In this document: positions 1-64,000 of the stretch, one piece after another | How positions within the stretch are numbered: the stretch's first letter is position 1 | How the letters are laid out: each line of letters opens with the position of its first letter | Assembly (NCBI RefSeq): GCF_007992215.1 | Contig: NZ_BJZV01000002.1 | Span: 310,001-374,000, forward strand | Direction of reading: 5' to 3' | Length of the DNA: 64,000 nucleotides | Origin: Methylobacterium gnaphalii | GTDB taxonomy: Bacteria > Pseudomonadota > Alphaproteobacteria > Rhizobiales > Beijerinckiaceae | The notes under the pieces: generated by a model | Told to the model about the DNA's origin: nothing | The model's input: the letters and a program-made list of their open reading frames with translations, nothing else | Database searches by the model: none | Made by a program: the position numbers and the translations under genes

Positions 1-231
1 CGGCTGAGCGATCAGGAGTGCATGAGGCTCCTCGATTTCGGGGCGCGCCGCGTCAGCGACCACATGACAGGTTCGCACCTGATCCCCGGCCTGACCCGCT
101 GCCTCGTCCGCCCGGAGTGGATGCCCCCGCTGGAGCTCGCGAGCGTCGACGGCGACGAGCTCTACGAGAGCGTCCGGGCTGACCTCGCCCGGGACCCCGG
201 CCTCGTCCCAGGCTACCGCGTCGCCGCCTGA
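1..231 (+). CDS. Hypothetical protein, 3' end only
   Basis: The reading frame is open from the first base of the window and ends with TGA at 229-231, so only the last 76 residues are seen. An internal ATG at base 22 is probably not the start, because the frame continues upstream with protein-like sequence. No domain is recognised. A strong intrinsic terminator follows 20 bases downstream, which supports this being a real gene end. The style resembles the small plasmid/phage-type genes at 43-50 kb. Confidence 0.55.
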   Translation, partial: RLSDQECMRLLDFGARRVSDHMTGSHLIPGLTRCLVRPEWMPPLELASVDGDELYESVRADLARDPGLVPGYRVAA

Positions 232-250
232 CGCCACCCCCGGAACGGCC

Positions 251-280
251 AAGGCCCGCCTCCTTCCGGGGGCGGGCCTT
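251..280 (+). terminator. Intrinsic terminator after the first partial gene
   Basis: A perfect 10-bp GC-rich stem (AAGGCCCGCC paired with GGCGGGCCTT) encloses a 10-base loop and is followed by TCGTTT. It sits 20 bases after the stop of the partial gene. Confidence 0.75.
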
Positions 281-350
281 TCGTTTGCCTGCGCACGCCT
301 GCGACAGCCTGCCACGCTAGGGATGTACGATTTCAGTTGTCCCTTGCCCT

Positions 351-399
351 GTGCGCATCTGTGCGCACACGAGATGCTGACGTCGTGCGCACGTCAGCA
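351..399. repeat. Clustered GTGCGCA inverted repeats
   Basis: Two inverted repeats lie side by side. One is GTGCGCA-4 nt-TGCGCAC at 351-368. The other is TGCTGACGT-7 nt-ACGTCAGCA at 375-399, whose loop carries a further GTGCGC. The motif GTGCGCA therefore occurs three times within about 40 bases, just beyond the 3' end of the leftward gene at 415-768. It could be a protein-binding site or a terminator for that gene; there is no T tract. Confidence 0.4.
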
Positions 400-414
400 C
401 GCGAGGACATCACG

Positions 415-768
415 TCATGCCGCACGGCGGGCGGCGGCCTCCTTGGCGGCGCGGATCGGGCGGGCCTCGGCCTCCAGGGCGCGGCTTCGCATCCGGGCGA
501 GCTCGTCCCGGAGCCGGGCGTTCTCTGTGCGGAGGGCGGCGGCTTCGGCACGGAGGCGGGCGGCCTCTTGCTGGGCGGCAACGAGCTCCCGGCGCTGGCG
601 CTCGACGGCGGCGACGGCGCGCTGGGCCGCCGACATGTTCCGGCAGGCTTGCTCGTAGTCGGCGTCAGCCTGGCGCTGCCGGGCATCCTGGATGCAGGAG
701 GCTGCAACGCCGGCCAGGGCGAGGCCACCGCGGTCGAAGGTGCTGGCAATCCCGTGTGCGCTCGTCAT
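415..768 (-). CDS. Small coiled-coil protein, unknown function
   Basis: This 117-residue protein starts at an ATG preceded by CAGGAGG at good spacing, preferred over an in-frame ATG 27 bases upstream. The first 25 residues are mildly hydrophobic and could be a weak membrane anchor. From about residue 30 to the end it is almost entirely alanine, arginine and glutamate in heptad-like order, predicting a long coiled coil. No family is recognised. Its position beside other tiny hypothetical genes suggests a phage or plasmid accessory gene. Confidence 0.55.
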   Translation of the reverse strand: MTSAHGIASTFDRGGLALAGVAASCIQDARQRQADADYEQACRNMSAAQRAVAAVERQRRELVAAQQEAARLRAEAAALRTENARLRDELARMRSRALEAEARPIRAAKEAAARRAA

Positions 769-953
769 GGCGGCCTCCTGCGTAGGTGAGGCCACGTTCT
801 CAGCTCAGGGACTCGGCGTCGACCTGGCGTCAAGGGTTATCCCTGGACTGCGGGATGGATTGGACACCGCCGCAGGAGATTGTTTCCACCATCGTTAGCG
901 CCCCGTTACTTCAGCGAACAGTAACGCCATATCTTGGAGGACACCGTCCCGCC

Positions 954-1337
954 TCAGCGCAGGCGAAGCCGCTGCTGGAGGGCCTCGATGGCCGCCGCCT
1001 TCGTCACTGGCTGCCCCTCGACCTTGCCGCGGCGGATGCCCCGGAGCGCGTCCCGCAGGACAACCTCAAGGTCGAGCTCCATCCCCTTGGCGCTGCCCTG
1101 CGCGCGCATCCGCCCGACGACGTCGGCGCGCTCCAGTGCACCCACGAGGGCACCGACGATGGCGACATCCACGGCCCGCAGGTCAGGCAGGCCGGCATTC
1201 TTGCGGGCCTGGCGCTCGATGCGCTTGCGCTCGGCATCAGAGATCTGCGGCGGGGGAACGGGGAGCGGCTCGGGCTCCAGGAAGAACCGAGAGAGGTCAG
1301 CCGGCGCGGGGAAGGTGTCGATGGTGTCGAAGCCCAT
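954..1337 (-). CDS. Hypothetical protein
   Basis: This 127-residue protein starts at an ATG preceded by AGAGG. The N-terminal 40 residues are proline-rich and probably disordered. The rest is charged and helical. No catalytic motif or membrane segment is visible. It lies in the same direction as the coiled-coil gene at 415-768. The 185-base gap between them holds a short inverted repeat (CGTTACT/AGTAACG, 904-926). I do not recognise the family. Confidence 0.5.
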   Translation of the reverse strand: MGFDTIDTFPAPADLSRFFLEPEPLPVPPPQISDAERKRIERQARKNAGLPDLRAVDVAIVGALVGALERADVVGRMRAQGSAKGMELDLEVVLRDALRGIRRGKVEGQPVTKAAAIEALQQRLRLR

Positions 1338-1450
1338 TGGATGCCTCTTTGGTAACGAACCAGGGTGCGGCTGTTGGGCGAAATGCACAAGGGTCCAATG
1401 CTTCCGGCGGACGGCGTCCTCAGGGCCGGACGAGCCCTTAACCAAAAACT

Positions 1451-1687
1451 TTGCGGACGGTGTCCGGGGCCGCAGTGGAGTTTCGCAGGTCAGGCTGGAG
1501 CGTCAATTCCTGCCTCCATCGCCAAGACCTTCTGCTCCTCGCGGCCCGTTTTGCCATCGACCTCGGGACCGCCTCCAAGACGCCGGAATGGCTGAGTGCC
1601 CAGGATGCCGCCCTGCTCTTCCGCCTCGCCTACCGCACGATGAAGACTGCCTTCGAACGCATGCAGGCGACGCTGCTAGCCGAATGA
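1451..1687 (+). CDS. Doubtful small hypothetical ORF
   Basis: The last 50 codons look coding and helical, with Ala, Leu and Arg predominating and a natural-looking ending (…MQATLLAE). The only start at the left is a TTG without a clear ribosome-binding site, and the first 25 residues look unnatural. The gene may therefore be a truncated or frameshifted remnant whose true 5' part is lost. It is convergent with copA. Confidence 0.3.
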   Translation: MRTVSGAAVEFRRSGWSVNSCLHRQDLLLLAARFAIDLGTASKTPEWLSAQDAALLFRLAYRTMKTAFERMQATLLAE

Positions 1688-1796
1688 CCCTTCCCTGGCG
1701 GATGTTGCGCAACCACGTGGGCGCGGCGGCATGCGTCCACCGTGACGACCTCGCCTTCATCGGCATGCCTGTCGGCGGGGTGCCCGACAGTCACGG

Positions 1797-4208
<2,412 letters not shown>

Positions 4209-4240
4209 GATCCAATTCCCCTGCGTTCGTATTGCCTATC

Positions 4241-4271
4241 GATCTGCGCCTTCCCATGATGGGAAGGTCAA
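4241..4271 (-). promoter_or_regulatory. CueR-type promoter/operator of copA
   Basis: Reading leftward, a -35 element TTGACC (4271-4266) is separated by 19 bases from a -10-like CAGATC. The long spacer holds a perfect palindrome, CCTTCCCAT-G-ATGGGAAGG (4249-4267). Overlong spacers filled by a palindrome are the hallmark of MerR-family activation. The site lies between copA and the regulator gene. A closely similar site precedes copZ. Confidence 0.75.
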
Positions 4272-4285
4272 CCATGGAGTACGCC

Positions 4286-4771
4286 ATGAACATCGGGCAG
4301 GCGGCCGAGGCATCGGGTGTCTCGGCCAAGATGATCCGGCACTACGAGGCCATCGGGCTGGTGCCTCCCGCCGAGCGCCGCGAGAGCGGCTATCGCGAGT
4401 ACGATCCGGAGGACGTCCACCGGCTCGGCTTTGTCCGCCGCGCCAGGGACCTCGGGTTCTCCCTGGAACGCATCCGGGTGCTACTGGGCCTGTGGGGCGA
4501 CCCCGGTCGCAGCAGCGCCGAAGTGAAGGCCCTGGCCCTGGCCCACGTCGAGGAACTCGAAGGAAAGGCCCGGCACCTTCGGGAGATGGCCGACGTCCTG
4601 CGAGGCCTGGCCCTGGCCTGCGACGGCGACGAACGGCCGGACTGCCCCATCATCGCGGGCCTGGAGGCCGGCCCGATACCGGCCTCCAGGCCCACCGTCG
4701 ACTGGCCTACTTCGCGTTCTTCTTCAGCCAGGCCTCCATCTCGCCGATCTCCTTCTCCTGGTCGTCGATGA
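4286..4771 (+). CDS. cueR: MerR-family copper-responsive regulator
   Basis: The start chosen gives MNIGQAAEASGVS, matching the usual CueR N-terminus; in-frame ATGs also exist at 4274 and 4232. The winged helix covers residues 1-70, and a dimerisation helix follows at about 80-110. The metal loop CDGDERPDC places cysteines at 112 and 120, as in E. coli CueR, which binds Cu(I) between two cysteines. The frame then runs about 35 residues beyond a normal CueR end, through a hairpin and into the 3' end of the convergent DUF305 gene. That tail is compositionally odd and may reflect a lost stop or a frameshift. Confidence 0.85.
   Translation: MNIGQAAEASGVSAKMIRHYEAIGLVPPAERRESGYREYDPEDVHRLGFVRRARDLGFSLERIRVLLGLWGDPGRSSAEVKALALAHVEELEGKARHLREMADVLRGLALACDGDERPDCPIIAGLEAGPIPASRPTVDWPTSRSSSARPPSRRSPSPGRR
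4661..4689. terminator. Perfect hairpin between convergent cueR and DUF305 genes
   Basis: CTGGAGGCCGG and CCGGCCTCCAG form a perfect 11-bp stem around a 7-base loop. The hairpin lies at the expected end of cueR and just past the end of the leftward DUF305 gene, so a bidirectional terminator is likely, although T tracts are poor. Confidence 0.5.
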
Positions 4772-5138
4772 TCTTCTGGGCCATCTCCTTGGTGGACGGG
4801 TCCTTGGCGTGCTTGAGCGCCACCTTGGCCATCGCCACCGCGCCCTTGTGATGCGGGATCATGTGGGTGCGGAAATCGACGTCCGGATCGCCCGTGTAGG
4901 GCACGTGCATGTCGTGCATCATGGCCATGTCGGCGGTCTTGAAGTCCTTCGTCGAGGCCGGGTCCTTCGGGTCCGGCTTCATGTCATTGATCATCTTCAT
5001 CATATCGTTGTCATGCGAGGCCTTCGGGTCGCCGGCCATTTCATGCCCGCCATGGGAGTGGGTGCCTTGGGCGAGGCCGTGACCGGCCATTCCGAGGCCG
5101 AGCAGCGCGGCCAATGCAATCCTGCCGATGGTCCTCAT
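4707..5138 (-). CDS. Secreted DUF305 protein
   Basis: This 143-residue protein begins with a Sec signal peptide (MRTIGRIALAALLGLGMAGHG, cleaved near LAQ). A His/Met-rich linker and a DUF305 four-helix domain follow. The family motif MIPHHKGAVAMA is present, and methionines and histidines are plentiful (MMKMINDM, MAMMHDMH). DUF305 proteins are common beside copper genes and are thought to bind metal in the periplasm. An ATG 12 bases upstream is possible, but the one chosen has GGAA at better spacing. It is the last gene of the leftward copper operon. Confidence 0.85.
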   Translation of the reverse strand: MRTIGRIALAALLGLGMAGHGLAQGTHSHGGHEMAGDPKASHDNDMMKMINDMKPDPKDPASTKDFKTADMAMMHDMHVPYTGDPDVDFRTHMIPHHKGAVAMAKVALKHAKDPSTKEMAQKIIDDQEKEIGEMEAWLKKNAK

Positions 5139-5235
5139 GGTCGTTTCCATTCCTACGTGACGTAACTCGGTTGCGGGTCGGTGGGAGCCCTGCGGCCCGG
5201 ACGGTCGCATAGGCATCCAGGGTCTGGGCGACGGA

Positions 5236-5478
5236 TCAGCGGTTGCGGGACGGCTTGGATGCCGATCCCTCGGGATGGGCGTGATCCATGCGCTCGCTCG
5301 ACCCCGTCGAGCCCGTCTCGCCCGGGCGGGCATCGTGGGCCGGTCCGCCCGAGGTGCCGCCGCGGTTCGGCGTCGGCTGGGTCTGCTGCTCGGCATTGGC
5401 GTTGCCCTGGTCGTCGGCCAGGGCCGGGGCGACCGCCGAGAGGACGATCAGCAGGGCGGCGGCGGTCATAGTCTTCAT
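5236..5478 (-). CDS. Small secreted hypothetical protein
   Basis: An 80-residue protein with a clear signal peptide (MKTMTAAALLIVLSAVAPALA) and a mature part of about 58 residues. The mature part is polar, low in complexity and rich in Gly, Pro, Gln, Ser and Asn, with one MDHAHPEG patch that might touch metal. The start is supported by CAGGGAG upstream. It sits in the leftward run of copper genes. No family is recognised. Confidence 0.65.
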   Translation of the reverse strand: MKTMTAAALLIVLSAVAPALADDQGNANAEQQTQPTPNRGGTSGGPAHDARPGETGSTGSSERMDHAHPEGSASKPSRNR

Positions 5479-5640
5479 GGCGTGGGCTCCCTGTTCCGTC
5501 GTGATGGACAGGACGGCGAAGCGTCGGCTTCCCGGCCTGTGGCTTGGGCAGGAGGGACATGCCTTCGGCCGGTCCTCCTGCATCCCTACGCGGGATCGGT
5601 CGGGCCCTCCCGCCCGCGTTCGAGGCGGAAGGGCCATTGG

Positions 5641-6006
5641 TCAGTTGAACTTGCCGCTGGCGGTCGCGCCGTCCGGGGCGGTGAGCTGGACGGCGCCCTT
5701 CGGGCTCTCGCCGAGTGCCACGGACGCCTTGCCCGAGAGGCGGTTGCCGTCGGCCGGCTCCAGCGGCACCCGGGCCGGCTTTCCGCCGACGACGAGGATG
5801 GCGGTGCCCTTGAAACCAGTAGCGGAAACCGGCTTCTGACTGCCGTCCGACACGAACACGTCGACGGTCTCGCCCTTGGCGACGAGCTCGACGTGGTACT
5901 TGCCGGCGTCCGTCACGCGGCCGCCGTGCTGGCCGGACACCTCGTGCGCATGGACCGGCAGGGCGAGCAGCGCGCCGACCATCAGGGCCATCCTCCAGGG
6001 AATCAT
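5641..6006 (-). CDS. Periplasmic hypothetical protein of the efflux operon
   Basis: This 121-residue protein has a signal peptide (MIPWRMALMVGALLALPVHA) followed by HEVSGQHGG. The mature part looks like an all-beta domain, with alternating hydrophobic and polar residues and several Gly/Asp turns. GGAGAG precedes the ATG. It lies 30 bases beyond the RND pump gene in the same operon. Small His-starting beta proteins of this kind are regular companions of HME-RND pumps; a periplasmic metal-binding role is inference. Confidence 0.65.
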   Translation of the reverse strand: MIPWRMALMVGALLALPVHAHEVSGQHGGRVTDAGKYHVELVAKGETVDVFVSDGSQKPVSATGFKGTAILVVGGKPARVPLEPADGNRLSGKASVALGESPKGAVQLTAPDGATASGKFN

Positions 6007-6036
6007 CGGTTCTCTCCGTTTTTGGGGTGGGGTGGC

Positions 6037-9000
6037 TCAGAACGCCTCGACAGGACGCGGCTTGGTGCCGTCCGGACGGGGAGTGTTCGGGGTCTCGGCT
6101 TGCGCCGCGCCCAGACGCTCCAGCGGGGCCTTGCCGAAGCGCAGGAAAAGGACCGGCGTCAGGACCGTGTCGAGCAGGGTTGCGCTGATCAGGCCGCCGA
6201 AGATCGTCACCGCGACCGGGTGCAGGATCTCCTTGCCCGGGTTGGCGGCGTCGTAGAGCAGCGGCACCAGGGCGACGCCGGCCGACAAAGCCGTCATCAG
6301 CACCGGGGTGAGCCGCTCCAGGCTGCCGCGCACGACGAGGTCTCGGCCGAACGGCATGCCCTCGTGCAGCGACAGGTTCAGGTAGTGGCTGATCTTCAGG
6401 ATGCCGTTGCGGGCGCTGATGCCGGTCAACGTGATGAAACCGATCATCGACGCCACCGAGAGCGGCTGTCCCACCAGCCACAGGGCGAGCACGCTGCCAA
6501 TGAGGGCCAGCGGCACGTTGCCCATGATGATGAGCGCCAGCACGACCGAGCGGTAGCGGCTGTAGAGGATGGCGAAGACCAGGGCGAGGGAGAGCCCGGA
6601 CAGAGCCGCGATGGTCCGGCTGGCCTCCTCCTGCGCCTGGAAGGTCCCCTCCAGGCTCGCGAAGAAGCCCGGCGGGAGCTTCGCGTCGGCGACCTCCTTG
6701 CGGATGGCCGCCACGATGGTGGCCATGTCGCTCTCGCCGTTGGTGTTGGCCTGGACGACGAGGCGCCGCCGGCTGTTCTCCCGCAGGATCTGGTTCGGCC
6801 CGTCCGTCTCGCGGATGTCCGCGACCTGGCGCGCTGGCACCCATCCGGAAGGCGTCTCGATCAGCAGGTCCTTGAGCCCCTGCGTCGTGCGCTGGCGCTC
6901 GGGCAGCCGCAGAACGACGTCGAAGCGCTTGTAGCCGTCGGCCACGGTCGAAACGACGCGTCCGTTGGACAGGCGACTGAGTTGCTCGACCACCGCCGAG
7001 GGCTGGACCCCGTAGAGGGCCGCCCGGGTGTAGTCGACCCGGATCTCCAGTTGCGGGATGCGGACCTGCTTCTCCACCTGCAGGTCGGCGAGGCCGGGGA
7101 TCCTGGCCATGCGGTCGCGCAGATCGTTGGCCACGCTCCGCAACGCATCGAGGTCCTCCCCGAAGATCTTCAGGGCGAGCTCCGCCCGGACCCCGGACAG
7201 CATGTGGTCGAGGCGGTGAGAGATCGGCTGCCCGACGTTCACCGAGAGCGGAAGCCGGGACAGGCGCTGGCGGATGTCGGCGACGACCGCGTCCTTCGGC
7301 CGGCCTCCGCCCTTGAGCTCCACCTCGATCTCCGAGGAGTGGACGCCCTCGGCGTGCTCGTCGAGCTCGGCCCGTCCGGTGCGGCGACCGACCGAGGCGA
7401 CCTCGGGGATGTCGAGGAGCAGCTTCTCCGCGATGAGGCCGACGCGGTTGCTCTCGGAGAGCGAGATCCCGGGGTTGAAGGTCGTGTTGACGGTGAACGA
7501 GCCCTCGTTGAACGGCGGCAGGAAGGCGCGGGGCAGGTTCCAGGCGGCGATGCCGGCTGCAACCACCGCAAACGCCACCGTGGCGACGAGCAGGCGCTGG
7601 TGCCGGAAGGCGACCCCGAGCAGGCGGGCGTTGCCGCGCTTCAGCCATCGAAGCATGGCGCTGTCGTGCTCGGCCAGGCTCTTCAGGCCCGGCAGGAGGT
7701 AGTAGGCCAAAACCGGCGTCAGGGTGACCGACACCAACAGGCTCGCCAGGATCGAGATGATGTAGGCTTGGCCTAACGGTGCGAAGAGGCGCCCCTCGAT
7801 GCCGGACAGGGCGAACAACGGCACGAACACGAGGACGATGATCATCGTCGCGTAGACGATGCCCGAGCGCACCTCCGAGGACGCGGCCACCACCACGTCG
7901 AAGGTGGATCTCGGCGAGCCGGCCGCCCGGTTCTCGCCAAGGCGGCGAAAGATGTTCTCGACGTCGACAACGGCGTCGTCGACGAGCTCGCCGATGGCGA
8001 TGGCAAGGCCGCCGAGCGTCATCGTGTTGATCGATAGCCCGGCGAGGTGGAAGGCGATGGCGGTCGCCAGGATCGAGACCGGGATGGCGGTCAGCGAGAT
8101 CACCGTGGTGCGCACGTTCAGGAGGAACGCGAACAGCACGATGGCCACCACCACGATGGCCTCGACGAGCACGCGCTCGACGTTGGCGATGGAGGTCTCG
8201 ATGAAGTTCGCCTGGCGGAACAGGACTTGGTCGGCCTTGATGCCGTTCGGTAAGGTGGCGGTGACCTCCTTCAGGGCCGCCTCGATCTCGCGGGTGAGCT
8301 TCACGGTGTCGACGTCGGGCTGCTTCTCGACGGAGACGATGACCCCGGGCTTGCCCATGAAGCCGCCGTCGCCGCGCTTCACCCGCGGGGCGAAGGAGAC
8401 CTCCGCGACCTGGCGCAGGTAGACCGGCGCGTCGCCGACGTTGGCGACGACGACGCTGCGCAGGTCGTCGAGGCTCATGGTCCGGCCGATGTTCCGGATG
8501 AGGTACTCGCGGGCGTACTGGTCGGTGAAGCCGCCACCGGCGTTGGTGCCGAACTGGGTCAGGGACGCCTCAAGCTGCGCGTTGGTCACCCCGAGCGCCC
8601 GCATGGCCGCTACGTTCGGGCTGACCCGGAACTGGCGCACCTCGCCGCCGATGGGAATGACCTGGGCGACGCCCGGGATGGTGAGGAGGCGCGGCCGCAG
8701 GATGAAGTCGGCCGCCTCGCGCACCTCCATCGGGGTGGCGTTGTTTCCGGTGACGGCCACCAGCAGGATCTGGCCCATGATAGACGAGATCGGGCCCATT
8801 TGCGGGGTCACGTTCGGTGGGAGCTGGTCACGGACCAAAGTGAGGCGCTCGGCGATCTGCTGCCGATTCCGGTAGATGTCCGTGCCCCAATCGAACTCGA
8901 CGTAGACAATGGACAGGCCGACGCCGGAGACCGAGCGCACCCGGCTGACGCTCGGCAGCCCGTTCATCCGGGTCTCGATGGGATAGGTGACAAGCTGCTC

Positions 9001-9183
9001 GACCTCCGGGGGCGCAAGCCCCTCTGCCTCGGTCATGATGGTGACCGTGGGCTTGTTGAGGTCGGGAAAGACGTCCACCGGCAGCTTGGTGGCCGTGAAG
9101 GCGCCGTACAGGATCAGGACGGCGGCCACCGCCAGGACGAGGAGCCGGTTGCGCAGGGACTGCGTGACGAGGACGTTGAACAT
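6037..9183 (-). CDS. HME-RND heavy-metal efflux pump
   Basis: A 1048-residue inner-membrane proton/metal antiporter of the CzcA/CusA family, with the two-fold RND arrangement of 12 membrane helices and two large periplasmic loops. Signature stretches include [14 protein letters not shown] near the N-terminus, [17 protein letters not shown] in the fourth helix region (acidic relay) and FNEGSF in the porter domain. The three methionines that define Cu/Ag-specific CusA are absent from the equivalent positions, so metal specificity is unclear. GAGGAGG precedes the ATG. The adaptor gene lies 12 bases upstream; no outer-membrane channel gene is adjacent. Confidence 0.9.
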
Positions 9184-9195
9184 GGCTGGGCCTCC

Positions 9196-10935
9196 TCACC
9201 GGACCTGATCGAGGAGCTCGGCGCCCTCGGTGACGATGCGCTTGCCCGCGCCTACGCCCTCGGCGACGAGCACGTTGGTCCCGTCGAGGGGCTCGACGCG
9301 GACCTGTCGGGCCTCGAAGCGCTCGGCGGCGACGTGCTCGTAGACGATGGCCTGCCCGTTGCCGGAGCGGACCACCGCCGCCCGCGGCAGGGCGAGCCCG
9401 GACTGCTCGGCGTCGGTGCCGGCGAGCACGGTGAGGAACTGCCCGACCCGCAGCCCGGCGGTGTTGCCCTTCACCGCGAACTGGACCGGGATGGCCTGGT
9501 TGCGGTCCGCGAGGCCGGCGCCCTGGTAGTCGAGAGAGAGGGTGCGCCCGTCTGCGAAGCGGGCGGTGGCGTTCCCGGCCGGGGTCAGGGCGTCGAAGCT
9601 CAAGGCCTCCACCCAGAGGCGGGTCGGGTCCACGATCTGGAAGACCATCCCGCCTGCCGTTGCCATCTGGCCCGCCACCGCGGAGGCCTGCGCAATCACG
9701 CCGTCAACCGGCGCGACAAGGGCCTCCGGCTGCTGGCGCACCTTGTCGAGGGCCGTGCGGCGGTCCTGCAGGCCCTTCAACTCGGACAGGGCGTCGTCGA
9801 GTTGGGTCTGGGCGACCGCACCCGTCGTGGCGAGCTTGCGGTAGCGGTCCACCCGGCGCTCGACGACGTCGATCTGCTGGTCGAGCTCGCCCTGGCGTTG
9901 GCGCATGTCGGAGACGTCGACGGCCTGGACCGGCGGCGTGACGTAGGCCAGCACGTCGCCCTTCTTTACGGTGGTACCCAAGCGCGGGAATAGGCCCGAG
10001 GCCGGCGGCGAGAGCCGGCCGCCGACCGAGGATTGCACGACGCCGCTGGCGTTCGGGTCCGGGATCACGCGTCCCGGCAACTCGACCGTCCGGTGGAACG
10101 TCGCCTGCTCCGTCATCGTGGTGCGCAGGACCAGGAGGCGCTGAGTGGGCTTCGGCACGAACACCGAGCCGTCGGGCAGGCGCTGGGCCAGGTCGGACGA
10201 GGGTTGGGCAGGGTCGAGCAGCGCCGCGCCTTGCACGGGCGCACCCTTGGCCGGGGCGCCATGGTCCTCGTCGCCATGCGCGAAGGCCGCGGTTCCGAGC
10301 GCCAGGGTCACGACCACGGCCATGACCGCCACGGCCGGCAGGCTCCGGCGGCCCCGCGCGAGCACGGTGATCAGCATCCCGAGGAGGAAGGCGGCCGACG
10401 CGGTCAATATCAGGATCGGGTCCTTGGCAACGAGGCGCGCCTTCAGGTCCGCGACGGCGGCGGACGACCGCGCCAGAGCGTTCTCGCCCGGTGCCGCGGC
10501 GGGAGCGGCGCCGGGCGCCTTCGTCTCCGGGATGGACAGGGCGACGGTGAGGACGTCGACCGCATCCCCGGCGGTGACAGTCACCATGAGGTCGTGCGAG
10601 CCGGCGTTCGCGAGCCAAGGCGCGGGCAGCAAATAGGCTGCGTCCTCAGTCTCGGTAGCGGTCTTCGGCCCCTCGGGCGTCTCGATCTCCAGGACACCGC
10701 CGCGGACGGGCTCGTTCGTCCGGAAGCGGTCGAGGTAGAGCATGACCTTCCCGTCCCGCGGGATGGCGGTCAACTCGAACGCCTCGGACGCGGCCTCACC
10801 GCGCGGAGCGATGGACTTCGAGACGGGCGGGGGCGGCGCACCGTGGTCATGCCCTTCATGGGCGCGTGCGGGACCAGCCAGCGAACCGACGGCCAGCCAC
10901 GCCGCGCCAAGGGCGGCGGCAATACGGAAAGACAT
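9196..10935 (-). CDS. Chimeric periplasmic adaptor (membrane fusion protein) of the RND pump
   Basis: This 579-residue protein is far longer than a usual adaptor. It opens with a signal peptide and HEGHDHG. A beta-rich periplasmic domain follows (about 45-145). Two hydrophobic segments come next (about 175-195 and 200-220), the second ending like a new signal peptide (FAHGDEDHG). A standard CusB/HlyD adaptor completes it (about 260-575), with a barrel-sandwich, an alpha hairpin and a beta barrel. It looks like a fusion of a membrane-anchored metal-binding module to the adaptor. An upstream ATG at 10971 is possible; the one chosen begins the signal peptide and has GAGGA upstream. Confidence 0.85.
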   Translation of the reverse strand: MSFRIAAALGAAWLAVGSLAGPARAHEGHDHGAPPPPVSKSIAPRGEAASEAFELTAIPRDGKVMLYLDRFRTNEPVRGGVLEIETPEGPKTATETEDAAYLLPAPWLANAGSHDLMVTVTAGDAVDVLTVALSIPETKAPGAAPAAAPGENALARSSAAVADLKARLVAKDPILILTASAAFLLGMLITVLARGRRSLPAVAVMAVVVTLALGTAAFAHGDEDHGAPAKGAPVQGAALLDPAQPSSDLAQRLPDGSVFVPKPTQRLLVLRTTMTEQATFHRTVELPGRVIPDPNASGVVQSSVGGRLSPPASGLFPRLGTTVKKGDVLAYVTPPVQAVDVSDMRQRQGELDQQIDVVERRVDRYRKLATTGAVAQTQLDDALSELKGLQDRRTALDKVRQQPEALVAPVDGVIAQASAVAGQMATAGGMVFQIVDPTRLWVEALSFDALTPAGNATARFADGRTLSLDYQGAGLADRNQAIPVQFAVKGNTAGLRVGQFLTVLAGTDAEQSGLALPRAAVVRSGNGQAIVYEHVAAERFEARQVRVEPLDGTNVLVAEGVGAGKRIVTEGAELLDQVR

Positions 10936-11024
10936 GAAAGGGAATCCTCGCGTCGGGAAGACCGGACGCACGCGGCCGTTTTCGGGCGCAGTCCGGGCGT
11001 CGCGCGCCTCAGGCGCGCCTCACG

Positions 11025-11486
11025 TCACGCGAGGGTTCGTGGGGGTTTGGGCAGGGCCTCGGGGCCGGCGCCTGAACGGACGTCGACGTCTTGCGGGATC
11101 AGCACGACGGTCCGGGACAGGGGCACGGACAGGGAGGCGAAGGCACCGAGGATGCCGGACGCGCAGCAGACCATGGTCCCGCAGCACGAGCCCTTGCAGG
11201 CAGCGGGGCAGCAGCCCCCGCGGGCATCGTCCGCCCAGATGGCGGCCCCCGGTCCGACGGCCAGGACCATCGTGCCGAGGACGGGCATCATGGCCGCCCC
11301 GGCGGACGGGGACGGCGTGGCGGCCGCCGTAATGGGAGACGGTGCGTCGACCTGCATCGCTGCGGCCAAGTGATGGCCGTGGTGGGCATGGCCCTCATGA
11401 GCCTGGACGGCGGACGGCGCGAGGTAAGCGATGATCGCGAGGATCATCGCCGCCATCAGGCGCACGATATGCCGGTCGGAGCTCAT
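11025..11486 (-). CDS. Cys/His-rich secreted or membrane protein
   Basis: This 153-residue protein has a signal sequence at residues 1-29 ending in VQAHEGHAHHGHH. A hydrophobic stretch (about 65-85) and a cysteine cluster follow (GGCCPAACKGSCC, then CC). A second hydrophobic segment precedes a short tail. The His and Cys clusters suggest metal binding at the periplasmic face. It lies between copZ and the adaptor in the leftward copper operon. No named family is recognised. Confidence 0.65.
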   Translation of the reverse strand: MSSDRHIVRLMAAMILAIIAYLAPSAVQAHEGHAHHGHHLAAAMQVDAPSPITAAATPSPSAGAAMMPVLGTMVLAVGPGAAIWADDARGGCCPAACKGSCCGTMVCCASGILGAFASLSVPLSRTVVLIPQDVDVRSGAGPEALPKPPRTLA

Positions 11487-11577
11487 GGGCTTGGCTTACA
11501 CCGTTTTCGATGGCTGAACTACTTGTTCGGCCAGAACGTGAATGCCGGACCGAATGCTTGGTTGCCGAAGCGGCGCT

Positions 11578-11790
11578 TCAAACCGCTGCGATCAGCGGCT
11601 CCGCCGGGTAACCGGCGGCAGCGATGGCCCCGGCGATCCGTTCGACCGAGCCCGCGGCCCCGGCGACGGCCACGACCTTCGCCGTCAGGTCCACCTCGAT
11701 CCGGGCGTTCGGCTCGACGCCCAGGATGGCGCGCGTGACGGCCTTGGCGCAGCCACCGCAACCCATCTTGTCGACCTTATAGCTGTTCAT
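11578..11790 (-). CDS. copZ: Copper chaperone (HMA domain)
   Basis: A 70-residue cytoplasmic protein consisting of one ferredoxin-like HMA domain. The metal motif MGCGGC sits at residues 8-13, in the first loop where CopZ binds Cu(I). The chaperone hands copper to P-type ATPases or to CueR. The chosen start gives MNSYKV; an in-frame ATG at 11856 would lie upstream of the promoter and is rejected. It is the first gene of the leftward copper operon. Confidence 0.9.
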   Translation of the reverse strand: MNSYKVDKMGCGGCAKAVTRAILGVEPNARIEVDLTAKVVAVAGAAGSVERIAGAIAAAGYPAEPLIAAV

Positions 11791-11818
11791 GACGCTCTCC
11801 CCTTGGTGGCGTCCCGCG

Positions 11819-11849
11819 TAGATGGGGCTTCCTATGGTGGGAAGGTCAA
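11819..11849 (-). promoter_or_regulatory. CueR-type promoter of the copZ operon
   Basis: Reading leftward, TTGACC (11849-11844) and CATCTA (11824-11819) are separated by 19 bases. The spacer contains the palindrome CTTCC-N7-GGAAG. Layout and sequence match the copA promoter at 4241-4271, so the same regulator probably controls both. The -10 lies about 30 bases before the copZ ATG. Confidence 0.75.
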
Positions 11850-11957
11850 GGGGCAATCCTGTCGGTGATTGGCATCCCGGCCTGGCCTGGCTTACGAGGT
11901 GACGGCTTGCGTCATTCGCGGTCGTGCCCGGCGCGCCGCCTGTCGGGAGGAAGCGCG

Positions 11958-12689
11958 GTGGTTGGGGAAGGAGCGACGGCCTTGCTGGTCGGGTTGGTCT
12001 CGGCCGTCTACGCGGCGGCGGGCCAGGCGGGCGGTACGGCGTTCCTGGCCGTCATGGCCTTCGCCGCCGTCCCGGCCACGGAGATCCGTCCCACCGCCCT
12101 GGCGCTCAACGTGGTGTCGGCCGGATACGCGACCTGGCGGCTCCATCGGGCCCGGGCCATCGACTGGCCCCTCCTGCGCCGGCTCGGGGGACCGTCCCTG
12201 CCGGCCGCCCTCCTCGGCGGTCTCGTCGTGCTCGGGGGACGAACTTACCTCCTTCTGACGGGTTCGATGCTCCTGCTCGCCGCCTGCCTTCTCCTGACCC
12301 GGTCGCGGGCCGATGCCGTCGACGAACCCGAGGTCGGGTGTGGGCCCGCCACCGCGGCCGGAGCGGCGACGGGCTTCCTCTCCGGGCTGACGGGCGTCGG
12401 GGGCGGGGTCTTCCTGGCGCCCCTGCTGATCGGCCTCGGCTGGGCGTCCCCAAAGCGCGTGGCCGGCCTCTCGGCCCCCTTCATCCTCACCAACTCGGCG
12501 GTCGCCATCGCCGGCGTGACGCTAGCCGGCCAGACGGTGGCCCCCGGGGTTTCCCTCTACGGCCTGTTCGCCTTTCTCGGGGCCGTGGCCGGCACGGCCG
12601 TCGGGCTACGCTGGATGTCCCAGGCCGCCACCCGCCGCCTCATCGCCGGCATCCTTGCCCTGGCGGGAGCGAGCCTCCTGCTAGCTTGA
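11958..12689 (+). CDS. TauE/SafE-family membrane permease
   Basis: A 243-residue, roughly eight-helix membrane protein of the TauE/SafE (DUF81) family, with the family glycine-rich loops GQAGGTAFLAV and GVGGGVFLAPLL in the two homologous halves. Family members export sulfite or other small anions, and some are linked to copper delivery. A GTG start at 11958 is chosen because GGAGGAAG precedes it; an ATG at 11865 lacks such a site and would add an unlikely Arg/Pro-rich leader. It is divergent from the copZ operon. Confidence 0.8.
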   Translation: MVGEGATALLVGLVSAVYAAAGQAGGTAFLAVMAFAAVPATEIRPTALALNVVSAGYATWRLHRARAIDWPLLRRLGGPSLPAALLGGLVVLGGRTYLLLTGSMLLLAACLLLTRSRADAVDEPEVGCGPATAAGAATGFLSGLTGVGGGVFLAPLLIGLGWASPKRVAGLSAPFILTNSAVAIAGVTLAGQTVAPGVSLYGLFAFLGAVAGTAVGLRWMSQAATRRLIAGILALAGASLLLA

Positions 12690-12693
12690 GCTG

Positions 12694-12888
12694 TCATGCC
12701 ACGTTCGCACGGTACCGCGCGAACGTGCGCCGTCCCTCGGGTCCGAACGGCACGACGTCGTTGGTGTCGGGCTGCATGCCCACGATATCCATGCCTGGCG
12801 ATCCGGCCGGCATGCCCGGAACGGCCAATCCGGTGGCCCGCGGCTTCTCCGACAGGAGCCACTTGATTGCCCCCGCCGGGACGTGGCC
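12694..12888 (-). pseudogene. 3' fragment of a DUF411 gene
   Basis: The translated fragment begins GHVPAGAIKWLL and contains GLAVPGMPAGSPGMD, closely matching the C-terminal half of the intact DUF411 protein at 27129-27605. The N-terminal half, with its signal peptide and CGCC motif, is missing: upstream of base 12888 the frame continues into unrelated residues. This is a truncated second copy, evidence of recombination within the metal block. Confidence 0.8.
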
Positions 12889-13295
12889 CTCGGCCGCCTT
12901 GGGCCGCTTCATCGACGTGTCGGTCGGCGGGGTGCCCGACAAGGCCGCGCGATGGCTCGGCCTGACGGAAGCGGGCGCCGCTTTCCACCGTTCCCTCGCC
13001 AGGTCCGGACCTCTCCAGAGCCTGTTCGACGCCTTTGCACTCCCCTCAAGTCCATCAGCGGCCCGCCCCGGTCCCGGTCGAAGGCATCGACTTCACCGTC
13101 GCCATGAGGCGGGCCGGCCCCAGGGCGGCCGTCAGCGTCGCGGCCGCCGACCTGCCCGCCGTCGCGACATGGGTGGCCAAGGTCGGCGACCGCTCATGCG
13201 AAGGCTCCCTGCCCGACGAGGAGACCCGGCTCCCGGCCGATGAACAGGAAGCCGGGCTCAGGTTCGCGCCGGCCTGACCGCACTCCGCCTCCCCG
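12889..13295. other. Degenerate stretch without a clear gene
   Basis: About 400 bases separate the DUF411 fragment from the MerR gene. Short open frames on the plus strand, such as 13035-13277, contain protein-like pieces (VAAADLPAVATWVAKVGDR) but none has a convincing start, ribosome-binding site or recognisable domain. I read it as decayed coding sequence. Confidence 0.4.
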
Positions 13296-13754
13296 TCAGG
13301 CTCCCCGCTTCGCGGCACGCCGGCCCCTTTCGATACGATGACCCTCGTCTTCGCACCGACCATGGTCCGAGAGCACCTCGATGACCCGGCATTCCCCGAC
13401 CCGGCCATGCCCGCATGCACCGATCATGCGGGACAGCTCGCCTCGCAGCGCCGTGAGCCTCTCGATGCGGCGCTCAACCTCGGCGAGATGATGTCGGGCG
13501 ATGACATCGACCTCGGCACAGGAGCGCTCGGGCTCCGCCGCCAGCGCCAGCAGCTCGCGGATGGCGTCGACCTCGAAGCCAAGCTCGCGCGCGTGCCGGA
13601 TAAAGGCCAGGCGCTCGACGTCCGCTTGCCCATAGCGGCGGCGTCCCCCTTCCGTGCGCGGAGGCGGCGGCATCAGGTCGGCCGTCTCGTAGTACCGGAT
13701 GGTGGTGGCGAGCACGCCGGTGCTCCGCGACAGATCGCCTATCGAGAGGTCCAT
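13296..13754 (-). CDS. MerR-family divalent-metal regulator (ZntR/CadR/PbrR type)
   Basis: This 152-residue regulator starts MDLSIGDLSRSTG. It has the MerR winged helix (residues 1-70), a dimerisation helix and metal ligands of the ZntR/CadR subgroup: Cys79 at the head of the dimer helix, Cys114 and Cys122 in CGHGRVGEC, and a C-terminal Cys/His patch. These differ from the two-cysteine CueR loop and point to Zn, Cd, Pb or Co. It diverges from a CDF exporter gene with an operator between them. The exact metal cannot be read from sequence. Confidence 0.85.
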   Translation of the reverse strand: MDLSIGDLSRSTGVLATTIRYYETADLMPPPPRTEGGRRRYGQADVERLAFIRHARELGFEVDAIRELLALAAEPERSCAEVDVIARHHLAEVERRIERLTALRGELSRMIGACGHGRVGECRVIEVLSDHGRCEDEGHRIERGRRAAKRGA

Positions 13755-13762
13755 GTTTGCGC

Positions 13763-13793
13763 TTGCTCCTCCAGTCGCTGGAGGAAGTAGACG
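13763..13793 (+). promoter_or_regulatory. MerR-type promoter of the CDF exporter gene
   Basis: TTGCTC and TAGACG are separated by 19 bases. The spacer and its edge hold the palindrome CCTCCAG-TCG-CTGGAGG (13768-13784). This is the expected architecture for activation by the divergently encoded ZntR/CadR-type regulator. It is 29 bases upstream of the exporter ATG. Confidence 0.7.
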
Positions 13794-13821
13794 TCCATTC
13801 AGGATTCGGGAAGGAGGCGTC

Positions 13822-14577
13822 ATGGCCGAGGATTGCTGCGGCTCGACCGGTACCCGATGCGGGGCGTCGGCGGACCATGCCCGCGTGCCGGTGTCGGCCC
13901 CACCCGCCGCGGCGGATGCCTGCGAAACCGGGAATGCCTGCGGCTGCTCCGGCGGCGTGCCGGTCTTCGACGGCGTCGACCCGCGCTACAGACGCGTGCT
14001 CCGGACGGTCATCGCCATCAACGCTGCGATGTTCCTGACGGAGATGGCCGCCGGGCATCTCGCTGGCTCGCAGGCGCTCCAGGCCGACGCCCTCGACTTC
14101 CTGGGCGACACCGTCACATACGGCCTGAGCCTCGCCGTTATCGGCGCCTCGCTGCGGGCGCGGGCTACGGCGGCGCTCGCCAAGGGCCTGTCCCTGAGCC
14201 TGATGGCGCTCTGGGTGTTCGGCTCGACCGCCTACCACGTCCTCATCCTCGGGGTGCCCAAGGCCGAGGTCATGGGCGTCATCGGCCTGATGGCGCTCGC
14301 GGCGAACCTCGGCTCCGTGCTGCTGCTGCGGCCCTACAAGGACGGCGACGCCAACGTGCGCTCGGTCTGGCTGTGCTCGCGCAACGACGCCATCGGCAAC
14401 GTCGTGGTGCTGGTGGCGGCGCTCGGCGTCTGGGGCTCCGCGTCCGCCTGGCCCGACCTCGCCGTCGCGACGGTGATGGCCGGCATCTTCCTGACCTCCT
14501 CGGTGCAGATCCTCCGGCAGGCCTGGGCGGAGTACCGGGAGGGCGGCGCCACGACCCGAACCGTACCGGCCGGTTAG
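13822..14577 (+). CDS. CDF-like cation exporter with Cys-rich N-terminus
   Basis: A 251-residue membrane protein. The N-terminal 50 residues are Cys-rich (DCCGSTGTRC and CETGNACGC), a plausible metal-capturing tail. About six membrane helices follow, with the CDF-type acidic ligand sites ADALDFLGD and CSRNDAIGN, in which N-D replaces the second H-D pair. It lacks the long cytoplasmic C-terminal domain of larger CDF proteins. GGAGG precedes the chosen ATG. Control by the adjacent MerR protein is likely. Confidence 0.8.
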   Translation: MAEDCCGSTGTRCGASADHARVPVSAPPAAADACETGNACGCSGGVPVFDGVDPRYRRVLRTVIAINAAMFLTEMAAGHLAGSQALQADALDFLGDTVTYGLSLAVIGASLRARATAALAKGLSLSLMALWVFGSTAYHVLILGVPKAEVMGVIGLMALAANLGSVLLLRPYKDGDANVRSVWLCSRNDAIGNVVVLVAALGVWGSASAWPDLAVATVMAGIFLTSSVQILRQAWAEYREGGATTRTVPAG

Positions 14578-14623
14578 GGCACGCACGTATGCCCAGACCG
14601 ACCAAGACGTCTACAGGACGACA

Positions 14624-15595
14624 ATGAAATCGCACGACGCACACGCCGGACACGACCATGGATCGCAGGACCATGGGAACCATGCCGGACATGCCCATGG
14701 GCCGGGGCACGGCCACGCACCCGCGAGCTTCGGGCGTGCGTTCGCCATCGGCATCGCGCTCAACGTCGGCTTCGTCGCCGTGGAAGCGACCTATGGCGTG
14801 CTGGCGAACTCGGTGGCCCTGCTGGCCGATGCGGGCCACAACCTCTCGGACGTTCTCGGCCTCGTCGTGGCGTGGATCGCGACGGTGCTGGCCAAGCGTG
14901 CCCCGAGCCCGCGCTACACCTACGGGATGAAGGGCTCGTCGATCCTCGCGGCCCTGTTCAACGCCGTGTTCCTGCTTGTCGCGGTCGGCGCCATCGGCTG
15001 GGAGGCCATCCAGCGCTTCGGCGAACCCGCTCCGGTCGCGGGCAAGACCGTGATGGTCGTCGCGGCCGCCGGCATCCTCGTCAACGGCATCACCGCCTGG
15101 CTGTTCGCCTCCGGGGCCAAGGGCGACATCAACATCCGCGGCGCCTTCCTGCACATGGCGGCCGACGCCGCCGTTTCCGCCGGCGTGGTCCTAGCCGGCT
15201 TGGTGATCCTCTACACCGGCTGGACCTGGCTCGACCCCGTCGTAAGCCTGGGCATCGTCGCCGTCATCGTCTGGGGCACCTGGGGACTCCTGCGCGACAG
15301 CCTCGCCATGTCGCTCGCGGCGGTCCCCCGCGGCATCGACCCGGCCGCGGTGCGCCGGCACCTCGAAGCCCTGCCGGGCGTCATCGCCCTCCACGACCTC
15401 CACATCTGGCCGATGAGCACCACCGACGTCTGCCTCACCGCCCATCTCGTGATGACGGGCGGCCATCCCGGCGACGCCTTCCTCATGGAGACGGCGCAGG
15501 TGCTGCGCGAGCGCTTCGGCATCGGGCACGCCACCCTCCAGGTCGAGACCGGCTCGGGCGCGGCCTGCTTCCTGGCCCCAGACCACGTCGTCTGA
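14624..15595 (+). CDS. czcD: CDF-family Zn/Co/Cd exporter
   Basis: A 323-residue inner-membrane antiporter. A His-rich N-terminal tail (residues 1-33) precedes six membrane helices. The two tetrahedral metal sites read ADAGHNLSD in helix 2 and HMAADA in helix 5, the HD-HD arrangement of Zn-selective members. The cytoplasmic C-terminal domain (about 215-310) contains VIALHDLHIWPM, the usual second metal site. It follows the preceding CDF gene by 46 bases and is probably co-transcribed. Confidence 0.92.
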   Translation: MKSHDAHAGHDHGSQDHGNHAGHAHGPGHGHAPASFGRAFAIGIALNVGFVAVEATYGVLANSVALLADAGHNLSDVLGLVVAWIATVLAKRAPSPRYTYGMKGSSILAALFNAVFLLVAVGAIGWEAIQRFGEPAPVAGKTVMVVAAAGILVNGITAWLFASGAKGDINIRGAFLHMAADAAVSAGVVLAGLVILYTGWTWLDPVVSLGIVAVIVWGTWGLLRDSLAMSLAAVPRGIDPAAVRRHLEALPGVIALHDLHIWPMSTTDVCLTAHLVMTGGHPGDAFLMETAQVLRERFGIGHATLQVETGSGAACFLAPDHVV

Positions 15596-15680
15596 CCCGT
15601 CCCGGCCTGCCACAGCCGCACCTTGAACCATTGGTCCGGGCCGCCGCTTGCACGGCCTGTACCGCGCGAGCAAAGCGAAC

Positions 15681-15932
15681 ATGGTCCAGCCCACCGACAT
15701 CGCGGCGCACATGGAGGTCGGGTCCTCGGACGGGCTCCATGTCGGCAGGGTCGACCACATGGAAGGCGACGGGCTCATCAAGCTGATCCGGAAGGACCCG
15801 GCCGCCCATGGCCGGCACCACCTGCTTCCCCTGGCCTGGGTCGACCGCGTCGACGAGCGCGTCCACCTCTCGGCGACCGCTGCTAATGTCAGGAGCCTTT
15901 GGGAGGAGGATGTCCCTCCACAGTCAGGGTAA
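15681..15932 (+). CDS. DUF2171-like protein
   Basis: This 83-residue soluble protein has the DUF2171 pattern: an N-terminal segment on keeping distinct states (MEVGSSDGLHVGRVDHMEGDG), a central basic patch and the ending LPLAWVDRVDERVHLS. Such proteins resemble PRC-barrel folds. An ATG at 15648 is possible, but the internal one starts exactly where the family does. Its role next to metal genes is unknown. Confidence 0.7.
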   Translation: MVQPTDIAAHMEVGSSDGLHVGRVDHMEGDGLIKLIRKDPAAHGRHHLLPLAWVDRVDERVHLSATAANVRSLWEEDVPPQSG

Positions 15933-16124
15933 TGAACGAGGACGATTTCACGTCGGCACCGGCAAATTTTGATGAATAACACCTTAACGATGGCATAAAG
16001 GCCCAATTATATTGCGCACGAGATAAGACGCTTTCAGCGATACGTTTGAGGAGCGATAATAATCTTGGATCGGTTTCAGAGGTGAGCGCGTTGCTGCCCG
16101 TACAATGTTTCCGGGAGCACCAAG

Positions 16125-16370
16125 ATGAAGCGCAACCTTCTCGCCTATACCGCCGTCGCCGCCCTGGCCCTTTCGCCGGCCGCGGCCTTCGCCCAGCACA
16201 TCGACGTCGGCCCGGGCGGCGTCGGCGTCCATGGCGACAGCCACGGCGAACGGCACGGTGACCGTCACCACGACGACCACCACGAGGTCGTGCGCGAGCA
16301 CCACCACCATGACCACCACGACGACGACCACGGCGGCGAGCGCCGCACGACGGTCATCGAGCGCCACTGA
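16125..16370 (+). CDS. His-rich secreted peptide
   Basis: An 81-residue protein with a signal peptide (cleaved near AFAQ). The mature part of about 58 residues is mostly His, Asp, Glu and Arg, with runs such as HHHHDHHDDDH. It is a probable periplasmic divalent-metal buffer; this is inferred from composition. The preceding 190 bases are AT-richer than the surroundings and probably hold its promoter. Confidence 0.7.
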   Translation: MKRNLLAYTAVAALALSPAAAFAQHIDVGPGGVGVHGDSHGERHGDRHHDDHHEVVREHHHHDHHDDDHGGERRTTVIERH

Positions 16371-16514
16371 GGTCGTTCGACCCGGGACCCCGCAGGATCC
16401 AACCGCGGGGCCCCGGCAGACAGTGCCTGAGGCGCGAACGCATGAACGGGGACTTCAGGCCGCGTTCAACTCTCCGCGCCCAGTATGCCGGCATCAATCC
16501 CCGAGGAACGAGCC

Positions 16515-16751
16515 ATGAGAGCCCGCATTGCAGCCCTGGTCGCCGCGACCGTGATCCTCGTCCCCGCAGCCGCATCGGCTCAGTATTACGGCGGCGACTT
16601 CGAGCGGCGCGGCCGCGACGTCCATGTCGACCGGTACCATCACGGCGACCACGACGACGTCGTCGTGCATCGTCATCGCCGACACTACGAGGAGCGGCCG
16701 GTCTACTTCGAGGACCGCCACCACCATCACCATCACCACCACGACGACTGA
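16515..16751 (+). CDS. His-rich secreted peptide
   Basis: A 78-residue protein with a signal peptide (MRARIAALVAATVILVPAAASA). The mature part alternates Asp, His, Arg and Tyr and ends in eight histidines and two aspartates. GAGGAACG precedes the ATG. It lies 144 bases after another His-rich gene, forming a local pair of candidate metal-sequestering peptides. Confidence 0.7.
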   Translation: MRARIAALVAATVILVPAAASAQYYGGDFERRGRDVHVDRYHHGDHDDVVVHRHRRHYEERPVYFEDRHHHHHHHHDD

Positions 16752-16816
16752 GGCCGGAAGCTTCGCAAGGGCCGCCTGGCATGTACGGGCGGCCAGGAAT
16801 GGTTCATAAGGCAGCC

Positions 16817-17179
16817 ATGAGCGCGGGATCCTCCTTCAGGGCCTACGAGGCAATGCGCGGCTGGTGGGCGACCGCCATTCGTGCGCTGTCGCTCATGCTC
16901 GCCCTGGCGCTCGTCGCTCCCGGCGCGATCCACTCCGCCGAAGGCCATACGCCGGCGCACCACGATCTCTCCATCACGGTCAGCGCGGACAGCGCCGCCC
17001 CCGGGCACTCGGATACCTGCCCGGCCTGCCACGCCAACTGCGGCTGCCACCAGGCCATCAGCCCCGAAGGGACCTCAGGGTCCTTCATGGCCGCAACCGC
17101 AAGTCCCACCTACGCGACGCTGGACGTCACCGTCGCCTCCGTTTCCCCGGACCGCCTGCCAAGGCCCCCTCGCGCCTGA
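16817..17179 (+). CDS. Secreted or membrane protein with CxxC-rich loop
   Basis: A 120-residue protein with an N-terminal hydrophobic segment (about 20-40), then HTPAHHD and a cysteine cluster CPACHANCGCHQ at about residues 67-78. The arrangement recalls DUF2946-type proteins found beside copper and zinc efflux genes, but I am not certain of the family. It immediately precedes czcB and probably belongs to the same transcription unit. Confidence 0.6.
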   Translation: MSAGSSFRAYEAMRGWWATAIRALSLMLALALVAPGAIHSAEGHTPAHHDLSITVSADSAAPGHSDTCPACHANCGCHQAISPEGTSGSFMAATASPTYATLDVTVASVSPDRLPRPPRA

Positions 17180-17262
17180 GGCGGCGTCGCCACCGTCGTG
17201 GCGCGTCCCGGCCGGGCATCCCCGCGGATACCGGCCTCCTCATCGAGCGTGACCAGTAAGGG

Positions 17263-18759
17263 ATGACCCGGAACCGCGAGCGCGGTCGCCCGGCCTCCCA
17301 GGCGAAACGGCCTTCTTCCATGCGTGCATTCCTGTCCGTGGCCTTCCTGGCCATCGGCATCGCCATCGGCGGTGCCTTCCCCCGCATTTCCGAGACCGTG
17401 CAGGGTGCTCTTGCCGCCGCCGGCCTGACGAACGCCCGTGCGGCGCCGCCCACCAAGGCGGCCATGACCATGTCGGCGGCCGACGACAGTCACGGCCATG
17501 GCAAGCACGGCCATGAGCATGCGGAAGGTGAGCCCAAGCCCGCCGGTGAGCACAGGCATGCCGAGGGCGAGGCGTCGTACGATGGGGCAGCCAACAAGCA
17601 GTCCGAAGGCGAGGCCAAGCCCGCGGCCGGTGGGCACAAGCACGCCGAAGGCGAGGCTCACGGGCACGACGAGGAGGGCGAGGGCAAGATCAGGATGTCG
17701 GCCGAGCAGGCCGCTGAGCAGGACATCAAGCTCGCCCGCGTCGGCGGCGGCATCCTCTCGCGTCATCTCCTGGTGCCCGGCACCATCGCCCAAGACGCCG
17801 ACCGGATCGCCCGCGTCCCCGTGCGGGTCGTCGGCACCGTCGCCGAGATGCGCAAGCGGCTCGGCGAGGAGGTCGCCAAGGGCGAGGTCGTGGCCGTCCT
17901 CGACAGCCGGGAGGTCGCCGAGGCCAAGAGCGACTTCCTGACCGCTACGGTGAAGGCGGACCTGGAGAAGACCAACTTCGACCGCCAGCAGGCCCTGTGG
18001 GACAAGCGGATCTCGGCGGAATCGGCCTTCCTGAACGCGAAGGCCGCCTACTCGGAGGCGACGCTGCGCGTCGACCTCGCCCGCCAGAAGCTCTCGGCCC
18101 TGGGCCTGAACGCCGCCGAGGTCGCCACGTCCGCCAAGAAGGACGAGACTACCCCGAACCTATCCAGCCTGCGCCGCTACGAGCTGAAATCACCGCTTGC
18201 CGGACGGGTGGTCGAGCGCAAGGTCGACGTCGGCACCGCGGTCGGCAAGGAGGGAGATCCGGCCGACGTCTACACCGTCGCCGACCTGTCCTCAGTGTGG
18301 ATCGAACTCGCCGTCCCGACCACCGAACTGTCGAAGGTCCGCGAGGGCGCCAAGGTGACCATCGTCGGGAGCGACGACGCCTCGCGCGGCGAGGGCAAGG
18401 TCGTGTTCGTCAGCCCGCTCCTCAACCCAGAGACGCGCTCGGCCCGGGTCATCGTCGCCCTTCCGAACAAGGACATGGCCTGGCGTCCCGGCACCTTCGT
18501 CACCACCGAGGTCGAGATCGCGCAGGACAAGGTCGCGGTGCGCCTGCCGAAGTCCGCCGTCCAGACCATCGGGGGCGAGAAAGTGGTGTTCGTGCGGACC
18601 GCGGACGGCTTCGAGCGCCGGGACGTGACCATCGGCAAGGCCGACGACGACGCCTTCGAGATCCTCTCCGGCCTCAAGCCCGGCGATGAGGTCGCTGTGG
18701 CCAACTCCTTCGTCCTCAAGGCCGAGCTCGGCAAGGCCGAAGCCGACCACGACCACTGA
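17263..18759 (+). CDS. czcB: Periplasmic adaptor of the Czc pump
   Basis: A 498-residue membrane fusion protein. A signal anchor starts at residue 20 (MRAFLSVAFLAIG), so an alternative start at 17320 is possible. Residues about 75-140 form a low-complexity His-rich region with four HAEGE-like units. The adaptor proper (about 150-490) has the barrel-sandwich halves, a helical hairpin and a beta barrel ending in a membrane-proximal domain. The protein links CzcA to an outer-membrane channel. It is 13 bases upstream of czcA. Confidence 0.9.
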   Translation: MTRNRERGRPASQAKRPSSMRAFLSVAFLAIGIAIGGAFPRISETVQGALAAAGLTNARAAPPTKAAMTMSAADDSHGHGKHGHEHAEGEPKPAGEHRHAEGEASYDGAANKQSEGEAKPAAGGHKHAEGEAHGHDEEGEGKIRMSAEQAAEQDIKLARVGGGILSRHLLVPGTIAQDADRIARVPVRVVGTVAEMRKRLGEEVAKGEVVAVLDSREVAEAKSDFLTATVKADLEKTNFDRQQALWDKRISAESAFLNAKAAYSEATLRVDLARQKLSALGLNAAEVATSAKKDETTPNLSSLRRYELKSPLAGRVVERKVDVGTAVGKEGDPADVYTVADLSSVWIELAVPTTELSKVREGAKVTIVGSDDASRGEGKVVFVSPLLNPETRSARVIVALPNKDMAWRPGTFVTTEVEIAQDKVAVRLPKSAVQTIGGEKVVFVRTADGFERRDVTIGKADDDAFEILSGLKPGDEVAVANSFVLKAELGKAEADHDH

Positions 18760-18772
18760 GCGGGGACCGGAC

Positions 18773-21700
18773 ATGATCTCGAAGATCCTCGACTTCTCGG
18801 TCCACCAGCGCTGGCTCGTGGTCCTGCTTTCGCTGCTCGCTGCGGCCTTCGGCGCGTTCTCGCTGACGAAGCTCCCCATCGACGCCGTGCCCGACATCAC
18901 CAACAACCAAGTGCAGATCAACACCACGGCGCCCTCGCTCTCCCCGGTCGATATCGAGAAGCAGGTGACTTACCCGGTCGAGACCGCGCTCGCCGGGATC
19001 AAGGGCCTGGAATACACCCGCTCGCTCTCGCGCAACGGCTTCTCACAGGTCACGGCGGTCTTTTCCGAAAAGCTGGACATCTACTTCGCACGCCAGCAGG
19101 TCGCGGAGCGCATCGGCGAGGCGAAGTCGACCCTGCCGCCGGGGGCTGAGCCCCACATGGGCCCGATCTCGACGGGCCTCGGCGAGATCTACATGTGGTC
19201 GGTCCACTACGCCAAGCCGGAGGAGCGAAAGGTCTCTCCCGACGGCAGGCCCGGCTGGCAGTCGGACGGCAGCTACCTGACCCCCGAGGGCCAGCGGCTC
19301 ACGACCGAGCTCGAACGCACGGCGTATCTCCGTACGGTCCAGGACTGGATCATCCGCCCGCAGGTGAAGACCGTGCCGGGCGTCGCTGGCGTCGACAGCA
19401 TCGGCGGCTTCGACAAGCAGTACCACGTCCAGCCCGACCCGATGAGGCTGACCGCCCTCGACCTGTCCTTCGCCGACATCGGCCGGGCGCTGGAGGCCAA
19501 CAACGCCAACCAGGGCGCGCGGTACCTGGAGGACAACGGCGAGGGCTACGTCGTGCGCGCCGCCGGCCGCCTGGAGACCATGGAGGACATCGGCTCCGTC
19601 GTCGTGACCACACGCGGCGGCGTGCCGGTGCGCATCTCTGACATCGCCGAGGTCCGGATCGGGCGCGACCTGCGCACCGGCTCGGGCAGCGAGGACGGGC
19701 GCGAGGTGGTCATCGGCACCGCCCTGATGCTGATCGGCGAGAACAGCCGCACCGTGGCCGCCGCGGTCGATGCCCGGATGACCGAGATCCGGCGCACGCT
19801 CCCGCCGGGGGTCGAGGCCCAGACCGTCCTCAACCGGACCCTGCTGGTCGAGGCCACCATCCGGACGGTCGCCAAGAACCTGGCCGAGGGCGCCGCCCTT
19901 GTCATCGTCATCCTGTTCCTGCTGCTGGGCAACATCCGCGCGGCCATCGTCACAGCCCTCGTCATCCCGGTGGCGATGCTGATGACCATGACCGGCATGG
20001 TCCAGGGGCGCATCAGCGCCAACCTGATGAGCCTGGGCGCCCTCGACTTCGGCCTCATCGTCGACGGCGCCGTCATTATCACCGAGAACGCCCTGCGCCA
20101 CCTCGCGGAGCGCCAGGCCGAGCGCGGGCGCAAGCTCGACCTGGAGGAACGCCTCGCCACCGTCCGAGCCTCGGCCGAGGAGATGATCAAGCCCTCCCTC
20201 TATGGGCAGGCCATCATCATCCTCGTCTACGTACCGCTCCTCACCTTCACGGGGGTCGAGGGCAAGATGTTCGAGCCCATGGCGCTGACCGTCATCATCG
20301 CCCTCGTCTCGGCCTTCGTTCTGTCGTTGACCTTCGTGCCCGCGATGATTTCCATCGTCATCACCGGCAAGGTCACGGAGAAGGACAACCTCTTCGTCCG
20401 CGCGATCAAGGCCGCCTACCGCCCCGTCCTCGGTGCGGCCCTGCGGGTCCCCATGACCTTCATCGCGGTCGCGCTAGCGCTGCTCGTCGGGGCCGGGTTC
20501 CTGTTCACGAGGCTCGGGCAGGAGTTCATCCCACAGCTCGACGAGAAGAGCATAGCGCTCAACGCGCAGCGCATCCCCTCGACCTCGCTGACCCAGTCAC
20601 AGGCGATGCAGTTGAAGGTCGAGCAGGCCATCAGCCGATTCCCGCAGGTGGCCTACGTCTTCTCGAAGACCGGCACCGCCGAGGTGGCCTCCGACCCGAT
20701 GCCTCCGAGCTCGTCCGACACCTTCGTCATCCTCAAGCCCCAGGAGGAATGGCCCGACCCGGACCTGTCGAAGGCCGAGCTCCAGGAGAGCATCGAAAAG
20801 GCCCTCGGGGCGCTGGCCGGCAACGTCTACGAGTTCTCCCAGCCGATCCAGCTTCGCTTCAACGAGCTCCTGGCCGGCACGCGCGGAGACCTCGCCGTCA
20901 AGATCTTCGGCGAGGAGTTCGAGCCGATGGTCGCGGCGGCCAACCAGGTCGCGGCGGTCTTGCGCGGGACCGAGGGCGCCGACGACGTGAAGGTCGAGCA
21001 GACGGCCGGCCTGCCCTTCCTGGAGATCAGGATCAACAAGGCCGAGGCCGCCCGCCTCGGCCTGAGCACGTCCGCGATCCAGGACGTCATCGGCGCCGCC
21101 ATCGGCGGCCGTGAGGCCGGAATGGTGTTCGAGGGCGACCGGCGCTTTCCCATCGTCGTGCGCCTGAACGACAAGGTGCGCGAGGACCGCGAGGCCCTGG
21201 AGAACATCCCGGTACCGCTGCCCCCCGGACCGAACGGGCGGGCCTCCTCTGTGCTCCTGAAGCAGGTGGCGAGCTTCTCCGTCACCGAGGGTCCGAACCA
21301 GATCTCGCGCGAGAACGGCCGGCGCCGCGTCGTCGTCACCGCCAACGTCCGGGGCCGCGACATCGGCTCGCTCGTCGCCGAGGCCCAGGCCAAGGTCGCG
21401 TCCGGGGTCCGGCTTCCGGCCGGCTACTACGTGACCTGGGGCGGGCAATTCGAGAACCTTGCCTCGGCCCGGAAGCGCCTCATGGTGGTGGTGCCGGTTT
21501 GTTTCTTCCTGATCTTCCTGCTGCTGTTTTCAGCCCTGAACTCGGCCCGTGATGCACTCCTGGTGTTCAGCGCCGTCCCGCTGGCGCTGACCGGCGGCAT
21601 CGCGGCCCTGTGGCTGCGAGGGATGCCGTTCTCGGTGCCGGCGGCCGTCGGGTTCATCGCCCTGTCAGGGGTGGCGGTCCTTAACGGCCTCGTCATGCTC

Positions 21701-22030
21701 ACCTACGTCAAGCAGCTCATCGCCGAGGGGCGGCCCCGGCGCGAGGCCATCCTTGAGGGCGCGATGACCCGCCTCCGGCCGGTGGCGATGACCGCCCTGG
21801 TGGCCTCCCTCGGGTTCGTGCCGATGGCGCTGGCCACGGAGACGGGTGCGGAGGTCCAGAGGCCGCTCGCGACGGTGGTGATCGGCGGACTCATCTCGGC
21901 GACCCTGCTGACCCTCGTCGTGCTGCCGGCGCTCTACGCGCGCTTCGCTGGGGCCGCGGCGCCGAGGACGGCTTCGGGCACGCAGCCAGACCATGCTTCG
22001 CGCCCGGTCATTCCCCAGGCTGCGGAGTAG
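18773..22030 (+). CDS. czcA: HME-RND Co/Zn/Cd efflux pump
   Basis: A 1085-residue inner-membrane RND transporter starting MISKILDFSVHQRW. Family signatures include LPIDAVPDITNNQVQI, the helix-4 acidic motif in LDFGLIVDGAVIITEN and the porter sequence PQLDEKSIAL. The CusA methionine triad is absent and the sequence follows the CzcA pattern, so Zn, Co or Cd export is expected. czcB lies directly upstream. The czcC channel gene is not adjacent and is presumably supplied elsewhere. Confidence 0.93.
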   Translation: MISKILDFSVHQRWLVVLLSLLAAAFGAFSLTKLPIDAVPDITNNQVQINTTAPSLSPVDIEKQVTYPVETALAGIKGLEYTRSLSRNGFSQVTAVFSEKLDIYFARQQVAERIGEAKSTLPPGAEPHMGPISTGLGEIYMWSVHYAKPEERKVSPDGRPGWQSDGSYLTPEGQRLTTELERTAYLRTVQDWIIRPQVKTVPGVAGVDSIGGFDKQYHVQPDPMRLTALDLSFADIGRALEANNANQGARYLEDNGEGYVVRAAGRLETMEDIGSVVVTTRGGVPVRISDIAEVRIGRDLRTGSGSEDGREVVIGTALMLIGENSRTVAAAVDARMTEIRRTLPPGVEAQTVLNRTLLVEATIRTVAKNLAEGAALVIVILFLLLGNIRAAIVTALVIPVAMLMTMTGMVQGRISANLMSLGALDFGLIVDGAVIITENALRHLAERQAERGRKLDLEERLATVRASAEEMIKPSLYGQAIIILVYVPLLTFTGVEGKMFEPMALTVIIALVSAFVLSLTFVPAMISIVITGKVTEKDNLFVRAIKAAYRPVLGAALRVPMTFIAVALALLVGAGFLFTRLGQEFIPQLDEKSIALNAQRIPSTSLTQSQAMQLKVEQAISRFPQVAYVFSKTGTAEVASDPMPPSSSDTFVILKPQEEWPDPDLSKAELQESIEKALGALAGNVYEFSQPIQLRFNELLAGTRGDLAVKIFGEEFEPMVAAANQVAAVLRGTEGADDVKVEQTAGLPFLEIRINKAEAARLGLSTSAIQDVIGAAIGGREAGMVFEGDRRFPIVVRLNDKVREDREALENIPVPLPPGPNGRASSVLLKQVASFSVTEGPNQISRENGRRRVVVTANVRGRDIGSLVAEAQAKVASGVRLPAGYYVTWGGQFENLASARKRLMVVVPVCFFLIFLLLFSALNSARDALLVFSAVPLALTGGIAALWLRGMPFSVPAAVGFIALSGVAVLNGLVMLTYVKQLIAEGRPRREAILEGAMTRLRPVAMTALVASLGFVPMALATETGAEVQRPLATVVIGGLISATLLTLVVLPALYARFAGAAAPRTASGTQPDHASRPVIPQAAE

Positions 22031-22052
22031 CCCCGGCACGGAGGGACGGGCC

Positions 22053-22592
22053 ATGGACGGCAAGGTTTTCGGGGTTCTCCTCTGTTGCGGGGCGCTGTCC
22101 CCCGTTGCGGCCCAGGAGGCTCCCCTAGGTCTGTCATGGGGGCCGGTAACTGAGGTTCCGAAGCCATCGATGGTCGACCGCGAGGCGAACGTCACGGCCC
22201 TCATCTACCTCCACGACCGACCCCTGGCCGCAGGCGCGGACACCGACAGGATCATCCTTGAGGTGTGCAAGGACGAGGGCCTGCAGCAGGTGATCTGGCT
22301 AAGCCGCCCCCTGTCCGAGGCCGAGACGCCTTCCCGGTACGAGGCCATCTACCGGGAAGGCGTTCGCCGATACGGGCAACCCCTGTCGCAGGCACAAACG
22401 GAGACCGTCGCCTGGCCGGGAGGGCGGGCACTCCTCGCGGTCCGCAGGACGCTGCCCGGGGAGCGGCGGCTCCTGATGGTTTCGCGAGGTAGCCGCTACG
22501 CGGCTTGCTCCGATACACACCGGGCCGCGACGGGGCATCCGGCCAGCCTGCACGCGTCCACGCTTCTTACCGGTGGAGCCGATGAGCCATGA
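22053..22592 (+). CDS. Periplasmic hypothetical protein downstream of czcA
   Basis: A 179-residue protein with a short signal peptide (MDGKVFGVLLCCGALSPVAA). The mature part has one Cys in VCKDEG and another near the C-terminus (AACSD), which may form a disulfide. No family is recognised. GGAGGGAC precedes the ATG, 22 bases after czcA, and the 3' end overlaps the next gene by 4 bases. It is probably the third gene of the czc operon. Confidence 0.6.
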   Translation: MDGKVFGVLLCCGALSPVAAQEAPLGLSWGPVTEVPKPSMVDREANVTALIYLHDRPLAAGADTDRIILEVCKDEGLQQVIWLSRPLSEAETPSRYEAIYREGVRRYGQPLSQAQTETVAWPGGRALLAVRRTLPGERRLLMVSRGSRYAACSDTHRAATGHPASLHASTLLTGGADEP

Positions 22593-22942
22593 TGAAGCCG
22601 ACAGCCGCACTCCTGTTTCTCGGCCTTGCAGTCCCTGCCCAGGCTCAGGTCACCAAGATCGTCGGCATCGGCGCGTCTCCCTGCTCGCGCTTCAATCAGG
22701 ACATCGGGGAAGCGCCGGCCAAGGAGCGGGATTACCTCGCCTGGGCTCAAGGCTTCATGAGCGGTGCGCTGATACGGGCACCCGAAGGTGTGGACGGGGG
22801 CCTTGACCTCACGCCGTCCTCGATGCCGCTGAACGCGCAGGCGGACTTCCTTCGTTCGTTCTGCACGAAACGACCCGACCTCGACTTCATGGACGCGGTG
22901 CACGCCCTTTACCGCCATCTGAGAACACTGCAGACATTGTAG
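22589..22942 (+). CDS. Periplasmic hypothetical protein
   Basis: A 117-residue protein with a signal peptide cleaved near AQAQ. The mature domain is mainly helical, with two cysteines (GASPCSRF and SFCTKRPD) that may pair. It resembles small Rap1a/Tai-like periplasmic proteins, with a YLAWAQGFMSG core, but the match is loose. The start overlaps the previous stop (ATGATGA), indicating translational coupling within the czc operon. Confidence 0.6.
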   Translation: MMKPTAALLFLGLAVPAQAQVTKIVGIGASPCSRFNQDIGEAPAKERDYLAWAQGFMSGALIRAPEGVDGGLDLTPSSMPLNAQADFLRSFCTKRPDLDFMDAVHALYRHLRTLQTL

Positions 22943-23272
22943 CGGCGGCCAGGACCGACACGGCAGGCTTGGACGACCTTGGGGGGACCTCCACCCTCGT
23001 GGCGGCTGGAGAACACTCGATGAGTGGCAAGAAGGCTGCTCGGGAGATTGCGGTGGACCGCGGTGCTCGGCGTCCAGCGCGGCGGCGTATCCACATGTGC
23101 GCGGGTCAGCCTCCTGCACAAGCGTTCCTTACCCGTGACGGCAAGTAGACTACGCACCTTCGGAACCCTCCCGGAAGCGGAGCCGTTCCTCGATGCTCCC
23201 GCATCGGCCTCGTGCGATCTCAGGGTCCGCCCGACGCCGATGCAAGCCATCGACAACACACGAGGAAGCTCC

Positions 23273-23539
23273 ATGAGGAAGTCCCTGTTCGCCATCGCCG
23301 CCTTGGCCGCGCTGGGCGCCGTCGGCATCGCCGCTCCTGCCTCGGCCGCTCCCGGCATGATCGGCGCCGCGGATGCCACAACCAACATCGTCAACGTCCG
23401 CATGGACGGCATGCATGGCCACCGGGGCCACGGCCGCATGATGGGCCATCGGCACGGTCACGGTCATATGATGCGCCACCATCACCACCGGGGCCACATG
23501 ATGCGCCATGGGCACGGCCATCGCCACCACCGCATGTGA
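23273..23539 (+). CDS. His/Met-rich secreted peptide
   Basis: An 88-residue protein with a signal peptide (cleaved near ASA). The mature tail is almost entirely His, Met, Gly and Arg in repeats of the type GHMMRHHHH and HGHGHR. Methionine together with histidine suggests Cu(I)/Cu(II) or Ag(I) binding. CGAGGAAG precedes the ATG. A hairpin terminator follows immediately. Confidence 0.7.
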   Translation: MRKSLFAIAALAALGAVGIAAPASAAPGMIGAADATTNIVNVRMDGMHGHRGHGRMMGHRHGHGHMMRHHHHRGHMMRHGHGHRHHRM

Positions 23540-23544
23540 TCTCC

Positions 23545-23564
23545 AGGGGCCCTTCGGAGCCCCT
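23545..23564 (+). terminator. Hairpin after the His/Met-rich gene
   Basis: AGGGGC and GCCCCT close a short stem with a CCTTCGGA loop, 6 bases after the stop codon and followed by CATCGTTTC. It probably ends the transcript. Confidence 0.55.
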
Positions 23565-23651
23565 CATCGTTTCGGCCGACCTTGGGCTGCCGTTTGTGCC
23601 GGATCAGGGATGCTGCCCTGGACGTTCGCTCCTCATCGAGGAGGATGATCC

Positions 23652-23948
23652 ATGACGCGCACCTTTACCCTGGCAGCCTTGTCGGTCCTCGCGGCCCTGA
23701 CGTTCGGGACGACGGCTTCCGCCGCGCCTTTGACCCTGGACGGGTCCGTCGCGATCCGGGACGGGACGGGCCTGCCGCAGACGGCCCAGTACCATTACCA
23801 TCATCGCAGGCACCACCATCATCACGGCGGGGGATACTACGGGGGTGGCCACCACCACGGCTGGGGGCACCACCGCCACTTCCGTCCGCACCATCACCAT
23901 GGCTGGGGTCATCACCATCACCATCGACGGCACCACCACCACTTCTAG
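23652..23948 (+). CDS. His/Gly-rich secreted peptide
   Basis: A 98-residue protein with a signal peptide (cleaved near ASA). The last 50 residues are His, Gly, Tyr, Trp and Arg in tandem HHHGWGHH units. This is the fourth small His-rich secreted protein in an 8-kb stretch. A metal-buffering role is inferred from composition only. Confidence 0.7.
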   Translation: MTRTFTLAALSVLAALTFGTTASAAPLTLDGSVAIRDGTGLPQTAQYHYHHRRHHHHHGGGYYGGGHHHGWGHHRHFRPHHHHGWGHHHHHRRHHHHF

Positions 23949-23979
23949 GCGGTCCCTCGGGCCCGGGAGCACGTCGCCG

Positions 23980-25038
23980 TCAGGGTGACGGCATCCCTCC
24001 GGCAAGTGCCTCCCGGGCCGCCCGGGTGCGCTGAAACCCGTCGTAGCGCCTGCGCCCGAGCGGGTCACAATGCACGCGTCGGAGCCAGCCACGCCGGACG
24101 AGGACCTCCAGCGAACGCGCGTCGAGGCGGGCGCCCTCGATCCAGCCCTCGTCTGGGACCCTGAGGAGAAGCGTGCGGTGCCTCTCGGTCAGGGGCCAGG
24201 GCGGTGGGCTGGCGGCCTCCTGCCTGACCACCCCCGGCGAAGGCACCGCTTCCAGGAGGGGATGCCCGAGCGCCTGTAGGATCGCGTCGAGGCCGTCCGT
24301 CAGGGCCGCGGGGCCGGGCTGCAGGATCAGGGGCGACTTGATCTCGACGATGCGGCCTTGGACGACCGCCGGAATGTCGGACCAGCCGGGCCGCGAGGCG
24401 ATGCGGGACGGCACCACCATCTTCCCGCACCAGGAGGCGAGGATGACCTCCGGCGCGGCGGCCAGCACCGCCTGCGGCGCCACGATGCGGTCCTTGGCGG
24501 CCGCCTGGTCGGCGAGCTCCGGGAACACGTCGTCCCCGCCGGCGATGCGCACGAGCTCCGAAACCCAGCCGATACAGGAGATGAGCGGCTCGTCCCACTC
24601 CTCGAAGTATACCCTCGGACGCGGTCGGCCCCGGGCTTGCGCTGCCACCTGCGCTAGCCGGTCCTCGTATCCCGCTGCCAGCGCCTCCGCCTTGTCGCGG
24701 GCTTCGACCAACGCGCCAACGGTGCGGATCATGGCGAGGATGCCGGCGACGTCGCGGTGGTTGAACGCATGCACGGCCACGCCCGCTCGGACGAGGTCGG
24801 CGACGATGCCGGCCTGCAGGTCGGAGAAGATGAGCACCAAGTCGGGTTCGAGCGCGAGGACCTTCGGGATGTCCGCGCTGGTGAAGGCCGAGACCCGTGG
24901 TTTCTCGCGGCGGACCTGCGGCGGGCGGACGGCATAGCCGGAGACCCCGACGATGCGGTCCTGCTCGCCCAGGAGGTACAGGGTCTCGACCGTTTCCTCG
25001 GTCAGGCATACGATGCGTTCGGGCGGGAAGCGGTGCAT
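23980..25038 (-). CDS. Cobalamin/siderophore-type binding protein with C-terminal extension
   Basis: A 352-residue protein whose first 265 residues follow the BtuF/FepB substrate-binding fold: RIVCLTEETVETLYLLG, then ALEPDLVLIF, and a long linking helix rich in Ala. It has no signal peptide at this start, so it appears cytoplasmic, which is unusual. Residues about 270-352 form an extra basic domain (ARSLEVLVRRGWLRRV) reminiscent of a winged helix. It may be a sensor that couples ligand binding to DNA or protein contacts. It lies 6 bases after the PAP2 gene in the same direction. Confidence 0.7.
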   Translation of the reverse strand: MHRFPPERIVCLTEETVETLYLLGEQDRIVGVSGYAVRPPQVRREKPRVSAFTSADIPKVLALEPDLVLIFSDLQAGIVADLVRAGVAVHAFNHRDVAGILAMIRTVGALVEARDKAEALAAGYEDRLAQVAAQARGRPRPRVYFEEWDEPLISCIGWVSELVRIAGGDDVFPELADQAAAKDRIVAPQAVLAAAPEVILASWCGKMVVPSRIASRPGWSDIPAVVQGRIVEIKSPLILQPGPAALTDGLDAILQALGHPLLEAVPSPGVVRQEAASPPPWPLTERHRTLLLRVPDEGWIEGARLDARSLEVLVRRGWLRRVHCDPLGRRRYDGFQRTRAAREALAGGMPSP

Positions 25039-25044
25039 GGGGTC

Positions 25045-25791
25045 CTATGCGGTGATACCAGCCTCGGCCGCGCCAAGTCCCGGCGGCTCGACCTTGCCGC
25101 GCCGCTGAAGCCGAAGCGCCGCGACCCAGCACAGCACCGCCCAGGCCGATCCCACGCACCAGCCTGCCAGGACGTCGGTGGCATAGTGGACCCCGACATA
25201 GACACGGCTCGTCCCGACTAGAACCGTGAGGAAGACGGCGAGACCCATGAAGTACGCCTTCAGCCTTGCGCCCACGGCGACGCGCGTCATGAGGGCGCCG
25301 AGCGTCAGGTAGGTCACGGCGGACAGCATGGCGTGGCTGCTGGGGAAGCTGGCGGTGAACACCTGGATGCCGCCCGGGATCTCAGGACGCGGGCGATTGA
25401 ACAGGAGCTTCAGCCCGAAGCTGATGACGGTCCCACCCAGGATCGAGCCCACCACCAGGGCCGCGGCCCCTCGCTTGCGGACCAGGAGCAGGTAGCCCGC
25501 CACGGCCGCGATGAGGAAGCACAGGACGAACATGCTTCCCAGCGAGGTTACGTCCCGGGCCATCTCGTGAAGCCAGTCCGGTCCAATCGGGCCGGTGGCG
25601 CCGTGGGGACGGAAGAAGCGCGCGACCCGGGTGTCGAACCCCATCGTGTCGCCCTCCATCACCTCGCCCGCCAGGAGGCCGAACCCGAGAACGAGGGCTG
25701 CGACGCAGAAAAGCGTCACGGGAAGACCGATCTCCCTCTTGCCTATGCGAGCCATGATGCCGCCCTGGGTCGACTGAGGGGATTGGTTCAT
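25045..25791 (-). CDS. PAP2-family membrane phosphatase
   Basis: A 248-residue protein with about six membrane helices. The three acid-phosphatase motifs are visible: KLLFNRPRP, PSSHA and SRVYVGVHYATD, which provide the phosphate-binding and nucleophilic His residues. Family members dephosphorylate undecaprenyl pyrophosphate or phosphatidic acid. The start may instead be the ATG at 25755 (MARIGKRE). Its pairing with the following binding-protein gene is unexplained. Confidence 0.88.
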   Translation of the reverse strand: MNQSPQSTQGGIMARIGKREIGLPVTLFCVAALVLGFGLLAGEVMEGDTMGFDTRVARFFRPHGATGPIGPDWLHEMARDVTSLGSMFVLCFLIAAVAGYLLLVRKRGAAALVVGSILGGTVISFGLKLLFNRPRPEIPGGIQVFTASFPSSHAMLSAVTYLTLGALMTRVAVGARLKAYFMGLAVFLTVLVGTSRVYVGVHYATDVLAGWCVGSAWAVLCWVAALRLQRRGKVEPPGLGAAEAGITA

Positions 25792-26033
25792 CCGTCCGAA
25801 CTCCCGTTACGGTCCTGGGGCGAGCTCGCGATCACGGTGCGATGGGCTCTCGTGCGGCCTCGCCAACGATGGGTGAACCCGCATGGGCACCCTCGGATCG
25901 ATGACGCGGCAAAGCCTACCGAGGGGCCAACGGCGGCAGGTTGGTTTCATCAACTCCCCCGTCGCCCGGGACGATGGTCCTCGGGAAGGGCGCCGGTGCC
26001 CGCGTGTTGGAGCCGGCCGGCAGGCCGGGCGGA

Positions 26034-26870
26034 TCAATCGTAGCCGTTGGCGCCCAAGACGGCATCCAGGCGGTCCTGGAGGCGCTCCGGCAGTACGGAC
26101 TTCCATTCCTCCATCGAAGGTGTGCCCACCAAGCCGACGATGGACGCTATGGCCGACTCGCACTCGTCGGCGTCCATCTCCGCGACCAAGGCGTCGATGT
26201 CCGGCGAGCTTGGAAAACTCTTCATCCCGGCGATGCCCGACACCTGTGCGGGAGCGAACATGACTTGGGCGGCAAGGTCGCCGGCCTCCGTGGCCAGCAT
26301 CGGAATGGCCGAGTAGAACTCGTCGAGTCTCATCTCGACCCCGATGGCGTCAAGCCGGAGGATTGCGTCCGGTCCTTGGGGAAGTTGGTAGTGCCATCCG
26401 GATCCCTGCCGGTGGAAGACCTCGACCCGGCGTTGGTCCTGCGCGACGAGGACAAAGTGCCGAAGGTCGGGCAGCGCCTTGTACTTGAGCCATTTCCTGC
26501 CGCGGTCACACCGTTCGGCGGAAGGGGACAGCACCTCCAAGATGACGGTCGCCGAATTGACGCTCTTGGTCTCCGGGTCTGGTTCGACGGTATCCCCGCA
26601 GGCGACGGAGACATCCGGGTAGAAGCGCGCCGTTCCGGCCTGGAGACGCATCGTCTCACGGAACGACGCGCACGGGCCGCCGGGAGCGAAGCGGTCGCCG
26701 ATGAGGTTGTCGAGGCGCTGGGTCAGGGCGGGGTGGGCGGTAGAGCCCCCGACCATCATCCGGATGACCTGTCCGTCAATGTACTCCAGCCGCTCGCCTT
26801 CCTCCACTGCTTCGCAGAGGCGCTCATACTCATCCAACCTGATAAAATCGTCGCGCAACGCAACGGGCAT
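26034..26870 (-). CDS. Uma2-family putative endonuclease with C-terminal extension
   Basis: A 278-residue protein starting MPVALRDDF. Residues 1-190 match the Uma2 (DUF820) PD-(D/E)XK fold, with RLEYIDGQVI, FYPDVSVACG (Asp ligand) and VILEVLSPSAE followed by a conserved Tyr/Lys helix. Residues about 195-278 are an acidic helical extension not usual in the family. Uma2 proteins are abundant in some bacteria, and their biological role is poorly known. An ATG 27 bases upstream is possible. The gene stands alone, with about 230 bases of non-coding DNA on each side. Confidence 0.8.
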   Translation of the reverse strand: MPVALRDDFIRLDEYERLCEAVEEGERLEYIDGQVIRMMVGGSTAHPALTQRLDNLIGDRFAPGGPCASFRETMRLQAGTARFYPDVSVACGDTVEPDPETKSVNSATVILEVLSPSAERCDRGRKWLKYKALPDLRHFVLVAQDQRRVEVFHRQGSGWHYQLPQGPDAILRLDAIGVEMRLDEFYSAIPMLATEAGDLAAQVMFAPAQVSGIAGMKSFPSSPDIDALVAEMDADECESAIASIVGLVGTPSMEEWKSVLPERLQDRLDAVLGANGYD

Positions 26871-27128
26871 GGTCCGGTCCCGAGAGGTTACTCCCATACC
26901 ATAGGCCTGGCCGTGGCAATCCTAAAGCGCACGGACAGGTCCGGTGGGGCGTTCGCCTTGCCACGGACGCGGCGTCGTAGGCCGCTCGCCGCGACGGACC
27001 CGTACCCGACCGCGTCGTTCCCGACCTGGATGCGTCCGATGCGATCCGGCCATATCCTCGAAGCCCTTCCATGAACCGGTGGCTCGGCATCGGGCCGCCT
27101 CTTCCCATTCGAGGGCCGTAGCCGAGGC

Positions 27129-27605
27129 TCAGATAGGGATGCCGCCGCGGTAGTGTGCGAAGGCGCTGCGGCCAGCAGGTCCGAAGAGGACGACCTCGTA
27201 GGTGTCGGGCTCCATGCCCTCGACCTCCATGCCGGGGGAGCCGACGGGCATACCGGGCACCGCCAACCCGGTACCCTCGGGCCTCTCCGCCAGGACGCGC
27301 CTGATCGCCCCGGCCGGGACATGCCCCTCGACCACGTAGCCGCCGACCTGGGCGGTGTGGCAGGAAGCGAGGTCGCGCGGCACGCCGAGGCGGACCTTGA
27401 GCGGGTTCACGGGTCCCTCGGTCACCATCACCGGGAATCCGTTCTCCCGCAGGTGCGCGACCCATTTCTCGCAGCAGCCGCAGGACGGGTCCTTGGTCAC
27501 CGCCACCGTCGGCAGGCCCTGAGCCATGGCCGTGCGTCCGAAACATGCCGTTGCCGCCAGGCCCAGGACCACGGCACGGCGGGTCGTCCTCGTCGTCTCG
27601 ATCAT
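27129..27605 (-). CDS. DUF411 metal-binding protein
   Basis: A 158-residue protein exported by a twin-arginine-like signal (TTRRAVVLGLAATACFG). The DUF411 core has the PSCGCCEKW metal motif near residue 41 and the family blocks ASCHTAQVGGYVVEGHVPA and GLAVPGMPVGSPGME. DUF411 proteins accompany copper and silver efflux genes and are thought to bind metal in the periplasm. It lies 16 bases after cusA and completes that operon. A truncated copy is at 12694-12888. Confidence 0.88.
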   Translation of the reverse strand: MIETTRTTRRAVVLGLAATACFGRTAMAQGLPTVAVTKDPSCGCCEKWVAHLRENGFPVMVTEGPVNPLKVRLGVPRDLASCHTAQVGGYVVEGHVPAGAIRRVLAERPEGTGLAVPGMPVGSPGMEVEGMEPDTYEVVLFGPAGRSAFAHYRGGIPI

Positions 27606-27621
27606 GTTCTCTCTCCCATCC

Positions 27622-30600
27622 TCACTCGGCGGCCAATGGCAGATTTTGACGTTCGACGGATTTCCTAGCGGTATCGGATCCCGGCAGCCCCCACCCCTTC
27701 ACCAGGCCGTAGACCGCCGGGATCACCACGAGGGTCAGGACGGTCGAGGAGACCATCCCGCCGATCATGGGAACGGCGATCCGCTGCATGACCTCGGAGC
27801 CTGATCCCGTGCTCCACAGGATCGGCAGCAGGCCGGCCATGATGGCGACCACCGTCATCATCTTCGGGCGCACCCGCTCGACGGCCCCGACCATGATGGC
27901 CCTGCGCAGGTCGTTTCGCGATAGGGGCCGGCCCTCCTGCTCGCAGACCGCCCGGATCTCGGCCAGCGCATGGTCGAGGTAGACCAGCATGATCACGCCG
28001 GTCTCGGCGGCGACGCCCGCCAGCGCGATGAAGCCGACCGCCACGGCCACCGACAGGTTGAACCCGAGCCACCACATCAACCAGACGCCGCCGATCAGGG
28101 CGAAGGGCAGCGAAAGCATCACGATCAGGGTTTCGGTCAGCCGGCGGAAGTTCAGGTACAGCAGCAGGAACACGGTCAGCAGCGTCAGCGGCACCACGAC
28201 CTTGAGCCGGGCGGTGGCCCGGTCGAGGTACTCGACCTGCCCGCTCCACTGGATCGCCGTCCCCTGCGGCAGGGCCACCTCGCCGGCCACCGCCGCACGC
28301 GCCTCTGCGACGTAGCCCCCGAGATCCCGTCCGGTGACGTCGACGTAGATGAACACCGCGAGCCGTCCGTTCTCCGTGCGAATCTGGGTCGGGCCGCGTG
28401 TGAGGCTTATCTTGGCAACCTCGCCAAGTGGGACGGTCCCACCTCCCGGTAACGGAACCTGAACCTCGTCCGCGATGGACCGCGGGTCGGAGCGGAAGGC
28501 CCGGGGGTAGCGCACGTTCACGGTGTAGCGCTCGCGCCCCTCGACGGTGTTCGTGACGCTGTCCCCGCCGAGCGCCATGGCGACGACGTCCTGCACCTCG
28601 CCGACCGTCAGGCCGTAGCGGCCCAGGACCTCCCGGTCCGGGGTGATGTCGAGGAAGTAGCCGCCCTGGACGCGCTCGGCGTAGGCGCTCGCCGTTCCGG
28701 GCACCGCCTTGACGACCGCCTCGACCTTGCGGGCAACCTTCTCCATCTCGCCCAGGTCCGTCCCCAGCACCTTGACGCCGACGGGCGTGCGGATGCCGGT
28801 GGCGAGCATGTCGATGCGGGCGCGGATCGGCTGGGTCCAGGCATTCGAGACGCCGGGGAACTGCAGCGCCTTGTCCATCTCGGCCCTGAGGCTCGCCATC
28901 GTCACGCCGGGGCGCCAGTCCGCCTTCGGCTTCAGGTTGACGATGGTCTCGAACATCTCGCTCGGGGCCGGATCGGTCGCCGTATTGGCCCGCCCGGCTT
29001 TCCCATAGACTGACAAGACTTCGGGGAAGGTCTTCAGGAGGGCGTCCTGTCTCGCCAGGAGATCACCGGCCTTGGTCACGGAGATGCCCGGCAGGGTCGT
29101 CGGCATGTACATCAGGGTGCCCTCGTCGAGGTCGGGCATGAACTCCGACCCGAGCTGCACGGCCGGCCAGACCGAGACGCCGAGCACCCCGAGCGCGATC
29201 AGGATGGTGAGAACGCGTGCCCGCAGGACGAACGCTATCACGGGACGGTACAGCCAGATGAGGAGGCGGTTCACCGGGTTGCGGTGCTCCGGGACGATGC
29301 GGCCGCGCACGAACAGCACCATCAGGGCCGGGACGAGGGTCACCGACAGCACGGCCGCGGCGGCCATGGCGAAGGTCTTGGTGAAGGCCAGCGGCCCGAA
29401 CAGGCGGCCTTCCTGGCTCTCCAGGGTGAAGATCGGCAGGAAGCTCACCGTGATGATGAGGAGCGAGAAGAACAGCGAGGGGCCGACCTCGCCCGCGGCC
29501 TCGATCAGCACCTCGATCCGGGGCTTGCCGGGGTCCGCCCGCTCCAGGTGCTTGTGCGCGTTCTCGATCATCACGATGGCGGCGTCGATCATGGCGCCCA
29601 CCGCGATGGCGATGCCGCCCAGGCTCATGATGTTGGCGCCGAGCCCCAGGGCCTTCATGCCGGCGAACGCCATCAGGATGCCGACCGGCAGCATCAGGAT
29701 GGCGACGAGCGCGCTGCGGACGTGGAGCAGGAACACCACGCAGACCAGGGCGACGATGACGCTCTCCTCGATCAGCGTGCCCTTCAGGGTCTCGATGGCC
29801 GCCTCGATCAGGTACGAGCGGTCATAGACCGGCAGGATTCTCGTACCGAGGGGCAGGCTGGCCTCGACCTCGGCGAGTCGGGCCTTCACACCCGCGATGA
29901 CGTCGAGGGCGTTGGCCCCGAAGCGCTGGAGGATGATGCCACCGGCGACCTCGCCTTCGCCGTTCATCTCGGTGATGCCGCGCCGCTCGTCGGGGCCGAG
30001 CTCGACCCGGGCGACGTCCTTCACCCGAAGCGGGGTACCGGCCTCGGTCTTGAGGACGATGCTCTCGATGTCGGCGACGCTCTTGAGGTAGCCGCGGCCA
30101 CGGACGACGAATTCGAATTCGGAGAGCTCGACGGTGCGCCCGCCGACGTCGGCGTTGCTCGACCGGATCGCCTCCCGGAGCTTGGAGAGGGTGATGCCCT
30201 GCGCCCGGAGCCGGCTCGGGTCGACGACCACGTTGTACTGCTTGACGAAGCCGCCGACGCCGGCGACCTCGGCCACGCCCTCGGCCCGCGACGCCCCGAA
30301 GCGGATCACCCAGTCCTGGAGCGACCGGAGTTCGGCCAGGGTGCGTTCCTTGGCGACCACCACGTACTGATAGACCCAGCCGACCCCGGTGGCGTCCGGG
30401 CCCAGGGTCGGGGTCACGCCGGCCGGCAGGCGCTTGGCCACCGTGTTGAGGTATTCGAGCACTCGGCTCCGGGCCCAGTACGGGTCGGTGCCGTCCTCAA
30501 AGATGACGTAGACGAACGAGACCCCGAAGAACGAGAAGCCGCGCACGACCTTGGACCGCGGCACCGTGAGCATCGCGGTGGTCAGAGGGTAGGTGACCTG

Positions 30601-30789
30601 ATCCTCGATGACCTGCGGCGCCTGGCCCGGGTACTCGGTGTAGACGATGGTCTGTACGTCCGAGAGGTCCGGGATGGCATCCAGCGGCAACGTGCGCAGG
30701 GCGTAGAGCCCGGCCCCCACCGCGAACACCGTCCCGATCAGCACCAGCACCAGATTCCGGGCCGACCAGCCAATGATGCGGGCGATCAT
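27622..30789 (-). CDS. cusA: Cu(I)/Ag(I) RND efflux pump
   Basis: A 1055-residue inner-membrane pump. The three methionines that define the CusA metal path are conserved in context: GTLMYMPTTLPG, APSEMFET and RIDMLATG. This identifies copper and silver as substrates. The N-terminus (LPLDAIPDLSDVQTI) and the helix-4 relay (GAMIDAAIVMIENAHKH) are typical. The start chosen overlaps the cusB stop by 4 bases (ATGA); the much longer open frame upstream is a shadow of cusB. No cusC or cusF gene is adjacent. Confidence 0.95.
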   Translation of the reverse strand: MIARIIGWSARNLVLVLIGTVFAVGAGLYALRTLPLDAIPDLSDVQTIVYTEYPGQAPQVIEDQVTYPLTTAMLTVPRSKVVRGFSFFGVSFVYVIFEDGTDPYWARSRVLEYLNTVAKRLPAGVTPTLGPDATGVGWVYQYVVVAKERTLAELRSLQDWVIRFGASRAEGVAEVAGVGGFVKQYNVVVDPSRLRAQGITLSKLREAIRSSNADVGGRTVELSEFEFVVRGRGYLKSVADIESIVLKTEAGTPLRVKDVARVELGPDERRGITEMNGEGEVAGGIILQRFGANALDVIAGVKARLAEVEASLPLGTRILPVYDRSYLIEAAIETLKGTLIEESVIVALVCVVFLLHVRSALVAILMLPVGILMAFAGMKALGLGANIMSLGGIAIAVGAMIDAAIVMIENAHKHLERADPGKPRIEVLIEAAGEVGPSLFFSLLIITVSFLPIFTLESQEGRLFGPLAFTKTFAMAAAAVLSVTLVPALMVLFVRGRIVPEHRNPVNRLLIWLYRPVIAFVLRARVLTILIALGVLGVSVWPAVQLGSEFMPDLDEGTLMYMPTTLPGISVTKAGDLLARQDALLKTFPEVLSVYGKAGRANTATDPAPSEMFETIVNLKPKADWRPGVTMASLRAEMDKALQFPGVSNAWTQPIRARIDMLATGIRTPVGVKVLGTDLGEMEKVARKVEAVVKAVPGTASAYAERVQGGYFLDITPDREVLGRYGLTVGEVQDVVAMALGGDSVTNTVEGRERYTVNVRYPRAFRSDPRSIADEVQVPLPGGGTVPLGEVAKISLTRGPTQIRTENGRLAVFIYVDVTGRDLGGYVAEARAAVAGEVALPQGTAIQWSGQVEYLDRATARLKVVVPLTLLTVFLLLYLNFRRLTETLIVMLSLPFALIGGVWLMWWLGFNLSVAVAVGFIALAGVAAETGVIMLVYLDHALAEIRAVCEQEGRPLSRNDLRRAIMVGAVERVRPKMMTVVAIMAGLLPILWSTGSGSEVMQRIAVPMIGGMVSSTVLTLVVIPAVYGLVKGWGLPGSDTARKSVERQNLPLAAE

Positions 30790-32291
30790 GGCGCCCTCCC
30801 ATCGGCCGCCGCCTGCGGACCCGGGTCGGCCTTCGGCTCGGAGAGACCCTGGAGCGCCGCCTTGAGGTTGCTCTCGGCATCGATGAGGAAGTTGGCCGAG
30901 GTCACGACCCGGTCGCCCGCCGCGATGCCGTCCCGGACCTCGACGTAGCCGTCGCCCCGGGTGCCGAGCCGGACTTGGCGCGGTTCGAACCGACCCTCGC
31001 CCCTGTCCAACAGCACTACCTGCCTGACGCCCGTGTCGATGACGGCATCGTCGGGCACCGAAACCACCGGCCTGGCGTTCCCGGTCGCGATCTCGACGTC
31101 GGCATACATCCCGGGCCGGAGGTCGCCGTTCGGGTTGGGCAACTCGATCCGCAGGCGCGCCGTGCGCGTCCCCATGGCGAGGTGCGGGTAGATCCGGGTC
31201 ACGGTGCCGGTGAAGGCGCGGTCCGGGAAGGTCCTGGCCCGCACGATGGCCGCCTGGCCTTCCGCGACGGAGGCGAGGTCGCGTTCGGGGACGTCGACGA
31301 GAACCCAGACCCGGGAATGGTCGACGAGCTTGAACAGGGTGTCGCCGGACTTCGCCCGCATCCCTTCCGAGACGTTGCGCTCGACCACCACCCCGTCGCG
31401 GGGAGCCGACCACGTGATGGTCGACGGCACCTTCCGGGTGCGTTCGACCTCGTCGATGACCTCGGGCGGAATTCCAAGGTTCTCCAGGCGGCGCCGCGCC
31501 CCCTCGTAACCGATGCCGGTCAGGTACTGCGCGGCGGCTGCATTCATCTCGGGCGAGAACAGGCGCATGAGCGGCTGGCCCTTGTGGACATGGTCGCCGG
31601 TGGTGACGGCCTCGACCTTCTCGATGAACGCGTCGGTTCGCATGGCGATGACGGAGATCCGGCGCTCGTCCTCCTCGATGGTGCCGGGTGCGCGCACCGG
31701 CCTTGATAGCACCCGGCGCTCGGCGGCAGCCGTTCGGACGCCCGTACGCTGCACCTTGCCAGGCGAGAGGGCGACCGTGCCGTCGTCGATGTCCTCACCC
31801 TCGTAGACGGGGAGATAGTCCATCCCCATCGAGTCTTTCTTCGGCACCGGCGAGGTGTCCGGCAACCCCATCGGATTGCGGTAGAAGCGGACCTTGCGGG
31901 CACCCGTCGCAGGCGCCGTAGCTTGCGCCATCGACATGTCGCCGTGCCCGGCATTGGGCATCGTCCCTGGCTCGTCGGGCTCGTCGAAGCGCACGTCCTC
32001 GCTGGCGCGCACGGCGCGATAGTCGCGACCGTCTGCCGTACGCGTCGGCTCCGAGGCGTAGGACGGCCTGCCGTCGGGGTCCTGATAGTAGACCACGGGA
32101 CCTGTCGCCTTGGTCGATACCGGCAGAGGCACCGAGGAGCCCGGCCGGGCGCCCGGTAGCCAATGGGCGAACTCGGTCCGCGCCTGCCGGAGGAGCGCCG
32201 GCACGGGGTTGCCCTCATGCCCCGCGCCATAGCCCAAGATCCCCGCCGCGAGCGCGGCGAGGGTCCCGGCTGCCCAAGCCGACCGGCTCAC
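30786..32291 (-). CDS. cusB: Periplasmic adaptor of the Cus pump
   Basis: A 501-residue membrane fusion protein with an N-terminal anchor (AGTLAALAAGILGYGAG). Two metal-binding segments follow: VVYYQDPDGRPSY (about 66-90) and FYRNPMGLPDTSPVPKKDSMGM (split here as FYRNPMG and KKDSMGM, about 135-160). Methionines there are the Cu/Ag ligands of CusB-type adaptors. The barrel-sandwich, hairpin and beta-barrel domains occupy about 185-480. Both ends overlap neighbouring genes by 4 bases, showing a tightly coupled operon. Confidence 0.92.
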   Translation of the reverse strand: MSRSAWAAGTLAALAAGILGYGAGHEGNPVPALLRQARTEFAHWLPGARPGSSVPLPVSTKATGPVVYYQDPDGRPSYASEPTRTADGRDYRAVRASEDVRFDEPDEPGTMPNAGHGDMSMAQATAPATGARKVRFYRNPMGLPDTSPVPKKDSMGMDYLPVYEGEDIDDGTVALSPGKVQRTGVRTAAAERRVLSRPVRAPGTIEEDERRISVIAMRTDAFIEKVEAVTTGDHVHKGQPLMRLFSPEMNAAAAQYLTGIGYEGARRRLENLGIPPEVIDEVERTRKVPSTITWSAPRDGVVVERNVSEGMRAKSGDTLFKLVDHSRVWVLVDVPERDLASVAEGQAAIVRARTFPDRAFTGTVTRIYPHLAMGTRTARLRIELPNPNGDLRPGMYADVEIATGNARPVVSVPDDAVIDTGVRQVVLLDRGEGRFEPRQVRLGTRGDGYVEVRDGIAAGDRVVTSANFLIDAESNLKAALQGLSEPKADPGPQAAADGRAP

Positions 32292-32683
32292 TTGGTAGCC
32301 TTGAGCACCAGCTTGTTCTCAACGGTGCCGGTCTCGCCCTGCACCTTGGCCCCGAGCGAGAGGCGCCATCCGCCGGCCATCGTCAGCTTCGCCTTGAAGC
32401 GGTAGATGCCGGGCTCCGGCGAGGGCAGTTGCTCGATCTTGGAGGTCATCTCCTCCATGCTGTCGGGCGCCATGTCGATGCGCTTGGCGAAGATCACGGC
32501 GTTCGGCACCGGCTTGGCCGTGCGCTTGTCGACGAGGCGCACGTCGAGAATGGCCTCGCCCTGCTTGGCCTCGTCCTTCACGAGTTGGAACTCGTAGTCC
32601 GTGGTGTCGGCCCGCGCCGCGGCGGTGAGGGCGAGGCCGAGCAGCGCAGCCGGCAGGGCACGCGAAAACGATGTCTTGGTCAC
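32288..32683 (-). CDS. YtkA-like secreted protein
   Basis: A 131-residue protein with a signal peptide (cleaved near ARAD). The mature part is a beta-sandwich of the YtkA/FixH-like type, with AVIFAKRIDMAPDSMEEM and the typical ending YRFKAKLTMAGGWRLSL. Such proteins are regular partners of cusBA genes and may bind copper through Met residues in the MAPDSMEEM loop. It overlaps cusB by 4 bases. Confidence 0.8.
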   Translation of the reverse strand: MTKTSFSRALPAALLGLALTAAARADTTDYEFQLVKDEAKQGEAILDVRLVDKRTAKPVPNAVIFAKRIDMAPDSMEEMTSKIEQLPSPEPGIYRFKAKLTMAGGWRLSLGAKVQGETGTVENKLVLKATK

Positions 32684-32764
32684 GATGGGAGATCTCCTGA
32701 AAGCGATGGAAGGTCACGCGCGGACGCGCGTCACCGTGCCGACGCAAGCGCCGGCGGCATCGGT

Positions 32765-33178
32765 TCAGGATCGGGGAGGCTCGGTGGGCGGCCCCTGCGA
32801 GAGGCTGTCGAAGGAGGCGATGACAGCCCAGGCAGTCCCCTCGACGACGGCGACGCGCCCCGGCAATCGGAGGGCGCCGGGCAGGCCGGTGGCCACCTTC
32901 GCCAAGCAGAGCGCCATCAGCGGGCAGCCCTTCGAGCAGTCGGGCATGTCCGGCCGCTCTTTGGGACAGCACGGCATTTCGTCCATGGCCATCCCGGCCA
33001 TGTGGACCACGGCCTCGTCGGGCATCACCATCGCGTGACCCTGAGCGGCCGTCGGCGCAAGCATGCCCGCGGCGGCCGCGGATGCGGTCACAGGCGCAAG
33101 GGTTAGGCTGAGCACCGCGAGGAGCGGAAGCAGCCGCCGAAGAGCGAGCCAGAAGGACACGAACGGACGATGCCACAT
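32765..33178 (-). CDS. Cys/Met-rich membrane or secreted protein
   Basis: A 137-residue protein with an N-terminal hydrophobic segment (about 10-40) and a central Met/Cys-rich patch: HMAGMAMDEMPCC, then CSKGCPLMALCL. It lies 81 bases upstream of the YtkA-like gene and is probably the first gene of the cus operon. The composition suggests periplasmic Cu(I) binding. It resembles DUF2946-type copper accessory proteins, but the family is not certain. A longer frame upstream crosses the MFS remnant and is rejected. Confidence 0.6.
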   Translation of the reverse strand: MWHRPFVSFWLALRRLLPLLAVLSLTLAPVTASAAAAGMLAPTAAQGHAMVMPDEAVVHMAGMAMDEMPCCPKERPDMPDCSKGCPLMALCLAKVATGLPGALRLPGRVAVVEGTAWAVIASFDSLSQGPPTEPPRS

Positions 33179-33204
33179 CTTGGAACGGCGAGGAAGAGAA
33201 AGAA

Positions 33205-33559
33205 CTACCTGACGCGCCATAGAGATAGGGCGAGCGCGACGTTCAGCAGGGCAAGCGTGGTCAAGAGGGCGAAGGTCGCGTCGGCGCTCGCGTGCGTCAG
33301 CACGACCGCTTCGAGTGAAGGCGCAAGCGCCTGCGCCACCAGCCCCGGACGCGCGAGCCTTCCGACGAGCGGGGCGTACCGCTCGGGTCCGAAGAGCGCA
33401 AGAGGCACGGTGCCACGGGCGATGGAGTAGATCCCATTGCCGGCTCCGTAGAGGACCAGCGCCAATCCGACCACGGGCGAGCATACCGCTAACGCCGCGA
33501 TCCCGATGACGACCAGGACCATCGCCGCGGTAAGGGTCCAGAGAGGGTGATGCCGGCCC
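33205..33559 (-). pseudogene. C-terminal fragment of an MFS transporter
   Basis: About 115 residues encode the last three or four membrane helices of a major-facilitator protein (VLYGAGNGIYSIARGTVPLA is typical of this group). The frame runs back only to a TAG at 33559-33561, and no N-terminal half exists. The break coincides with the break in the divergently oriented arsH remnant, so one deletion removed both 5' ends. Confidence 0.8.
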
Positions 33560-33868
33560 TATACGGGCGGCTCGCAGTCGTTCAACGCGGTCAACAACCT
33601 GCGGGTCCTCGGGCGCTGGATGCGGATGATCATCATCCCGAACCAATCATCGGTGCCGATGGCGTACAAGGAGTTCGACGACGCCGGGCGGATAAAGGCG
33701 GGGCCGCTCTGCGACCGCGTGGTGGTTGTCCGCGAGGAGCTGATGAAGTTCACGCTGCTGACCCGGGAACGGGCCGACTACCTTGTGGACCGCTATTCCG
33801 AGCGCAAGAAGCGCGAACCGGAGCGCCTGGAAGCCGTCGCCACCGATATTGAGTTCATGAAGCGCTGA
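33551..33868 (+). pseudogene. arsH: C-terminal fragment of arsH
   Basis: The frame encodes [20 protein letters not shown], then [10 protein letters not shown] and [14 protein letters not shown]-like sequence ending DRYSERKK, closely following the C-terminal third of ArsH, an NADPH-dependent flavin oxidoreductase of organoarsenical resistance. The N-terminal flavodoxin-fold residues are missing. An in-frame TGA at 33548-33550 bounds it on the left. The ATG at 33620 could start an 82-residue peptide, but this would not be functional. Confidence 0.88.
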
Positions 33869-34043
33869 AGCCTCCTGGCTGACGGATGTAAGGCCAGGCC
33901 TGCATCGTTGGGCTCACCATCACGACGTTGATGGTCAAGTACAGCGGGCTTCGTGGATGGCCTCAGGGAAGGAACGGCTTGGCCATGCCGGCATTGTCCC
34001 CCTCGCACGCCTTTGAGGTTGCGGCACCAACGGTCCCGGGAAG

Positions 34044-34733
34044 ATGACGGCGGGTACGAGCATTCCGGGAACGGCACCGACCGACGCCGCGCCCGCTCGC
34101 GAAAACCGCACCGGCTACAACAATCGCGACGCCATCAGGCTGCTCTTCATCCTGGCCCTGGGCAGCGAGCCGGTCGACCCCGCACGAGCCGCCCCGGGCG
34201 ACCCCCGGGTGTTCCGCGGCGAAAAGCGGGCGATGGCCATGGATTTTCTCGTCCGATATCCCGACTACCTCGCCGATGCCCTGCTGGACCGCTACGAGGC
34301 AGAGGCCGACGCCTCCTTTCTCGCGCAGGCCGAGGCGATCTTCGATGCCGACGAGCCCAGCGTCAGGCTGGTTGGCATGGTGCGGTGGCACCGGGGCGCC
34401 TTCCAGAACATCGAGACCGCCCTCTCCATCCTCCGGGCCTACGGGATGGTGACGCCGCTGCGCCAGGCTGGCGGCCATCGGCGGCACGATTTCCGGATCG
34501 AGCCGCCGGCGTTCCCGTTCATGGAGGAAATGATCCGGGAGCATCCGTTGCTTGCCTGGTACCGGGACCGGGCCGGGCTGGTATCGACGCTCGCCGGCCT
34601 ACGCAGCGGGTCCAGCCTCAAGGACGAGCAGTACCTCCACCAGGAATACAGGGACGCGCCGCTCGGCACCGAGATCCCGTCCATCAAGGACCGGGTGCTG
34701 GCCCGCATCCGGCGGCTGAGGAACAAGGCATGA
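34044..34733 (+). CDS. Candidate ABC-3C middle component (winged-helix-like)
   Basis: A 229-residue soluble protein with a GGGAAG site before the ATG. The N-terminal part has a helical segment with EKRAMAMDFLVRYPDYLADALL. Residues about 110-165 look like a winged helix: a helix (FQNIETALSILRAYGMV), a basic turn and a strand pair. The C-terminus is basic. This pattern resembles the middle components of ABC-three-component systems, which bridge the ATPase and the effector. Its stop overlaps the next ATG (ATGA). The identification rests on pattern memory and operon order; the protein may belong to another SMC-linked family. Confidence 0.6.
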   Translation: MTAGTSIPGTAPTDAAPARENRTGYNNRDAIRLLFILALGSEPVDPARAAPGDPRVFRGEKRAMAMDFLVRYPDYLADALLDRYEAEADASFLAQAEAIFDADEPSVRLVGMVRWHRGAFQNIETALSILRAYGMVTPLRQAGGHRRHDFRIEPPAFPFMEEMIREHPLLAWYRDRAGLVSTLAGLRSGSSLKDEQYLHQEYRDAPLGTEIPSIKDRVLARIRRLRNKA

Positions 34734-36706
34734 CGGCGACGCCGACGAATGCGGACGATTGGGTCGGGACGATTGCGACGAAGGCCAAGGTCCCGCCCGA
34801 GGAGGTCCAGGCCGTCCTCGACCGGCACGGCATCCTGCCTCAGGCGGCGTTGCCGCGTCGCCGTCAGCTTCGCCTCGCGTATATCGCGCTGGCCGGACGG
34901 AAGCAGGGCACCGACGACGATCGCGACATCGATTTTCGTTGGCCCCAGGGCGACGGCGAGATGGGGGCCGGGCTCTGGGCCTTCCTGTCGGACAGGAATT
35001 CGCGGGGCAAGTCGAGCCTGCTCAACCTCATCCAGGCCGCGTTGCGCGGCGAATTCCCCGGTATCGTGAAGCCCGACGTCTGGGGATGGCTCAGCCTCGT
35101 CGAGGTAGCCTTCCGCATCGACGCCACCCCCTATCGCGTACGGGTCGAGAAGGAGGTAGGCGAGGTCGATCCGCGCATGGCCCGTGGGACACTCTCGCGC
35201 GGCGAAGGCGATGCGCGGATCGACCTCTATGCTGGTTCGGCCGACAAGCCCTTCGAGAAGGCCGTGGCCGACAACATGATGGAGGAGTTCGGCTTCGGCT
35301 CCTTCCACGCCTTTAACAAGGCGTACGGTCCGCGTACCCACGGCTGGAACGCCATCGCCACCTCGTTCTTCGTCCACGGGCCTGGCTCGGCGGTCTTCGG
35401 CAACGTGACCCGCGACGGCGTGCCCCTGCGCCTGCTGCAGATGTTCATGGGCCTGCCGTGGATCACCACCTACTCAGCGGCGTCCACGGCGTTCAAGAAG
35501 GTGTGCGCCGAAGGCGAGAAGGCCTCGTCGGCAGACCCGGCCAGGGGACGGCTGGCCGAGCGTCTCAAGGCGACCGAACAGGAGCTGGACGACCTGCGGG
35601 CCCGAAGCGGGACGCGGGTCGACCGCCCGCGCCTTCGCTTGGACCTCGTGACCCGCGACAGGGAGACGATGCCCCTTCGCGCGGCGGTCGCCCTGGCGGA
35701 GGAACGCGTCGACACCCTCGACCGACAGGCCTCCGCGGCGCGGGGGTCGGTGGCCGAGCTCAAGCGGACCCTGCAGCAAATGCGGGACGAGATGGCGGCG
35801 GGGATGGTGTTCAGGCGGCTTCGACCGGTGTGCTGCCCGTCCTGTGACAACGGCATCGACGCGAAGCGTTTCAACACCGCGGAAGGCGGCGGGACGTGCG
35901 CCCTTTGCGGCGAGAAACATGTCGAGGAAGATGACGAGGGCCCTCGCATCGACGACCTGCAGGCCGACGTGTGCGAGGCCGAGCAGGTTGTCGCCCGCCT
36001 GAACGCGGAGCTCGCCGCGGCGAGGCGGCGCCTGCGCGAGTCTGAAGCGGAGCGCGACGTCAATCAGGCGCGCATCGGCGAAATCGCGGCGGAACTCGCC
36101 TCGGTCGAGGATCCCGATACGGAGTTCCGCGTCAGGGCCCTGGAGGCGCAGGCCGAGCAGCTCAGGGAGATCATCGCGGAGGTCGCGGCGCCGGCGGCGA
36201 CCGCCGTGGCGGACGACGCCGCGGTCCTGCGCCAGGTCGAGAAGGTGACCCGCGAACTGTTCGACGACATGCAGCGAGACGTCCTGAAGGAGGTGTCCGA
36301 CGAGGTAGCCGCCCTCTCCCGGCGCTTCGGCGTCCAACACGTCGAGGGCATGGATTGGTCCGGCAACAACACTCTCGCCATCCGGCAAGGCGGGGCTGAC
36401 ATCACGTTCTCGGACCTGTCACCCGGCGAGAACCTCCGGGTGCGCATCGCCGCGGCCCTGGCGGTCGTCGCCGTCGCGCGCCGCCGCCGCTTCGGGCGAT
36501 ACCCGGGCCTGCTCGTTCTCGACAGCCCGCGCTCGCAGGAGATGACCGACGACGATTTCGCCGCATTGATGGCGAGCGTGCAGGAGGTCATCAACGAGAC
36601 AGGCGACGCCCAGGTCATCGTCGGAGCGGCCACCAAGCCCGCGCTGGTGGGAGTTGTCCCAGGCCAGCAAACGCTCCACGCTCAAGGCAACCGATTCCTT
36701 TTCTGA
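34730..36706 (+). CDS. SMC/Rad50-like ABC ATPase with zinc module
   Basis: This 658-residue ATPase starts at the ATG overlapping the previous stop; the open frame 259 codons upstream is a shadow. The P-loop is SDRNSRGKSSLL (about 87-98), with Asn-Ser-Arg before GKSS. The coiled-coil arms (about 270-360 and 400-520) flank CCPSC (369-372) and CALC (390-393), a zinc-ribbon or hook-like tip. The ABC signature LSPGE is at 563-567. Walker B reads LLVLDSP at 594-600, with Ser where most ABC proteins have Glu, as in some ABC-3C ATPases. Short arms separate it from true SMC proteins. It is probably the engine of a DNA-surveillance complex. Confidence 0.8.
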   Translation: MTATPTNADDWVGTIATKAKVPPEEVQAVLDRHGILPQAALPRRRQLRLAYIALAGRKQGTDDDRDIDFRWPQGDGEMGAGLWAFLSDRNSRGKSSLLNLIQAALRGEFPGIVKPDVWGWLSLVEVAFRIDATPYRVRVEKEVGEVDPRMARGTLSRGEGDARIDLYAGSADKPFEKAVADNMMEEFGFGSFHAFNKAYGPRTHGWNAIATSFFVHGPGSAVFGNVTRDGVPLRLLQMFMGLPWITTYSAASTAFKKVCAEGEKASSADPARGRLAERLKATEQELDDLRARSGTRVDRPRLRLDLVTRDRETMPLRAAVALAEERVDTLDRQASAARGSVAELKRTLQQMRDEMAAGMVFRRLRPVCCPSCDNGIDAKRFNTAEGGGTCALCGEKHVEEDDEGPRIDDLQADVCEAEQVVARLNAELAAARRRLRESEAERDVNQARIGEIAAELASVEDPDTEFRVRALEAQAEQLREIIAEVAAPAATAVADDAAVLRQVEKVTRELFDDMQRDVLKEVSDEVAALSRRFGVQHVEGMDWSGNNTLAIRQGGADITFSDLSPGENLRVRIAAALAVVAVARRRRFGRYPGLLVLDSPRSQEMTDDDFAALMASVQEVINETGDAQVIVGAATKPALVGVVPGQQTLHAQGNRFLF

Positions 36707-38645
36707 GACGGGTTCCACGGTGGCGGAGGACGTTCTGCGACGGCTTCTGACCGAGGGGAGCGGCGAACCCGCCGACCTCTCGTCCGTCTCGTCGGCGCAA
36801 TTACGGGAGGTCGTCCGTGGATCGGCGCGGGGCTTCGGAGGGGCCGACCTGTTCGTCGCCCTGGCCTCCCATCCCAACGTCGAAAAAACCATTCTGGCCG
36901 CGGTCGAGATCGTCCGCGAGGCCGGCGACGTCGTCGCGATGGTCGGCATCGCCGCCTGGCTCAGCCATGGTGGCCGGTTGCGCCCAGAGGACGCGAGCGC
37001 GCTCGGGCGTGCGTTCCTGGAACGCGCCGGGGACCGCACCGGCGATTACGGCACGCGCGCCCACGCGCTCAAGGCGGCGATGATCCTCGCCCAGTCGGAC
37101 CGCGCCCTCCTGCGACGGCTTCAGGCGGAGATGATCGATCTCGACCCGGCGGACGACGGTGACTTCCTGCGCCATGCCGCCGCGATCACGGGCGCCCTCC
37201 TTGCACGCGGTCCGGACCCGGATCTGCACGCGGTCCTGGGCAAGCTCCTCGACGTCGAGGAGGCGGAGGACGAGGTCGCCATGGAACTCGGGCTCGACGC
37301 ACTCCGTGCCGGTCTCGACGCGACGACGCAGGACGATGCGCTCCGGTCGTTCCGGGAGGCCCGGGACTGGTTTGTGCGGTCCGAGGCGACGAGCGACGAG
37401 CGCCCGGACGCACGGCTGTATCGCCGCTGCCTGGACATGCTGGTCGCGTTCCAGACCGGCCGGCCCCAAGGCGATGTCCGTGTCGGCATCGACGGCATCA
37501 AGGAGGCCGCCTTCGCGTACACGGCCTACCTCTCGCCCTCCGACCGCCCCGAGGAGACGTCGTCCTGGCTCGGTGCCCGGGGCCGGGAGCGCGTCCACTG
37601 GTCGATGCTCGCACTCAGGCTGGGCGCCCTCGACACCAGCTTGGGTAAACGGGCCTGGCTCAACGCCGCCGCCGTCATCCAGGACGAGCTCGTGTCCGTC
37701 TACTCGGCGAGCCGCAGCATCATGGTGCGCCGCGAGGACGGCGGCCTTGAGGCCGTCCTCCAGCCCCGAATCGTCGGTGCCCTGAAACGCGAACTGCATT
37801 CCCTGGACACCCTCGGCCAATGGATCGAGGAAAATGCCAGTTCGGGCCTTTTGCCCGACGTCGCGGGGCTCCGTACCCTGGTTGCCGACGCCCACGAGGG
37901 AGTGGTCGCCCACCGCCCTACTGAGGCGGCGACCGGGAGCTCACCGGTCACCGCCATCCTGGAGAGCATCCCCGAGGCCGGCCGGGCATCGGCGATGGCG
38001 CGCGTCGCTGGCGCCATGACGACGCTCGTCGACGAGAGCACCTCCGTGGTGGTCTCGGACCTGTTCGACCGCATCCTGGAAGCCCTCGGCGGGAACGAGC
38101 ACTACCGTAGGCACCAGGACGCCCGCAGCCTCTTCGAGGTCGCCCTCTGGATGACCACCCTGTTCGTCGTCCAGCGGAGCAATGTCAGTTCCAGCACGTT
38201 CAGGCGGGTCAAGTATCTCTTCGAGCGGGATCCGGCCAAGCTGCCGCTGGAGGAAGTCCTCCAAGAGGACTACCTCGATTTCCTGTGCGGCTCCCCCCTC
38301 GCCGGGATACTCGGCGCCGAGGCCAGCGACGTCGCCGGGGGGCGCGTCGACGTCCTGTTCAAGCACATGCGCACGACCTTCGTCGCGGAGTTGAAGAAGA
38401 CGGACCGCAAGCTCACGAACGCGCAGGTCGTGGACGAGTACGGGCTCCAGAAGGTGGCTTACGACGTGACGAATGTCAGCTTCGGCATCCTGATGATGCT
38501 CGACCTTCACGACCTGGGCGGCGGTCAGCCGGACGTCGCCGAGCGGATCTCAGTCCACCACGTCACACCGCCCTGGGGCACTACGGAGCACGCCGTCGTC
38601 CTCTTCCGGGTCCAGGGGCGCCGTAAGACTCCGTCGAAACTCTGA
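36654..38645 (+). CDS. Helical-repeat protein with C-terminal PD-(D/E)XK-like nuclease motif
   Basis: A 663-residue protein. Residues about 30-450 are Ala/Leu-rich helices in repeated pairs, suggesting a HEAT-like scaffold. The C-terminal region carries GRVDVLF, then FVAELKK: Asp566, Glu579 and Lys581 fit the D…ExK metal-dependent nuclease pattern, followed by a helix with a conserved-looking QKVAYDVTN. The ATG overlaps the ATPase gene by 53 bases; a GTG at 36720, 14 bases beyond the ATPase stop, is an alternative start. As third gene of the cassette it is the likely effector. Confidence 0.65.
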   Translation: MSQASKRSTLKATDSFSETGSTVAEDVLRRLLTEGSGEPADLSSVSSAQLREVVRGSARGFGGADLFVALASHPNVEKTILAAVEIVREAGDVVAMVGIAAWLSHGGRLRPEDASALGRAFLERAGDRTGDYGTRAHALKAAMILAQSDRALLRRLQAEMIDLDPADDGDFLRHAAAITGALLARGPDPDLHAVLGKLLDVEEAEDEVAMELGLDALRAGLDATTQDDALRSFREARDWFVRSEATSDERPDARLYRRCLDMLVAFQTGRPQGDVRVGIDGIKEAAFAYTAYLSPSDRPEETSSWLGARGRERVHWSMLALRLGALDTSLGKRAWLNAAAVIQDELVSVYSASRSIMVRREDGGLEAVLQPRIVGALKRELHSLDTLGQWIEENASSGLLPDVAGLRTLVADAHEGVVAHRPTEAATGSSPVTAILESIPEAGRASAMARVAGAMTTLVDESTSVVVSDLFDRILEALGGNEHYRRHQDARSLFEVALWMTTLFVVQRSNVSSSTFRRVKYLFERDPAKLPLEEVLQEDYLDFLCGSPLAGILGAEASDVAGGRVDVLFKHMRTTFVAELKKTDRKLTNAQVVDEYGLQKVAYDVTNVSFGILMMLDLHDLGGGQPDVAERISVHHVTPPWGTTEHAVVLFRVQGRRKTPSKL

Positions 38646-38924
38646 GGATGCCGAGGTCCGGGCGCGGGCCCGTCTCCCGTCACCGGTCGGGCTTCGACGG
38701 GGCGAGCCGGGCTCGCTCCACATGAGCGGGCGATACCGGCCGCTTTGGAACTGCTCGCCGTCGGTGCGCTCGGCGAAGTAGGCGTCCATCGGCCTGACCC
38801 CCTGCGTCACCGTCTCCATGAGCGCTGTCACGAGGACCTGCCCTTCGCCGAGCAGCGCCTCCCGCAGCCGGTTGGCCAAGGCATCCAAGATTACGCCGCC
38901 GGGAAGCGGCACCGTCTCCGGCAT
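38550..38924 (-). pseudogene. Probable 3'-truncated hypothetical gene
   Basis: The first 70 residues look natural (VILDALANRLREALL and MDAYFAERTDGEQF). After base 38700 the translation becomes Arg/Ser/Pro-rich and runs into the 3' end of the nuclease gene on the other strand. The real gene has probably lost its 3' part where the three-gene cassette was inserted. It lies 15 bases after the gene at 38940-39188, in the same direction. No domain is recognised. Confidence 0.4.
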
Positions 38925-38939
38925 CGCGAAGGACCGGAC

Positions 38940-39188
38940 TTATGGATGCGCCTCGTCGAAGGTAACCAGTTGCTGCTGCCACGGGTCGATCGCCCGGCGT
39001 CCGAGAAGCCGTCGCAGCGTCTCCGCATCGACGTCGAACCGCAGCGCCTCGTAACAGCGCCGCCGTCCAAGTTCACCGGCGAGCGCCCTTATGACGCCTT
39101 GCGCACCGTCGAACTCTCGTTCGAGATCATAAGTTCGGAGATTCAGGTAAGGACGCACCATCGACTCGACCATGAATCCTAAGGCCAA
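38940..39188 (-). CDS. Hypothetical protein
   Basis: An 82-residue soluble protein, mostly charged helices (EREFDGAQGVIRALAGELG), with no motif I recognise. An internal ATG six codons in is an alternative start. With the following truncated frame it forms an old two-gene unit at the right edge of the SMC-like cassette. Confidence 0.45.
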   Translation of the reverse strand: MALGFMVESMVRPYLNLRTYDLEREFDGAQGVIRALAGELGRRRCYEALRFDVDAETLRRLLGRRAIDPWQQQLVTFDEAHP

Positions 39189-39500
39189 GTTTCACGATTG
39201 AGTGGGATGCTGTTCAGCCGCAATCCTGCCGTGGCTGGTTCACGTCAAGCGCCTGGTCGCGTCGGGTCTGCACCCGGACGGCGAGCCGGACGCAACGAAC
39301 GTAAAGCTGAGAAAGCATCTATTAAGCACTTTTGCTGCCACCTCTTGCATGCCCGGGGCGCAGAGGATATTATCTTATCATAAAATTTTATCAAAATCCG
39401 ATAATTCTGTTAATCTTCGAGCCTAATGCCGCGTGCATCTACTTGCTGCATGCTTATGACTCCTGTCGGTAGGCCGGATGGCCACGCGCAGGAGGTTCAA

Positions 39501-40007
39501 ATGACCGAAGATACCCTGGAAGAGCTACTGCTCAGAAGTGCGCAGGCAACGGACTTTGAGTTCCGTTCCTTCAGCATGGAGGCACAAGCCAAGCGCATCG
39601 CGCGGGCTTTTCAATACTCAAAAGTCGTTGTGGCGCTCTACCCAACGCACGACGAGACTGGCTTCGCTCACATGTTGCTCAAGGGCACACCGGCAAGGCT
39701 CGAGTTGGAAGTGCAGGAAGCCGCACGACTAATGGGGCCATTCCGCATGCTGCGGCCAACGTGGTTCGCATTGACGGTTACGAGTCCAGATGTAGCCAGA
39801 GCTATAAGAGATGTCCATGAAATGAAGCGACACGAGCGCGCAACGAAAGCCAAGGAGAGTAAGTTAACAAGCGAGTTCCGGGAGGAGTTGACCCCTCTAG
39901 GACTCAAAAGGTTTTCTCAGACGAATGTGGTCGCACGATACACGCACTACGTGCGATCGAAAGGCCTGACGCTCCGCAAAATTCGGATCTCAATGGAGCG
40001 AGCATAG
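39501..40007 (+). CDS. Hypothetical protein in an AT-richer segment
   Basis: A 168-residue soluble protein, predicted mixed alpha/beta, with basic C-terminal helices. AGGAGG lies 5 bases before the ATG, so this start is chosen over one at 39426. Codon use is much less GC-rich than in the flanking genes, as is the surrounding DNA from about 39.3 to 40.3 kb, which suggests separate origin. A strong hairpin terminator follows. I recognise no family. Confidence 0.65.
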   Translation: MTEDTLEELLLRSAQATDFEFRSFSMEAQAKRIARAFQYSKVVVALYPTHDETGFAHMLLKGTPARLELEVQEAARLMGPFRMLRPTWFALTVTSPDVARAIRDVHEMKRHERATKAKESKLTSEFREELTPLGLKRFSQTNVVARYTHYVRSKGLTLRKIRISMERA

Positions 40008-40014
40008 CCGACGT

Positions 40015-40047
40015 AATGGCCGGATAAACTATAACAATCCGGCCATT
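40015..40047 (+). terminator. Strong hairpin after the 39501 gene
   Basis: AATGGCCGGAT and ATCCGGCCATT form a perfect 11-bp stem around an 11-base loop, 8 bases after the stop codon. The bases after it are TAAAAAATT rather than a T tract. Confidence 0.6.
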
Positions 40048-40483
40048 TAAAAAATTAAGTCGAGGACTGAACGACTGAATAGTTCATTGCTTAGCTTGGC
40101 CAAGCCGCTGTTCTAAATTTACATCCGAACTATGTGGACAGGCGTTTGCGGCGCTAAGCGCACGCTCGTAGCAGGGCGCCTAAATCGTAAGCGTCCACAC
40201 GCCGACTGCTCAACATTTCAGCACGTTCTTTATGCAGAACTGAGCGCCTGCCCAGCGGTGCAGGGGCGGTCAAAACTGCGGTTTTTGCCCCTTGGTAAGA
40301 TTTTGGCGTCCGTGGTGACGAACGGGTACGTGGCGAGGCTGCCTGGTACGGTCTAGGGTCGCCAGAATCGCTCCACACCCACGCTGATGGGTGATGTCGG
40401 TTGAGGTGCTCGCCTGGATGCTCGCGGGTGCTCTGGCAGCTTTCCGGGCCGGATGAGATACTCGATGCACGTCGCGTCGGGTC
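40048..40483. other. AT-richer intergenic region upstream of the primase-like gene
   Basis: No convincing gene is present. The left half is AT-rich. Two weak hairpins occur: GGGGC…AAAA/TTTT…GCCCC near 40263-40291 and CACCCA/TGGGTG near 40375-40392. A replication origin or promoter for the primase-like gene could lie here, but no iterons are visible. Confidence 0.4.
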
Positions 40484-42514
40484 GTGCTGCTCCGCCGCCA
40501 CAGCCGGACCGTCGCCTTGCTCTACCTCCCGTCCTCGTCCTTCGTTCGCCTCGACGCCTATGCGCCCATGCTCCTGCCGCAGGCGGAGCAGCATCGCCTG
40601 GCAGAGACGTTCCGCGCCCGCGTTAACGTCGGCCCCCGCGCAGCCCACGCAAGGACGCTTCATCCCGACCTTGAGGGCGCCAAGGGCAAGGTGAGCCTGA
40701 TGCGAGTGACCGGCAACGCCGGCGAGGAGCGCTGGGAGACCCGCGTCGTCACCGTCGGCGAGCTCGCCACGTCCGACGCCCTGCTTTGGGCGACACACAT
40801 CAGCATGCAGCGATTCTACGGCGCCCGCGGCAGCACGAGTCTCGTCCAGCTTCGGTCCCTCATCGCGGACGCGGACTGCCACGACCAGGCCGCCTTCCGC
40901 GGACTCAGCCCCGAGGAGATGGCCGGCATCCTGATCGAGCGTCTGCGCGCGGCGGGCAAGCCCCTGCCGTCCTACGTTCTCTTTAGCGGCCGCGGCCTGC
41001 ACCTCGTTTGGGTGCACCAGCCGCTCATGGCGACGCCAGGCATCACGCGGCGGCACCGCTCCGTCCAGCGCCACATGCACGGACCCAAGGGCGGCGTTCC
41101 GTCCGCGACGGTCCGGACCGCCTCGGGCACCCGTCTGCAGGACCCCGAGGTCATCGCCCACGAGGAGAGGATGGCTGCGGTCTGGCGCGGCACCGGCCTC
41201 GACCGCGGCGCCTCGGACACCGCTCGCGTCCTGCGCCTCGCCGGGTCGTACAACGCGAAATCCGGGCAGGTCGCGCGGCTGGTCTGGCCAGCATCCTGGA
41301 CCGACGTGGTCGAGCACGATTTTGAGGACCTCGCGACGTCGTTCCTGCCCTACACCCGGGAGCAAATGGCGGCCATCAAGGCCGAGCGCGATGCCTCGTG
41401 GCGTCAGCGCGAGGCCGTCCGCCAGGAGCGACGCGCCGAGCAGGAGGCCGCCGGCATTACGCTCGTGGAGGAACAGACCCGGCGCCGGATTTCCGGCGGA
41501 TACTGGGCGAGCGTCGTCGATGCCCTCGATGCCATCCGGGTGTGGTGGGGCGGGACGCCTCCTGAGGGCAAGAGGGAGTTGTGGGGCTTCCTCTCGGCCT
41601 GCGCCATCGCCCAGGCTGAGGGTGGCGACGCGGCAACGTGGGCCTCGCGCCTCTGCAGACCAGCCGGCCTAACCGAGGGCGAGCTCCGGACGTCCCTCGG
41701 CGCCCTGGATCGGCAACTCCGGCGGCATGAAAACGGCGAGACCCGCGATCACGACGGCACAGAGCGGTCCGTCATCTACGAATACTCGAAGGCCCGGATG
41801 CTCAGCCTCCTCGGCCTGTCCGAGGACGACGCCCGGGCCGCCGGAGCCGGCGCGCTGCTGCCCGGCGGCGTCGCTCGGTCTGAGCGGGAGCGCAGCGCGT
41901 CCCGTCGCGCCGAGGCCGGCGTCCAGCCCCGAGCCGTCACCGTGTCCGCCCGGCTGGCTGACGGTCGCGAGGCCCTCGCCATGCAGGCGGTCGGGAAGGC
42001 GATGCGCGAGATCGTGGCGGCCTTCGGCGGGCGCCGCGGCGAGACCAGCCTCCGCCGGGCGATGGCCGAGGCGGCTGCCGAGCCTCTCGCCGAGACCCTG
42101 CCCGAGACCGTCGTAGCGGCCCCCGTCGAACCCGTCTCCGAAGCCCGGGGGGAACAGTCCGTCTCGGCTCCTCACGGTTCGACCGCTACTATAGTGGCCA
42201 TGCCGGGGGCCTTGCCCCCCTTGGGCGCCGAGACCGCTCCCGAGCCCTTCCACCACCCCCTTCTGGACCTGCCGGAGGGCGATTTCGACGCCCCGATCCT
42301 CTCACGGCACCTGGCAGCCCCGTACAGCGCATCGACTATCCGGATGAACGCGGACACCACCCCGTCGTCGCGAGCCCCGTTCCCGGCCTTCCCTGTGCCT
42401 CGGTCCGGAGCCGATCCGCTCCCGAACGCCCCGGTCTCCGATGCCGGAAGGGTCCCGGTCCCCGCCTTCCTCCTACGGTCTGCGAGAGTGTCCGGAGGGC
42501 GCGCTTCTCCTTGA
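40484..42514 (+). CDS. AEP-type primase-like protein of a mobile element
   Basis: A 676-residue protein with a GTG start; a TGA 30 bases upstream limits extension. The N-terminal third shows the three archaeo-eukaryotic primase motifs: DAD (129-131, followed by CH), SGRGLH (168-173) and a late ARVLRLAGSYNAKSG (about 247-261). They carry the metal-binding Asp, the nucleotide-binding His and the conserved Arg/Asn. A basic coiled-coil stretch lies at about 290-325. The last 200 residues are disordered and Pro/Ala-rich. No helicase motif is seen. Such proteins initiate replication of plasmids, phages and integrative elements. Confidence 0.7.
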   Translation: MLLRRHSRTVALLYLPSSSFVRLDAYAPMLLPQAEQHRLAETFRARVNVGPRAAHARTLHPDLEGAKGKVSLMRVTGNAGEERWETRVVTVGELATSDALLWATHISMQRFYGARGSTSLVQLRSLIADADCHDQAAFRGLSPEEMAGILIERLRAAGKPLPSYVLFSGRGLHLVWVHQPLMATPGITRRHRSVQRHMHGPKGGVPSATVRTASGTRLQDPEVIAHEERMAAVWRGTGLDRGASDTARVLRLAGSYNAKSGQVARLVWPASWTDVVEHDFEDLATSFLPYTREQMAAIKAERDASWRQREAVRQERRAEQEAAGITLVEEQTRRRISGGYWASVVDALDAIRVWWGGTPPEGKRELWGFLSACAIAQAEGGDAATWASRLCRPAGLTEGELRTSLGALDRQLRRHENGETRDHDGTERSVIYEYSKARMLSLLGLSEDDARAAGAGALLPGGVARSERERSASRRAEAGVQPRAVTVSARLADGREALAMQAVGKAMREIVAAFGGRRGETSLRRAMAEAAAEPLAETLPETVVAAPVEPVSEARGEQSVSAPHGSTATIVAMPGALPPLGAETAPEPFHHPLLDLPEGDFDAPILSRHLAAPYSASTIRMNADTTPSSRAPFPAFPVPRSGADPLPNAPVSDAGRVPVPAFLLRSARVSGGRASP

Positions 42515-42580
42515 TGCAGGCTCGGCCGCGGGGTAGTATCCTCCCTGCCGACAGGTCCTAGGTGCAGCACACCTCCAGGG

Positions 42581-42613
42581 AAGCCCGCTCCAGCCACAGG
42601 CCGGGGCGGGCTT
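42581..42613 (+). terminator. Terminator downstream of the primase-like gene
   Basis: AAGCCCGC and GCGGGCTT pair around a 17-base loop, with CGTCGTTT following. It lies about 70 bases after the primase-like gene. The rest of the stretch from 42515 to 42859 has only a broken frame beginning GTG-TAA at 42727. Confidence 0.6.
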
Positions 42614-42859
42614 CGTCGTTTAGGGTTCCCCTGCCGGGACCGCGAGGGGCAAGACCTCGCCGGGTCTCCCTCCGTCGCGGTCCCGACGCGCGCACGCTCT
42701 CCTAACTACCCCTCAGGAGCCCTGCCGTGTAATTCGCCCTCGCTGCCGCCCCGCCCGCCGACCCGTCCCCGGCGACGGCATACGTCACGCACGACCGCTT
42801 CGGCGGCTACCGCGCCACGCTCACGCAACACGCCGTCCCCTGGTTCGCCGACCGAGTTC

Positions 42860-43139
42860 ATGGGCCTGGAGCCGGTCCTAGAGGGCCTGACGGAAAGGCT
42901 CGCGGAACTTGAGGCGCTGGCGGGATGGCGAGGGTGCCCCGAGCGCCAAGACGATGGCATGGGCTCGGGAATGGGCGCTGGCAACTGCGGCTGACGTGCT
43001 CGCCGCGGCCTGGGAGCAGGACCTCGTCGATGACGTGCGAGCGCGTCTCCAAGGGATCAAGCGGCGCGCTGCCGAGCAGGGCCGCGCTATACATGCCGCG
43101 GCCCGAGCCAAGGCCGAGGCCGCGGCGTCGGCGACCTAA
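42860..43139 (+). pseudogene. Frameshifted small hypothetical gene
   Basis: An ATG at 42860 opens a natural-looking frame (EGLTERLAELEALAGWRG) that soon turns poor. Another frame then takes over with AWAREWALATAADVLAAAWEQ and continues as a helical Ala-rich protein to the TAA at 43137. The two halves together resemble one small phage-type protein broken by a single-base change near 42935. Confidence 0.5.
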
Positions 43140-43564
43140 TCCCCGGTCGAGAGTTCACCCATCCCGCGCCGGGGGCACTCGTTGACGCCGACCATCTCGC
43201 CGACGAGGCGCAGGTCCTCAGGTCGGGCGCGATCCTGGCTCACGACGAAGTTGCCGCACCGGCCGTCGCTTAGATCCCAGCGCCCTCCGAAGCCGGGGGC
43301 TCGCCCCCTGGTGCTCTCGCCGGTGCCGACGACGCGCCGGATGACGCGCCCGGTGCGCGTGTCGCGCACGCCGCACTCGACCCGGACGGTCCACCGCGCC
43401 GAGCGCCCCGGCTCCGCGTCGACGATGCCGTAGCGCTCCTGCGCGGGCCCAGCGGGCTCTTTCAGGACGTACTGCCAGCCGCTATCGAACGTGGGCCGCA
43501 GGTCGTCGCTGGCGAGCGCGACCGAGGGAACGAGGGCGGCAACTGCAAGGATAGCGACACGCAT
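43136..43564 (-). CDS. Secreted hypothetical protein
   Basis: A 142-residue protein with a signal peptide (MRVAILAVAALVPSVALA). The mature part is a beta-rich domain with three cysteines (VECGVRD, GRCGN and NECPRR). No family is recognised. The start chosen begins exactly at the signal peptide; an upstream ATG would add an Arg-rich leader. Its stop overlaps that of the convergent gene. Confidence 0.6.
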   Translation of the reverse strand: MRVAILAVAALVPSVALASDDLRPTFDSGWQYVLKEPAGPAQERYGIVDAEPGRSARWTVRVECGVRDTRTGRVIRRVVGTGESTRGRAPGFGGRWDLSDGRCGNFVVSQDRARPEDLRLVGEMVGVNECPRRGMGELSTGD

Positions 43565-43577
43565 TCTTGGCGACCTT

Positions 43578-43916
43578 TCAGCGAGGGTTGACCGCCCAGC
43601 ACGAGCCATCGGCGGCGAGATGGACGAAGGCGGCTGCGCTCACCGGCGTGCCGTCCTCCAGCGTGAATTCAGCCCCTCGGTAGGGGCAGAAGCACACCCG
43701 AACCGCCCCGGGCGGGGGCGTGTTCGATTCGACTGGGACGCCCCGGACGAAGGCGACGACCTCTCGGGCCCGTCGGGCCTGCACCCGGCGAACCCCGGCG
43801 GCCGAGACGCGGAACGAGACGTCCGCTAGGGCCAGGGTCGCCACCTGTCCGACCACGCGCCCGCGCTCGCGCAGGGACCAGACCTTGCGCCTCAGGTGCC
43901 AGTGCACGTCGGGCAT
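43578..43916 (-). CDS. Small conserved phage/plasmid-type hypothetical protein
   Basis: A 112-residue protein. The opening HWHLRRKVWSLRERGRVVG and the following strand pattern recall a small hypothetical family seen in alphaproteobacterial phages and plasmids; this is from memory of the pattern. A CFCP motif near residue 79 is noted. It overlaps the upstream gene by 25 bases and is co-directional with it. Confidence 0.6.
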   Translation of the reverse strand: MPDVHWHLRRKVWSLRERGRVVGQVATLALADVSFRVSAAGVRRVQARRAREVVAFVRGVPVESNTPPPGAVRVCFCPYRGAEFTLEDGTPVSAAAFVHLAADGSCWAVNPR

Positions 43917-44281
43917 CGAGCCCTCGCCACCGGCTCGCCGGGCTTGCGCCAGGACCCGTCTCTGCCCTCGGCGTCCCGGACGAGCGTGTTCTCCCTCCAG
44001 GGGAAGGGACGCGACGGCGCCGGCGGCGGTGCAGGCCTATCGCGGGGGACGTGCCGCGCCTCGTCCAGCGGGACCACGTGCGAGGCGAAGCGGACGACCC
44101 TATTGCCGAGGACGAGCCCCTCGGCGACGGTCATCTCGCCGCCGGAGATGCTTCGGGCCAAATGCCCGAGGTACTCGTCGAGAACGAGGCCGAGGCGATG
44201 GTCGCAGAGCCCGGCGCCCCGGTAGCCCCCAAGGGCCTCGCGGAAGAACTGGAAGACGGGGGCGTGCTGACGCTGGTTCAT
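43892..44281 (-). CDS. Hypothetical protein
   Basis: A 129-residue protein, helical in its first 80 residues and Pro/Arg-rich afterwards, with a terminal CPTC. No domain is recognised. It lies 15 bases downstream of the AAA+ gene and overlaps the following gene, so the run 45913 to 43136 is probably one transcript. Confidence 0.5.
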   Translation of the reverse strand: MNQRQHAPVFQFFREALGGYRGAGLCDHRLGLVLDEYLGHLARSISGGEMTVAEGLVLGNRVVRFASHVVPLDEARHVPRDRPAPPPAPSRPFPWRENTLVRDAEGRDGSWRKPGEPVARARCPTCTGT

Positions 44282-44296
44282 GCTCGCTCTGCCCCC

Positions 44297-45913
44297 TCAG
44301 TTCGCCGGGCCGACGTGCCGCCCGTCCAGGACGCACTCGACCAGGGCTTGGAGCGTCCGGACCGACCCGCCGCGCCAGTGTTCCGCCACCAGGTCGAGCT
44401 CGCCCGGCGTCAGGTCGGGCAGCCATAGCTCGTCGAGACCCCGCTCCCGGCGGACGTCGGCGGTGATGCCCTTGGCCAGGACGGGCAGCGAGGCGACCGT
44501 CGGTCGGGGCATGTCGATGACGCGGAACCGGGAGAGGAGCGCCGGGTCCAGGCCGTCCGTGCTGTTCGCCGTGGCGATGTAGGAGACGCCCGACAGGTCC
44601 ACGGCGCACTCCAGGAAGGGGTCATGGAAGAGCTTGGAGGTCTCCTTCTCGGTCAGGTTGAGAATTCCGTCGGTCAAGCGGCCGTTGTCCGTCCGCGTCC
44701 CGGCGCGCGAGATCTCGTCGAGGACGATCAGCACCGACGCCGCACCGGCCCGCTTGATGGCCTGCAGGGGGACGCAGGCGCGCCCCGTTGACCACTGCCG
44801 CGACGTGCCGATGAACGAGCCGTCCGCGACCGCGCCGCAGCCGTAGACCGTAACCGCCAAGCCGAGCTCCTCGCCGATCCTCCGGGCGAGCCGGCTCTTG
44901 CCGCTGCCGGGCGAGCCCCGCAGCAGGATCGGGGCCAGCCACGCGTACGGGCGCCCGGCGAGCGGCGCTAGGATGGCATCGATGATCCTCTCGCAGTCGG
45001 GAAACTCCCGCGCGAGGCGCCTCGTCACGCGCGCCAGGTCGGGCGCGACGACGAGGGGGAGCTGCCGGCCCGCGACAGGGGCATACTCGCCACGGGCGTT
45101 CGACGAGACCGAGCCGGGCTTTCCGTTGCTGTCGCCGTCCTTCACGCTGCCAGGAAGGTGCGCGACGGACGCCAGCACGAGTAGGCTCGGGCCGTCCTCG
45201 ATGGGCTCCCTGCGTGCCTCGGCGATGGCCTTGGCGAGCGCGGGCAGGCTTCCCACGGGGGCGGCCGACGCGACCGCGCCCCGGAGTTCGACGCGTCCGT
45301 GCCCGCGCCACTGCCCAACGACGTCCGTCAGCGCATGCTCCGGTAGCCATTGCACCCGGACCTCTCCCTGGAGAATGGTCCCGCCGACCGCGGTCGCGAG
45401 CAAGTCCTGCATGTCATCGTCGCCGGGGCTCGCGTCGCGGAGGGCCTGCCACGTCAGCGCGAGGAGATCCTGGGCAGCGGACCCTTCCCCGAGCCCGGCG
45501 CAGTAGAACGCGAGCCGGCCGCAGAGCTCGTCGAGCGGGTCCGAGAACCGACAGGACCGGTCGAAATCGATGTCAACCGCCGGCCGGAGGTCGAGCAGCC
45601 GTCCGAGCTCCGACCGCATCGCTGCGAGCTGAGTGTGGAAGGTTCGCATCGCACCGCGCCCTGGGCGGCCGCGCCGGCTGGCGTCGAGCAGGCGCGCAGC
45701 GGCGGTCCACGCTCCCTGGAGGAACTCGGCCATGGTCCAGGAATCCCCGACCAGCCGGTACAGGCCGAGGCGGTCGTCAACGACGAGGGGCGGCCACATC
45801 AGGGCGAGGTAGGCGTACAGGTCGCGGTGAACGCTCTCGCCGTAGAGCGGTGCGCCGGCGAGGAGTGCGCGCAGCGAAGCGGGCACCCCGAATGCGGGAG
45901 TGTTCTCGTCCAT
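44297..45913 (-). CDS. AAA+ ATPase, Lon-like module
   Basis: A 538-residue protein. The AAA+ core occupies about 310-480: Walker A RGSPGSGKS (332-340), Walker B VLIVLDE (394-400), sensor 1 IATAN (446-450) and the arginine finger in LLSRFRV (462). The N-terminal 300 residues are helical and unrecognised, and no protease domain follows. The core resembles Lon and RuvB-like remodelling enzymes. Among mobile-element genes it may remodel a replication or packaging complex, but no partner is identified. Confidence 0.8.
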   Translation of the reverse strand: MDENTPAFGVPASLRALLAGAPLYGESVHRDLYAYLALMWPPLVVDDRLGLYRLVGDSWTMAEFLQGAWTAAARLLDASRRGRPGRGAMRTFHTQLAAMRSELGRLLDLRPAVDIDFDRSCRFSDPLDELCGRLAFYCAGLGEGSAAQDLLALTWQALRDASPGDDDMQDLLATAVGGTILQGEVRVQWLPEHALTDVVGQWRGHGRVELRGAVASAAPVGSLPALAKAIAEARREPIEDGPSLLVLASVAHLPGSVKDGDSNGKPGSVSSNARGEYAPVAGRQLPLVVAPDLARVTRRLAREFPDCERIIDAILAPLAGRPYAWLAPILLRGSPGSGKSRLARRIGEELGLAVTVYGCGAVADGSFIGTSRQWSTGRACVPLQAIKRAGAASVLIVLDEISRAGTRTDNGRLTDGILNLTEKETSKLFHDPFLECAVDLSGVSYIATANSTDGLDPALLSRFRVIDMPRPTVASLPVLAKGITADVRRERGLDELWLPDLTPGELDLVAEHWRGGSVRTLQALVECVLDGRHVGPAN

Positions 45914-46012
45914 GTCGGTACATCCGGGTTGGCGCGAGCGGCACAGGCCTCTCAGCGCTAGGATGCACCCCTTCTATCAGGCGCGGCCCAGGGAAGGGTT
46001 AACCCGACCCAT

Positions 46013-46540
46013 TCACTTGTCTGGATCGTCCCCGGGACGCGTCACCCGCCCGCGCCGGACCGCACGGAGGCTCGCTAGTACGTTGAGCGCACCCCGCTCG
46101 GCGTCGGCTAGGCGGTCGACCGGATGGTCCCGGTCCGAGCAGCGGTCCGCGTACCAGGCAAGGGCGTGCGCCAGCCGGCCGATCCCCTCGGCGTCGTCGT
46201 GGCAGGCCATGACGCCAAGCTCGCGAAGGACACCTGGGTGCATGCCGTTCTTCGCGAGGCGGTCCCGCTGCAGGGACCGTCTGTTGAGCCCGAACGCCTC
46301 CGCCAGAGCGTAGGTCCACCCCTCCGGCCAGAGCCTGGATGCCGCCTCCTCGACAGCCGGGGCGAGCGCGGAGTTCACCTCGACGGGATCGAGCGGCTCC
46401 GCGACGCCGCCGGCGATGCGGTGCGGACGGCGCGCCTCATCGTAGGCCAACGCGTCGCCTGCGCCGATGAAGCCGACCGCAAACCAGCCGTCGGGGATCT
46501 CGAACAGGGTGTCGTCGACGTAGGCGAGGCGGATCTCCAT
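46013..46540 (-). CDS. Hypothetical protein
   Basis: A 175-residue soluble protein starting MEIRLAYVDDT. The N-terminal strand-rich part is followed by helices, including a possible helix-turn-helix-like element (YALAEAFGLNRRSLQRDRL, about 95-115). A DNA-binding role is possible, but no family is recognised. It is upstream of and co-directional with the AAA+ gene. An ATG 15 bases upstream is less likely. Confidence 0.5.
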   Translation of the reverse strand: MEIRLAYVDDTLFEIPDGWFAVGFIGAGDALAYDEARRPHRIAGGVAEPLDPVEVNSALAPAVEEAASRLWPEGWTYALAEAFGLNRRSLQRDRLAKNGMHPGVLRELGVMACHDDAEGIGRLAHALAWYADRCSDRDHPVDRLADAERGALNVLASLRAVRRGRVTRPGDDPDK

Positions 46541-46570
46541 GCTCCGGCGTACCACAGGACCGTAAACGAG

Positions 46571-46600
46571 AAAGGCCCCGGCGCGTTGCCAGGGCCCTTT
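46571..46600 (-). terminator. Imperfect terminator reading leftward
   Basis: Reading leftward, AAAGGGCCCTGGC and GCCGGGGCCTTT pair with one bulge around a 5-base loop and are followed by CTCGTTT. It lies upstream of the 46540 gene start, so it would stop transcripts coming from the hairpin-repeat region. Confidence 0.5.
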
Positions 46601-46610
46601 GGGTCTCGGT

Positions 46611-46757
46611 GTGCCCTCCCGCTGGCGGGAGGCTGGTCCCGCACTGAAGTGCGAGAAGTCAGGGTTAGAGTTGCCCTCCCGCGAACGGGAGGGTTACGGG
46701 CACCTCGCCGGGGGCGTGGCGCATGAAGGTTTGCCCTCCCGGCGGGAGGAGAATTTC
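46611..46757. repeat. Three CCCTCCCG hairpins with exact 60-base period
   Basis: TTGCCCTCCCG-type units begin at 46611, 46671 and 46731. Each is followed at once by its own complement (CGGGAGG), giving stems of 7-8 bp with loops of one to four bases. The sequences between hairpins are unrelated. A fourth related hairpin, GCCTCCC-12 nt-GGGAGGC, lies at 46831-46856 just before the next ATG. They fill the divergent gap between the genes at 46540 and 46864. Confidence 0.75.
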
Positions 46758-46799
46758 GAAATCTAAGCGTACTGCCATCCCGGTCAAGGCCTTCACCAC
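46665..46799 (-). CDS. Possible micro-ORF spanning the hairpins
   Basis: Reading leftward, AAGGAGG is followed by two GTG codons and a frame of about 44 codons ending in TAA. Because the repeat period is 60 bases, the hairpins translate in phase as LPPGGQ and LPFAGGQ, 20 residues apart. The peptide has no hydrophobic segment. It may be a leader peptide, or the frame may be accidental. Confidence 0.3.
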   Translation of the reverse strand: MVKALTGMAVRLDFEILLPPGGQTFMRHAPGEVPVTLPFAGGQL

Positions 46800-46863
46800 G
46801 CCTCCTTGTGGATAGCGACCCCTCGCGGGAGCCTCCCTCTGAGCGGAACGGGAGGCAATTCGC

Positions 46864-47202
46864 ATGGACGGGCGGACCACGAGCATGGAGGGGCATGTAC
46901 GCGCGCTCGGGGCCGCCATCTCGCGGCGCGAGTGGAGCGAGGTCGAGGCTGCGCATGCCGCGATCCGGGACCGCGCCCGCACCGCGGCGGTTTCCGACGC
47001 CGAGCTCTCGGCCATGGAGCGGATGGGCTGGCCCGAGATCAACGCCTTCCACCAGGAGCTCGCCCGCGGGCAGGACGTCCGGGAGTACGGGGGCGGCTAC
47101 TGGTGCTAGGCGATCCGCCGCCTGTTCGGGCTGCCCTCCACGCTGGACACCGTCGAGACCTACCAGGACGTCGCCCGCGCCATGGTCTGGAGGGCCGCCT
47201 AA
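46864..47202 (+). CDS. Small hypothetical gene interrupted by in-frame TAG
   Basis: An 81-residue frame ends in TAG at 47107-47109, just after EYGGGYWC. The same frame continues for 30 protein-like residues (IRRLFGLPSTLDTVETYQ and more) to a TAA whose last base starts the next ATG (TAATG). That coupling suggests the true end is at 47202 and that TAG is read through, or that a once longer gene carries a nonsense mutation. GGGAGG precedes the ATG within a hairpin. No function is recognised. Confidence 0.55.
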
Positions 47203-47489
47203 TGCTGACCGACACCGAGCTCCATGGCCTCGCCCGCACCGTGGTCGACCTGCCGCCGGAGCAGGAGCGCGCCGTAGCCGACGCGGTCGCCGGCATCCGA
47301 GCCGAGCGCGCCCAGCGGAGGGAAGAGCGCCTCGCGGAGCTGCGGGCGATGTCCGACGAAGACGTCATGATGCTGATGTTCGCCCGGCATCACGACAACT
47401 GGCCGAACCCGGATGCCCTGACGCTCCTGCGCGAGGCCGGCTTCGTCCGGGGTGCCGTCCTGGAGAAGGCCTGCCGCGAGGGCTACTAG
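47202..47489 (+). CDS. Small acidic helical protein, ends at TAG with coding-like continuation
   Basis: A 95-residue soluble protein with a charged helix at 40-55 and MSDEDVMMLMFARHHDN in the middle. It ends ACREGY-TAG. The frame continues RYGHEFLGDG, which reads like the missing C-terminus, before degenerating across the next start. The start overlaps the stop of the previous gene. Function unknown. Confidence 0.5.
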   Translation: MLTDTELHGLARTVVDLPPEQERAVADAVAGIRAERAQRREERLAELRAMSDEDVMMLMFARHHDNWPNPDALTLLREAGFVRGAVLEKACREGY

Positions 47490-47527
47490 CGCTATGGCCA
47501 CGAGTTCCTTGGCGACGGGCGCCCCCC

Positions 47528-47602
47528 ATGTCGGACGAGGACGACCCCGATTAGGTGGCGGCGCGCGCCTATGACCTCGCCGACCTGATGAAGGGGGCCT
47601 AA
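47528..47602 (+). CDS. Micro-ORF with internal TAG
   Basis: The frame reads MSDEDDPD, TAG, VAARAYDLADLMKGA, TAA. Both halves are typical of small acidic proteins in this cluster, and the TAA is 3 bases from the next ATG. Without readthrough only eight residues would be made. Confidence 0.4.
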
Positions 47603-47605
47603 GCT

Positions 47606-47920
47606 ATGCGACCGCTGGACCCTCAAACTGACCAACCCATCGAGGTGACCATTCACCGGTACGGTGCAGGTGGCTATGAGCCGATGCGGCCGCTGCCCGG
47701 TTACCCCGACGATGTCGAGGGCTACCCTGACGACGAGCTCGGGGTCGCCGAGGGGGAGCCCGCACGTCCCCGCTTCGAGGGCAACCGCCGGGCACGCCGG
47801 AGGGCGGCCGCGCTGAAACGGAAGGGCGTCCGGGTCGTGGTGGGACCGCCGGTCTTCTACCCAGTGAGCCCGGACACGCTGCGCGTCGCCCGTGGGCAGG
47901 CGGAGGTGAGGAAGGCATGA
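47606..47920 (+). CDS. Hypothetical protein
   Basis: A 104-residue protein with an acidic first half and a basic helix (NRRARRRAAALKRKG) followed by VRVVVGPPVFYPVS. It ends in TGA overlapping the next ATG by 4 bases and has no internal TAG. GGGGG upstream serves as ribosome-binding site. Family unknown. Confidence 0.55.
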   Translation: MRPLDPQTDQPIEVTIHRYGAGGYEPMRPLPGYPDDVEGYPDDELGVAEGEPARPRFEGNRRARRRAAALKRKGVRVVVGPPVFYPVSPDTLRVARGQAEVRKA

Positions 47921-48369
47921 CCGAGCACGACGGCTATACCGACGCCGACCTCGCCAGCCATGGATGGTCTCCCGGCCTCTACTCCCTCCGAGGCCGCGAC
48001 TGCCGGGAGCGCGCCATCGGCGACAAGCGGGCGATCCGCTGCCGGCCCTGCGCGGTCTCCGTACTCCGGCTGGCGGAGGCCTACCCGCCGTCGGCAGAGG
48101 CCGCGGGCGCGCCGGTTCGCCGCTACGCCGTCCGGGACGCTGCCTCGGGGCTCATGTTCCGCAGCCACTCCATGCACCCGCAGCGCCGGTCGTGGGACGG
48201 CCTCGCGACGGCGCAGGTCTACCTCCAGCGGTCCGCGGCCGAGGCGACCGCCCGCCAAGTGCGCCAGCCCTGGGAGCAGTTCCGGCCGCATCACCCGACG
48301 CTCTACTCGGAGCGCCTGGAGCCTTAGGTCGTCGAGGTCGTCGAGGTCGAGTTGAGGATCGCGCCATGA
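47917..48369 (+). CDS. Hypothetical protein, ends at TAG or reads through to TGA
   Basis: A 136-residue frame has a CRPC motif (about residues 42-45) and a conserved-looking centre (RSHSMHPQRRSWDGL). It reaches TAG at 48325. In-frame codons then continue as VVEVVEVELRIAP to a TGA that overlaps the next ATG by 4 bases. The preceding gene pair shows the same ATGA coupling, which argues that the longer product was the original one. The extension contains a short GTCGTCGAG repeat. Confidence 0.55.
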
Positions 48370-48668
48370 GCGAGATCCAGTTCTGGTAGGCCACGGTCCA
48401 CGGCCACGACCGCCCCAAGGTCGTCGAGGTGATCATCGAGGACGGCAAGCCAGCGTACGTTTGCGAAGCGGGTGCGCCGAGCATCGCCGCAGACGATTTC
48501 GACCGGTGCGAGGTGCGCCTGATCGAGCGGGTGCTCCCGGCCGGGCGCGCCACGGCGGCGGTCGAGAAGCTGCGGGAGGCGGCTAACACTCGGTGCGGGG
48601 ACGACATGTGGAGCCTCATCTGCGAGACGATTGCGCTCATCAAGTAGAGCGGCGGGAACAAGGCATGA
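48366..48668 (+). CDS. Hypothetical gene with TAG at codon 8
   Basis: The frame begins MSEIQFW, meets TAG at 48387-48389, then continues for 85 residues of clearly coding sequence (TVHGHDRPKVVEVIIEDG and onward). It meets another TAG at 48645-48647 and finally SGGNKA and a TGA overlapping the next ATG. A GTG at 48429 could start a shorter protein of 72 residues, but it lacks a ribosome-binding site. This is the clearest amber-interrupted gene in the cluster. Confidence 0.5.
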
Positions 48669-48931
48669 CGACCGACGCAACCGCGCTGGCCAAGCTCGAC
48701 GAGTGGACTGGCATCTGCGGCGACGCACCGGAGTTCCTCGTCGAGGAGCTCGCCGCCCTTGGGTTCGTGGTCGCCCGGAGGGAGGACGTCGAGCACCACC
48801 GGCAGGAGCTCCGGGAACGGCGCCGCCGCGGCGAAGGCCACCTGGCAACGGCGTGGTGGCGTCCCTGTCCATCCCCTGTTCGCCGCCTGAATCTAACAGG
48901 GCCCCGACATCGCTGCCGGGGCCCCATCTGA
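48665..48931 (+). CDS. Hypothetical acidic protein
   Basis: The first 60 residues look natural (EWTGICGDAPEFLVEELAAL, then EDVEHHRQELRERRRR). The remaining 28 are read through a terminator hairpin and are probably not the original C-terminus, so a frameshift near 48840 is likely. The start overlaps the previous TGA. Function unknown. Confidence 0.45.
   Translation: MTTDATALAKLDEWTGICGDAPEFLVEELAALGFVVARREDVEHHRQELRERRRRGEGHLATAWWRPCPSPVRRLNLTGPRHRCRGPI
48899..48924. terminator. Bidirectional terminator between convergent small genes
   Basis: GGGCCCCG and CGGGGCCC form a perfect 8-bp stem with a 10-base loop, between the rightward gene at 48665 and the leftward gene ending at 48939. Confidence 0.65.
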
Positions 48932-48938
48932 CGCCTGA

Positions 48939-49154
48939 CTAGATGGCTGAGTTCTCGCACTCGGCGAGGAACTCGGCCACCTCCTCCAGGCTGTCCAGCC
49001 AGTCGGAGATCGCCGCAGCGCGGTCGCTCTCCTGCCAGCGCTCGGACATCTCGTCGAATGCCGCCCGCTGCACCTCCACGAAGGTTCGCAGTCCGCCTTC
49101 GGCTTGATCGAGCACTTTCGACAGCCCCGAGGGGATACTGGTCTTAACCGACAT
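48939..49154 (-). CDS. Hypothetical protein
   Basis: A 71-residue acidic, fully helical protein (SVKTSIPSGLSKVLDQAEGG, then a Trp-containing amphipathic helix). GGAGG precedes the ATG. It has no membrane segment or known motif. The stop is TAG and lies directly before a terminator, so here TAG looks like a genuine stop. Confidence 0.55.
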   Translation of the reverse strand: MSVKTSIPSGLSKVLDQAEGGLRTFVEVQRAAFDEMSERWQESDRAAAISDWLDSLEEVAEFLAECENSAI

Positions 49155-49410
49155 GCTGGGTTCCTCCACGGCCCGGAACCGATGCCGGGCACTTAGTGAG
49201 GACGGGTCCTCGCCGGCGTCGTCGGTGTATGAGCAGCTATGCCAAGCGGAGGGATGCCACGGTGCCGGTTGCAGGCCGGTTAAGCCGACCCGCGCAAACC
49301 GCTGGGGATGCCTCACCCGGCGGCAACCGTGGCCCTAAATGGCCCGCCCCGATTCGGATCCGGGTAACCCGCGACGCCTAGGGTTCGCGCACCAACAGGG
49401 GGGGCGCGGC

Positions 49411-49872
49411 ATGAGCACTGAGATGACCGTGAAGACGGCGTGCGCCGTCTCAAGGGTGAGGGAGGCGCAATTGCGGCTCGCAAGGGCTGAGCGGGTCGCG
49501 AAGGCCGCCGTCGATGCGTGTAACGAGTGGCACGAAGGCGAGTTTACGTCGGCGCTTGTCTTCGTTCCCATGCCTGGGATGCAAGCCGCAGTCGATCTCG
49601 TACAAGTCGACCGCGTAGCTCTCAATGCGGTCTACGACCAGGTCCGGGTCACGTCTGACTTGCCGGAGGGCATCATGATGCATGTGCTCAACCGGCGTTT
49701 CCAAGTGATGTCCGTCAAGGAGTGGTGCGAGCAGGCGCGCGCGTTGGGGGGGCCAAAGATTGGCCATCACTGGCTGCGTTCCTACGTTTCCGACCGCCTC
49801 TACCGCAGCAATGGAAAGGACATCGACGAGCGTGTCCGGAGGGCGGCAATGCTTATGGACGGGCAGGTCTGA
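49411..49872 (+). CDS. Hypothetical protein
   Basis: A 153-residue soluble protein starting MSTEMTVKTACAVSRVREAQ, with an N-terminal amphipathic helix and a mixed C-terminal domain (WLRSYVSDRLYR). GGGGGGGC precedes the ATG; an upstream ATG at 49339 lacks such a site. Codon use is less GC-biased than in neighbours. Family not recognised. Confidence 0.55.
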   Translation: MSTEMTVKTACAVSRVREAQLRLARAERVAKAAVDACNEWHEGEFTSALVFVPMPGMQAAVDLVQVDRVALNAVYDQVRVTSDLPEGIMMHVLNRRFQVMSVKEWCEQARALGGPKIGHHWLRSYVSDRLYRSNGKDIDERVRRAAMLMDGQV

Positions 49873-49882
49873 AGCCAGCGCA

Positions 49883-50092
49883 TTATCCGCCGAATTTTCG
49901 GCGGGCCTCCCGACGGCGCGGACCGAGCGCCTTCGCTAGGTCCGCCGGCCGGGACGCCCGGACGAACCCGGGGCCGTCCCGGCGCGCGGCCGCCGCATCG
50001 GCCAGGTCCTGCGCCAGCGCTCGCCAAGCGGCGTCCCGCTCCTCGCCCGCGGCGGCATACGCCAGCATCTCGTCCATCACGCGATCCTCCAT
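49883..50092 (-). CDS. Small hypothetical protein
   Basis: A 69-residue helical protein rich in Ala, Arg and Glu (MDEMLAYAAAGEERDAAWRA), ending in TAA and convergent with the previous gene. A start five codons later is equally plausible. No function is recognised. Confidence 0.45.
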   Translation of the reverse strand: MEDRVMDEMLAYAAAGEERDAAWRALAQDLADAAAARRDGPGFVRASRPADLAKALGPRRREARRKFGG

Positions 50093-50141
50093 TGACTAGA
50101 ACATATGGAGAACAAGATAGCTCGTTTAAGCGTGGCCGCTG

Positions 50142-50516
50142 ATGGGCAAGGACGGGATGGGCGAACCTTCGAGCTTGGGGTCGTTCCCCTACCGGCGAGT
50201 GGTGGTCACATGCGCCTGGTGCCCCCGGCGTCGGGGTGACTACGACACCTAGCGCCTGATCGCCCGCCTAGGCGCCGGGACGTCCCTCGACGACGCGCTG
50301 CGCGTCCTCGTCACCCGCTGCCGGTGGCCGAAGCCCTGGGGCGTCCGGGGCCCGAACCACTACCGACCTTGGTGCCGGGCGCGGTACGAGGACCTCGCGA
50401 AGGGGTGGCCGCCGGACCGGGTGTCCGGCGGGTCATTAAAGCAGCATGACACTTACGCGACTTCTTCCGCAAACGGCATCTGTCCCGGGGCAGCAGCAAC
50501 GTCCAACATCATTTGA
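50142..50516 (+). CDS. Cys-containing hypothetical gene interrupted by TAG
   Basis: From ATG 50142 the frame reads to VTCAWCPRRRGDYDT, then TAG at 50250-50252, then RLIARLGAGTSLDDALRVL and a second Cys near RCRWP. Small alphaproteobacterial proteins of this layout (CxxCxRxGxY, then a Leu-rich helix, then a distal Cys) are familiar as one continuous domain, so the TAG sits inside a domain. The tail from about 50430 overlaps a gene on the other strand and is doubtful. Confidence 0.5.
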
Positions 50517-50707
50517 AGCCGTGCCACGTCTTTGCTGAGTATCTGCTGCGCGCAGGCGATGCAGTAATGGTCCCAACTCCGACCATTCCGAACCTTCAAC
50601 CTCATCTCACCCTTGACGATCCGGTGCTTCGAGTTTGCCTGGCATTCGTGCCCGCGTAGAGCGTGGTCGAAGGCTATCGTCTCGACCAGGGAGCGCACCC
50701 TAGGCAT
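50453..50707 (-). CDS. Small PARP-type-like zinc-finger protein coupled to the helicase
   Basis: An 84-residue protein starting MPRVRSLVETIAFDH. The motif HECQANSKHRIVKGEMRL, then W-D-HYC-xx-C, matches the outline of a PARP-type zinc finger (Cys, a Lys-Gly-Glu turn, then His and Cys ligands). Such fingers recognise DNA breaks. Its ATG overlaps the helicase stop by 8 bases, so the two are translationally coupled and probably act together. The ligand pattern is slightly unusual and the family call is inference. Confidence 0.6.
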   Translation of the reverse strand: MPRVRSLVETIAFDHALRGHECQANSKHRIVKGEMRLKVRNGRSWDHYCIACAQQILSKDVARLQMMLDVAAAPGQMPFAEEVA

Positions 50708-52502
50708 CGACGACGTCCGCAATGGCTCGGGCGACGATGCCATCAAAGTCCGCCTCGATGACATCGAGTTGTTGACGTGAGAACTCGCTTCGTTGGCCAG
50801 TGCCGAGCCCAACCGTCGCGTTGGCTTGGCGGTCTAGGGCTCCCTTCAGAATGACGTAGTTGGTCTTGCCCAGGTGCCGGCGGTCGAGGTCACGTCCATC
50901 ATGGCGCAGGCCCCGCTCACCGAGGATACGACCCACTGCAGTGCGGATACGCATATCGAGGGACTGTCGCATGGCTTGGCGTTCCCGAGCGCGGGTCGTC
51001 GGGACGGCCTCCAGTTCAACCGAAGCCTGTGTGATCTGCTCGGTGCTGTAGCCCTGCGCGTGGAGCTGCCGGAGCAGGTCGAGCGCCTCTGGGTTGTCCC
51101 GGATCAGGGGAATCTCCTGAAGATCGATGCCGCCCTGGGCCTGGACGTGGACCTGGTCCGGGAAATCCCGCGGTGCGGGCTCAATCTCGATCTCGTCGCC
51201 CCGCCCGAAGTCGAGGCCCTCGACCGGCAGTAGCTGATCGAAATAGTCCCGGTCGGCCTCGGTGTAGGCCTGGAAGTCGGTCCAGCGGCTGGCGATGTTC
51301 GCGCCCGCATGGAACACCACGACGCCCCGGTTCACGGGGGCATCGGGTGCCCCTTGTTCCACCACCCGCATAATGCGGCCAACGAACTGCACGAAGGGCG
51401 ACAGGTTCGCGAACAGACTGAACACCGCTGCAACGGCGAGCAGTGGATGGTCAAATCCCTCGCCCAACTTCCGCACCTGCACAATCACGTCAAGGCCGTT
51501 TGCTTGTAGGCGACCCATGACGCGCTCGTTCGCTACCGCGTCCTCACGGGAATGGACGTAGTCGGAACGGAGATTGCGCGCTCGGTAGGCCTCGACGACT
51601 TGGCGGCAGTGGTCAAAGTTCAGAACCGAGGCAATGATCTTAAGGTGAGGGTTGCCACTCTCGTTCCGAAGCCGCTGGAGTTCCCGGATTGACGCATCGA
51701 CGATTGTCGTCAGTGTCTCCTGTGAGGTCACGATCCCGCGCCGGAAATCCGCGTCCGTCTCCCCCAGCCGGCGCACCTCTTCAAGGCTTACGTCAACCTC
51801 AACGCCGTCCTCCTGTCGAACGTAGCGGAGGGTCCGGGGATTCAGGACCACCGCCTTAAGCCGCTTGACGTAGCCCTCTCGAATAGCTCGGACGATAGGG
51901 TACGAGTAAATGATGCGGCCGGACATTAGCTGCCCGTCCGACCGAAGGGGGGTGGCACTGAAATTCAGGATCCTGGCCTGCGGGAAGGTTGCCTTGAGGG
52001 TGTTCCAGCTCTGCGCAACCGTGTGGTGTCCCTCGTCGAACAGGATTAGGTCGAAGAAGTCAGGCGGCAATCCCTGGAGCCAGCGGTTATCCGCACCTGC
52101 AAGCTGCTGAATATTCGTGATGACGACGTGCGCTTCGTCCAAGTCGGCGCGGTTCGAAGTGCGTCCCCTGATCTCGACAGGCTCTGGCCAAGGACCACCC
52201 TGAAGCACGTTGCACTTTCGATAGAACATGGTGGGTGATGACGGGTCGAAGTCAGCCGCCAACTGCTGCGCAATGGCGACGTTGGGGGCGACGACGAGTG
52301 TGCGGCCAGATCCAAATGCGAACGGGGCCAGCGTGATGGTCCCGGACTTGCCGCAGCCAACCGGTAAAACGATACCTGCCTCTCGCTCGTCCTCGGTCGC
52401 GAACGTCGAAATGGCCTCGAATGCTTCCCGCTGCGGGGAGCGGATGCGCGGATTGCCAATAATTGACGGCTGTCTGTCGGCGAACGGACTGGGCAAGGGC
52501 AC
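50700..52502 (-). CDS. SF2 DEAD/DEAH-type helicase
   Basis: A 600-residue helicase resembling type I/III restriction motor subunits. Motif I is PVGCGKSG (47-54), motif II is DEGH (156-159), motif III is SATP (182-185) and motif VI is QFVGRIMR (372-379). The C-terminal 180 residues are an unrecognised accessory domain. No nuclease or methylase domain is seen. It lies next to the tRNA at the island edge and is followed by a small zinc-finger gene. Base use is less GC-rich than in the core. A role in defence or element maintenance is possible. Confidence 0.82.
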   Translation of the reverse strand: MPLPSPFADRQPSIIGNPRIRSPQREAFEAISTFATEDEREAGIVLPVGCGKSGTITLAPFAFGSGRTLVVAPNVAIAQQLAADFDPSSPTMFYRKCNVLQGGPWPEPVEIRGRTSNRADLDEAHVVITNIQQLAGADNRWLQGLPPDFFDLILFDEGHHTVAQSWNTLKATFPQARILNFSATPLRSDGQLMSGRIIYSYPIVRAIREGYVKRLKAVVLNPRTLRYVRQEDGVEVDVSLEEVRRLGETDADFRRGIVTSQETLTTIVDASIRELQRLRNESGNPHLKIIASVLNFDHCRQVVEAYRARNLRSDYVHSREDAVANERVMGRLQANGLDVIVQVRKLGEGFDHPLLAVAAVFSLFANLSPFVQFVGRIMRVVEQGAPDAPVNRGVVVFHAGANIASRWTDFQAYTEADRDYFDQLLPVEGLDFGRGDEIEIEPAPRDFPDQVHVQAQGGIDLQEIPLIRDNPEALDLLRQLHAQGYSTEQITQASVELEAVPTTRARERQAMRQSLDMRIRTAVGRILGERGLRHDGRDLDRRHLGKTNYVILKGALDRQANATVGLGTGQRSEFSRQQLDVIEADFDGIVARAIADVVDA

Positions 52503-52827
52503 ACCTAATCGAGTTGAGCGGCCCGCCAGCTTATTGTGGTTCCCGTCCGCGGGAAGATGCCAACCTCAGATGTCCACCATCGCTTGCACACCGCCGCGAC
52601 CGATCCGCTTATTGGCGTGGCCCGGAACGGGTCACGGGAGCGGTGGGACACTGCCCCCGTGACGCCCCAAGGGCCGGCCACGAGCCGGCGTCCCGCGTCG
52701 CCGACCACCCCGCCGGAGGGCCTCCGAGCGGGGCTTTCGCACGTTTGCGGTTCCGGTTTCGGTTCCGGTAGCCCCTGAACGCGCGCCCCAGCTGGTCGAT
52801 TTCCAGGGCTTCGCAGAGGGGAAATAG
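52503..52827. other. Gap between helicase and tRNA
   Basis: No convincing gene is visible. The stretch holds the promoter side of the leftward helicase. A GC-rich imperfect inverted repeat at about 52710-52740 (CCGGAGGGCCTCCG) may act as a terminator for the leftward tRNA transcript. An attachment site would be expected at the tRNA end, but without the partner repeat it cannot be delimited. Confidence 0.4.
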
Positions 52828-52903
52828 TGGTGGGCCCGGCAGGACTCGAACCTGCAACCAGACCGTTATGAGCGGTCGGCTCTAACCATTGAGCTACAGG
52901 CCC
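52828..52903 (-). tRNA. tRNA with CAU anticodon, probably tRNA-Ile2
   Basis: The 76-base cloverleaf is complete. The acceptor stem GGGCCTG pairs with CGGGCCC (one G-U), the D arm is AGCTCAATGGTTAGAGC, and the anticodon stem GACCG/CGGTC holds the loop CTCATAA. The T arm is GCAGG-TTCGAGT-CCTGC, and A-CCA is encoded. CAU anticodons occur in initiator Met, elongator Met and Ile2. The short D loop and CTCATAA loop resemble the lysidine-modified Ile2 tRNA more than initiator Met; elongator Met is not excluded. Confidence 0.93.
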
Positions 52904-53220
52904 ACGCCATGTTTCCGTAGAGGGAAAGGGGGGCGGCCGTCCAGCGGGTCCGCTGGTGAGAGCCCTAAAATCTGCGCATCTCCGCCCGCTCTTGTACTGC
53001 GCTTCCAGGCATTGGGCAGCTTGCGCTGCCTGTACAAATTCAGGCATTTTTCCTGCGACCGCTGGAAGCGACGCGGCGGCCCGAGCCTAAAGGCTCATGA
53101 CCCCTCTCGGAGCATGAGGATGCAACCGGTGCCGAGGTGCTGGCGGCAGCGACACGGCATCAGGTACGCTCGCGCCGTCTGCCACAGTGCCATGGGCGGC
53201 GGGCGATTTCCGTCCTCTTA
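52904..53220. other. Gap between tRNA and cysA
   Basis: No gene is supported. It contains the promoter of the leftward tRNA and the 3' side of the leftward cysA gene. Confidence 0.5.
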
Positions 53221-54393
53221 TCAATCCGCGAAGACGTAGCCGCTGTTGATCCTCAGCCCCACCGGCAGGCCGGCGGCGAGGCGGGCATTGTCCGACGCCT
53301 CAACCACGAGGAGCCCGCCGCCGGGCCGGTCGATCTCGATGCGCTGACGGCCTTGCGCTCGATAGGATGAGCGGACGAAGCCATTGAGATGGGCGTGCTC
53401 CTCGTTCGCGAACTGAAGCTGCCAAGGCCGCACGTAAAGCTTGACCGGGCCGACCGCGTTCGTAGGGGCCGTGACGGGAGTTTCTCGGCCGTTGACGAGC
53501 ACCCGGCCCCCCTGGGCGATCGCCTCGACTTCGATCGTGTCGCCTAAAAATTTCAGCACCGTCGGCGAGGCCGGCTGCTCCTGTACTTCGTCGGGGGTGC
53601 CGATCTGCTCCAGGCGGCCTCTGTCGAGGACTGCCACGCGGTCGGAGAGTTCGAGTGCCTCGTCCTGGTCGTGGGTGACGAAGATGGTGGTCTGGCCGGT
53701 GCGGTCGTGAATCTCGCGCAGCCAGCGGCGCAGGTCTTTGCGCACTTGCGCGTCCAGCGCGCCGAAGGGCTCATCGAGCAGCAGCACGCGCGGCTCTACG
53801 GCGAGGGCGCGGGCGAGCGCGATGCGCTGACGCTGACCACCGGAGAGCTGCGAGGGGTAACGGTCGCCGAAGTTCGACAGCTTGATCAGGTCGAGCAGGT
53901 CGCTGACGCGCTTCTTGATCTCGGCCTTGGCCGGGCGTTCCGAGCGCTTCCGCGCATTCAGCCCGTAGGCGATGTTATCGGCCACGGTCATGTGCTTGAA
54001 CAGGGCGTAGTGCTGGAAGACGAAGCCCACGGCGCGCTCCTGCACCGGCATCCGGGTGGCGTCGTCGCCACCGAAGATGATGCGCCCGGAATCCGGCCGG
54101 TCGAGACCTGCGATGATGCGCAAGAGCGTCGTCTTACCCGAGCCCGAGGGACCGAGCAGGCCCAAGAGCTCGCCAGCGCGCACGTCTAGCGAGAGATCGT
54201 GCAGCACGGCGGCCGTGTCGAAGGTCTTGGAGACACCCTCGACCCGGATCGCCGTCGAGCCGCTAGTGCCGTGCGGACGCTGCGAGATCGCCCGCGTAGC
54301 GCCACTCGAGAACGGATTTGATGACGAGGGTGACAAGAGCGAGGCCGGCAAGGAGGGAGGCGACGGCGAAAGCGGCAACGAAGTTGTACTCAT
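53221..54393 (-). CDS. cysA: Sulfate/thiosulfate import ATPase
   Basis: The ATPase of the sulfate ABC importer. ABC motifs are complete: GPSGSGKTT (Walker A), LSGGQRQR (signature), [12 protein letters not shown] (Walker B) and the switch His in THDQDE. A C-terminal TOBE-like domain follows (about 290-390), as in CysA. The ATG at 54393 gives 390 residues but overlaps cysW by 131 bases and adds a Ser/Pro-rich leader. The family normally begins close to the [10 protein letters not shown] segment; a TTG near 54336 is an alternative, and the true start is uncertain. Confidence 0.93.
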
Positions 54394-55159
54394 TGTAGAG
54401 AATCTCCACGTGCAGCGGGAGTGTGTTGGTCAGGCCGCGGATGTGGCCCGAGACGACGGAGACGGCGCCGAACTCGCCCATGGCACGGGCGTTACAGAGC
54501 AGCACCGCGTAGAGCAGGCCCCAGCGGATGTTGGGCAGCGTCACGGTCCTGAAGGCGTGCCAGCCGGAGGCGCCAAGCGTCAGTGCAGCTTCTTCCTCGG
54601 CCGTGCCCTGCTCCTGCATCAGCGGGATCAGCTGACGGGCGACGAAGGGGAAGGTCACGAAGATCGTGGCCAGCACGATTCCGGGCACCGCGAAGATGAT
54701 CTGCACGTCGTGCGCGAGCAGCCATGGGCCGAGGATGCCCTGCGAGCCGAAGACCAGAACGTAGATCAGTCCCGAGACCACCGGGGAGACCGAGAACGGA
54801 AGGTCGATCAGCGTGACCAGCAGGTCCCTGCCCCAGAACTGGAATTTCGCGATGGCCCAGGCCGCGGCCACGCCGAAGACGAGGTTGAACGGTACTGCGA
54901 TGGCGGCCGTGACCAGGGTCAGCCGGATCGCGGCATGGGCGTCGGGCTCAGCGAAGGCGGCGAGATAGGCCTGCAGGCCTTTGGCGAAGGCCTGAACGAA
55001 GACGGTGACGAGCGGCAGCACCAGGAACAGCGCCAAGAAGATGATCGCGACCGCGATGAGCAGGGCGCGAACCCAACCCTTTTCGGTGACGACGCTCGCA
55101 GGCGGCCTGAGGCCAGCGTCGGCGACGGGGAAATCCGACGGGGTGATCGCCTCAGACAT
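54263..55159 (-). CDS. cysW: Sulfate ABC transporter permease
   Basis: A 298-residue inner-membrane permease with about six helices. The coupling loop reads [20 protein letters not shown], followed by an LPNIRWGL element, the EAA motif of ABC importers. It partners CysT to form the channel. The start overlaps the cysT stop by 8 bases. Confidence 0.93.
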
Positions 55160-56009
55160 AGCCGAACCTCCGCCGGCTCCAGGCCTGGATCAGGTTGATG
55201 AAAAGCAGCGTCGTGAACGAGATCGCGAGCATGATCGTCGCGATGGCGCAGGCCCCCGCATAGTCGAACTCCGAGAGCTTGATGACGATCAGGAGCGGCG
55301 CGATCTCGGAAACGTAGGGCAGGTTCCCGGCGATGAAGATGATCGAGCCGTACTCGCCGACGCCTCGGGCGAAGGCGAGCGCGAAGCCGGTGAGGACAGC
55401 CGGTATCAGCGGCGGCAGCACGACCTTGGTGAGTGTGCCAAGGCGAGTCGAGCCGAGGATGGCCGAGGCCTCCTCGACCTCGCGGTCGATCTCGGCAATC
55501 AGCGGCTGCACGGTGCGCACCGCAAAGGGCAAGCCGATGAAGACCATGGCGATGAAGATGCCGACCGGGGTATAGGCCGCCTCGATGCCGACCTTCGCCA
55601 GTTGCGCGCCGATGAGACCGTTCGGAGCGTAAAGCGAAGCGAGCGCGATGCCCGCCACCGCCGTCGGCAGGGCGAAGGGCAGGTCCACGACCGCGTCGAT
55701 GATCCGCCGTCCGGGGAAATCGTAGCGGGTCAGTACCCAGGCAACGATGCTGCCGAAGACCGACGCCGTCAGCGCTGCGATGAGCGAGACGCCGAAGCTG
55801 ACCCGCAGGGCGCTGAACACCCGCGGGTCGGTGGCGACCTCCCAGATCCCGGAGAGGCCGAGGCCCGAGGCTCTCACCACCAGGGCGGCGAGAGGAAACA
55901 GAACGATGAGCGAAAGGACGGTGAGGGTGTAGCCCAGCGTGAGCCCGAAACCCGGGATCACGCTGGGCTGACGAAACCGCCGCTTCGGACGTACGGACGC
56001 GACGGCCAT
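55152..56009 (-). CDS. cysT: Sulfate ABC transporter permease
   Basis: A 285-residue permease starting [12 protein letters not shown], with GAGGTAG before the ATG. The EAA loop is [21 protein letters not shown] longer open frame upstream is a shadow of the binding-protein gene. It lies 7 bases after that gene. Confidence 0.93.
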
Positions 56010-56016
56010 GGCTACC

Positions 56017-57072
56017 TCAGTGCCCCTGCTTGCCGAGCTGGTCGAACAGGCCGCCGTTGTCGAAGTTCTTCTTCTGGATGTCGTCCCAGCTGCCCTGGAA
56101 GTCCTCGATCTTGAAGAGCTTGATCTCGGGCAGGAGCGCGATGTCCTCTTTCTTGGCGGCCTCACGCTTGAGCGGGCGGTAGTGGTGCTTGGCGAAGATC
56201 GCCTGCGCCTTGTCCGAGTAGAGGAACTGCAAGTAGGCCTCGGCCTGCTTGCGGGTACCCTTCTTGTCGACATTGGCGTCGACGAGGGCGACCGGCGGCT
56301 CGGCATAGATCGAGGTCGGCGGGACGACGATGTCGAACTTGTCCTTGCCGAACTCGTCGAAGACGAGGAACGCCTCGTTCTCCCAAGTCGGTAGCACGTC
56401 GCCGAGGCCGCGCTGGGCGAAGGTCACCGTCGAGCCGCGGGCGCCGGTGTCGAGAACGGGAACGTTCTTGAAGACCTGACCGACGAAGGCGTTGGCCTTC
56501 TCGGCATCCTTGTTGTTCTGCTCGTAGGCGTAGCCCCAGGCCGCGAGGAAGTTCCAGCGTCCGCCGGCCGAGGTCTTCGGATTCGGCGTGATCACCTTGA
56601 TGTCGGGCTTTACCAGGTCACCCCAATCCTTGATGCCCTTCGGATTGCCCTTGCGGACCAGGAACACCACGGTCGAGGTGTAGGGCAGCGCGCCGTTCGG
56701 CTGCTTATTGCGCCAGTCCGGATCGATCTTCTTCGTGAGCCGCGCGATCGAATCGATGTCGGAGGGGATCCCGAGGGTGACGACGTCGGCGGGGATGCCG
56801 TCGATCACGGTGCGGGCCTGGGCGCCCGAGCCACCATGTGCGGCGCGCACCGTCACGGTCTCGCCGGTCTTGGCCTTCCATTCCTCGGTGAAGGCTGCGT
56901 TGATGTCCTTGTAGAGCTCGCGCGTCGGATCATACGAGACGTTGAGAAGCTCGGTATCGGCAAGAGCCGGTCCGGCCTGAGCGAGTCCCAAGGCCAAGCC
57001 CGTTGCCGTAATGAGCGCGGCTCGCCGCGTTGCGAGGAGGGCTGCCCGTCGGCGGTATCCGGAAGTCTGCAT
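56017..57072 (-). CDS. sbp: Periplasmic sulfate-binding protein
   Basis: A 351-residue protein beginning MQTSGYRRR, with an export signal (RRAALITATGLALGL, cleaved near ALAD). The mature part matches Sbp/CysP: LLNVSYDPTRELY at the start, AHGGSGAQ and NPKTSAGGRWNFLAAW, which bind the sulfate oxyanion through backbone amides. It is the first gene of the leftward operon sbp-cysT-cysW-cysA that feeds sulfate assimilation. An ATG at 57159 is rejected because it precedes the signal peptide. Confidence 0.94.
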   Translation of the reverse strand: MQTSGYRRRAALLATRRAALITATGLALGLAQAGPALADTELLNVSYDPTRELYKDINAAFTEEWKAKTGETVTVRAAHGGSGAQARTVIDGIPADVVTLGIPSDIDSIARLTKKIDPDWRNKQPNGALPYTSTVVFLVRKGNPKGIKDWGDLVKPDIKVITPNPKTSAGGRWNFLAAWGYAYEQNNKDAEKANAFVGQVFKNVPVLDTGARGSTVTFAQRGLGDVLPTWENEAFLVFDEFGKDKFDIVVPPTSIYAEPPVALVDANVDKKGTRKQAEAYLQFLYSDKAQAIFAKHHYRPLKREAAKKEDIALLPEIKLFKIEDFQGSWDDIQKKNFDNGGLFDQLGKQGH

Positions 57073-57538
57073 CAACGGCCTCAAGTTTAAGGAAGCGAAC
57101 TCGGAGCGCAGTCGGCGTCCGAGTGGTCTCTTGTCGTTCTGTAAAACGAACGATGTCAAGTCAAGCGAAGTGTTTTTTGTGTGCGGCGCAACAGAGGCTG
57201 ACTATTGTCTTGTCCAAAGAAGCGCATTTCCAAGCCTAGAGCGAATAAGTAATTCTGTTGTGGGTCGAGATAGGGGCGGAATCTTCTCCAGCGACCTCGT
57301 TCTATAAAAAGAATTTATTGCATGACGAGAGTCGGGCTGAGCCTGCCTTTCGCGACCCAGTCCGCTGAGCTTGACGCGGGTCCAGCGCCGATTTCCAAGC
57401 GGAAGATCGTCGTAGGGAACCGCACGGCGGATTGCCCGATACCGTCGCCCCTCCCAGCCGCTCGTTCAGAGAACACTCCGGCGGCGGCAGTGTTTAATCG
57501 GCATTCCGTCCGCCGTGCCGATTAACCCTTCATTGACC
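57073..57538. other. Intergenic region upstream of sbp, with a 10-bp inverted repeat
   Basis: About 470 bases without a supported gene. The sbp promoter must lie at its left. TTAATCGGCA and TGCCGATTAA form a perfect inverted repeat with a 12-base centre at 57494-57525, 13 bases before the next small gene; it could be an operator or a terminator. Confidence 0.5.
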
Positions 57539-57673
57539 ATGAAGGGGGATGATCGCTGGATGATCGCCCTGGTCGCCATCGCTGGTATGTTGACGCTGGG
57601 TGTAGCATTGGCCGGCGCTGCCCAGTGGGTCGCGATCAGTGATGCCAACCGCCAGTGTGGCGGCTACTGGTAG
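57539..57673 (+). CDS. 44-residue single-span membrane protein
   Basis: The frame MKGDDRW followed by a hydrophobic stretch (MIALVAIAGMLTLGVALAG) and a short tail ending QCGGYW forms a credible membrane micro-protein. GACCATGAAGG surrounds the start and no better site is seen. It is convergent with the DUF488 gene. Function unknown. Confidence 0.45.
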   Translation: MKGDDRWMIALVAIAGMLTLGVALAGAAQWVAISDANRQCGGYW

Positions 57674-57691
57674 CCTTCCGGCAGCCCCAGC

Positions 57692-58135
57692 TCAGCCGAA
57701 CAGATCCACCGTCGCAAATCCCTTCGAAGCCAGCCGTTCGGCCAGGATCCGGCGGTGGCAGAGCGAGGGATCCCGCTCGAAACAGAGCAGGCAGATCGGC
57801 GCCGCTTGAGCGAGTTCCGCGAGCGCGTCGAGGGCAAGGCCTCCATCCGCTGTGTCGAGCACTTCCTCGCAGTAGATCCGTCGCATCAGAGCCGCGTCAT
57901 GTGCGCGGGCCGCCTGCCGCCCGGCCTTCGGCGTGCCGAGACTGCGCAGGTGATCGTAGCCGAGGCCGGCCTCCTCCAGTCCTGCCTTCAGCGCTCCTTT
58001 CGAGAATCCGCGCTTGCGCGAGTTCGCCACCGCACGCACGTCCACGAGCCGTGCGACGCCCGCGTCCTTGAGGGCACCAGTCAGCCTCCCGGGATCGAGG
58101 CCTTCGTAGCCGATGGTAAACAAGGTCTTCGCCAT
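57692..58135 (-). CDS. DUF488 protein
   Basis: A 147-residue cytoplasmic protein with the DUF488 signatures: LFTIGYEG at the N-terminus, LVDVRAVANSRKRGFSK and LLCFERDPSLCHRRILAE. The two cysteines and the His in the last motif are conserved in the family. The fold is thought to be Rossmann-like, and the biochemical role is unknown. It stands alone. Confidence 0.85.
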   Translation of the reverse strand: MAKTLFTIGYEGLDPGRLTGALKDAGVARLVDVRAVANSRKRGFSKGALKAGLEEAGLGYDHLRSLGTPKAGRQAARAHDAALMRRIYCEEVLDTADGGLALDALAELAQAAPICLLCFERDPSLCHRRILAERLASKGFATVDLFG

Positions 58136-58324
58136 TTAGCCCCCGGAGAAACACGAGAAATCTCAGGACATTAATATCGCCGCCGCCGTCGGCCGCAGCC
58201 GAGATGTGACTGTTTTGTCACCGGTATCAAGAAACCGTTCGGTTGCCGTCAAAACTCCGTTAACCGCGTCCAGGGCATCGATTAGCCATAGTGGTTGCGC
58301 GGCCAAGGTCGAGCGGGGGCGTCG

Positions 58325-59188
58325 ATGTCTTTCGGAAGCGAGTCCTTTCTCTCGTCTTCGTCGCGCGATGGCGGCCTTCGCCGCTGGATCGGTCGTTTGA
58401 CGGCCGCCGTGCTCCTGACTGGCCTTGCCGCCTGCGCCGGAGATACCTTCAATTACTACCCGACCAAGGGTGACGCGAAGCCTCACCCGGGTGTGGCCAA
58501 GGCCAAGCAGCATCCGATCCAGGGTATCGACATTTCGAAGTGGCAGGGTCCGATCGACTGGGCCTCCGTCAAGGGTGCCGGCACCCAGTTCGCCTTCATC
58601 AAGGCGACCGAGGGTGGCGACCATGTCGACGATCGCTTCCGCATCAACTGGGAAGGTGCCCGCTCCGCCGGCGTTCCACGTGGCGCCTACCACTTCGTCT
58701 ACTGGTGCCGCTCGCCCCAGGAGCAGATGGCGTGGTTCAAGCGCAACGTGCCGAATGATCCCACCGCCCTCCCCCCGGTATTGGACGTGGAGTGGAACGG
58801 CCATTCTCAGAGCTGCCCGAAGAAGCTGCCAAAGGCCGAGGCGCTCGCGATGATCCGCTACATGCTCAACGAGATGGAGAACTATACCGGCAAGCGGCCG
58901 ATCATCTACACTGACATCACGTTCCACAAGGACGTGCTCGAAGACGAACTGCCCGATTACCCGCACTGGCTGCGTTCCACCGCGGCCGAGCCCGAGCAGC
59001 GCTTCGCCAACCGCAAGTGGATGCTGTGGCAGTTCACGTCCACGGGCCGCGTGCCGGGCGTGCAGGGCAATGTCGACCGCAACGCCTTCTACGGGACCAA
59101 AGCCGAATGGGCGTCCTTCCTTTCGACGGATTGTGACCCGCGCGAGCACCCCCGCCTGGCGAGCCAGGGCCTTTGCTCAAGCAAATAA
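58325..59188 (+). CDS. GH25-family lysozyme-like lipoprotein
   Basis: A 287-residue protein with a lipobox (TGLAACAGD, Cys at about residue 37), so it is probably membrane-anchored. The glycosyl hydrolase 25 fold starts with GIDISKWQG (first Asp), continues with FAFIKATEG and has LDVEWNG, whose Asp and Glu are the catalytic pair. It cleaves the MurNAc-GlcNAc bond of peptidoglycan. An upstream ATG at 58295 is less likely because the lipoprotein signal fits the one chosen. Confidence 0.9.
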   Translation: MSFGSESFLSSSSRDGGLRRWIGRLTAAVLLTGLAACAGDTFNYYPTKGDAKPHPGVAKAKQHPIQGIDISKWQGPIDWASVKGAGTQFAFIKATEGGDHVDDRFRINWEGARSAGVPRGAYHFVYWCRSPQEQMAWFKRNVPNDPTALPPVLDVEWNGHSQSCPKKLPKAEALAMIRYMLNEMENYTGKRPIIYTDITFHKDVLEDELPDYPHWLRSTAAEPEQRFANRKWMLWQFTSTGRVPGVQGNVDRNAFYGTKAEWASFLSTDCDPREHPRLASQGLCSSK

Positions 59189-59355
59189 CTTGTGCCCACA
59201 CCCAAAACTCCGCGACGACGCGTTTCGGCAACGCTCGCGGTCGAACAGTCTGATACGAAAGTAGGATTTTTGGACAAAGTCTACTAGCGTACAGACGTCC
59301 GTGGCTCGAATGCGCTAATCAGCAGCGTAGACGAACCGAGAACATAGTGTGGCGA

Positions 59356-60171
59356 ATGTCCGCAACGGCCGAGCTCATCGAAGGCAACTTGCTCCTTAAG
59401 GCCTTGCGTAAGGCAGACTGCGCGCTGCTGGAGCCCCATCTTGAGCCTGTGGAATTCAACCGCGGCGAGACTGTCTTCTCGGCAGGCGGCGAGATTTCCT
59501 ACATCACCTTCCCATGCGAGCGAACGGTCGTCACCCTGGTGATCACGATGCTCGACGGACGCAGCGCCGAGACGGCAACGATCGGGCGCGAGGGCGCTGT
59601 CGGAGGCATCGTCAGCAATGGCGGTCTGCCGGCCTCGACCCATGCCATCACGCAGCTCGGTGGGCCGGCCCTACGCATTGATTCGACGCGTCTTCAAGAG
59701 GCGAAGCGCATCTCTGAGCCGGTTCGGAACCTGTTCAGTCGCTACGCCGACTGCCTGCTGGCCCAGGTGCTTCAGTCGGTAGCCTGCAACGCCCTGCATC
59801 CGATCGAGGCGCGCTGCCTGCGCTGGCTGATGACGCTGCAGGACCGGCTCGGCTCTGACATCCTGCCGGTGACGCAGGAGCTGCTCGCCGCAATGCTCGG
59901 CGTCCAGCGCACCTATCTCACGCGCATTCTCCGTACGCTCCAGTTGAACGGTCTGATCGAGATTGGGCGCGGCCGCATCACCATCCTAGACCGGCCGGAG
60001 ATGGAGAAGGCGGCCTGCGAGTGTCACAACAGCGTCAGGCGTCATTTCGACGCCGTGCTCGGCGCCGTTTACGGACCGACGGGCCGCTTCATCGCCTTCG
60101 AGCCGCCACCCGCGCCGAAGCGACCGCGCAAGAGTCCAATCGTCACGACGGCTGGCGGCATCGACGTCTGA
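59356..60171 (+). CDS. Crp/Fnr-family transcription regulator
   Basis: A 271-residue regulator. Residues about 20-130 form a cyclic-nucleotide-binding-like beta barrel (EFNRGETVFSAGGEI, then GREGAVGGIV). A winged helix follows at about 150-230, with recognition helix GVQRTYLTRILRTLQ. The Cys residues of the Fnr iron-sulfur cluster are absent, and the exact cAMP-binding Arg/Ser pair is not clear. A GTG three codons upstream is an alternative start. The ligand and regulon are unknown. Confidence 0.87.
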   Translation: MSATAELIEGNLLLKALRKADCALLEPHLEPVEFNRGETVFSAGGEISYITFPCERTVVTLVITMLDGRSAETATIGREGAVGGIVSNGGLPASTHAITQLGGPALRIDSTRLQEAKRISEPVRNLFSRYADCLLAQVLQSVACNALHPIEARCLRWLMTLQDRLGSDILPVTQELLAAMLGVQRTYLTRILRTLQLNGLIEIGRGRITILDRPEMEKAACECHNSVRRHFDAVLGAVYGPTGRFIAFEPPPAPKRPRKSPIVTTAGGIDV

Positions 60172-60219
60172 TGTGATCTGGGCGCCTGATATCTCGGGAA
60201 CCCAGATCGCCGATCGGCG

Positions 60220-62274
60220 TCAGGCAGCGCGTACCGTTGCCAGGAAGCCGCCGATTTCAGAGCGGAGTGCCTGCGCCTGCTGAGCGAGGTCGGTTGCGGC
60301 GCTGAGCACCTGCTCCGAACCCGCGCTGGTCGAGTCCGCGGCTTGCGCCACCCCAGCAATGTTTTCCGAGACGAGGCGGGTTCCGCGAGAGGTCTCCGCT
60401 GTCGTGCGCGCGATTTCTCCAGTGGCGGCACCCTGCTCCTCGACCGCCGAGGCGATATCGGCCGAGATCCGCGACAGGCTACGGATCGTCGCGGTGATGC
60501 CGGAGATCCCGCTGACGGAGGCTTCGGTCGAAGCGGTGATCTCGCCGACACGGGCGGCGATCTCCTCGGTGGCCTTGGCAGTCTGATTGGCGAGGTTTTT
60601 CACCTCGGCGGCGACGACCGAGAAGCCACGGCCGGCCTCGCCCGCTCGCGCCGCTTCGATGGTGGCATTGAGGGCGAGCAGGTTGGTCTGACCTGCGATC
60701 TCCGAGATCAGCCCGACGATCTTTTCGATGCTGCCGGCAGCGGCGGCGAGGCGTTCGACCTCTCGGGTCATGTGTGCGGCGTCGTTTTCGGCGCTGCCAG
60801 CCGCATCAGCCGAGGCGCTGACCTGCGTCGCGATCTCACGGATCGAGGCGGTGAGCTCCTCGGTCGCGGCGGCAACGGTATCGGAGTGGCGCGCGGCCTG
60901 TGCGGAGGCTTCGGTGACGGCCAGACTCCGTTCAGAGGTCTCTCCGGCAGTCGTGCTCATGGCGCGGGCTGCGGCTTCGAGCTGCTGCGATGCGGCCGAG
61001 ACCGCCTCGACGATGCCGCCGACCCGTGCTTCGAAGCTGTCTGCGACGCCCATCATCGCCGCGCGCTGGCGCGAGACCTCCTCGGCGGTCATGCGCTGCT
61101 GTGCCTCGCGGCTGCGCCGACGCTCAATCACGCTGTCGCGGAACTCGGATGCTGCGGCGGCGATGGCGCGCACCTCATTGGGTCCATCCGTCTCGATTGT
61201 GACGTCGGTTTCACCGCGTCCGATGGCAGTCAGCACAGAGGCCATACGTGCGAGAGGCCGCGCGATCGCCGAACCGAGAGCGAAGGCAAGCAGGCCGGAT
61301 AGCGTGAGGGTCGCCAGTCCAGCACCGCTCCACATCCAGACCGCGTTCTCGGCCCTGATGCGGGCCTCGCCAGCGATGTCCACGAGTTCGCGCGTCAACC
61401 GGTCCTCAATCACCTTGAGCCCGTCGATGCGTTGCGTCGCGAGCTTGAACCAGCTCTTGGCATCGGTGTAGGCGAGCGGCTGGCCTGGAAGGGTATCAAG
61501 CAGCACGGAGCGGATGCGAGCGACTTCGCGCGCTGCCTCTGCCGCGTTGGCGGCATCGAGAGCCGCAGCATGTTCAGCTGGGCTTCCGAGACGGAACAGG
61601 CCCTCGAAGGTCAATTGGCTGGAAACGAGGCCGTTCACTCGCTTGAGCCCAGCGAGGTCGAGTGAGCCGGATGCGAGGATCGCCGAGGCGGCAGCGCGCT
61701 CCTGACCGGCGAATTCCTTGAGCGACAGAAGGGCCGAATAAGCCGAAACACGCGCGCCGATCGTGGGGTCGGACGCGACCAGCGAAACCTCGCGCACGAC
61801 ATTGAGGGCATCGGCGATGACGCCGGTATAGACCGCGCTGTTCTCTGCTGCGGTCAGTCCCAGGCCGTCGACCAGGAGCCGGTGCCGATCGATCTTAGCA
61901 AGGGCGACGCGGAATGACGCGATCTTGCTCGCGAACGCATCACCGCCCCCCTGCATGTCGGCCACGTCGAGGTCCCTGTTCAGGGTCTCGCGGGACGCGT
62001 CCAAAAGTTTGCGCTGGGCGATCAGTTCAGGGCCGAATTGCGCACCTCGGGAGCCGAGGAATAGGCTTGAGGCGCCTCGCTCCTTCTGCGCCTCATGGAC
62101 AAAGGCGCTGACCTTGCCCGACAGGGTCACGAGACCCTCGAGCCGGCTCATCTCGCGGCCCTGCGTCATGCGGTCGAACACGGCGAGCATCGCAACCGCC
62201 GCGAAAGCAAGACAGGGGATCAGCGCGACCGCGACAATGCGGCTGCGCAGGGACGAGAAAAGGCCGCCGGGCAT
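60220..62274 (-). CDS. Methyl-accepting chemotaxis protein with NIT sensor domain
   Basis: A 684-residue chemoreceptor. One membrane helix (about 10-30) precedes a large periplasmic region with a NIT (nitrate/nitrite-sensing) pattern, [21 protein letters not shown] second membrane helix lies at about 315-335. HAMP (about 340-390) and the signalling hairpin follow, with the conserved tip [20 protein letters not shown] (split as EIAGQTN and [20 protein letters not shown]). It passes ligand information to CheA. The gene stands alone. Confidence 0.9.
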
Positions 62275-62594
62275 CGGTTAACCTGAGCATTGGGGATTTG
62301 CTCGAAGTTGACCTTTGGCGATGAAGAAAGAGTTGCCATAAGCATGGGCAGATTCATTACGATCATGTGATCGTGCACATAGTTTCAGCAGATGCCGCTG
62401 CTTTTTTGAGCTTTCTTTTGTCAAAACCTCAAGACGTCAGCCGCTCGTGACCGCGAACTTGTTTGAAAACGGCGCTGCTACCGTGTATCCTGCACCACGG
62501 CCAGCTTAAGGGACAGCTGGACCGCTGCTCAGGATCAGAAACGCAATGAGCTCCTGTCGAACTCAACGGTTCTCGCGAAGGAAGCGGTGCAGAC
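62275..62594. other. Gap between the chemoreceptor gene and trpB
   Basis: About 320 bases with no supported gene. AT-rich stretches near 62320-62420 probably hold the chemoreceptor promoter. No clear trp terminator hairpin is seen. Confidence 0.4.
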
Positions 62595-63842
62595 CTATAC
62601 GCCGACTGTTTTGGCGAAGATCTCTGATACCTGCGGGATGTCCTTGTCGCCGCGGCCGGAGAGGTTGACCACCATCAGGTGATCGGCCGGTCGCTGCGGT
62701 GCCAACTCGATGACACGTGCGAGGGCATGGGCTGGCTCTAGGGCCGGGATGATGCCTTCGAGCGACGAGCACAACTTGAACGCCTCGAGCGTCTCTCCGT
62801 CGGTTGCAGAAAGGTACGTCACGCGGCCGGCTTCGTGCAGGAAGGCGTGCTCAGGACCGATGCCGGGATAGTCGAGGCCTGCCGAAATCGAGTGGGCGTC
62901 GGCGATCTGGCCGTCCTCGTTCATCAGGAGGTAGGTGCGGTTGCCATGTAGCACGCCCGGCTTGCCGCCAGTGAGTGAGGCGGCGTGCAGCCCGCTTGAG
63001 ACGCCATGCCCAGCCGCTTCGACGCCGAAGATCTCGACGTCGCGGTCGTCGAGGAATGGGTGGAACAGCCCCATGGCGTTCGAGCCGCCGCCGATGCAGG
63101 CGATGAGCGAGTTCGGCAGCCGCCCTTCGAGGGCGAGCATCTGCTCCTTGGTTTCGCGGCCGATCACCGACTGGAAGTCGCGCACCATGGCCGGATAGGG
63201 ATGCGGACCGGCGACGGTCCCGATGCAGTAGAAGGTGTCGGCGACATTGGTGACCCAGTCGCGTAGAGCCTCGTTCATCGCGTCCTTGAGCGTCTTGGTG
63301 CCAGACTGGACGGGCACGACCTCGGCGCCAAGCATCTTCATGCGAAACACGTTGGGGGCCTGACGCTCGACGTCGACGGCACCCATGTAGACCACGCATT
63401 TCAGACCGAAGCGGGCACAGAGCGTCGCCGTTGCCACGCCGTGCTGGCCAGCGCCGGTCTCGGCGATGATCCGCGGCTTACCCATGCGGCGGGCCAGCAG
63501 GATCTGGCCCAGCACGTTGTTCACCTTGTGCGAGCCGGTGTGGTTCAGCTCCTCGCGCTTGAAGTAGACCTTGGCGCCCTGCCCTGCCGGCGCCATCGCG
63601 CGCAGGTGCTCGGTGAGCCGTTCGGCGTAGTAGAGCGGGCTCGGGCGGCCGATATAGTGAGTGCCGTAGCTCTCCATATCCGCCTTGAAGGACGGATCGG
63701 CCTTGGCTGCCTCGTAGGCCTTCTCCAGGTCGAGGATCAGCGGCATCAGCGTCTCGGCGACAAAGCGGCCGCCGAAGATGCCGAAGCGGCCCCGTTCATC
63801 CGGGCCGGTGCAGAAGCTGTTGGGTTCGGGGGCGACGGTCAC
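62595..63842 (-). CDS. trpB: Tryptophan synthase beta chain
   Basis: A 415-residue PLP enzyme joining indole and serine to make tryptophan. The PLP lysine lies in [15 protein letters not shown], the phosphate-binding loop is GGGSNAMG and the acid/base Glu follows the AETGAGQHG segment. The start is a GTG ([10 protein letters not shown]). The stop is TAG, showing that TAG is an ordinary stop codon in the host. In relatives trpF precedes and trpA follows trpB; here neither is visible to the left, and only 158 bases remain upstream. Confidence 0.96.
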
Positions 63843-64000
63843 GGGCTGTCTCTATCGATCTCGAAACGCATGATGGCCCGAGGCTTTCGCCAGCCGGGCG
63901 AGGTTGCGCGGACCATGCGGCGAAGCGGGTTGCCGTTGCAAGCCGCCTCGCGAGGATGGGACGACCTGCCGCCGTCATTCCACGCCGCCCGAGGCAGTCC

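What the first reader, a model, noticed from the sequence alone, without database searches (positions are those of the whole stretch)
34044..38645. Three-gene SMC-like ATPase / winged-helix / nuclease cassette, a candidate conflict system
Seen: three overlapping plus-strand genes (ATGA overlap, then a 53-base overlap or a GTG start 14 bases on). The first encodes a 229-residue protein with a winged-helix-like segment. The second is a 658-residue ABC ATPase with GKSS, LSPGE and LDSP motifs and a CCPSC…CALC zinc tip. The third is a 663-residue helical protein ending in D566…E579-L-K581. Known: ABC-3C and Lamassu-type systems pair SMC-like ATPases with a small middle component and a nuclease or other effector. 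Inference: the complex senses aberrant or invading DNA and the nuclease executes. The helical scaffold plus a C-terminal nuclease of this length may represent an undescribed effector class.
Basis: partly seen in the sequence, partly recalled or inferred. Interest (0 to 1): 0.82.

Follow-up and report, generated by a model that had tools for sequence, protein, structure and literature searches.

The report
Lamassu-type defence operon with C-terminal nuclease
Three overlapping genes form a phage and plasmid defence set of an already catalogued kind (Lamassu), but with its gene order and the layout of its DNA-cutting protein reversed compared with the usual form.

Summary
The three genes are real, complete and overlapping. 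They match, nearly full length, PADLOC-DB models LmuC (E 1e-73), LmuB (1e-178) and LmuA (1e-155) of the Lamassu defence family. A C-terminal nuclease in LmuA is well supported by sequence: in 34 aligned relatives the only ten invariant columns lie at residues 533-603 and form a PD-(D/E)XK pattern; the predicted topology fits, at moderate to low confidence. LmuC is winged-helix-like. C-B-A order on one strand holds in 37 of 42 loci examined; three others are cut by contig ends, two are orphans. The unusual point is the layout: in 12 control Lamassu/ABC-3C loci the small gene directly precedes LmuB, and nine of ten control LmuA proteins scanned end in an ABC-3C docking domain. Here LmuA comes last, shows no such domain, and carries its nuclease at the C-terminus. 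Function (sensing abnormal DNA, then cleavage) is inferred, not shown.

The parts
34044..34733 (+). lmuC: 229-aa small component, predicted winged-helix-like
   Evidence: PADLOC LmuC PDLC03872 E 1.2e-73; AF2 mean pLDDT 83.7; VIA-align matches to many MarR/PadR winged-helix chains, Z 5.9-7.0, e.g. 5h20 Z 7.0, rmsd 3.0, 92 aligned
34730..36706 (+). lmuB: 658-aa SMC/Rad50-like ABC ATPase
   Evidence: PADLOC LmuB PDLC03864 E 1.3e-178, four other LmuB models E < 1e-6; motifs conserved in 24 sequences
34997..35017 (+). Walker A region of LmuB, N90..G93-K94-S95
   Evidence: N90, G93, K94 invariant in 24 sequences
35834..35908 (+). four-cysteine zinc tip of LmuB, C369-P-x-C372 ... C390-x2-C393
   Evidence: C372, C390, C393 invariant, C369 in at least 90% of 24; 23 of 24 have both CPxC and a second CxxC
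36416..36430 (+). ABC signature LSPGE of LmuB
   Evidence: G566 invariant, E567 nearly invariant; the preceding three residues vary
36521..36526 (+). Walker B D598-S599 of LmuB, no glutamate after the aspartate
   Evidence: D598 and S599 invariant in 24 sequences
36720..38645 (+). lmuA: effector, 641 aa from GTG 36720 (663 aa if TTG 36654 is used)
   Evidence: PADLOC LmuA PDLC03853 E 1.2e-155 over residues 26-663
36720..38222 (+). N-terminal all-helical scaffold of LmuA (to about residue 523)
   Evidence: AF2 model, only helices to residue 523; best PDB alignments are HEAT-like scaffolds, Z up to 10.6, not specific for helical repeats
38250..38642 (+). C-terminal PD-(D/E)XK-type nuclease domain of LmuA (residues 533-663)
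   Evidence: ten invariant columns, all between 533 and 603; predicted helix 533-545, strands 553-560, 563-571, 574-583, helix 589-601, strand 610-617; block pLDDT 83 at 531-540, 55-64 at 541-570, 80-90 at 571-600
38349..38396 (+). putative catalytic residues D566, E579, K581 (numbered in the 663-aa form)
   Evidence: invariant in 34 sequences
33970..38655 (+). unit conserved with L001, L002 and L045 while flanks differ
   Evidence: blastn blocks 33970-38659, 33967-38654, 33970-38654 at 86-87% identity; in L003 the shared block is longer, 33566-39048; end alignments

Best explanation
It is a three-gene Lamassu-family defence operon, order lmuC-lmuB-lmuA, carried by a bacterium of (by inference) the genus Methylobacterium. 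Shown: gene structure, family matches, conserved motifs, synteny, purifying selection, sharing between relatives with different flanks. Inferred: LmuB dimerises by its zinc tip and ATPase heads and senses DNA ends, hairpins or replication intermediates of phages and plasmids; with no glutamate after the Walker B aspartate the ATP-bound state should be long-lived, making an on-switch. LmuC links the ATPase to the effector or to DNA by its winged helix. LmuA is held inactive through its long helical N-terminal scaffold, then released or rearranged (in characterised Lamassu, liberated and assembled into a tetramer) so that its C-terminal PD-(D/E)XK nuclease cuts DNA, destroying the invader and probably the infected cell.
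For: Near full-length PADLOC matches for all three genes, and for 34 of 34, 24 of 24 and 25 of 25 aligned relatives of LmuA, LmuB and LmuC. All 24 LmuB also match the LmuB model PDLC03863, whose own loci carry LmuA and LmuC genes where I scanned them (L157, L160, L162). Ten invariant nuclease-type residues with fitting predicted topology. C-B-A synteny in 37 of 42 loci, with a 4- or 1-base overlap between C and B in 33 of the 36 loci where both starts were picked. Patchy presence: 21 of 199 genomes searched carry a near full-length LmuA match, all 21 in the window's genus; of 398 genomes drawn from the phylum 12 matched at E <= 0.001, 7 of them near full length, the window's own and one same-genus genome included. 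Plasmid-borne relatives in 16 of 72,556 plasmid records, 5 of them covering at least 80% of the query, Streptomyces (7) and Rhodococcus (2) among the 16. Reviews: Lamassu components essential wherever tested (PMC10586767, passages); LmuA liberated and forms a tetramer (PMC12409362, passages).
Against: No experiment on this subfamily was found. LmuA and LmuC match no other LmuA/LmuC model, and LmuC shows nothing to the ABC-3C middle component MC3 (hhalign P 0.82), so mechanism carried over from characterised Lamassu may not hold in detail. Pfam finds no nuclease in the window protein; among the 34 relatives only one matched Mrr_cat (0.0057) and one DpnII-MboI (0.23). hhalign of the nuclease region gave P 0.039 to Mrr, 0.16 to PDDEXK_1 and 0.59 to Cap4, against 0.15-0.38 for three unrelated controls: the motif is placed rightly on Mrr, but nothing is significant. 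Model confidence is only 55-64 over residues 541-570. Foldseek found no PDB match at E <= 0.001 for either model. Four of the 22 genus LmuA matches contain an internal stop by the tool's count.
Confidence: 0.88

Rival explanations
1. A housekeeping Rad50/SbcC-like DNA repair complex with its own nuclease, not a defence system.
For: LmuB shows weak similarity to Rad50 (NF003034 E 0.0096; PDB profile matches 3aux and 5f3w, E 0.002-0.006, beside two synthetic coiled coils).
Against: Patchy: 21 of 199 genomes; plasmid-borne copies; flanks differ between close relatives; orphan and broken copies such as L051, L040, L080; best family matches are Lamassu.
Confidence: 0.06
2. An anti-plasmid or inter-plasmid competition system first and an anti-phage one second: it clears invading DNA directly, without killing the host.
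For: Relatives sit on plasmids, three of 16 conjugative and five mobilizable by the listing, and two of those fetched lie beside transfer genes (L074, L080). V. cholerae DdmABC acts on plasmids as well as phages (PMC12409362, passages).
Against: Contigs of chromosome size in the genus carry it too (G101:C1, 6.99 Mb; G002:C3, 6.08 Mb). The DdmABC nuclease is described as cleaving DNA non-specifically, host chromosome included.
Confidence: 0.25
3. The PD-(D/E)XK-like domain is structural or acts on RNA, and LmuA protects by another activity of its helical part.
For: No significant profile match to a known nuclease family; the fold search was filled by the helical part, so the domain itself was not tested.
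Against: The only ten invariant columns of a 663-residue protein in 34 sequences are nuclease-type residues in the domain.
Confidence: 0.07

Closest known systems
PADLOC-DB Lamassu models PDLC03853 (LmuA), PDLC03864 (LmuB), PDLC03872 (LmuC)
   Same: Near full-length matches for all three genes
   Different: No difference found at family level; PADLOC's rows give no description of the effector or of a mechanism
Lamassu type II / ABC-3C, e.g. V. cholerae DdmABC
   Same: SMC-like ATPase of about 650 aa, small component, nuclease effector (reviews, passages)
   Different: Reviews place the effector domain at the N-terminus and possible docking at the C-terminus; here the nuclease is C-terminal and LmuA is last in the operon. 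DdmB is described with DUF6521; no Pfam match for LmuC here
Sister LmuB clade (PDLC03863) and MC3-type ABC-3C loci L157-L168
   Same: LmuB with a GKS Walker A in all 12; an LDSP-type Walker B in L157, L158, L160 and L163
   Different: Small gene directly before LmuB in 12 of 12, a gene of 303-450 aa before that in 10 of 12, ending in CTD6 or CTD7 in 9 of 10 scanned; at most one CxxC in LmuB, against two in 23 of 24 here
Wadjet (JetABCD)
   Same: SMC-family sensor plus separate nuclease; window LmuB matches JetC models weakly (E 0.0025 at best)
   Different: LmuA and LmuC match no Jet model; the effector carries a PD-(D/E)XK-type motif, whereas JetD is described with a Toprim domain

Membership tests
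Lamassu (PADLOC-DB) | SMC-like ATPase LmuB | tested here: met
   PDLC03864 E 1.3e-178 over 6-658; 24 of 24 aligned relatives
Lamassu (PADLOC-DB) | Effector LmuA encoded with LmuB | tested here: met
   PDLC03853 E 1.2e-155; 34 of 34 aligned relatives; same-strand cluster in 37 of 42 loci
Lamassu (PADLOC-DB) | Small component LmuC | tested here: met
   PDLC03872 E 1.2e-73; 25 of 25 aligned relatives
Lamassu (PADLOC-DB) | Anti-phage or anti-plasmid activity | not testable with these tools
   No experiment; no paper on this subfamily seen in the searches, in a library that lacks the main Lamassu papers
ABC-3C (Pfam families; the defining paper, Krishnan et al. 2020, is not held) | Middle component matching a Pfam MC family | tested here: inconclusive
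   No Pfam family for LmuC at E <= 1; no similarity to MC3 by hhalign; other MC families not compared by profile-profile methods
ABC-3C (Pfam families; the defining paper, Krishnan et al. 2020, is not held) | Effector with C-terminal ABC-3C docking domain (CTD) | tested here: not met
   No CTD match among 34 LmuA at E <= 1, while 9 of 10 control LmuA matched CTD6 or CTD7; the conserved nuclease motif reaches residue 603 of 663, leaving no room for a 130-residue CTD at the end. A diverged docking domain further inside is not excluded
PD-(D/E)XK nuclease superfamily | D...ExK motif on the core strands | tested here: met
   D566, E579, K581 invariant in 34, on predicted strands 563-571 and 574-583
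PD-(D/E)XK nuclease superfamily | Fold match to a known member | tested here: inconclusive
Wadjet | Kleisin, KITE and Toprim subunits | tested here: not met
   The two non-ATPase genes match no Jet model in PADLOC and no Pfam or NCBIfam family at E <= 1

The most novel reading that the evidence does not exclude
This is a mechanistically distinct 'inverted' Lamassu class: the effector lacks an ABC-3C C-terminal docking domain and is controlled instead through a long N-terminal HEAT-like scaffold, with a wHTH small subunit not recognisably related to the known middle components tested, and a four-cysteine zinc tip that can hold zinc within one LmuB chain. The release-and-tetramerise step of characterised Lamassu would then be replaced by a different way of unleashing a tethered nuclease.
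Probability: 0.3. Interest if true: 0.6.

Novelty: new member of a known kind. Interest (0 to 1): 0.35.

Why it matters
Reviews describe Lamassu effectors as N-terminal domains exchanged on a protein whose C-terminus may dock (passages). A branch found from Methylobacterium to Streptomyces plasmids, with nuclease and scaffold in the opposite order and no recognisable docking domain, offers a natural test of which parts of the activation mechanism are general. The ten invariant residues, the D-S Walker B and the four-cysteine tip give specific mutants to make.

Tried and rejected
Pfam and NCBIfam: nothing for LmuA or LmuC, only weak coiled-coil, SMC and Rad50-type matches for LmuB, the best being an archaeal SMC-related protein model at 6.6e-11, far under its cut-off. 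PDB sequence searches with single proteins: no meaningful match; with profiles, Rad50 heads for LmuB, nothing for LmuC, and for LmuA the antiviral protein Ec2ApeA at E 0.028 over 44-148, not pursued. Foldseek: no match at E <= 0.001 for either model. VIA-align: the 50 LmuA rows shown lie on the helical part (PP2A A subunit, AP complexes and the like), Z at most 10.6, below what helical repeats give by chance; no nuclease is listed, which tells nothing about residues 533-663. The best single row for LmuC, 7yk3_D (a DarTG toxin-antitoxin chain, Z 8.3, rmsd 5.3), was not taken as a relationship. hhalign controls used sets cut from loci in which some rows came out empty; the Cap4 set held only two usable sequences. 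Weak LmuA matches fetched wide (L068-L072: G223, G273, G118, G040, second in G013) had no LmuA, LmuB or LmuC in my profile search and were dropped before the synteny count; the weak G148, G315 and G356 matches were not fetched wide. Of 16 plasmid hits, 12 were fetched; H10, H12, H13, H14 were not. No match in 50,697 phage records nor in viral contigs (a peptide-pattern search for close relatives only). A DefenseFinder label for this branch could not be looked up.

The 42 loci and 34 aligned proteins are not all independent: some are near-identical (L004 and L005 gave the same blastn rows). In one search the window and L001 print as 'BCA' only because the stop-to-stop frame of LmuB reaches upstream of LmuC; with the starts used the order is C-B-A.

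Full report
1. Observation. The three genes are as described: 34044-34733, 34730-36706 and up to 38645, all on the + strand, the first pair overlapping in ATGA. The start of the third is open between TTG 36654 and GTG 36720. Ka/Ks against L001, L002, L003 and L049 is 0.16-0.40 in 12 comparisons, so all three look like selected genes.

2. Identity. PADLOC-DB names them LmuC, LmuB and LmuA, at E 1.2e-73, 1.3e-178 and 1.2e-155, each nearly full length. Pfam and NCBIfam name neither the first nor the third. Every aligned relative matches the same models: 34 of 34 LmuA, 24 of 24 LmuB, 25 of 25 LmuC. LmuB is the link to other Lamassu: all 24 also match PDLC03863. LmuA and LmuC match no other model of PADLOC-DB at E <= 0.001.

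3. Nuclease. In A1 (34 sequences; the others 22-84% identical to the window protein) ten columns are invariant and all lie between residues 533 and 603: E533, D539, E556, G563, R564, D566, E579, K581, Q599, Y603. The AF2 model (22 sequences, mean pLDDT 75.3, pTM 0.58) puts them on helix 533-545, strands 553-560, 563-571, 574-583, and in or just after helix 589-601, with a further strand 610-617. Order and topology fit PD-(D/E)XK enzymes; the Q-x3-Y pattern recalls RecB/Cas4-type nucleases (recalled, not tested). Limits: block pLDDT is only 55-64 over 541-570, with 558-563 below 50; Pfam gave Mrr_cat for one of 34 at 0.0057 and DpnII-MboI for one at 0.23; hhalign P was 0.039 to Mrr, 0.16 to PDDEXK_1, 0.59 to a two-sequence Cap4 set, against 0.15, 0.29 and 0.38 for LmuB, LmuC and the LmuA helical part as controls; the domain alone was not folded.

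4. Other parts. LmuA is helical from residue 23 to 523; matches to HEAT-like scaffolds (Z at most 10.6) are not specific. LmuC (mean pLDDT 83.7) aligns with many MarR/PadR winged-helix chains at Z 5.9-7.0. LmuB has N90xxGK94, G566-E567 and D598-S599, the aspartate and serine invariant in 24: no glutamate follows the Walker B aspartate. A review notes a Glu-to-Gln change there in Lamassu and infers little or no hydrolysis (PMC10586767, passages). The tip carries CPxC plus a second CxxC in 23 of 24.

5. Synteny and spread. Of 42 loci with LmuA (window, L001-L007, L036-L051, L062-L067, L073-L084), C-B-A on one strand is seen in 36 (one gene is split into two frames in L040, L078 and L080) and in a 37th, L074, once the LmuC across the record start is counted. 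L046, L065 and L067 are cut by contig ends. L051, from the window's genus, has only LmuA, its tblastn match beginning at query residue 92, and L081, a Rhodococcus plasmid, has only LmuA. A near full-length LmuA match occurs in 21 of 199 genomes searched among relatives, 22 loci, all in the window's genus; four of the 22 contain an internal stop by the tool's count. That genus is Methylobacterium by inference: named hits L001-L005 are Methylobacterium and L002's contig has the length of G013:C16, a same-genus genome. In 398 genomes of the phylum 12 matched at E <= 0.001, 7 near full length; 16 of 72,556 plasmid records; no phage record. The DNA shared with L001, L002 and L045 stops within a few bases of 33970 and 38655, whereas L003 shares 33566-39048 and L049 also a piece at 33566-33856. 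So the trio is shared as a unit of about 4.7 kb, sometimes with more; transfer as a cassette is the inference.

6. Controls for layout. I fetched 12 loci with the sister LmuB (PDLC03863) or with MC3. In the gene tables the small gene, or MC3, sits directly upstream of LmuB in 11 of 12; in L166 my table omits it, but one search places MC3 there (G243). A gene of 303-450 aa precedes the small gene on the same strand in 10 of 12; in L158 and L167 my automatic gene choice shows none. These ten proteins were scanned with Pfam: nine end in CTD6 or CTD7, 'C-terminal domain of the ABC-three component systems'; L164 had no match. PADLOC calls the five large and five small proteins I gave it (L157, L160, L162, L165, L168) LmuA and LmuC; the other small and large genes are assigned by size, place or Pfam only. 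So order A-C-B and C-terminal docking are usual in this sample, and the window's branch has C-B-A, no CTD match in 34, and a C-terminal nuclease. This agrees with reviews that place the exchangeable effector at the N-terminus (PMC10586767; PMC11084316; passages read).

7. Mechanism. For characterised Lamassu, activation liberates LmuA, which assembles into a tetramer (PMC12409362, addendum passage), and DNA-end or hairpin sensing is proposed (PMC12904381, passages). By analogy this operon should sense abnormal DNA through LmuB/LmuC and cut DNA through LmuA. Only sequence-level steps are shown here.

8. Literature. Searches for Lamassu with LmuA, LmuB, cryo-EM, PDDEXK, Methylobacterium, LmuC/Cap4 and for ABC-3C (listings) gave no paper that I recognised as being on this branch, but the library lacks the main Lamassu papers tried, so I do not claim it is unpublished.

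9. Verdict. A real, intact member of a catalogued defence family; interesting for its inverted layout, not a new system.

Noticed in passing
window 2000-33000: The upstream half looks like a heavy-metal or cation resistance region: RND efflux, MerR-like and CzcD-like proteins by eye (no family scan of these). Six other Lamassu loci (L003, L004, L005, L044, L048, L050) share DNA with it, so the two may travel in the same islands.
   Followed up: partly
window 50700-52229: Helicase-like protein (ResIII E 3.8e-14, Helicase_C) matching only the later part of the ResIII profile, so perhaps N-terminally truncated, about 600 bases from a tRNA-Met gene (52828-52903).
   Followed up: no
window 44297-45913: 538-aa AAA ATPase (PF00004 E 7.4e-11), weak PADLOC similarity to IetA and TRIP13.
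   Followed up: no
window 40484-42514: 676-aa ORF without Pfam or PADLOC match at E <= 0.01, next to a dip in G+C to 0.59-0.61 at 38-41 kb; could belong to a mobile element.
   Followed up: no
L040, L078, L080, L051: Damaged copies of the operon: LmuA split in two frames (L040, L078), LmuB split (L080), LmuA alone (L051), suggesting loss as well as gain.
   Followed up: partly
L157-L168: The residue after the Walker B aspartate varies by Lamassu branch: D-S in L157, L158, L160, L163, D-T in L159, D-Q in the MC3-linked L165-L168, D-E in L164.
   Followed up: partly

Follow-up and report, generated by a model that had tools for sequence, protein, structure and literature searches.

In a cluster of small genes of Methylobacterium gnaphalii, protein-like frames are repeatedly interrupted by TAG, and the question is whether this codon is read as an amino acid at this locus or whether the genes are decaying. 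The window in which the cluster lies, i.e., the whole stretch of 64,000 nucleotides that was analysed (G000:C2:310001-374000), belongs to a draft genome of 4.78 Mb (120 contigs, 100% complete). A first-pass annotation, made from the sequence alone, had located in-frame TAGs at 47107, 47487, 47552, 48325, 48387, 48645 and 50250; all seven positions are confirmed, and the small genes that carry them show no internal TGA or TAA, as it had also stated. Its observation that the continued frames end at the start of the following gene is borne out at four junctions (47202, 47602, 48369 and 48668), where the stop reached by reading through lies at 47200-47202 (TAA, overlapping the ATG at 47202), 47600-47602 (TAA, next ATG at 47606), 48367-48369 (TGA, next ATG at 48366) and 48666-48668 (TGA, next ATG at 48665). 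On the evidence below, the TAGs are very probably ordinary nonsense mutations in a variable small-gene cluster that is losing its function, i.e., a case of recent pseudogenisation. Such gene decay is ordinary and involves no new genetic code, and the claim that the code has changed in this high-GC genus of Alphaproteobacteria is thereby closed.

Homologues of the Interrupted Genes

Homologues of the cluster genes, all of which lie on the forward strand, were searched for in 111 genomes of the genus. Counting the genome under study itself, matches were found in four genomes for gene A, 23 for gene B, 10 for gene D, eight for gene E and 72 for gene H, and at least one continuous homologue spans each of the seven TAG sites. 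By comparison with these homologues, whose frames run on through every TAG, the genes of the cluster are shown to descend from continuous frames. The TAGs are private to this genome, no homologue sharing them.

Gene A (46864-47202, from its ATG to a TAA if read through) carries the TAG at 47107, where its homologues in genomes G127 and G002 both have CGG (Arg), a codon that is two changes away from TAG. Gene B (47202-47602) combines a TAG at 47487, a frameshift and a second TAG at 47552, the latter in the shifted frame. Its homologues in G127 (L072) and G018 (L078) keep a single frame through DPDYV or DYDYV to the end, while gene B leaves this frame close to a CCCCCC run that lies between 47487 and about 47528; the two TAGs are not in the same frame, which is the one correction to be made to the first-pass annotation. 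At 47487, the homologous codon is CAC (His) in G127 and GAG (Glu) in G018, with Asn or Ala in more distant homologues, and at 47552 it is TAC (Tyr) in G127, Tyr being found in G018 as well. Gene C (47606-47920), an open reading frame, has damaged genes on both sides and retrieved no homologue by tblastn.

Gene D (47917-48369), which is 68–73% identical to its relatives in G120, G047 and G147, has its TAG at 48325, 13 codons ahead of the coupled TGA, and the corresponding codon in G120 is GAG (Glu), within the stretch PEVVEVELRVVA. Relatives of gene D that bear a name come from Methylobacterium sp. Leaf104 and Leaf125. Gene E (48366-48668) is interrupted twice, at 48387 (codon 8), where all three distinct homologues have TGG (Trp), and at 48645, where one homologue has GAG (Glu), a weak assignment that adjoins an alignment gap; in-frame GTG and ATG codons are found further downstream in the gene. 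Gene F (48665-48931) is an out-of-frame fusion, in which the N-terminus comes from one gene and the C-terminus from its neighbour: the N-terminal part matches sequences in G057 (MTTDAAALAK gene), G034 and G136, and the C-terminal part, whose ancestral frame GNGAAAAKATWQRRGGVPVHPLFAA ends with the TGA at 48888, matches a different gene, in G127. Finally, gene H (50142-50441) has its TAG at 50250 (codon 37), a position occupied among 15 close homologues by 12 GAG, one GAA, one GAC and one GGG (Glu in 13 of 15), and by Ala in 12 distant homologues.

Gene H belongs to a family with a wide distribution in the genus, whose members are at times damaged. Several of its relatives in other species have been broken independently, by a TGA in place of a conserved Trp (L145), by a TGA at codon 7 (L141) or by a frameshift (contig C28 of G114), the relatives listed being L141, L145, L061 and L089. 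Such families thus decay in other genomes too, and not by TAG alone.

Amber Recoding and the Decoding Apparatus

Recoding of amber codons to Gln was one of two possibilities raised by the first-pass annotation. In a fuller form of this explanation, the cluster would be carried by a phage or another mobile element in which a suppressor tRNA gives TAG the meaning of Gln (code 15) or of another residue. Such a reading would account for the interruptions being TAG in seven cases out of seven and for the frame and gene coupling carrying on past several of them. The phages that use code 15 (e.g., crAss-like phages) provide the model: their reading of TAG as Gln has been validated (PMC9523058), a Sup-CTA tRNA is present in about half of the predicted ones (PMC11210395), and they share with our cluster the presence of TAG within otherwise continuous frames. 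However, Gln is found at the homologous position of none of the seven TAG sites, the residues being, in order, Arg, His or Glu, Tyr, Glu, Trp, Glu and Glu. The related suggestion that all TAGs could stem from CAG is formally possible but finds no support among the homologues; instead, most sites are a single base away from TAG by differing changes (G to T in GAG, G to A in TGG, C to G in TAC). Moreover, with a conserved Trp at 48387 and a conserved Glu at 50250, no single residue inserted at TAG could suit both sites.

The decoding apparatus likewise speaks against recoding. Genome-wide, 44 tRNA matches were obtained with Infernal, of which 42 were read by ARAGORN; the suppressor envisaged by the first-pass annotation was looked for in this whole set, and none of the 42 has a CUA anticodon, nor did a run of ARAGORN over 800 kb from contigs C1 and C2 add any. 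The only tRNA of the window is a tRNA-Met(CAT). Release factor 1 (prfA) is free of internal stops and reaches 485 bits, the cutoff being 423; its loss, considered as a candidate, is rejected on that account. TAG is a common stop codon in this genome, ending 21% of 427 long genes (67% for TGA and 12% for TAA), and it is the real stop of the neighbouring gene at 48939, as had been noted from the outset. Our cluster also differs from the code-15 phages in lying on a chromosomal contig with an intact RF1, and in bearing a frameshift (gene B) and a fusion (gene F), which a reassigned codon leaves unexplained.

In database searches, the small genes of the cluster had no real match in Pfam, and the sole match in PHROGs was a weak one (gene D to phrog_10481, of unknown function, E-value 0.0016). 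No relative was retrieved from IMG/VR viral contigs with genes D and E, nor from phage records with the DNA of the cluster, while the plasmid search returned a single match of 65 bp. Taking all these lines of evidence together, recoding by a mobile element is a highly implausible explanation.

The two remaining tRNA matches, both weak, look like partial, tRNA-like remnants. One (G000:C22:7596-7660, L044) resembles a degenerate tRNA-Met with a CAU anticodon region; the other (G000:C27:31664-31766, L043 and L050) is a partial tRNA-Gly-like sequence located just upstream of an apparent tyrosine-integrase gene and about 30 kb from the intact tRNA-Gly(CCC) that this contig also carries, and it probably marks the distal end of an island that has integrated there.

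Expected Share of TAG among Nonsense Mutations

To what extent a TAG-only series is unusual was evaluated by computing the share of TAG among all single-base changes from sense to stop codons, over a range of transition biases. The expected share amounts to 0.59–0.61 with the codon usage of the genome and to 0.59–0.64 with that of the cluster itself. Under this neutral model, the probability that seven out of seven are TAG is 0.026–0.042, for a region that was picked afterwards for this very feature, and the TAG-only pattern is a mild excess. The predominance of TAG is due to the GC-rich codon usage, in which many codons (GAG, CAG, TAC, TGG, AAG) are one step from TAG and few are near TAA, with some luck in addition. 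Hence, of the "biased decay" put forward in the first-pass annotation as its other option, the decay stands, whereas the bias mostly does not, as high-GC codon usage predicts most of it. When 800 kb were scanned ab initio for coding signal that continues across stops, a strict threshold yielded six TAG and seven TGA, similar numbers, but the scan is too noisy for counting pseudogenes. More generally, about 60% of random nonsense mutations in GC-rich genomes are expected to be TAG, even though TAG makes up only about 20% of real stops; because of this high expected share, a TAG-only run of interruptions is weak evidence for recoding.

Gene Decay versus Residual Function

Under the preferred explanation, decay, translation would stop at these TAGs, so that genes A, B, E and H would give truncated products and gene D would lose only 13 residues, the cluster as a whole presumably being under little or no selection. 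The cluster resembles known bacterial pseudogenes, which arise by nonsense mutations and frameshifts, in that its stops and frameshifts are absent from homologues, its genes are fast-evolving accessory genes and the decoding apparatus is ordinary. Moreover, TAG is not the only kind of lesion, given the frameshift in gene B and the out-of-frame fusion in gene F. The cluster departs from such pseudogenes in that its seven nonsense changes are all TAG, for an expected share of about 0.6. This uniformity (P of about 0.03–0.04) counts against decay, as do the conservation of gene H beyond its TAG and the pN/pS that gene D keeps.

The pN/pS ratios across the TAGs are weakly informative for most genes, which are too short or too diverged. 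For gene B, the ratio to the G127 homologue is 1.16, in a family where it is high throughout (0.54–1.22), while gene D shows 0.43–0.48 relative to its nearest relatives. In gene H, the part that follows the TAG has a pN/pS of 0.66, the second highest of 14 sequences, and yet none of the 20 strongly conserved positions beyond the TAG has changed, which suggests either that the lesion is young or that the tail is still read. This mixed picture fits recent decay and, judged by selection alone, is also compatible with residual read-through.

Some of the genes might indeed be partly functional, owing to low-level stop read-through or to re-initiation at downstream starts, an idea put forward for many in-frame stops of bacteria that come without other signs of degradation (PMC7918605). 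Like those conserved stops, the ones of the cluster are single in-frame stops followed by recognisable sequence, and the intact conserved residues of gene H, the barely shortened gene D and the downstream GTG and ATG of gene E would all agree with such a scenario. In contrast to them, the stops of our cluster are private to one genome and are accompanied by a frameshift and a fusion, i.e., by the very lesions that the cited study treats as signs of degradation; the pN/pS of the tail of gene H, second highest of 14 sequences, also counts against this scenario. Partial function is therefore very unlikely. A more specific variant, in which UAG is read at a low level by varied near-cognate residues and several small genes are still functional, appears very unlikely as well.

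Alternatively, some TAGs and frameshifts could be sequencing or assembly errors, since the genome is a draft and the frame of gene B is lost at a homopolymeric run. Yet it would be strange for seven isolated substitution errors to fall within 3.1 kb, and none of the 69 ABC-transporter domain matches elsewhere in the genome has an internal stop, which makes errors an extremely improbable cause. Decay of the cluster remains the preferred explanation for its TAGs.

Sequences Upstream of the Cluster

Two kinds of sequence element precede the cluster. Three GCCCTCCCG...CGGGAGG hairpins are found at 46613, 46673 and 46733, with a spacing of exactly 60 bases, and no further copy of the motif was found when 800 kb of the genome were searched. 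The first small gene is immediately preceded by a leader with a 7-bp GC-rich hairpin (46805-46863, forward strand), of which 65–66 bp are conserved at 83–85% identity in G127 and G002, and only there among the 111 genomes of the genus, in each case upstream of the matching first gene. The leader is conserved even though the gene behind it begins differently; it may serve as a common control element for a cluster that exchanges its genes.
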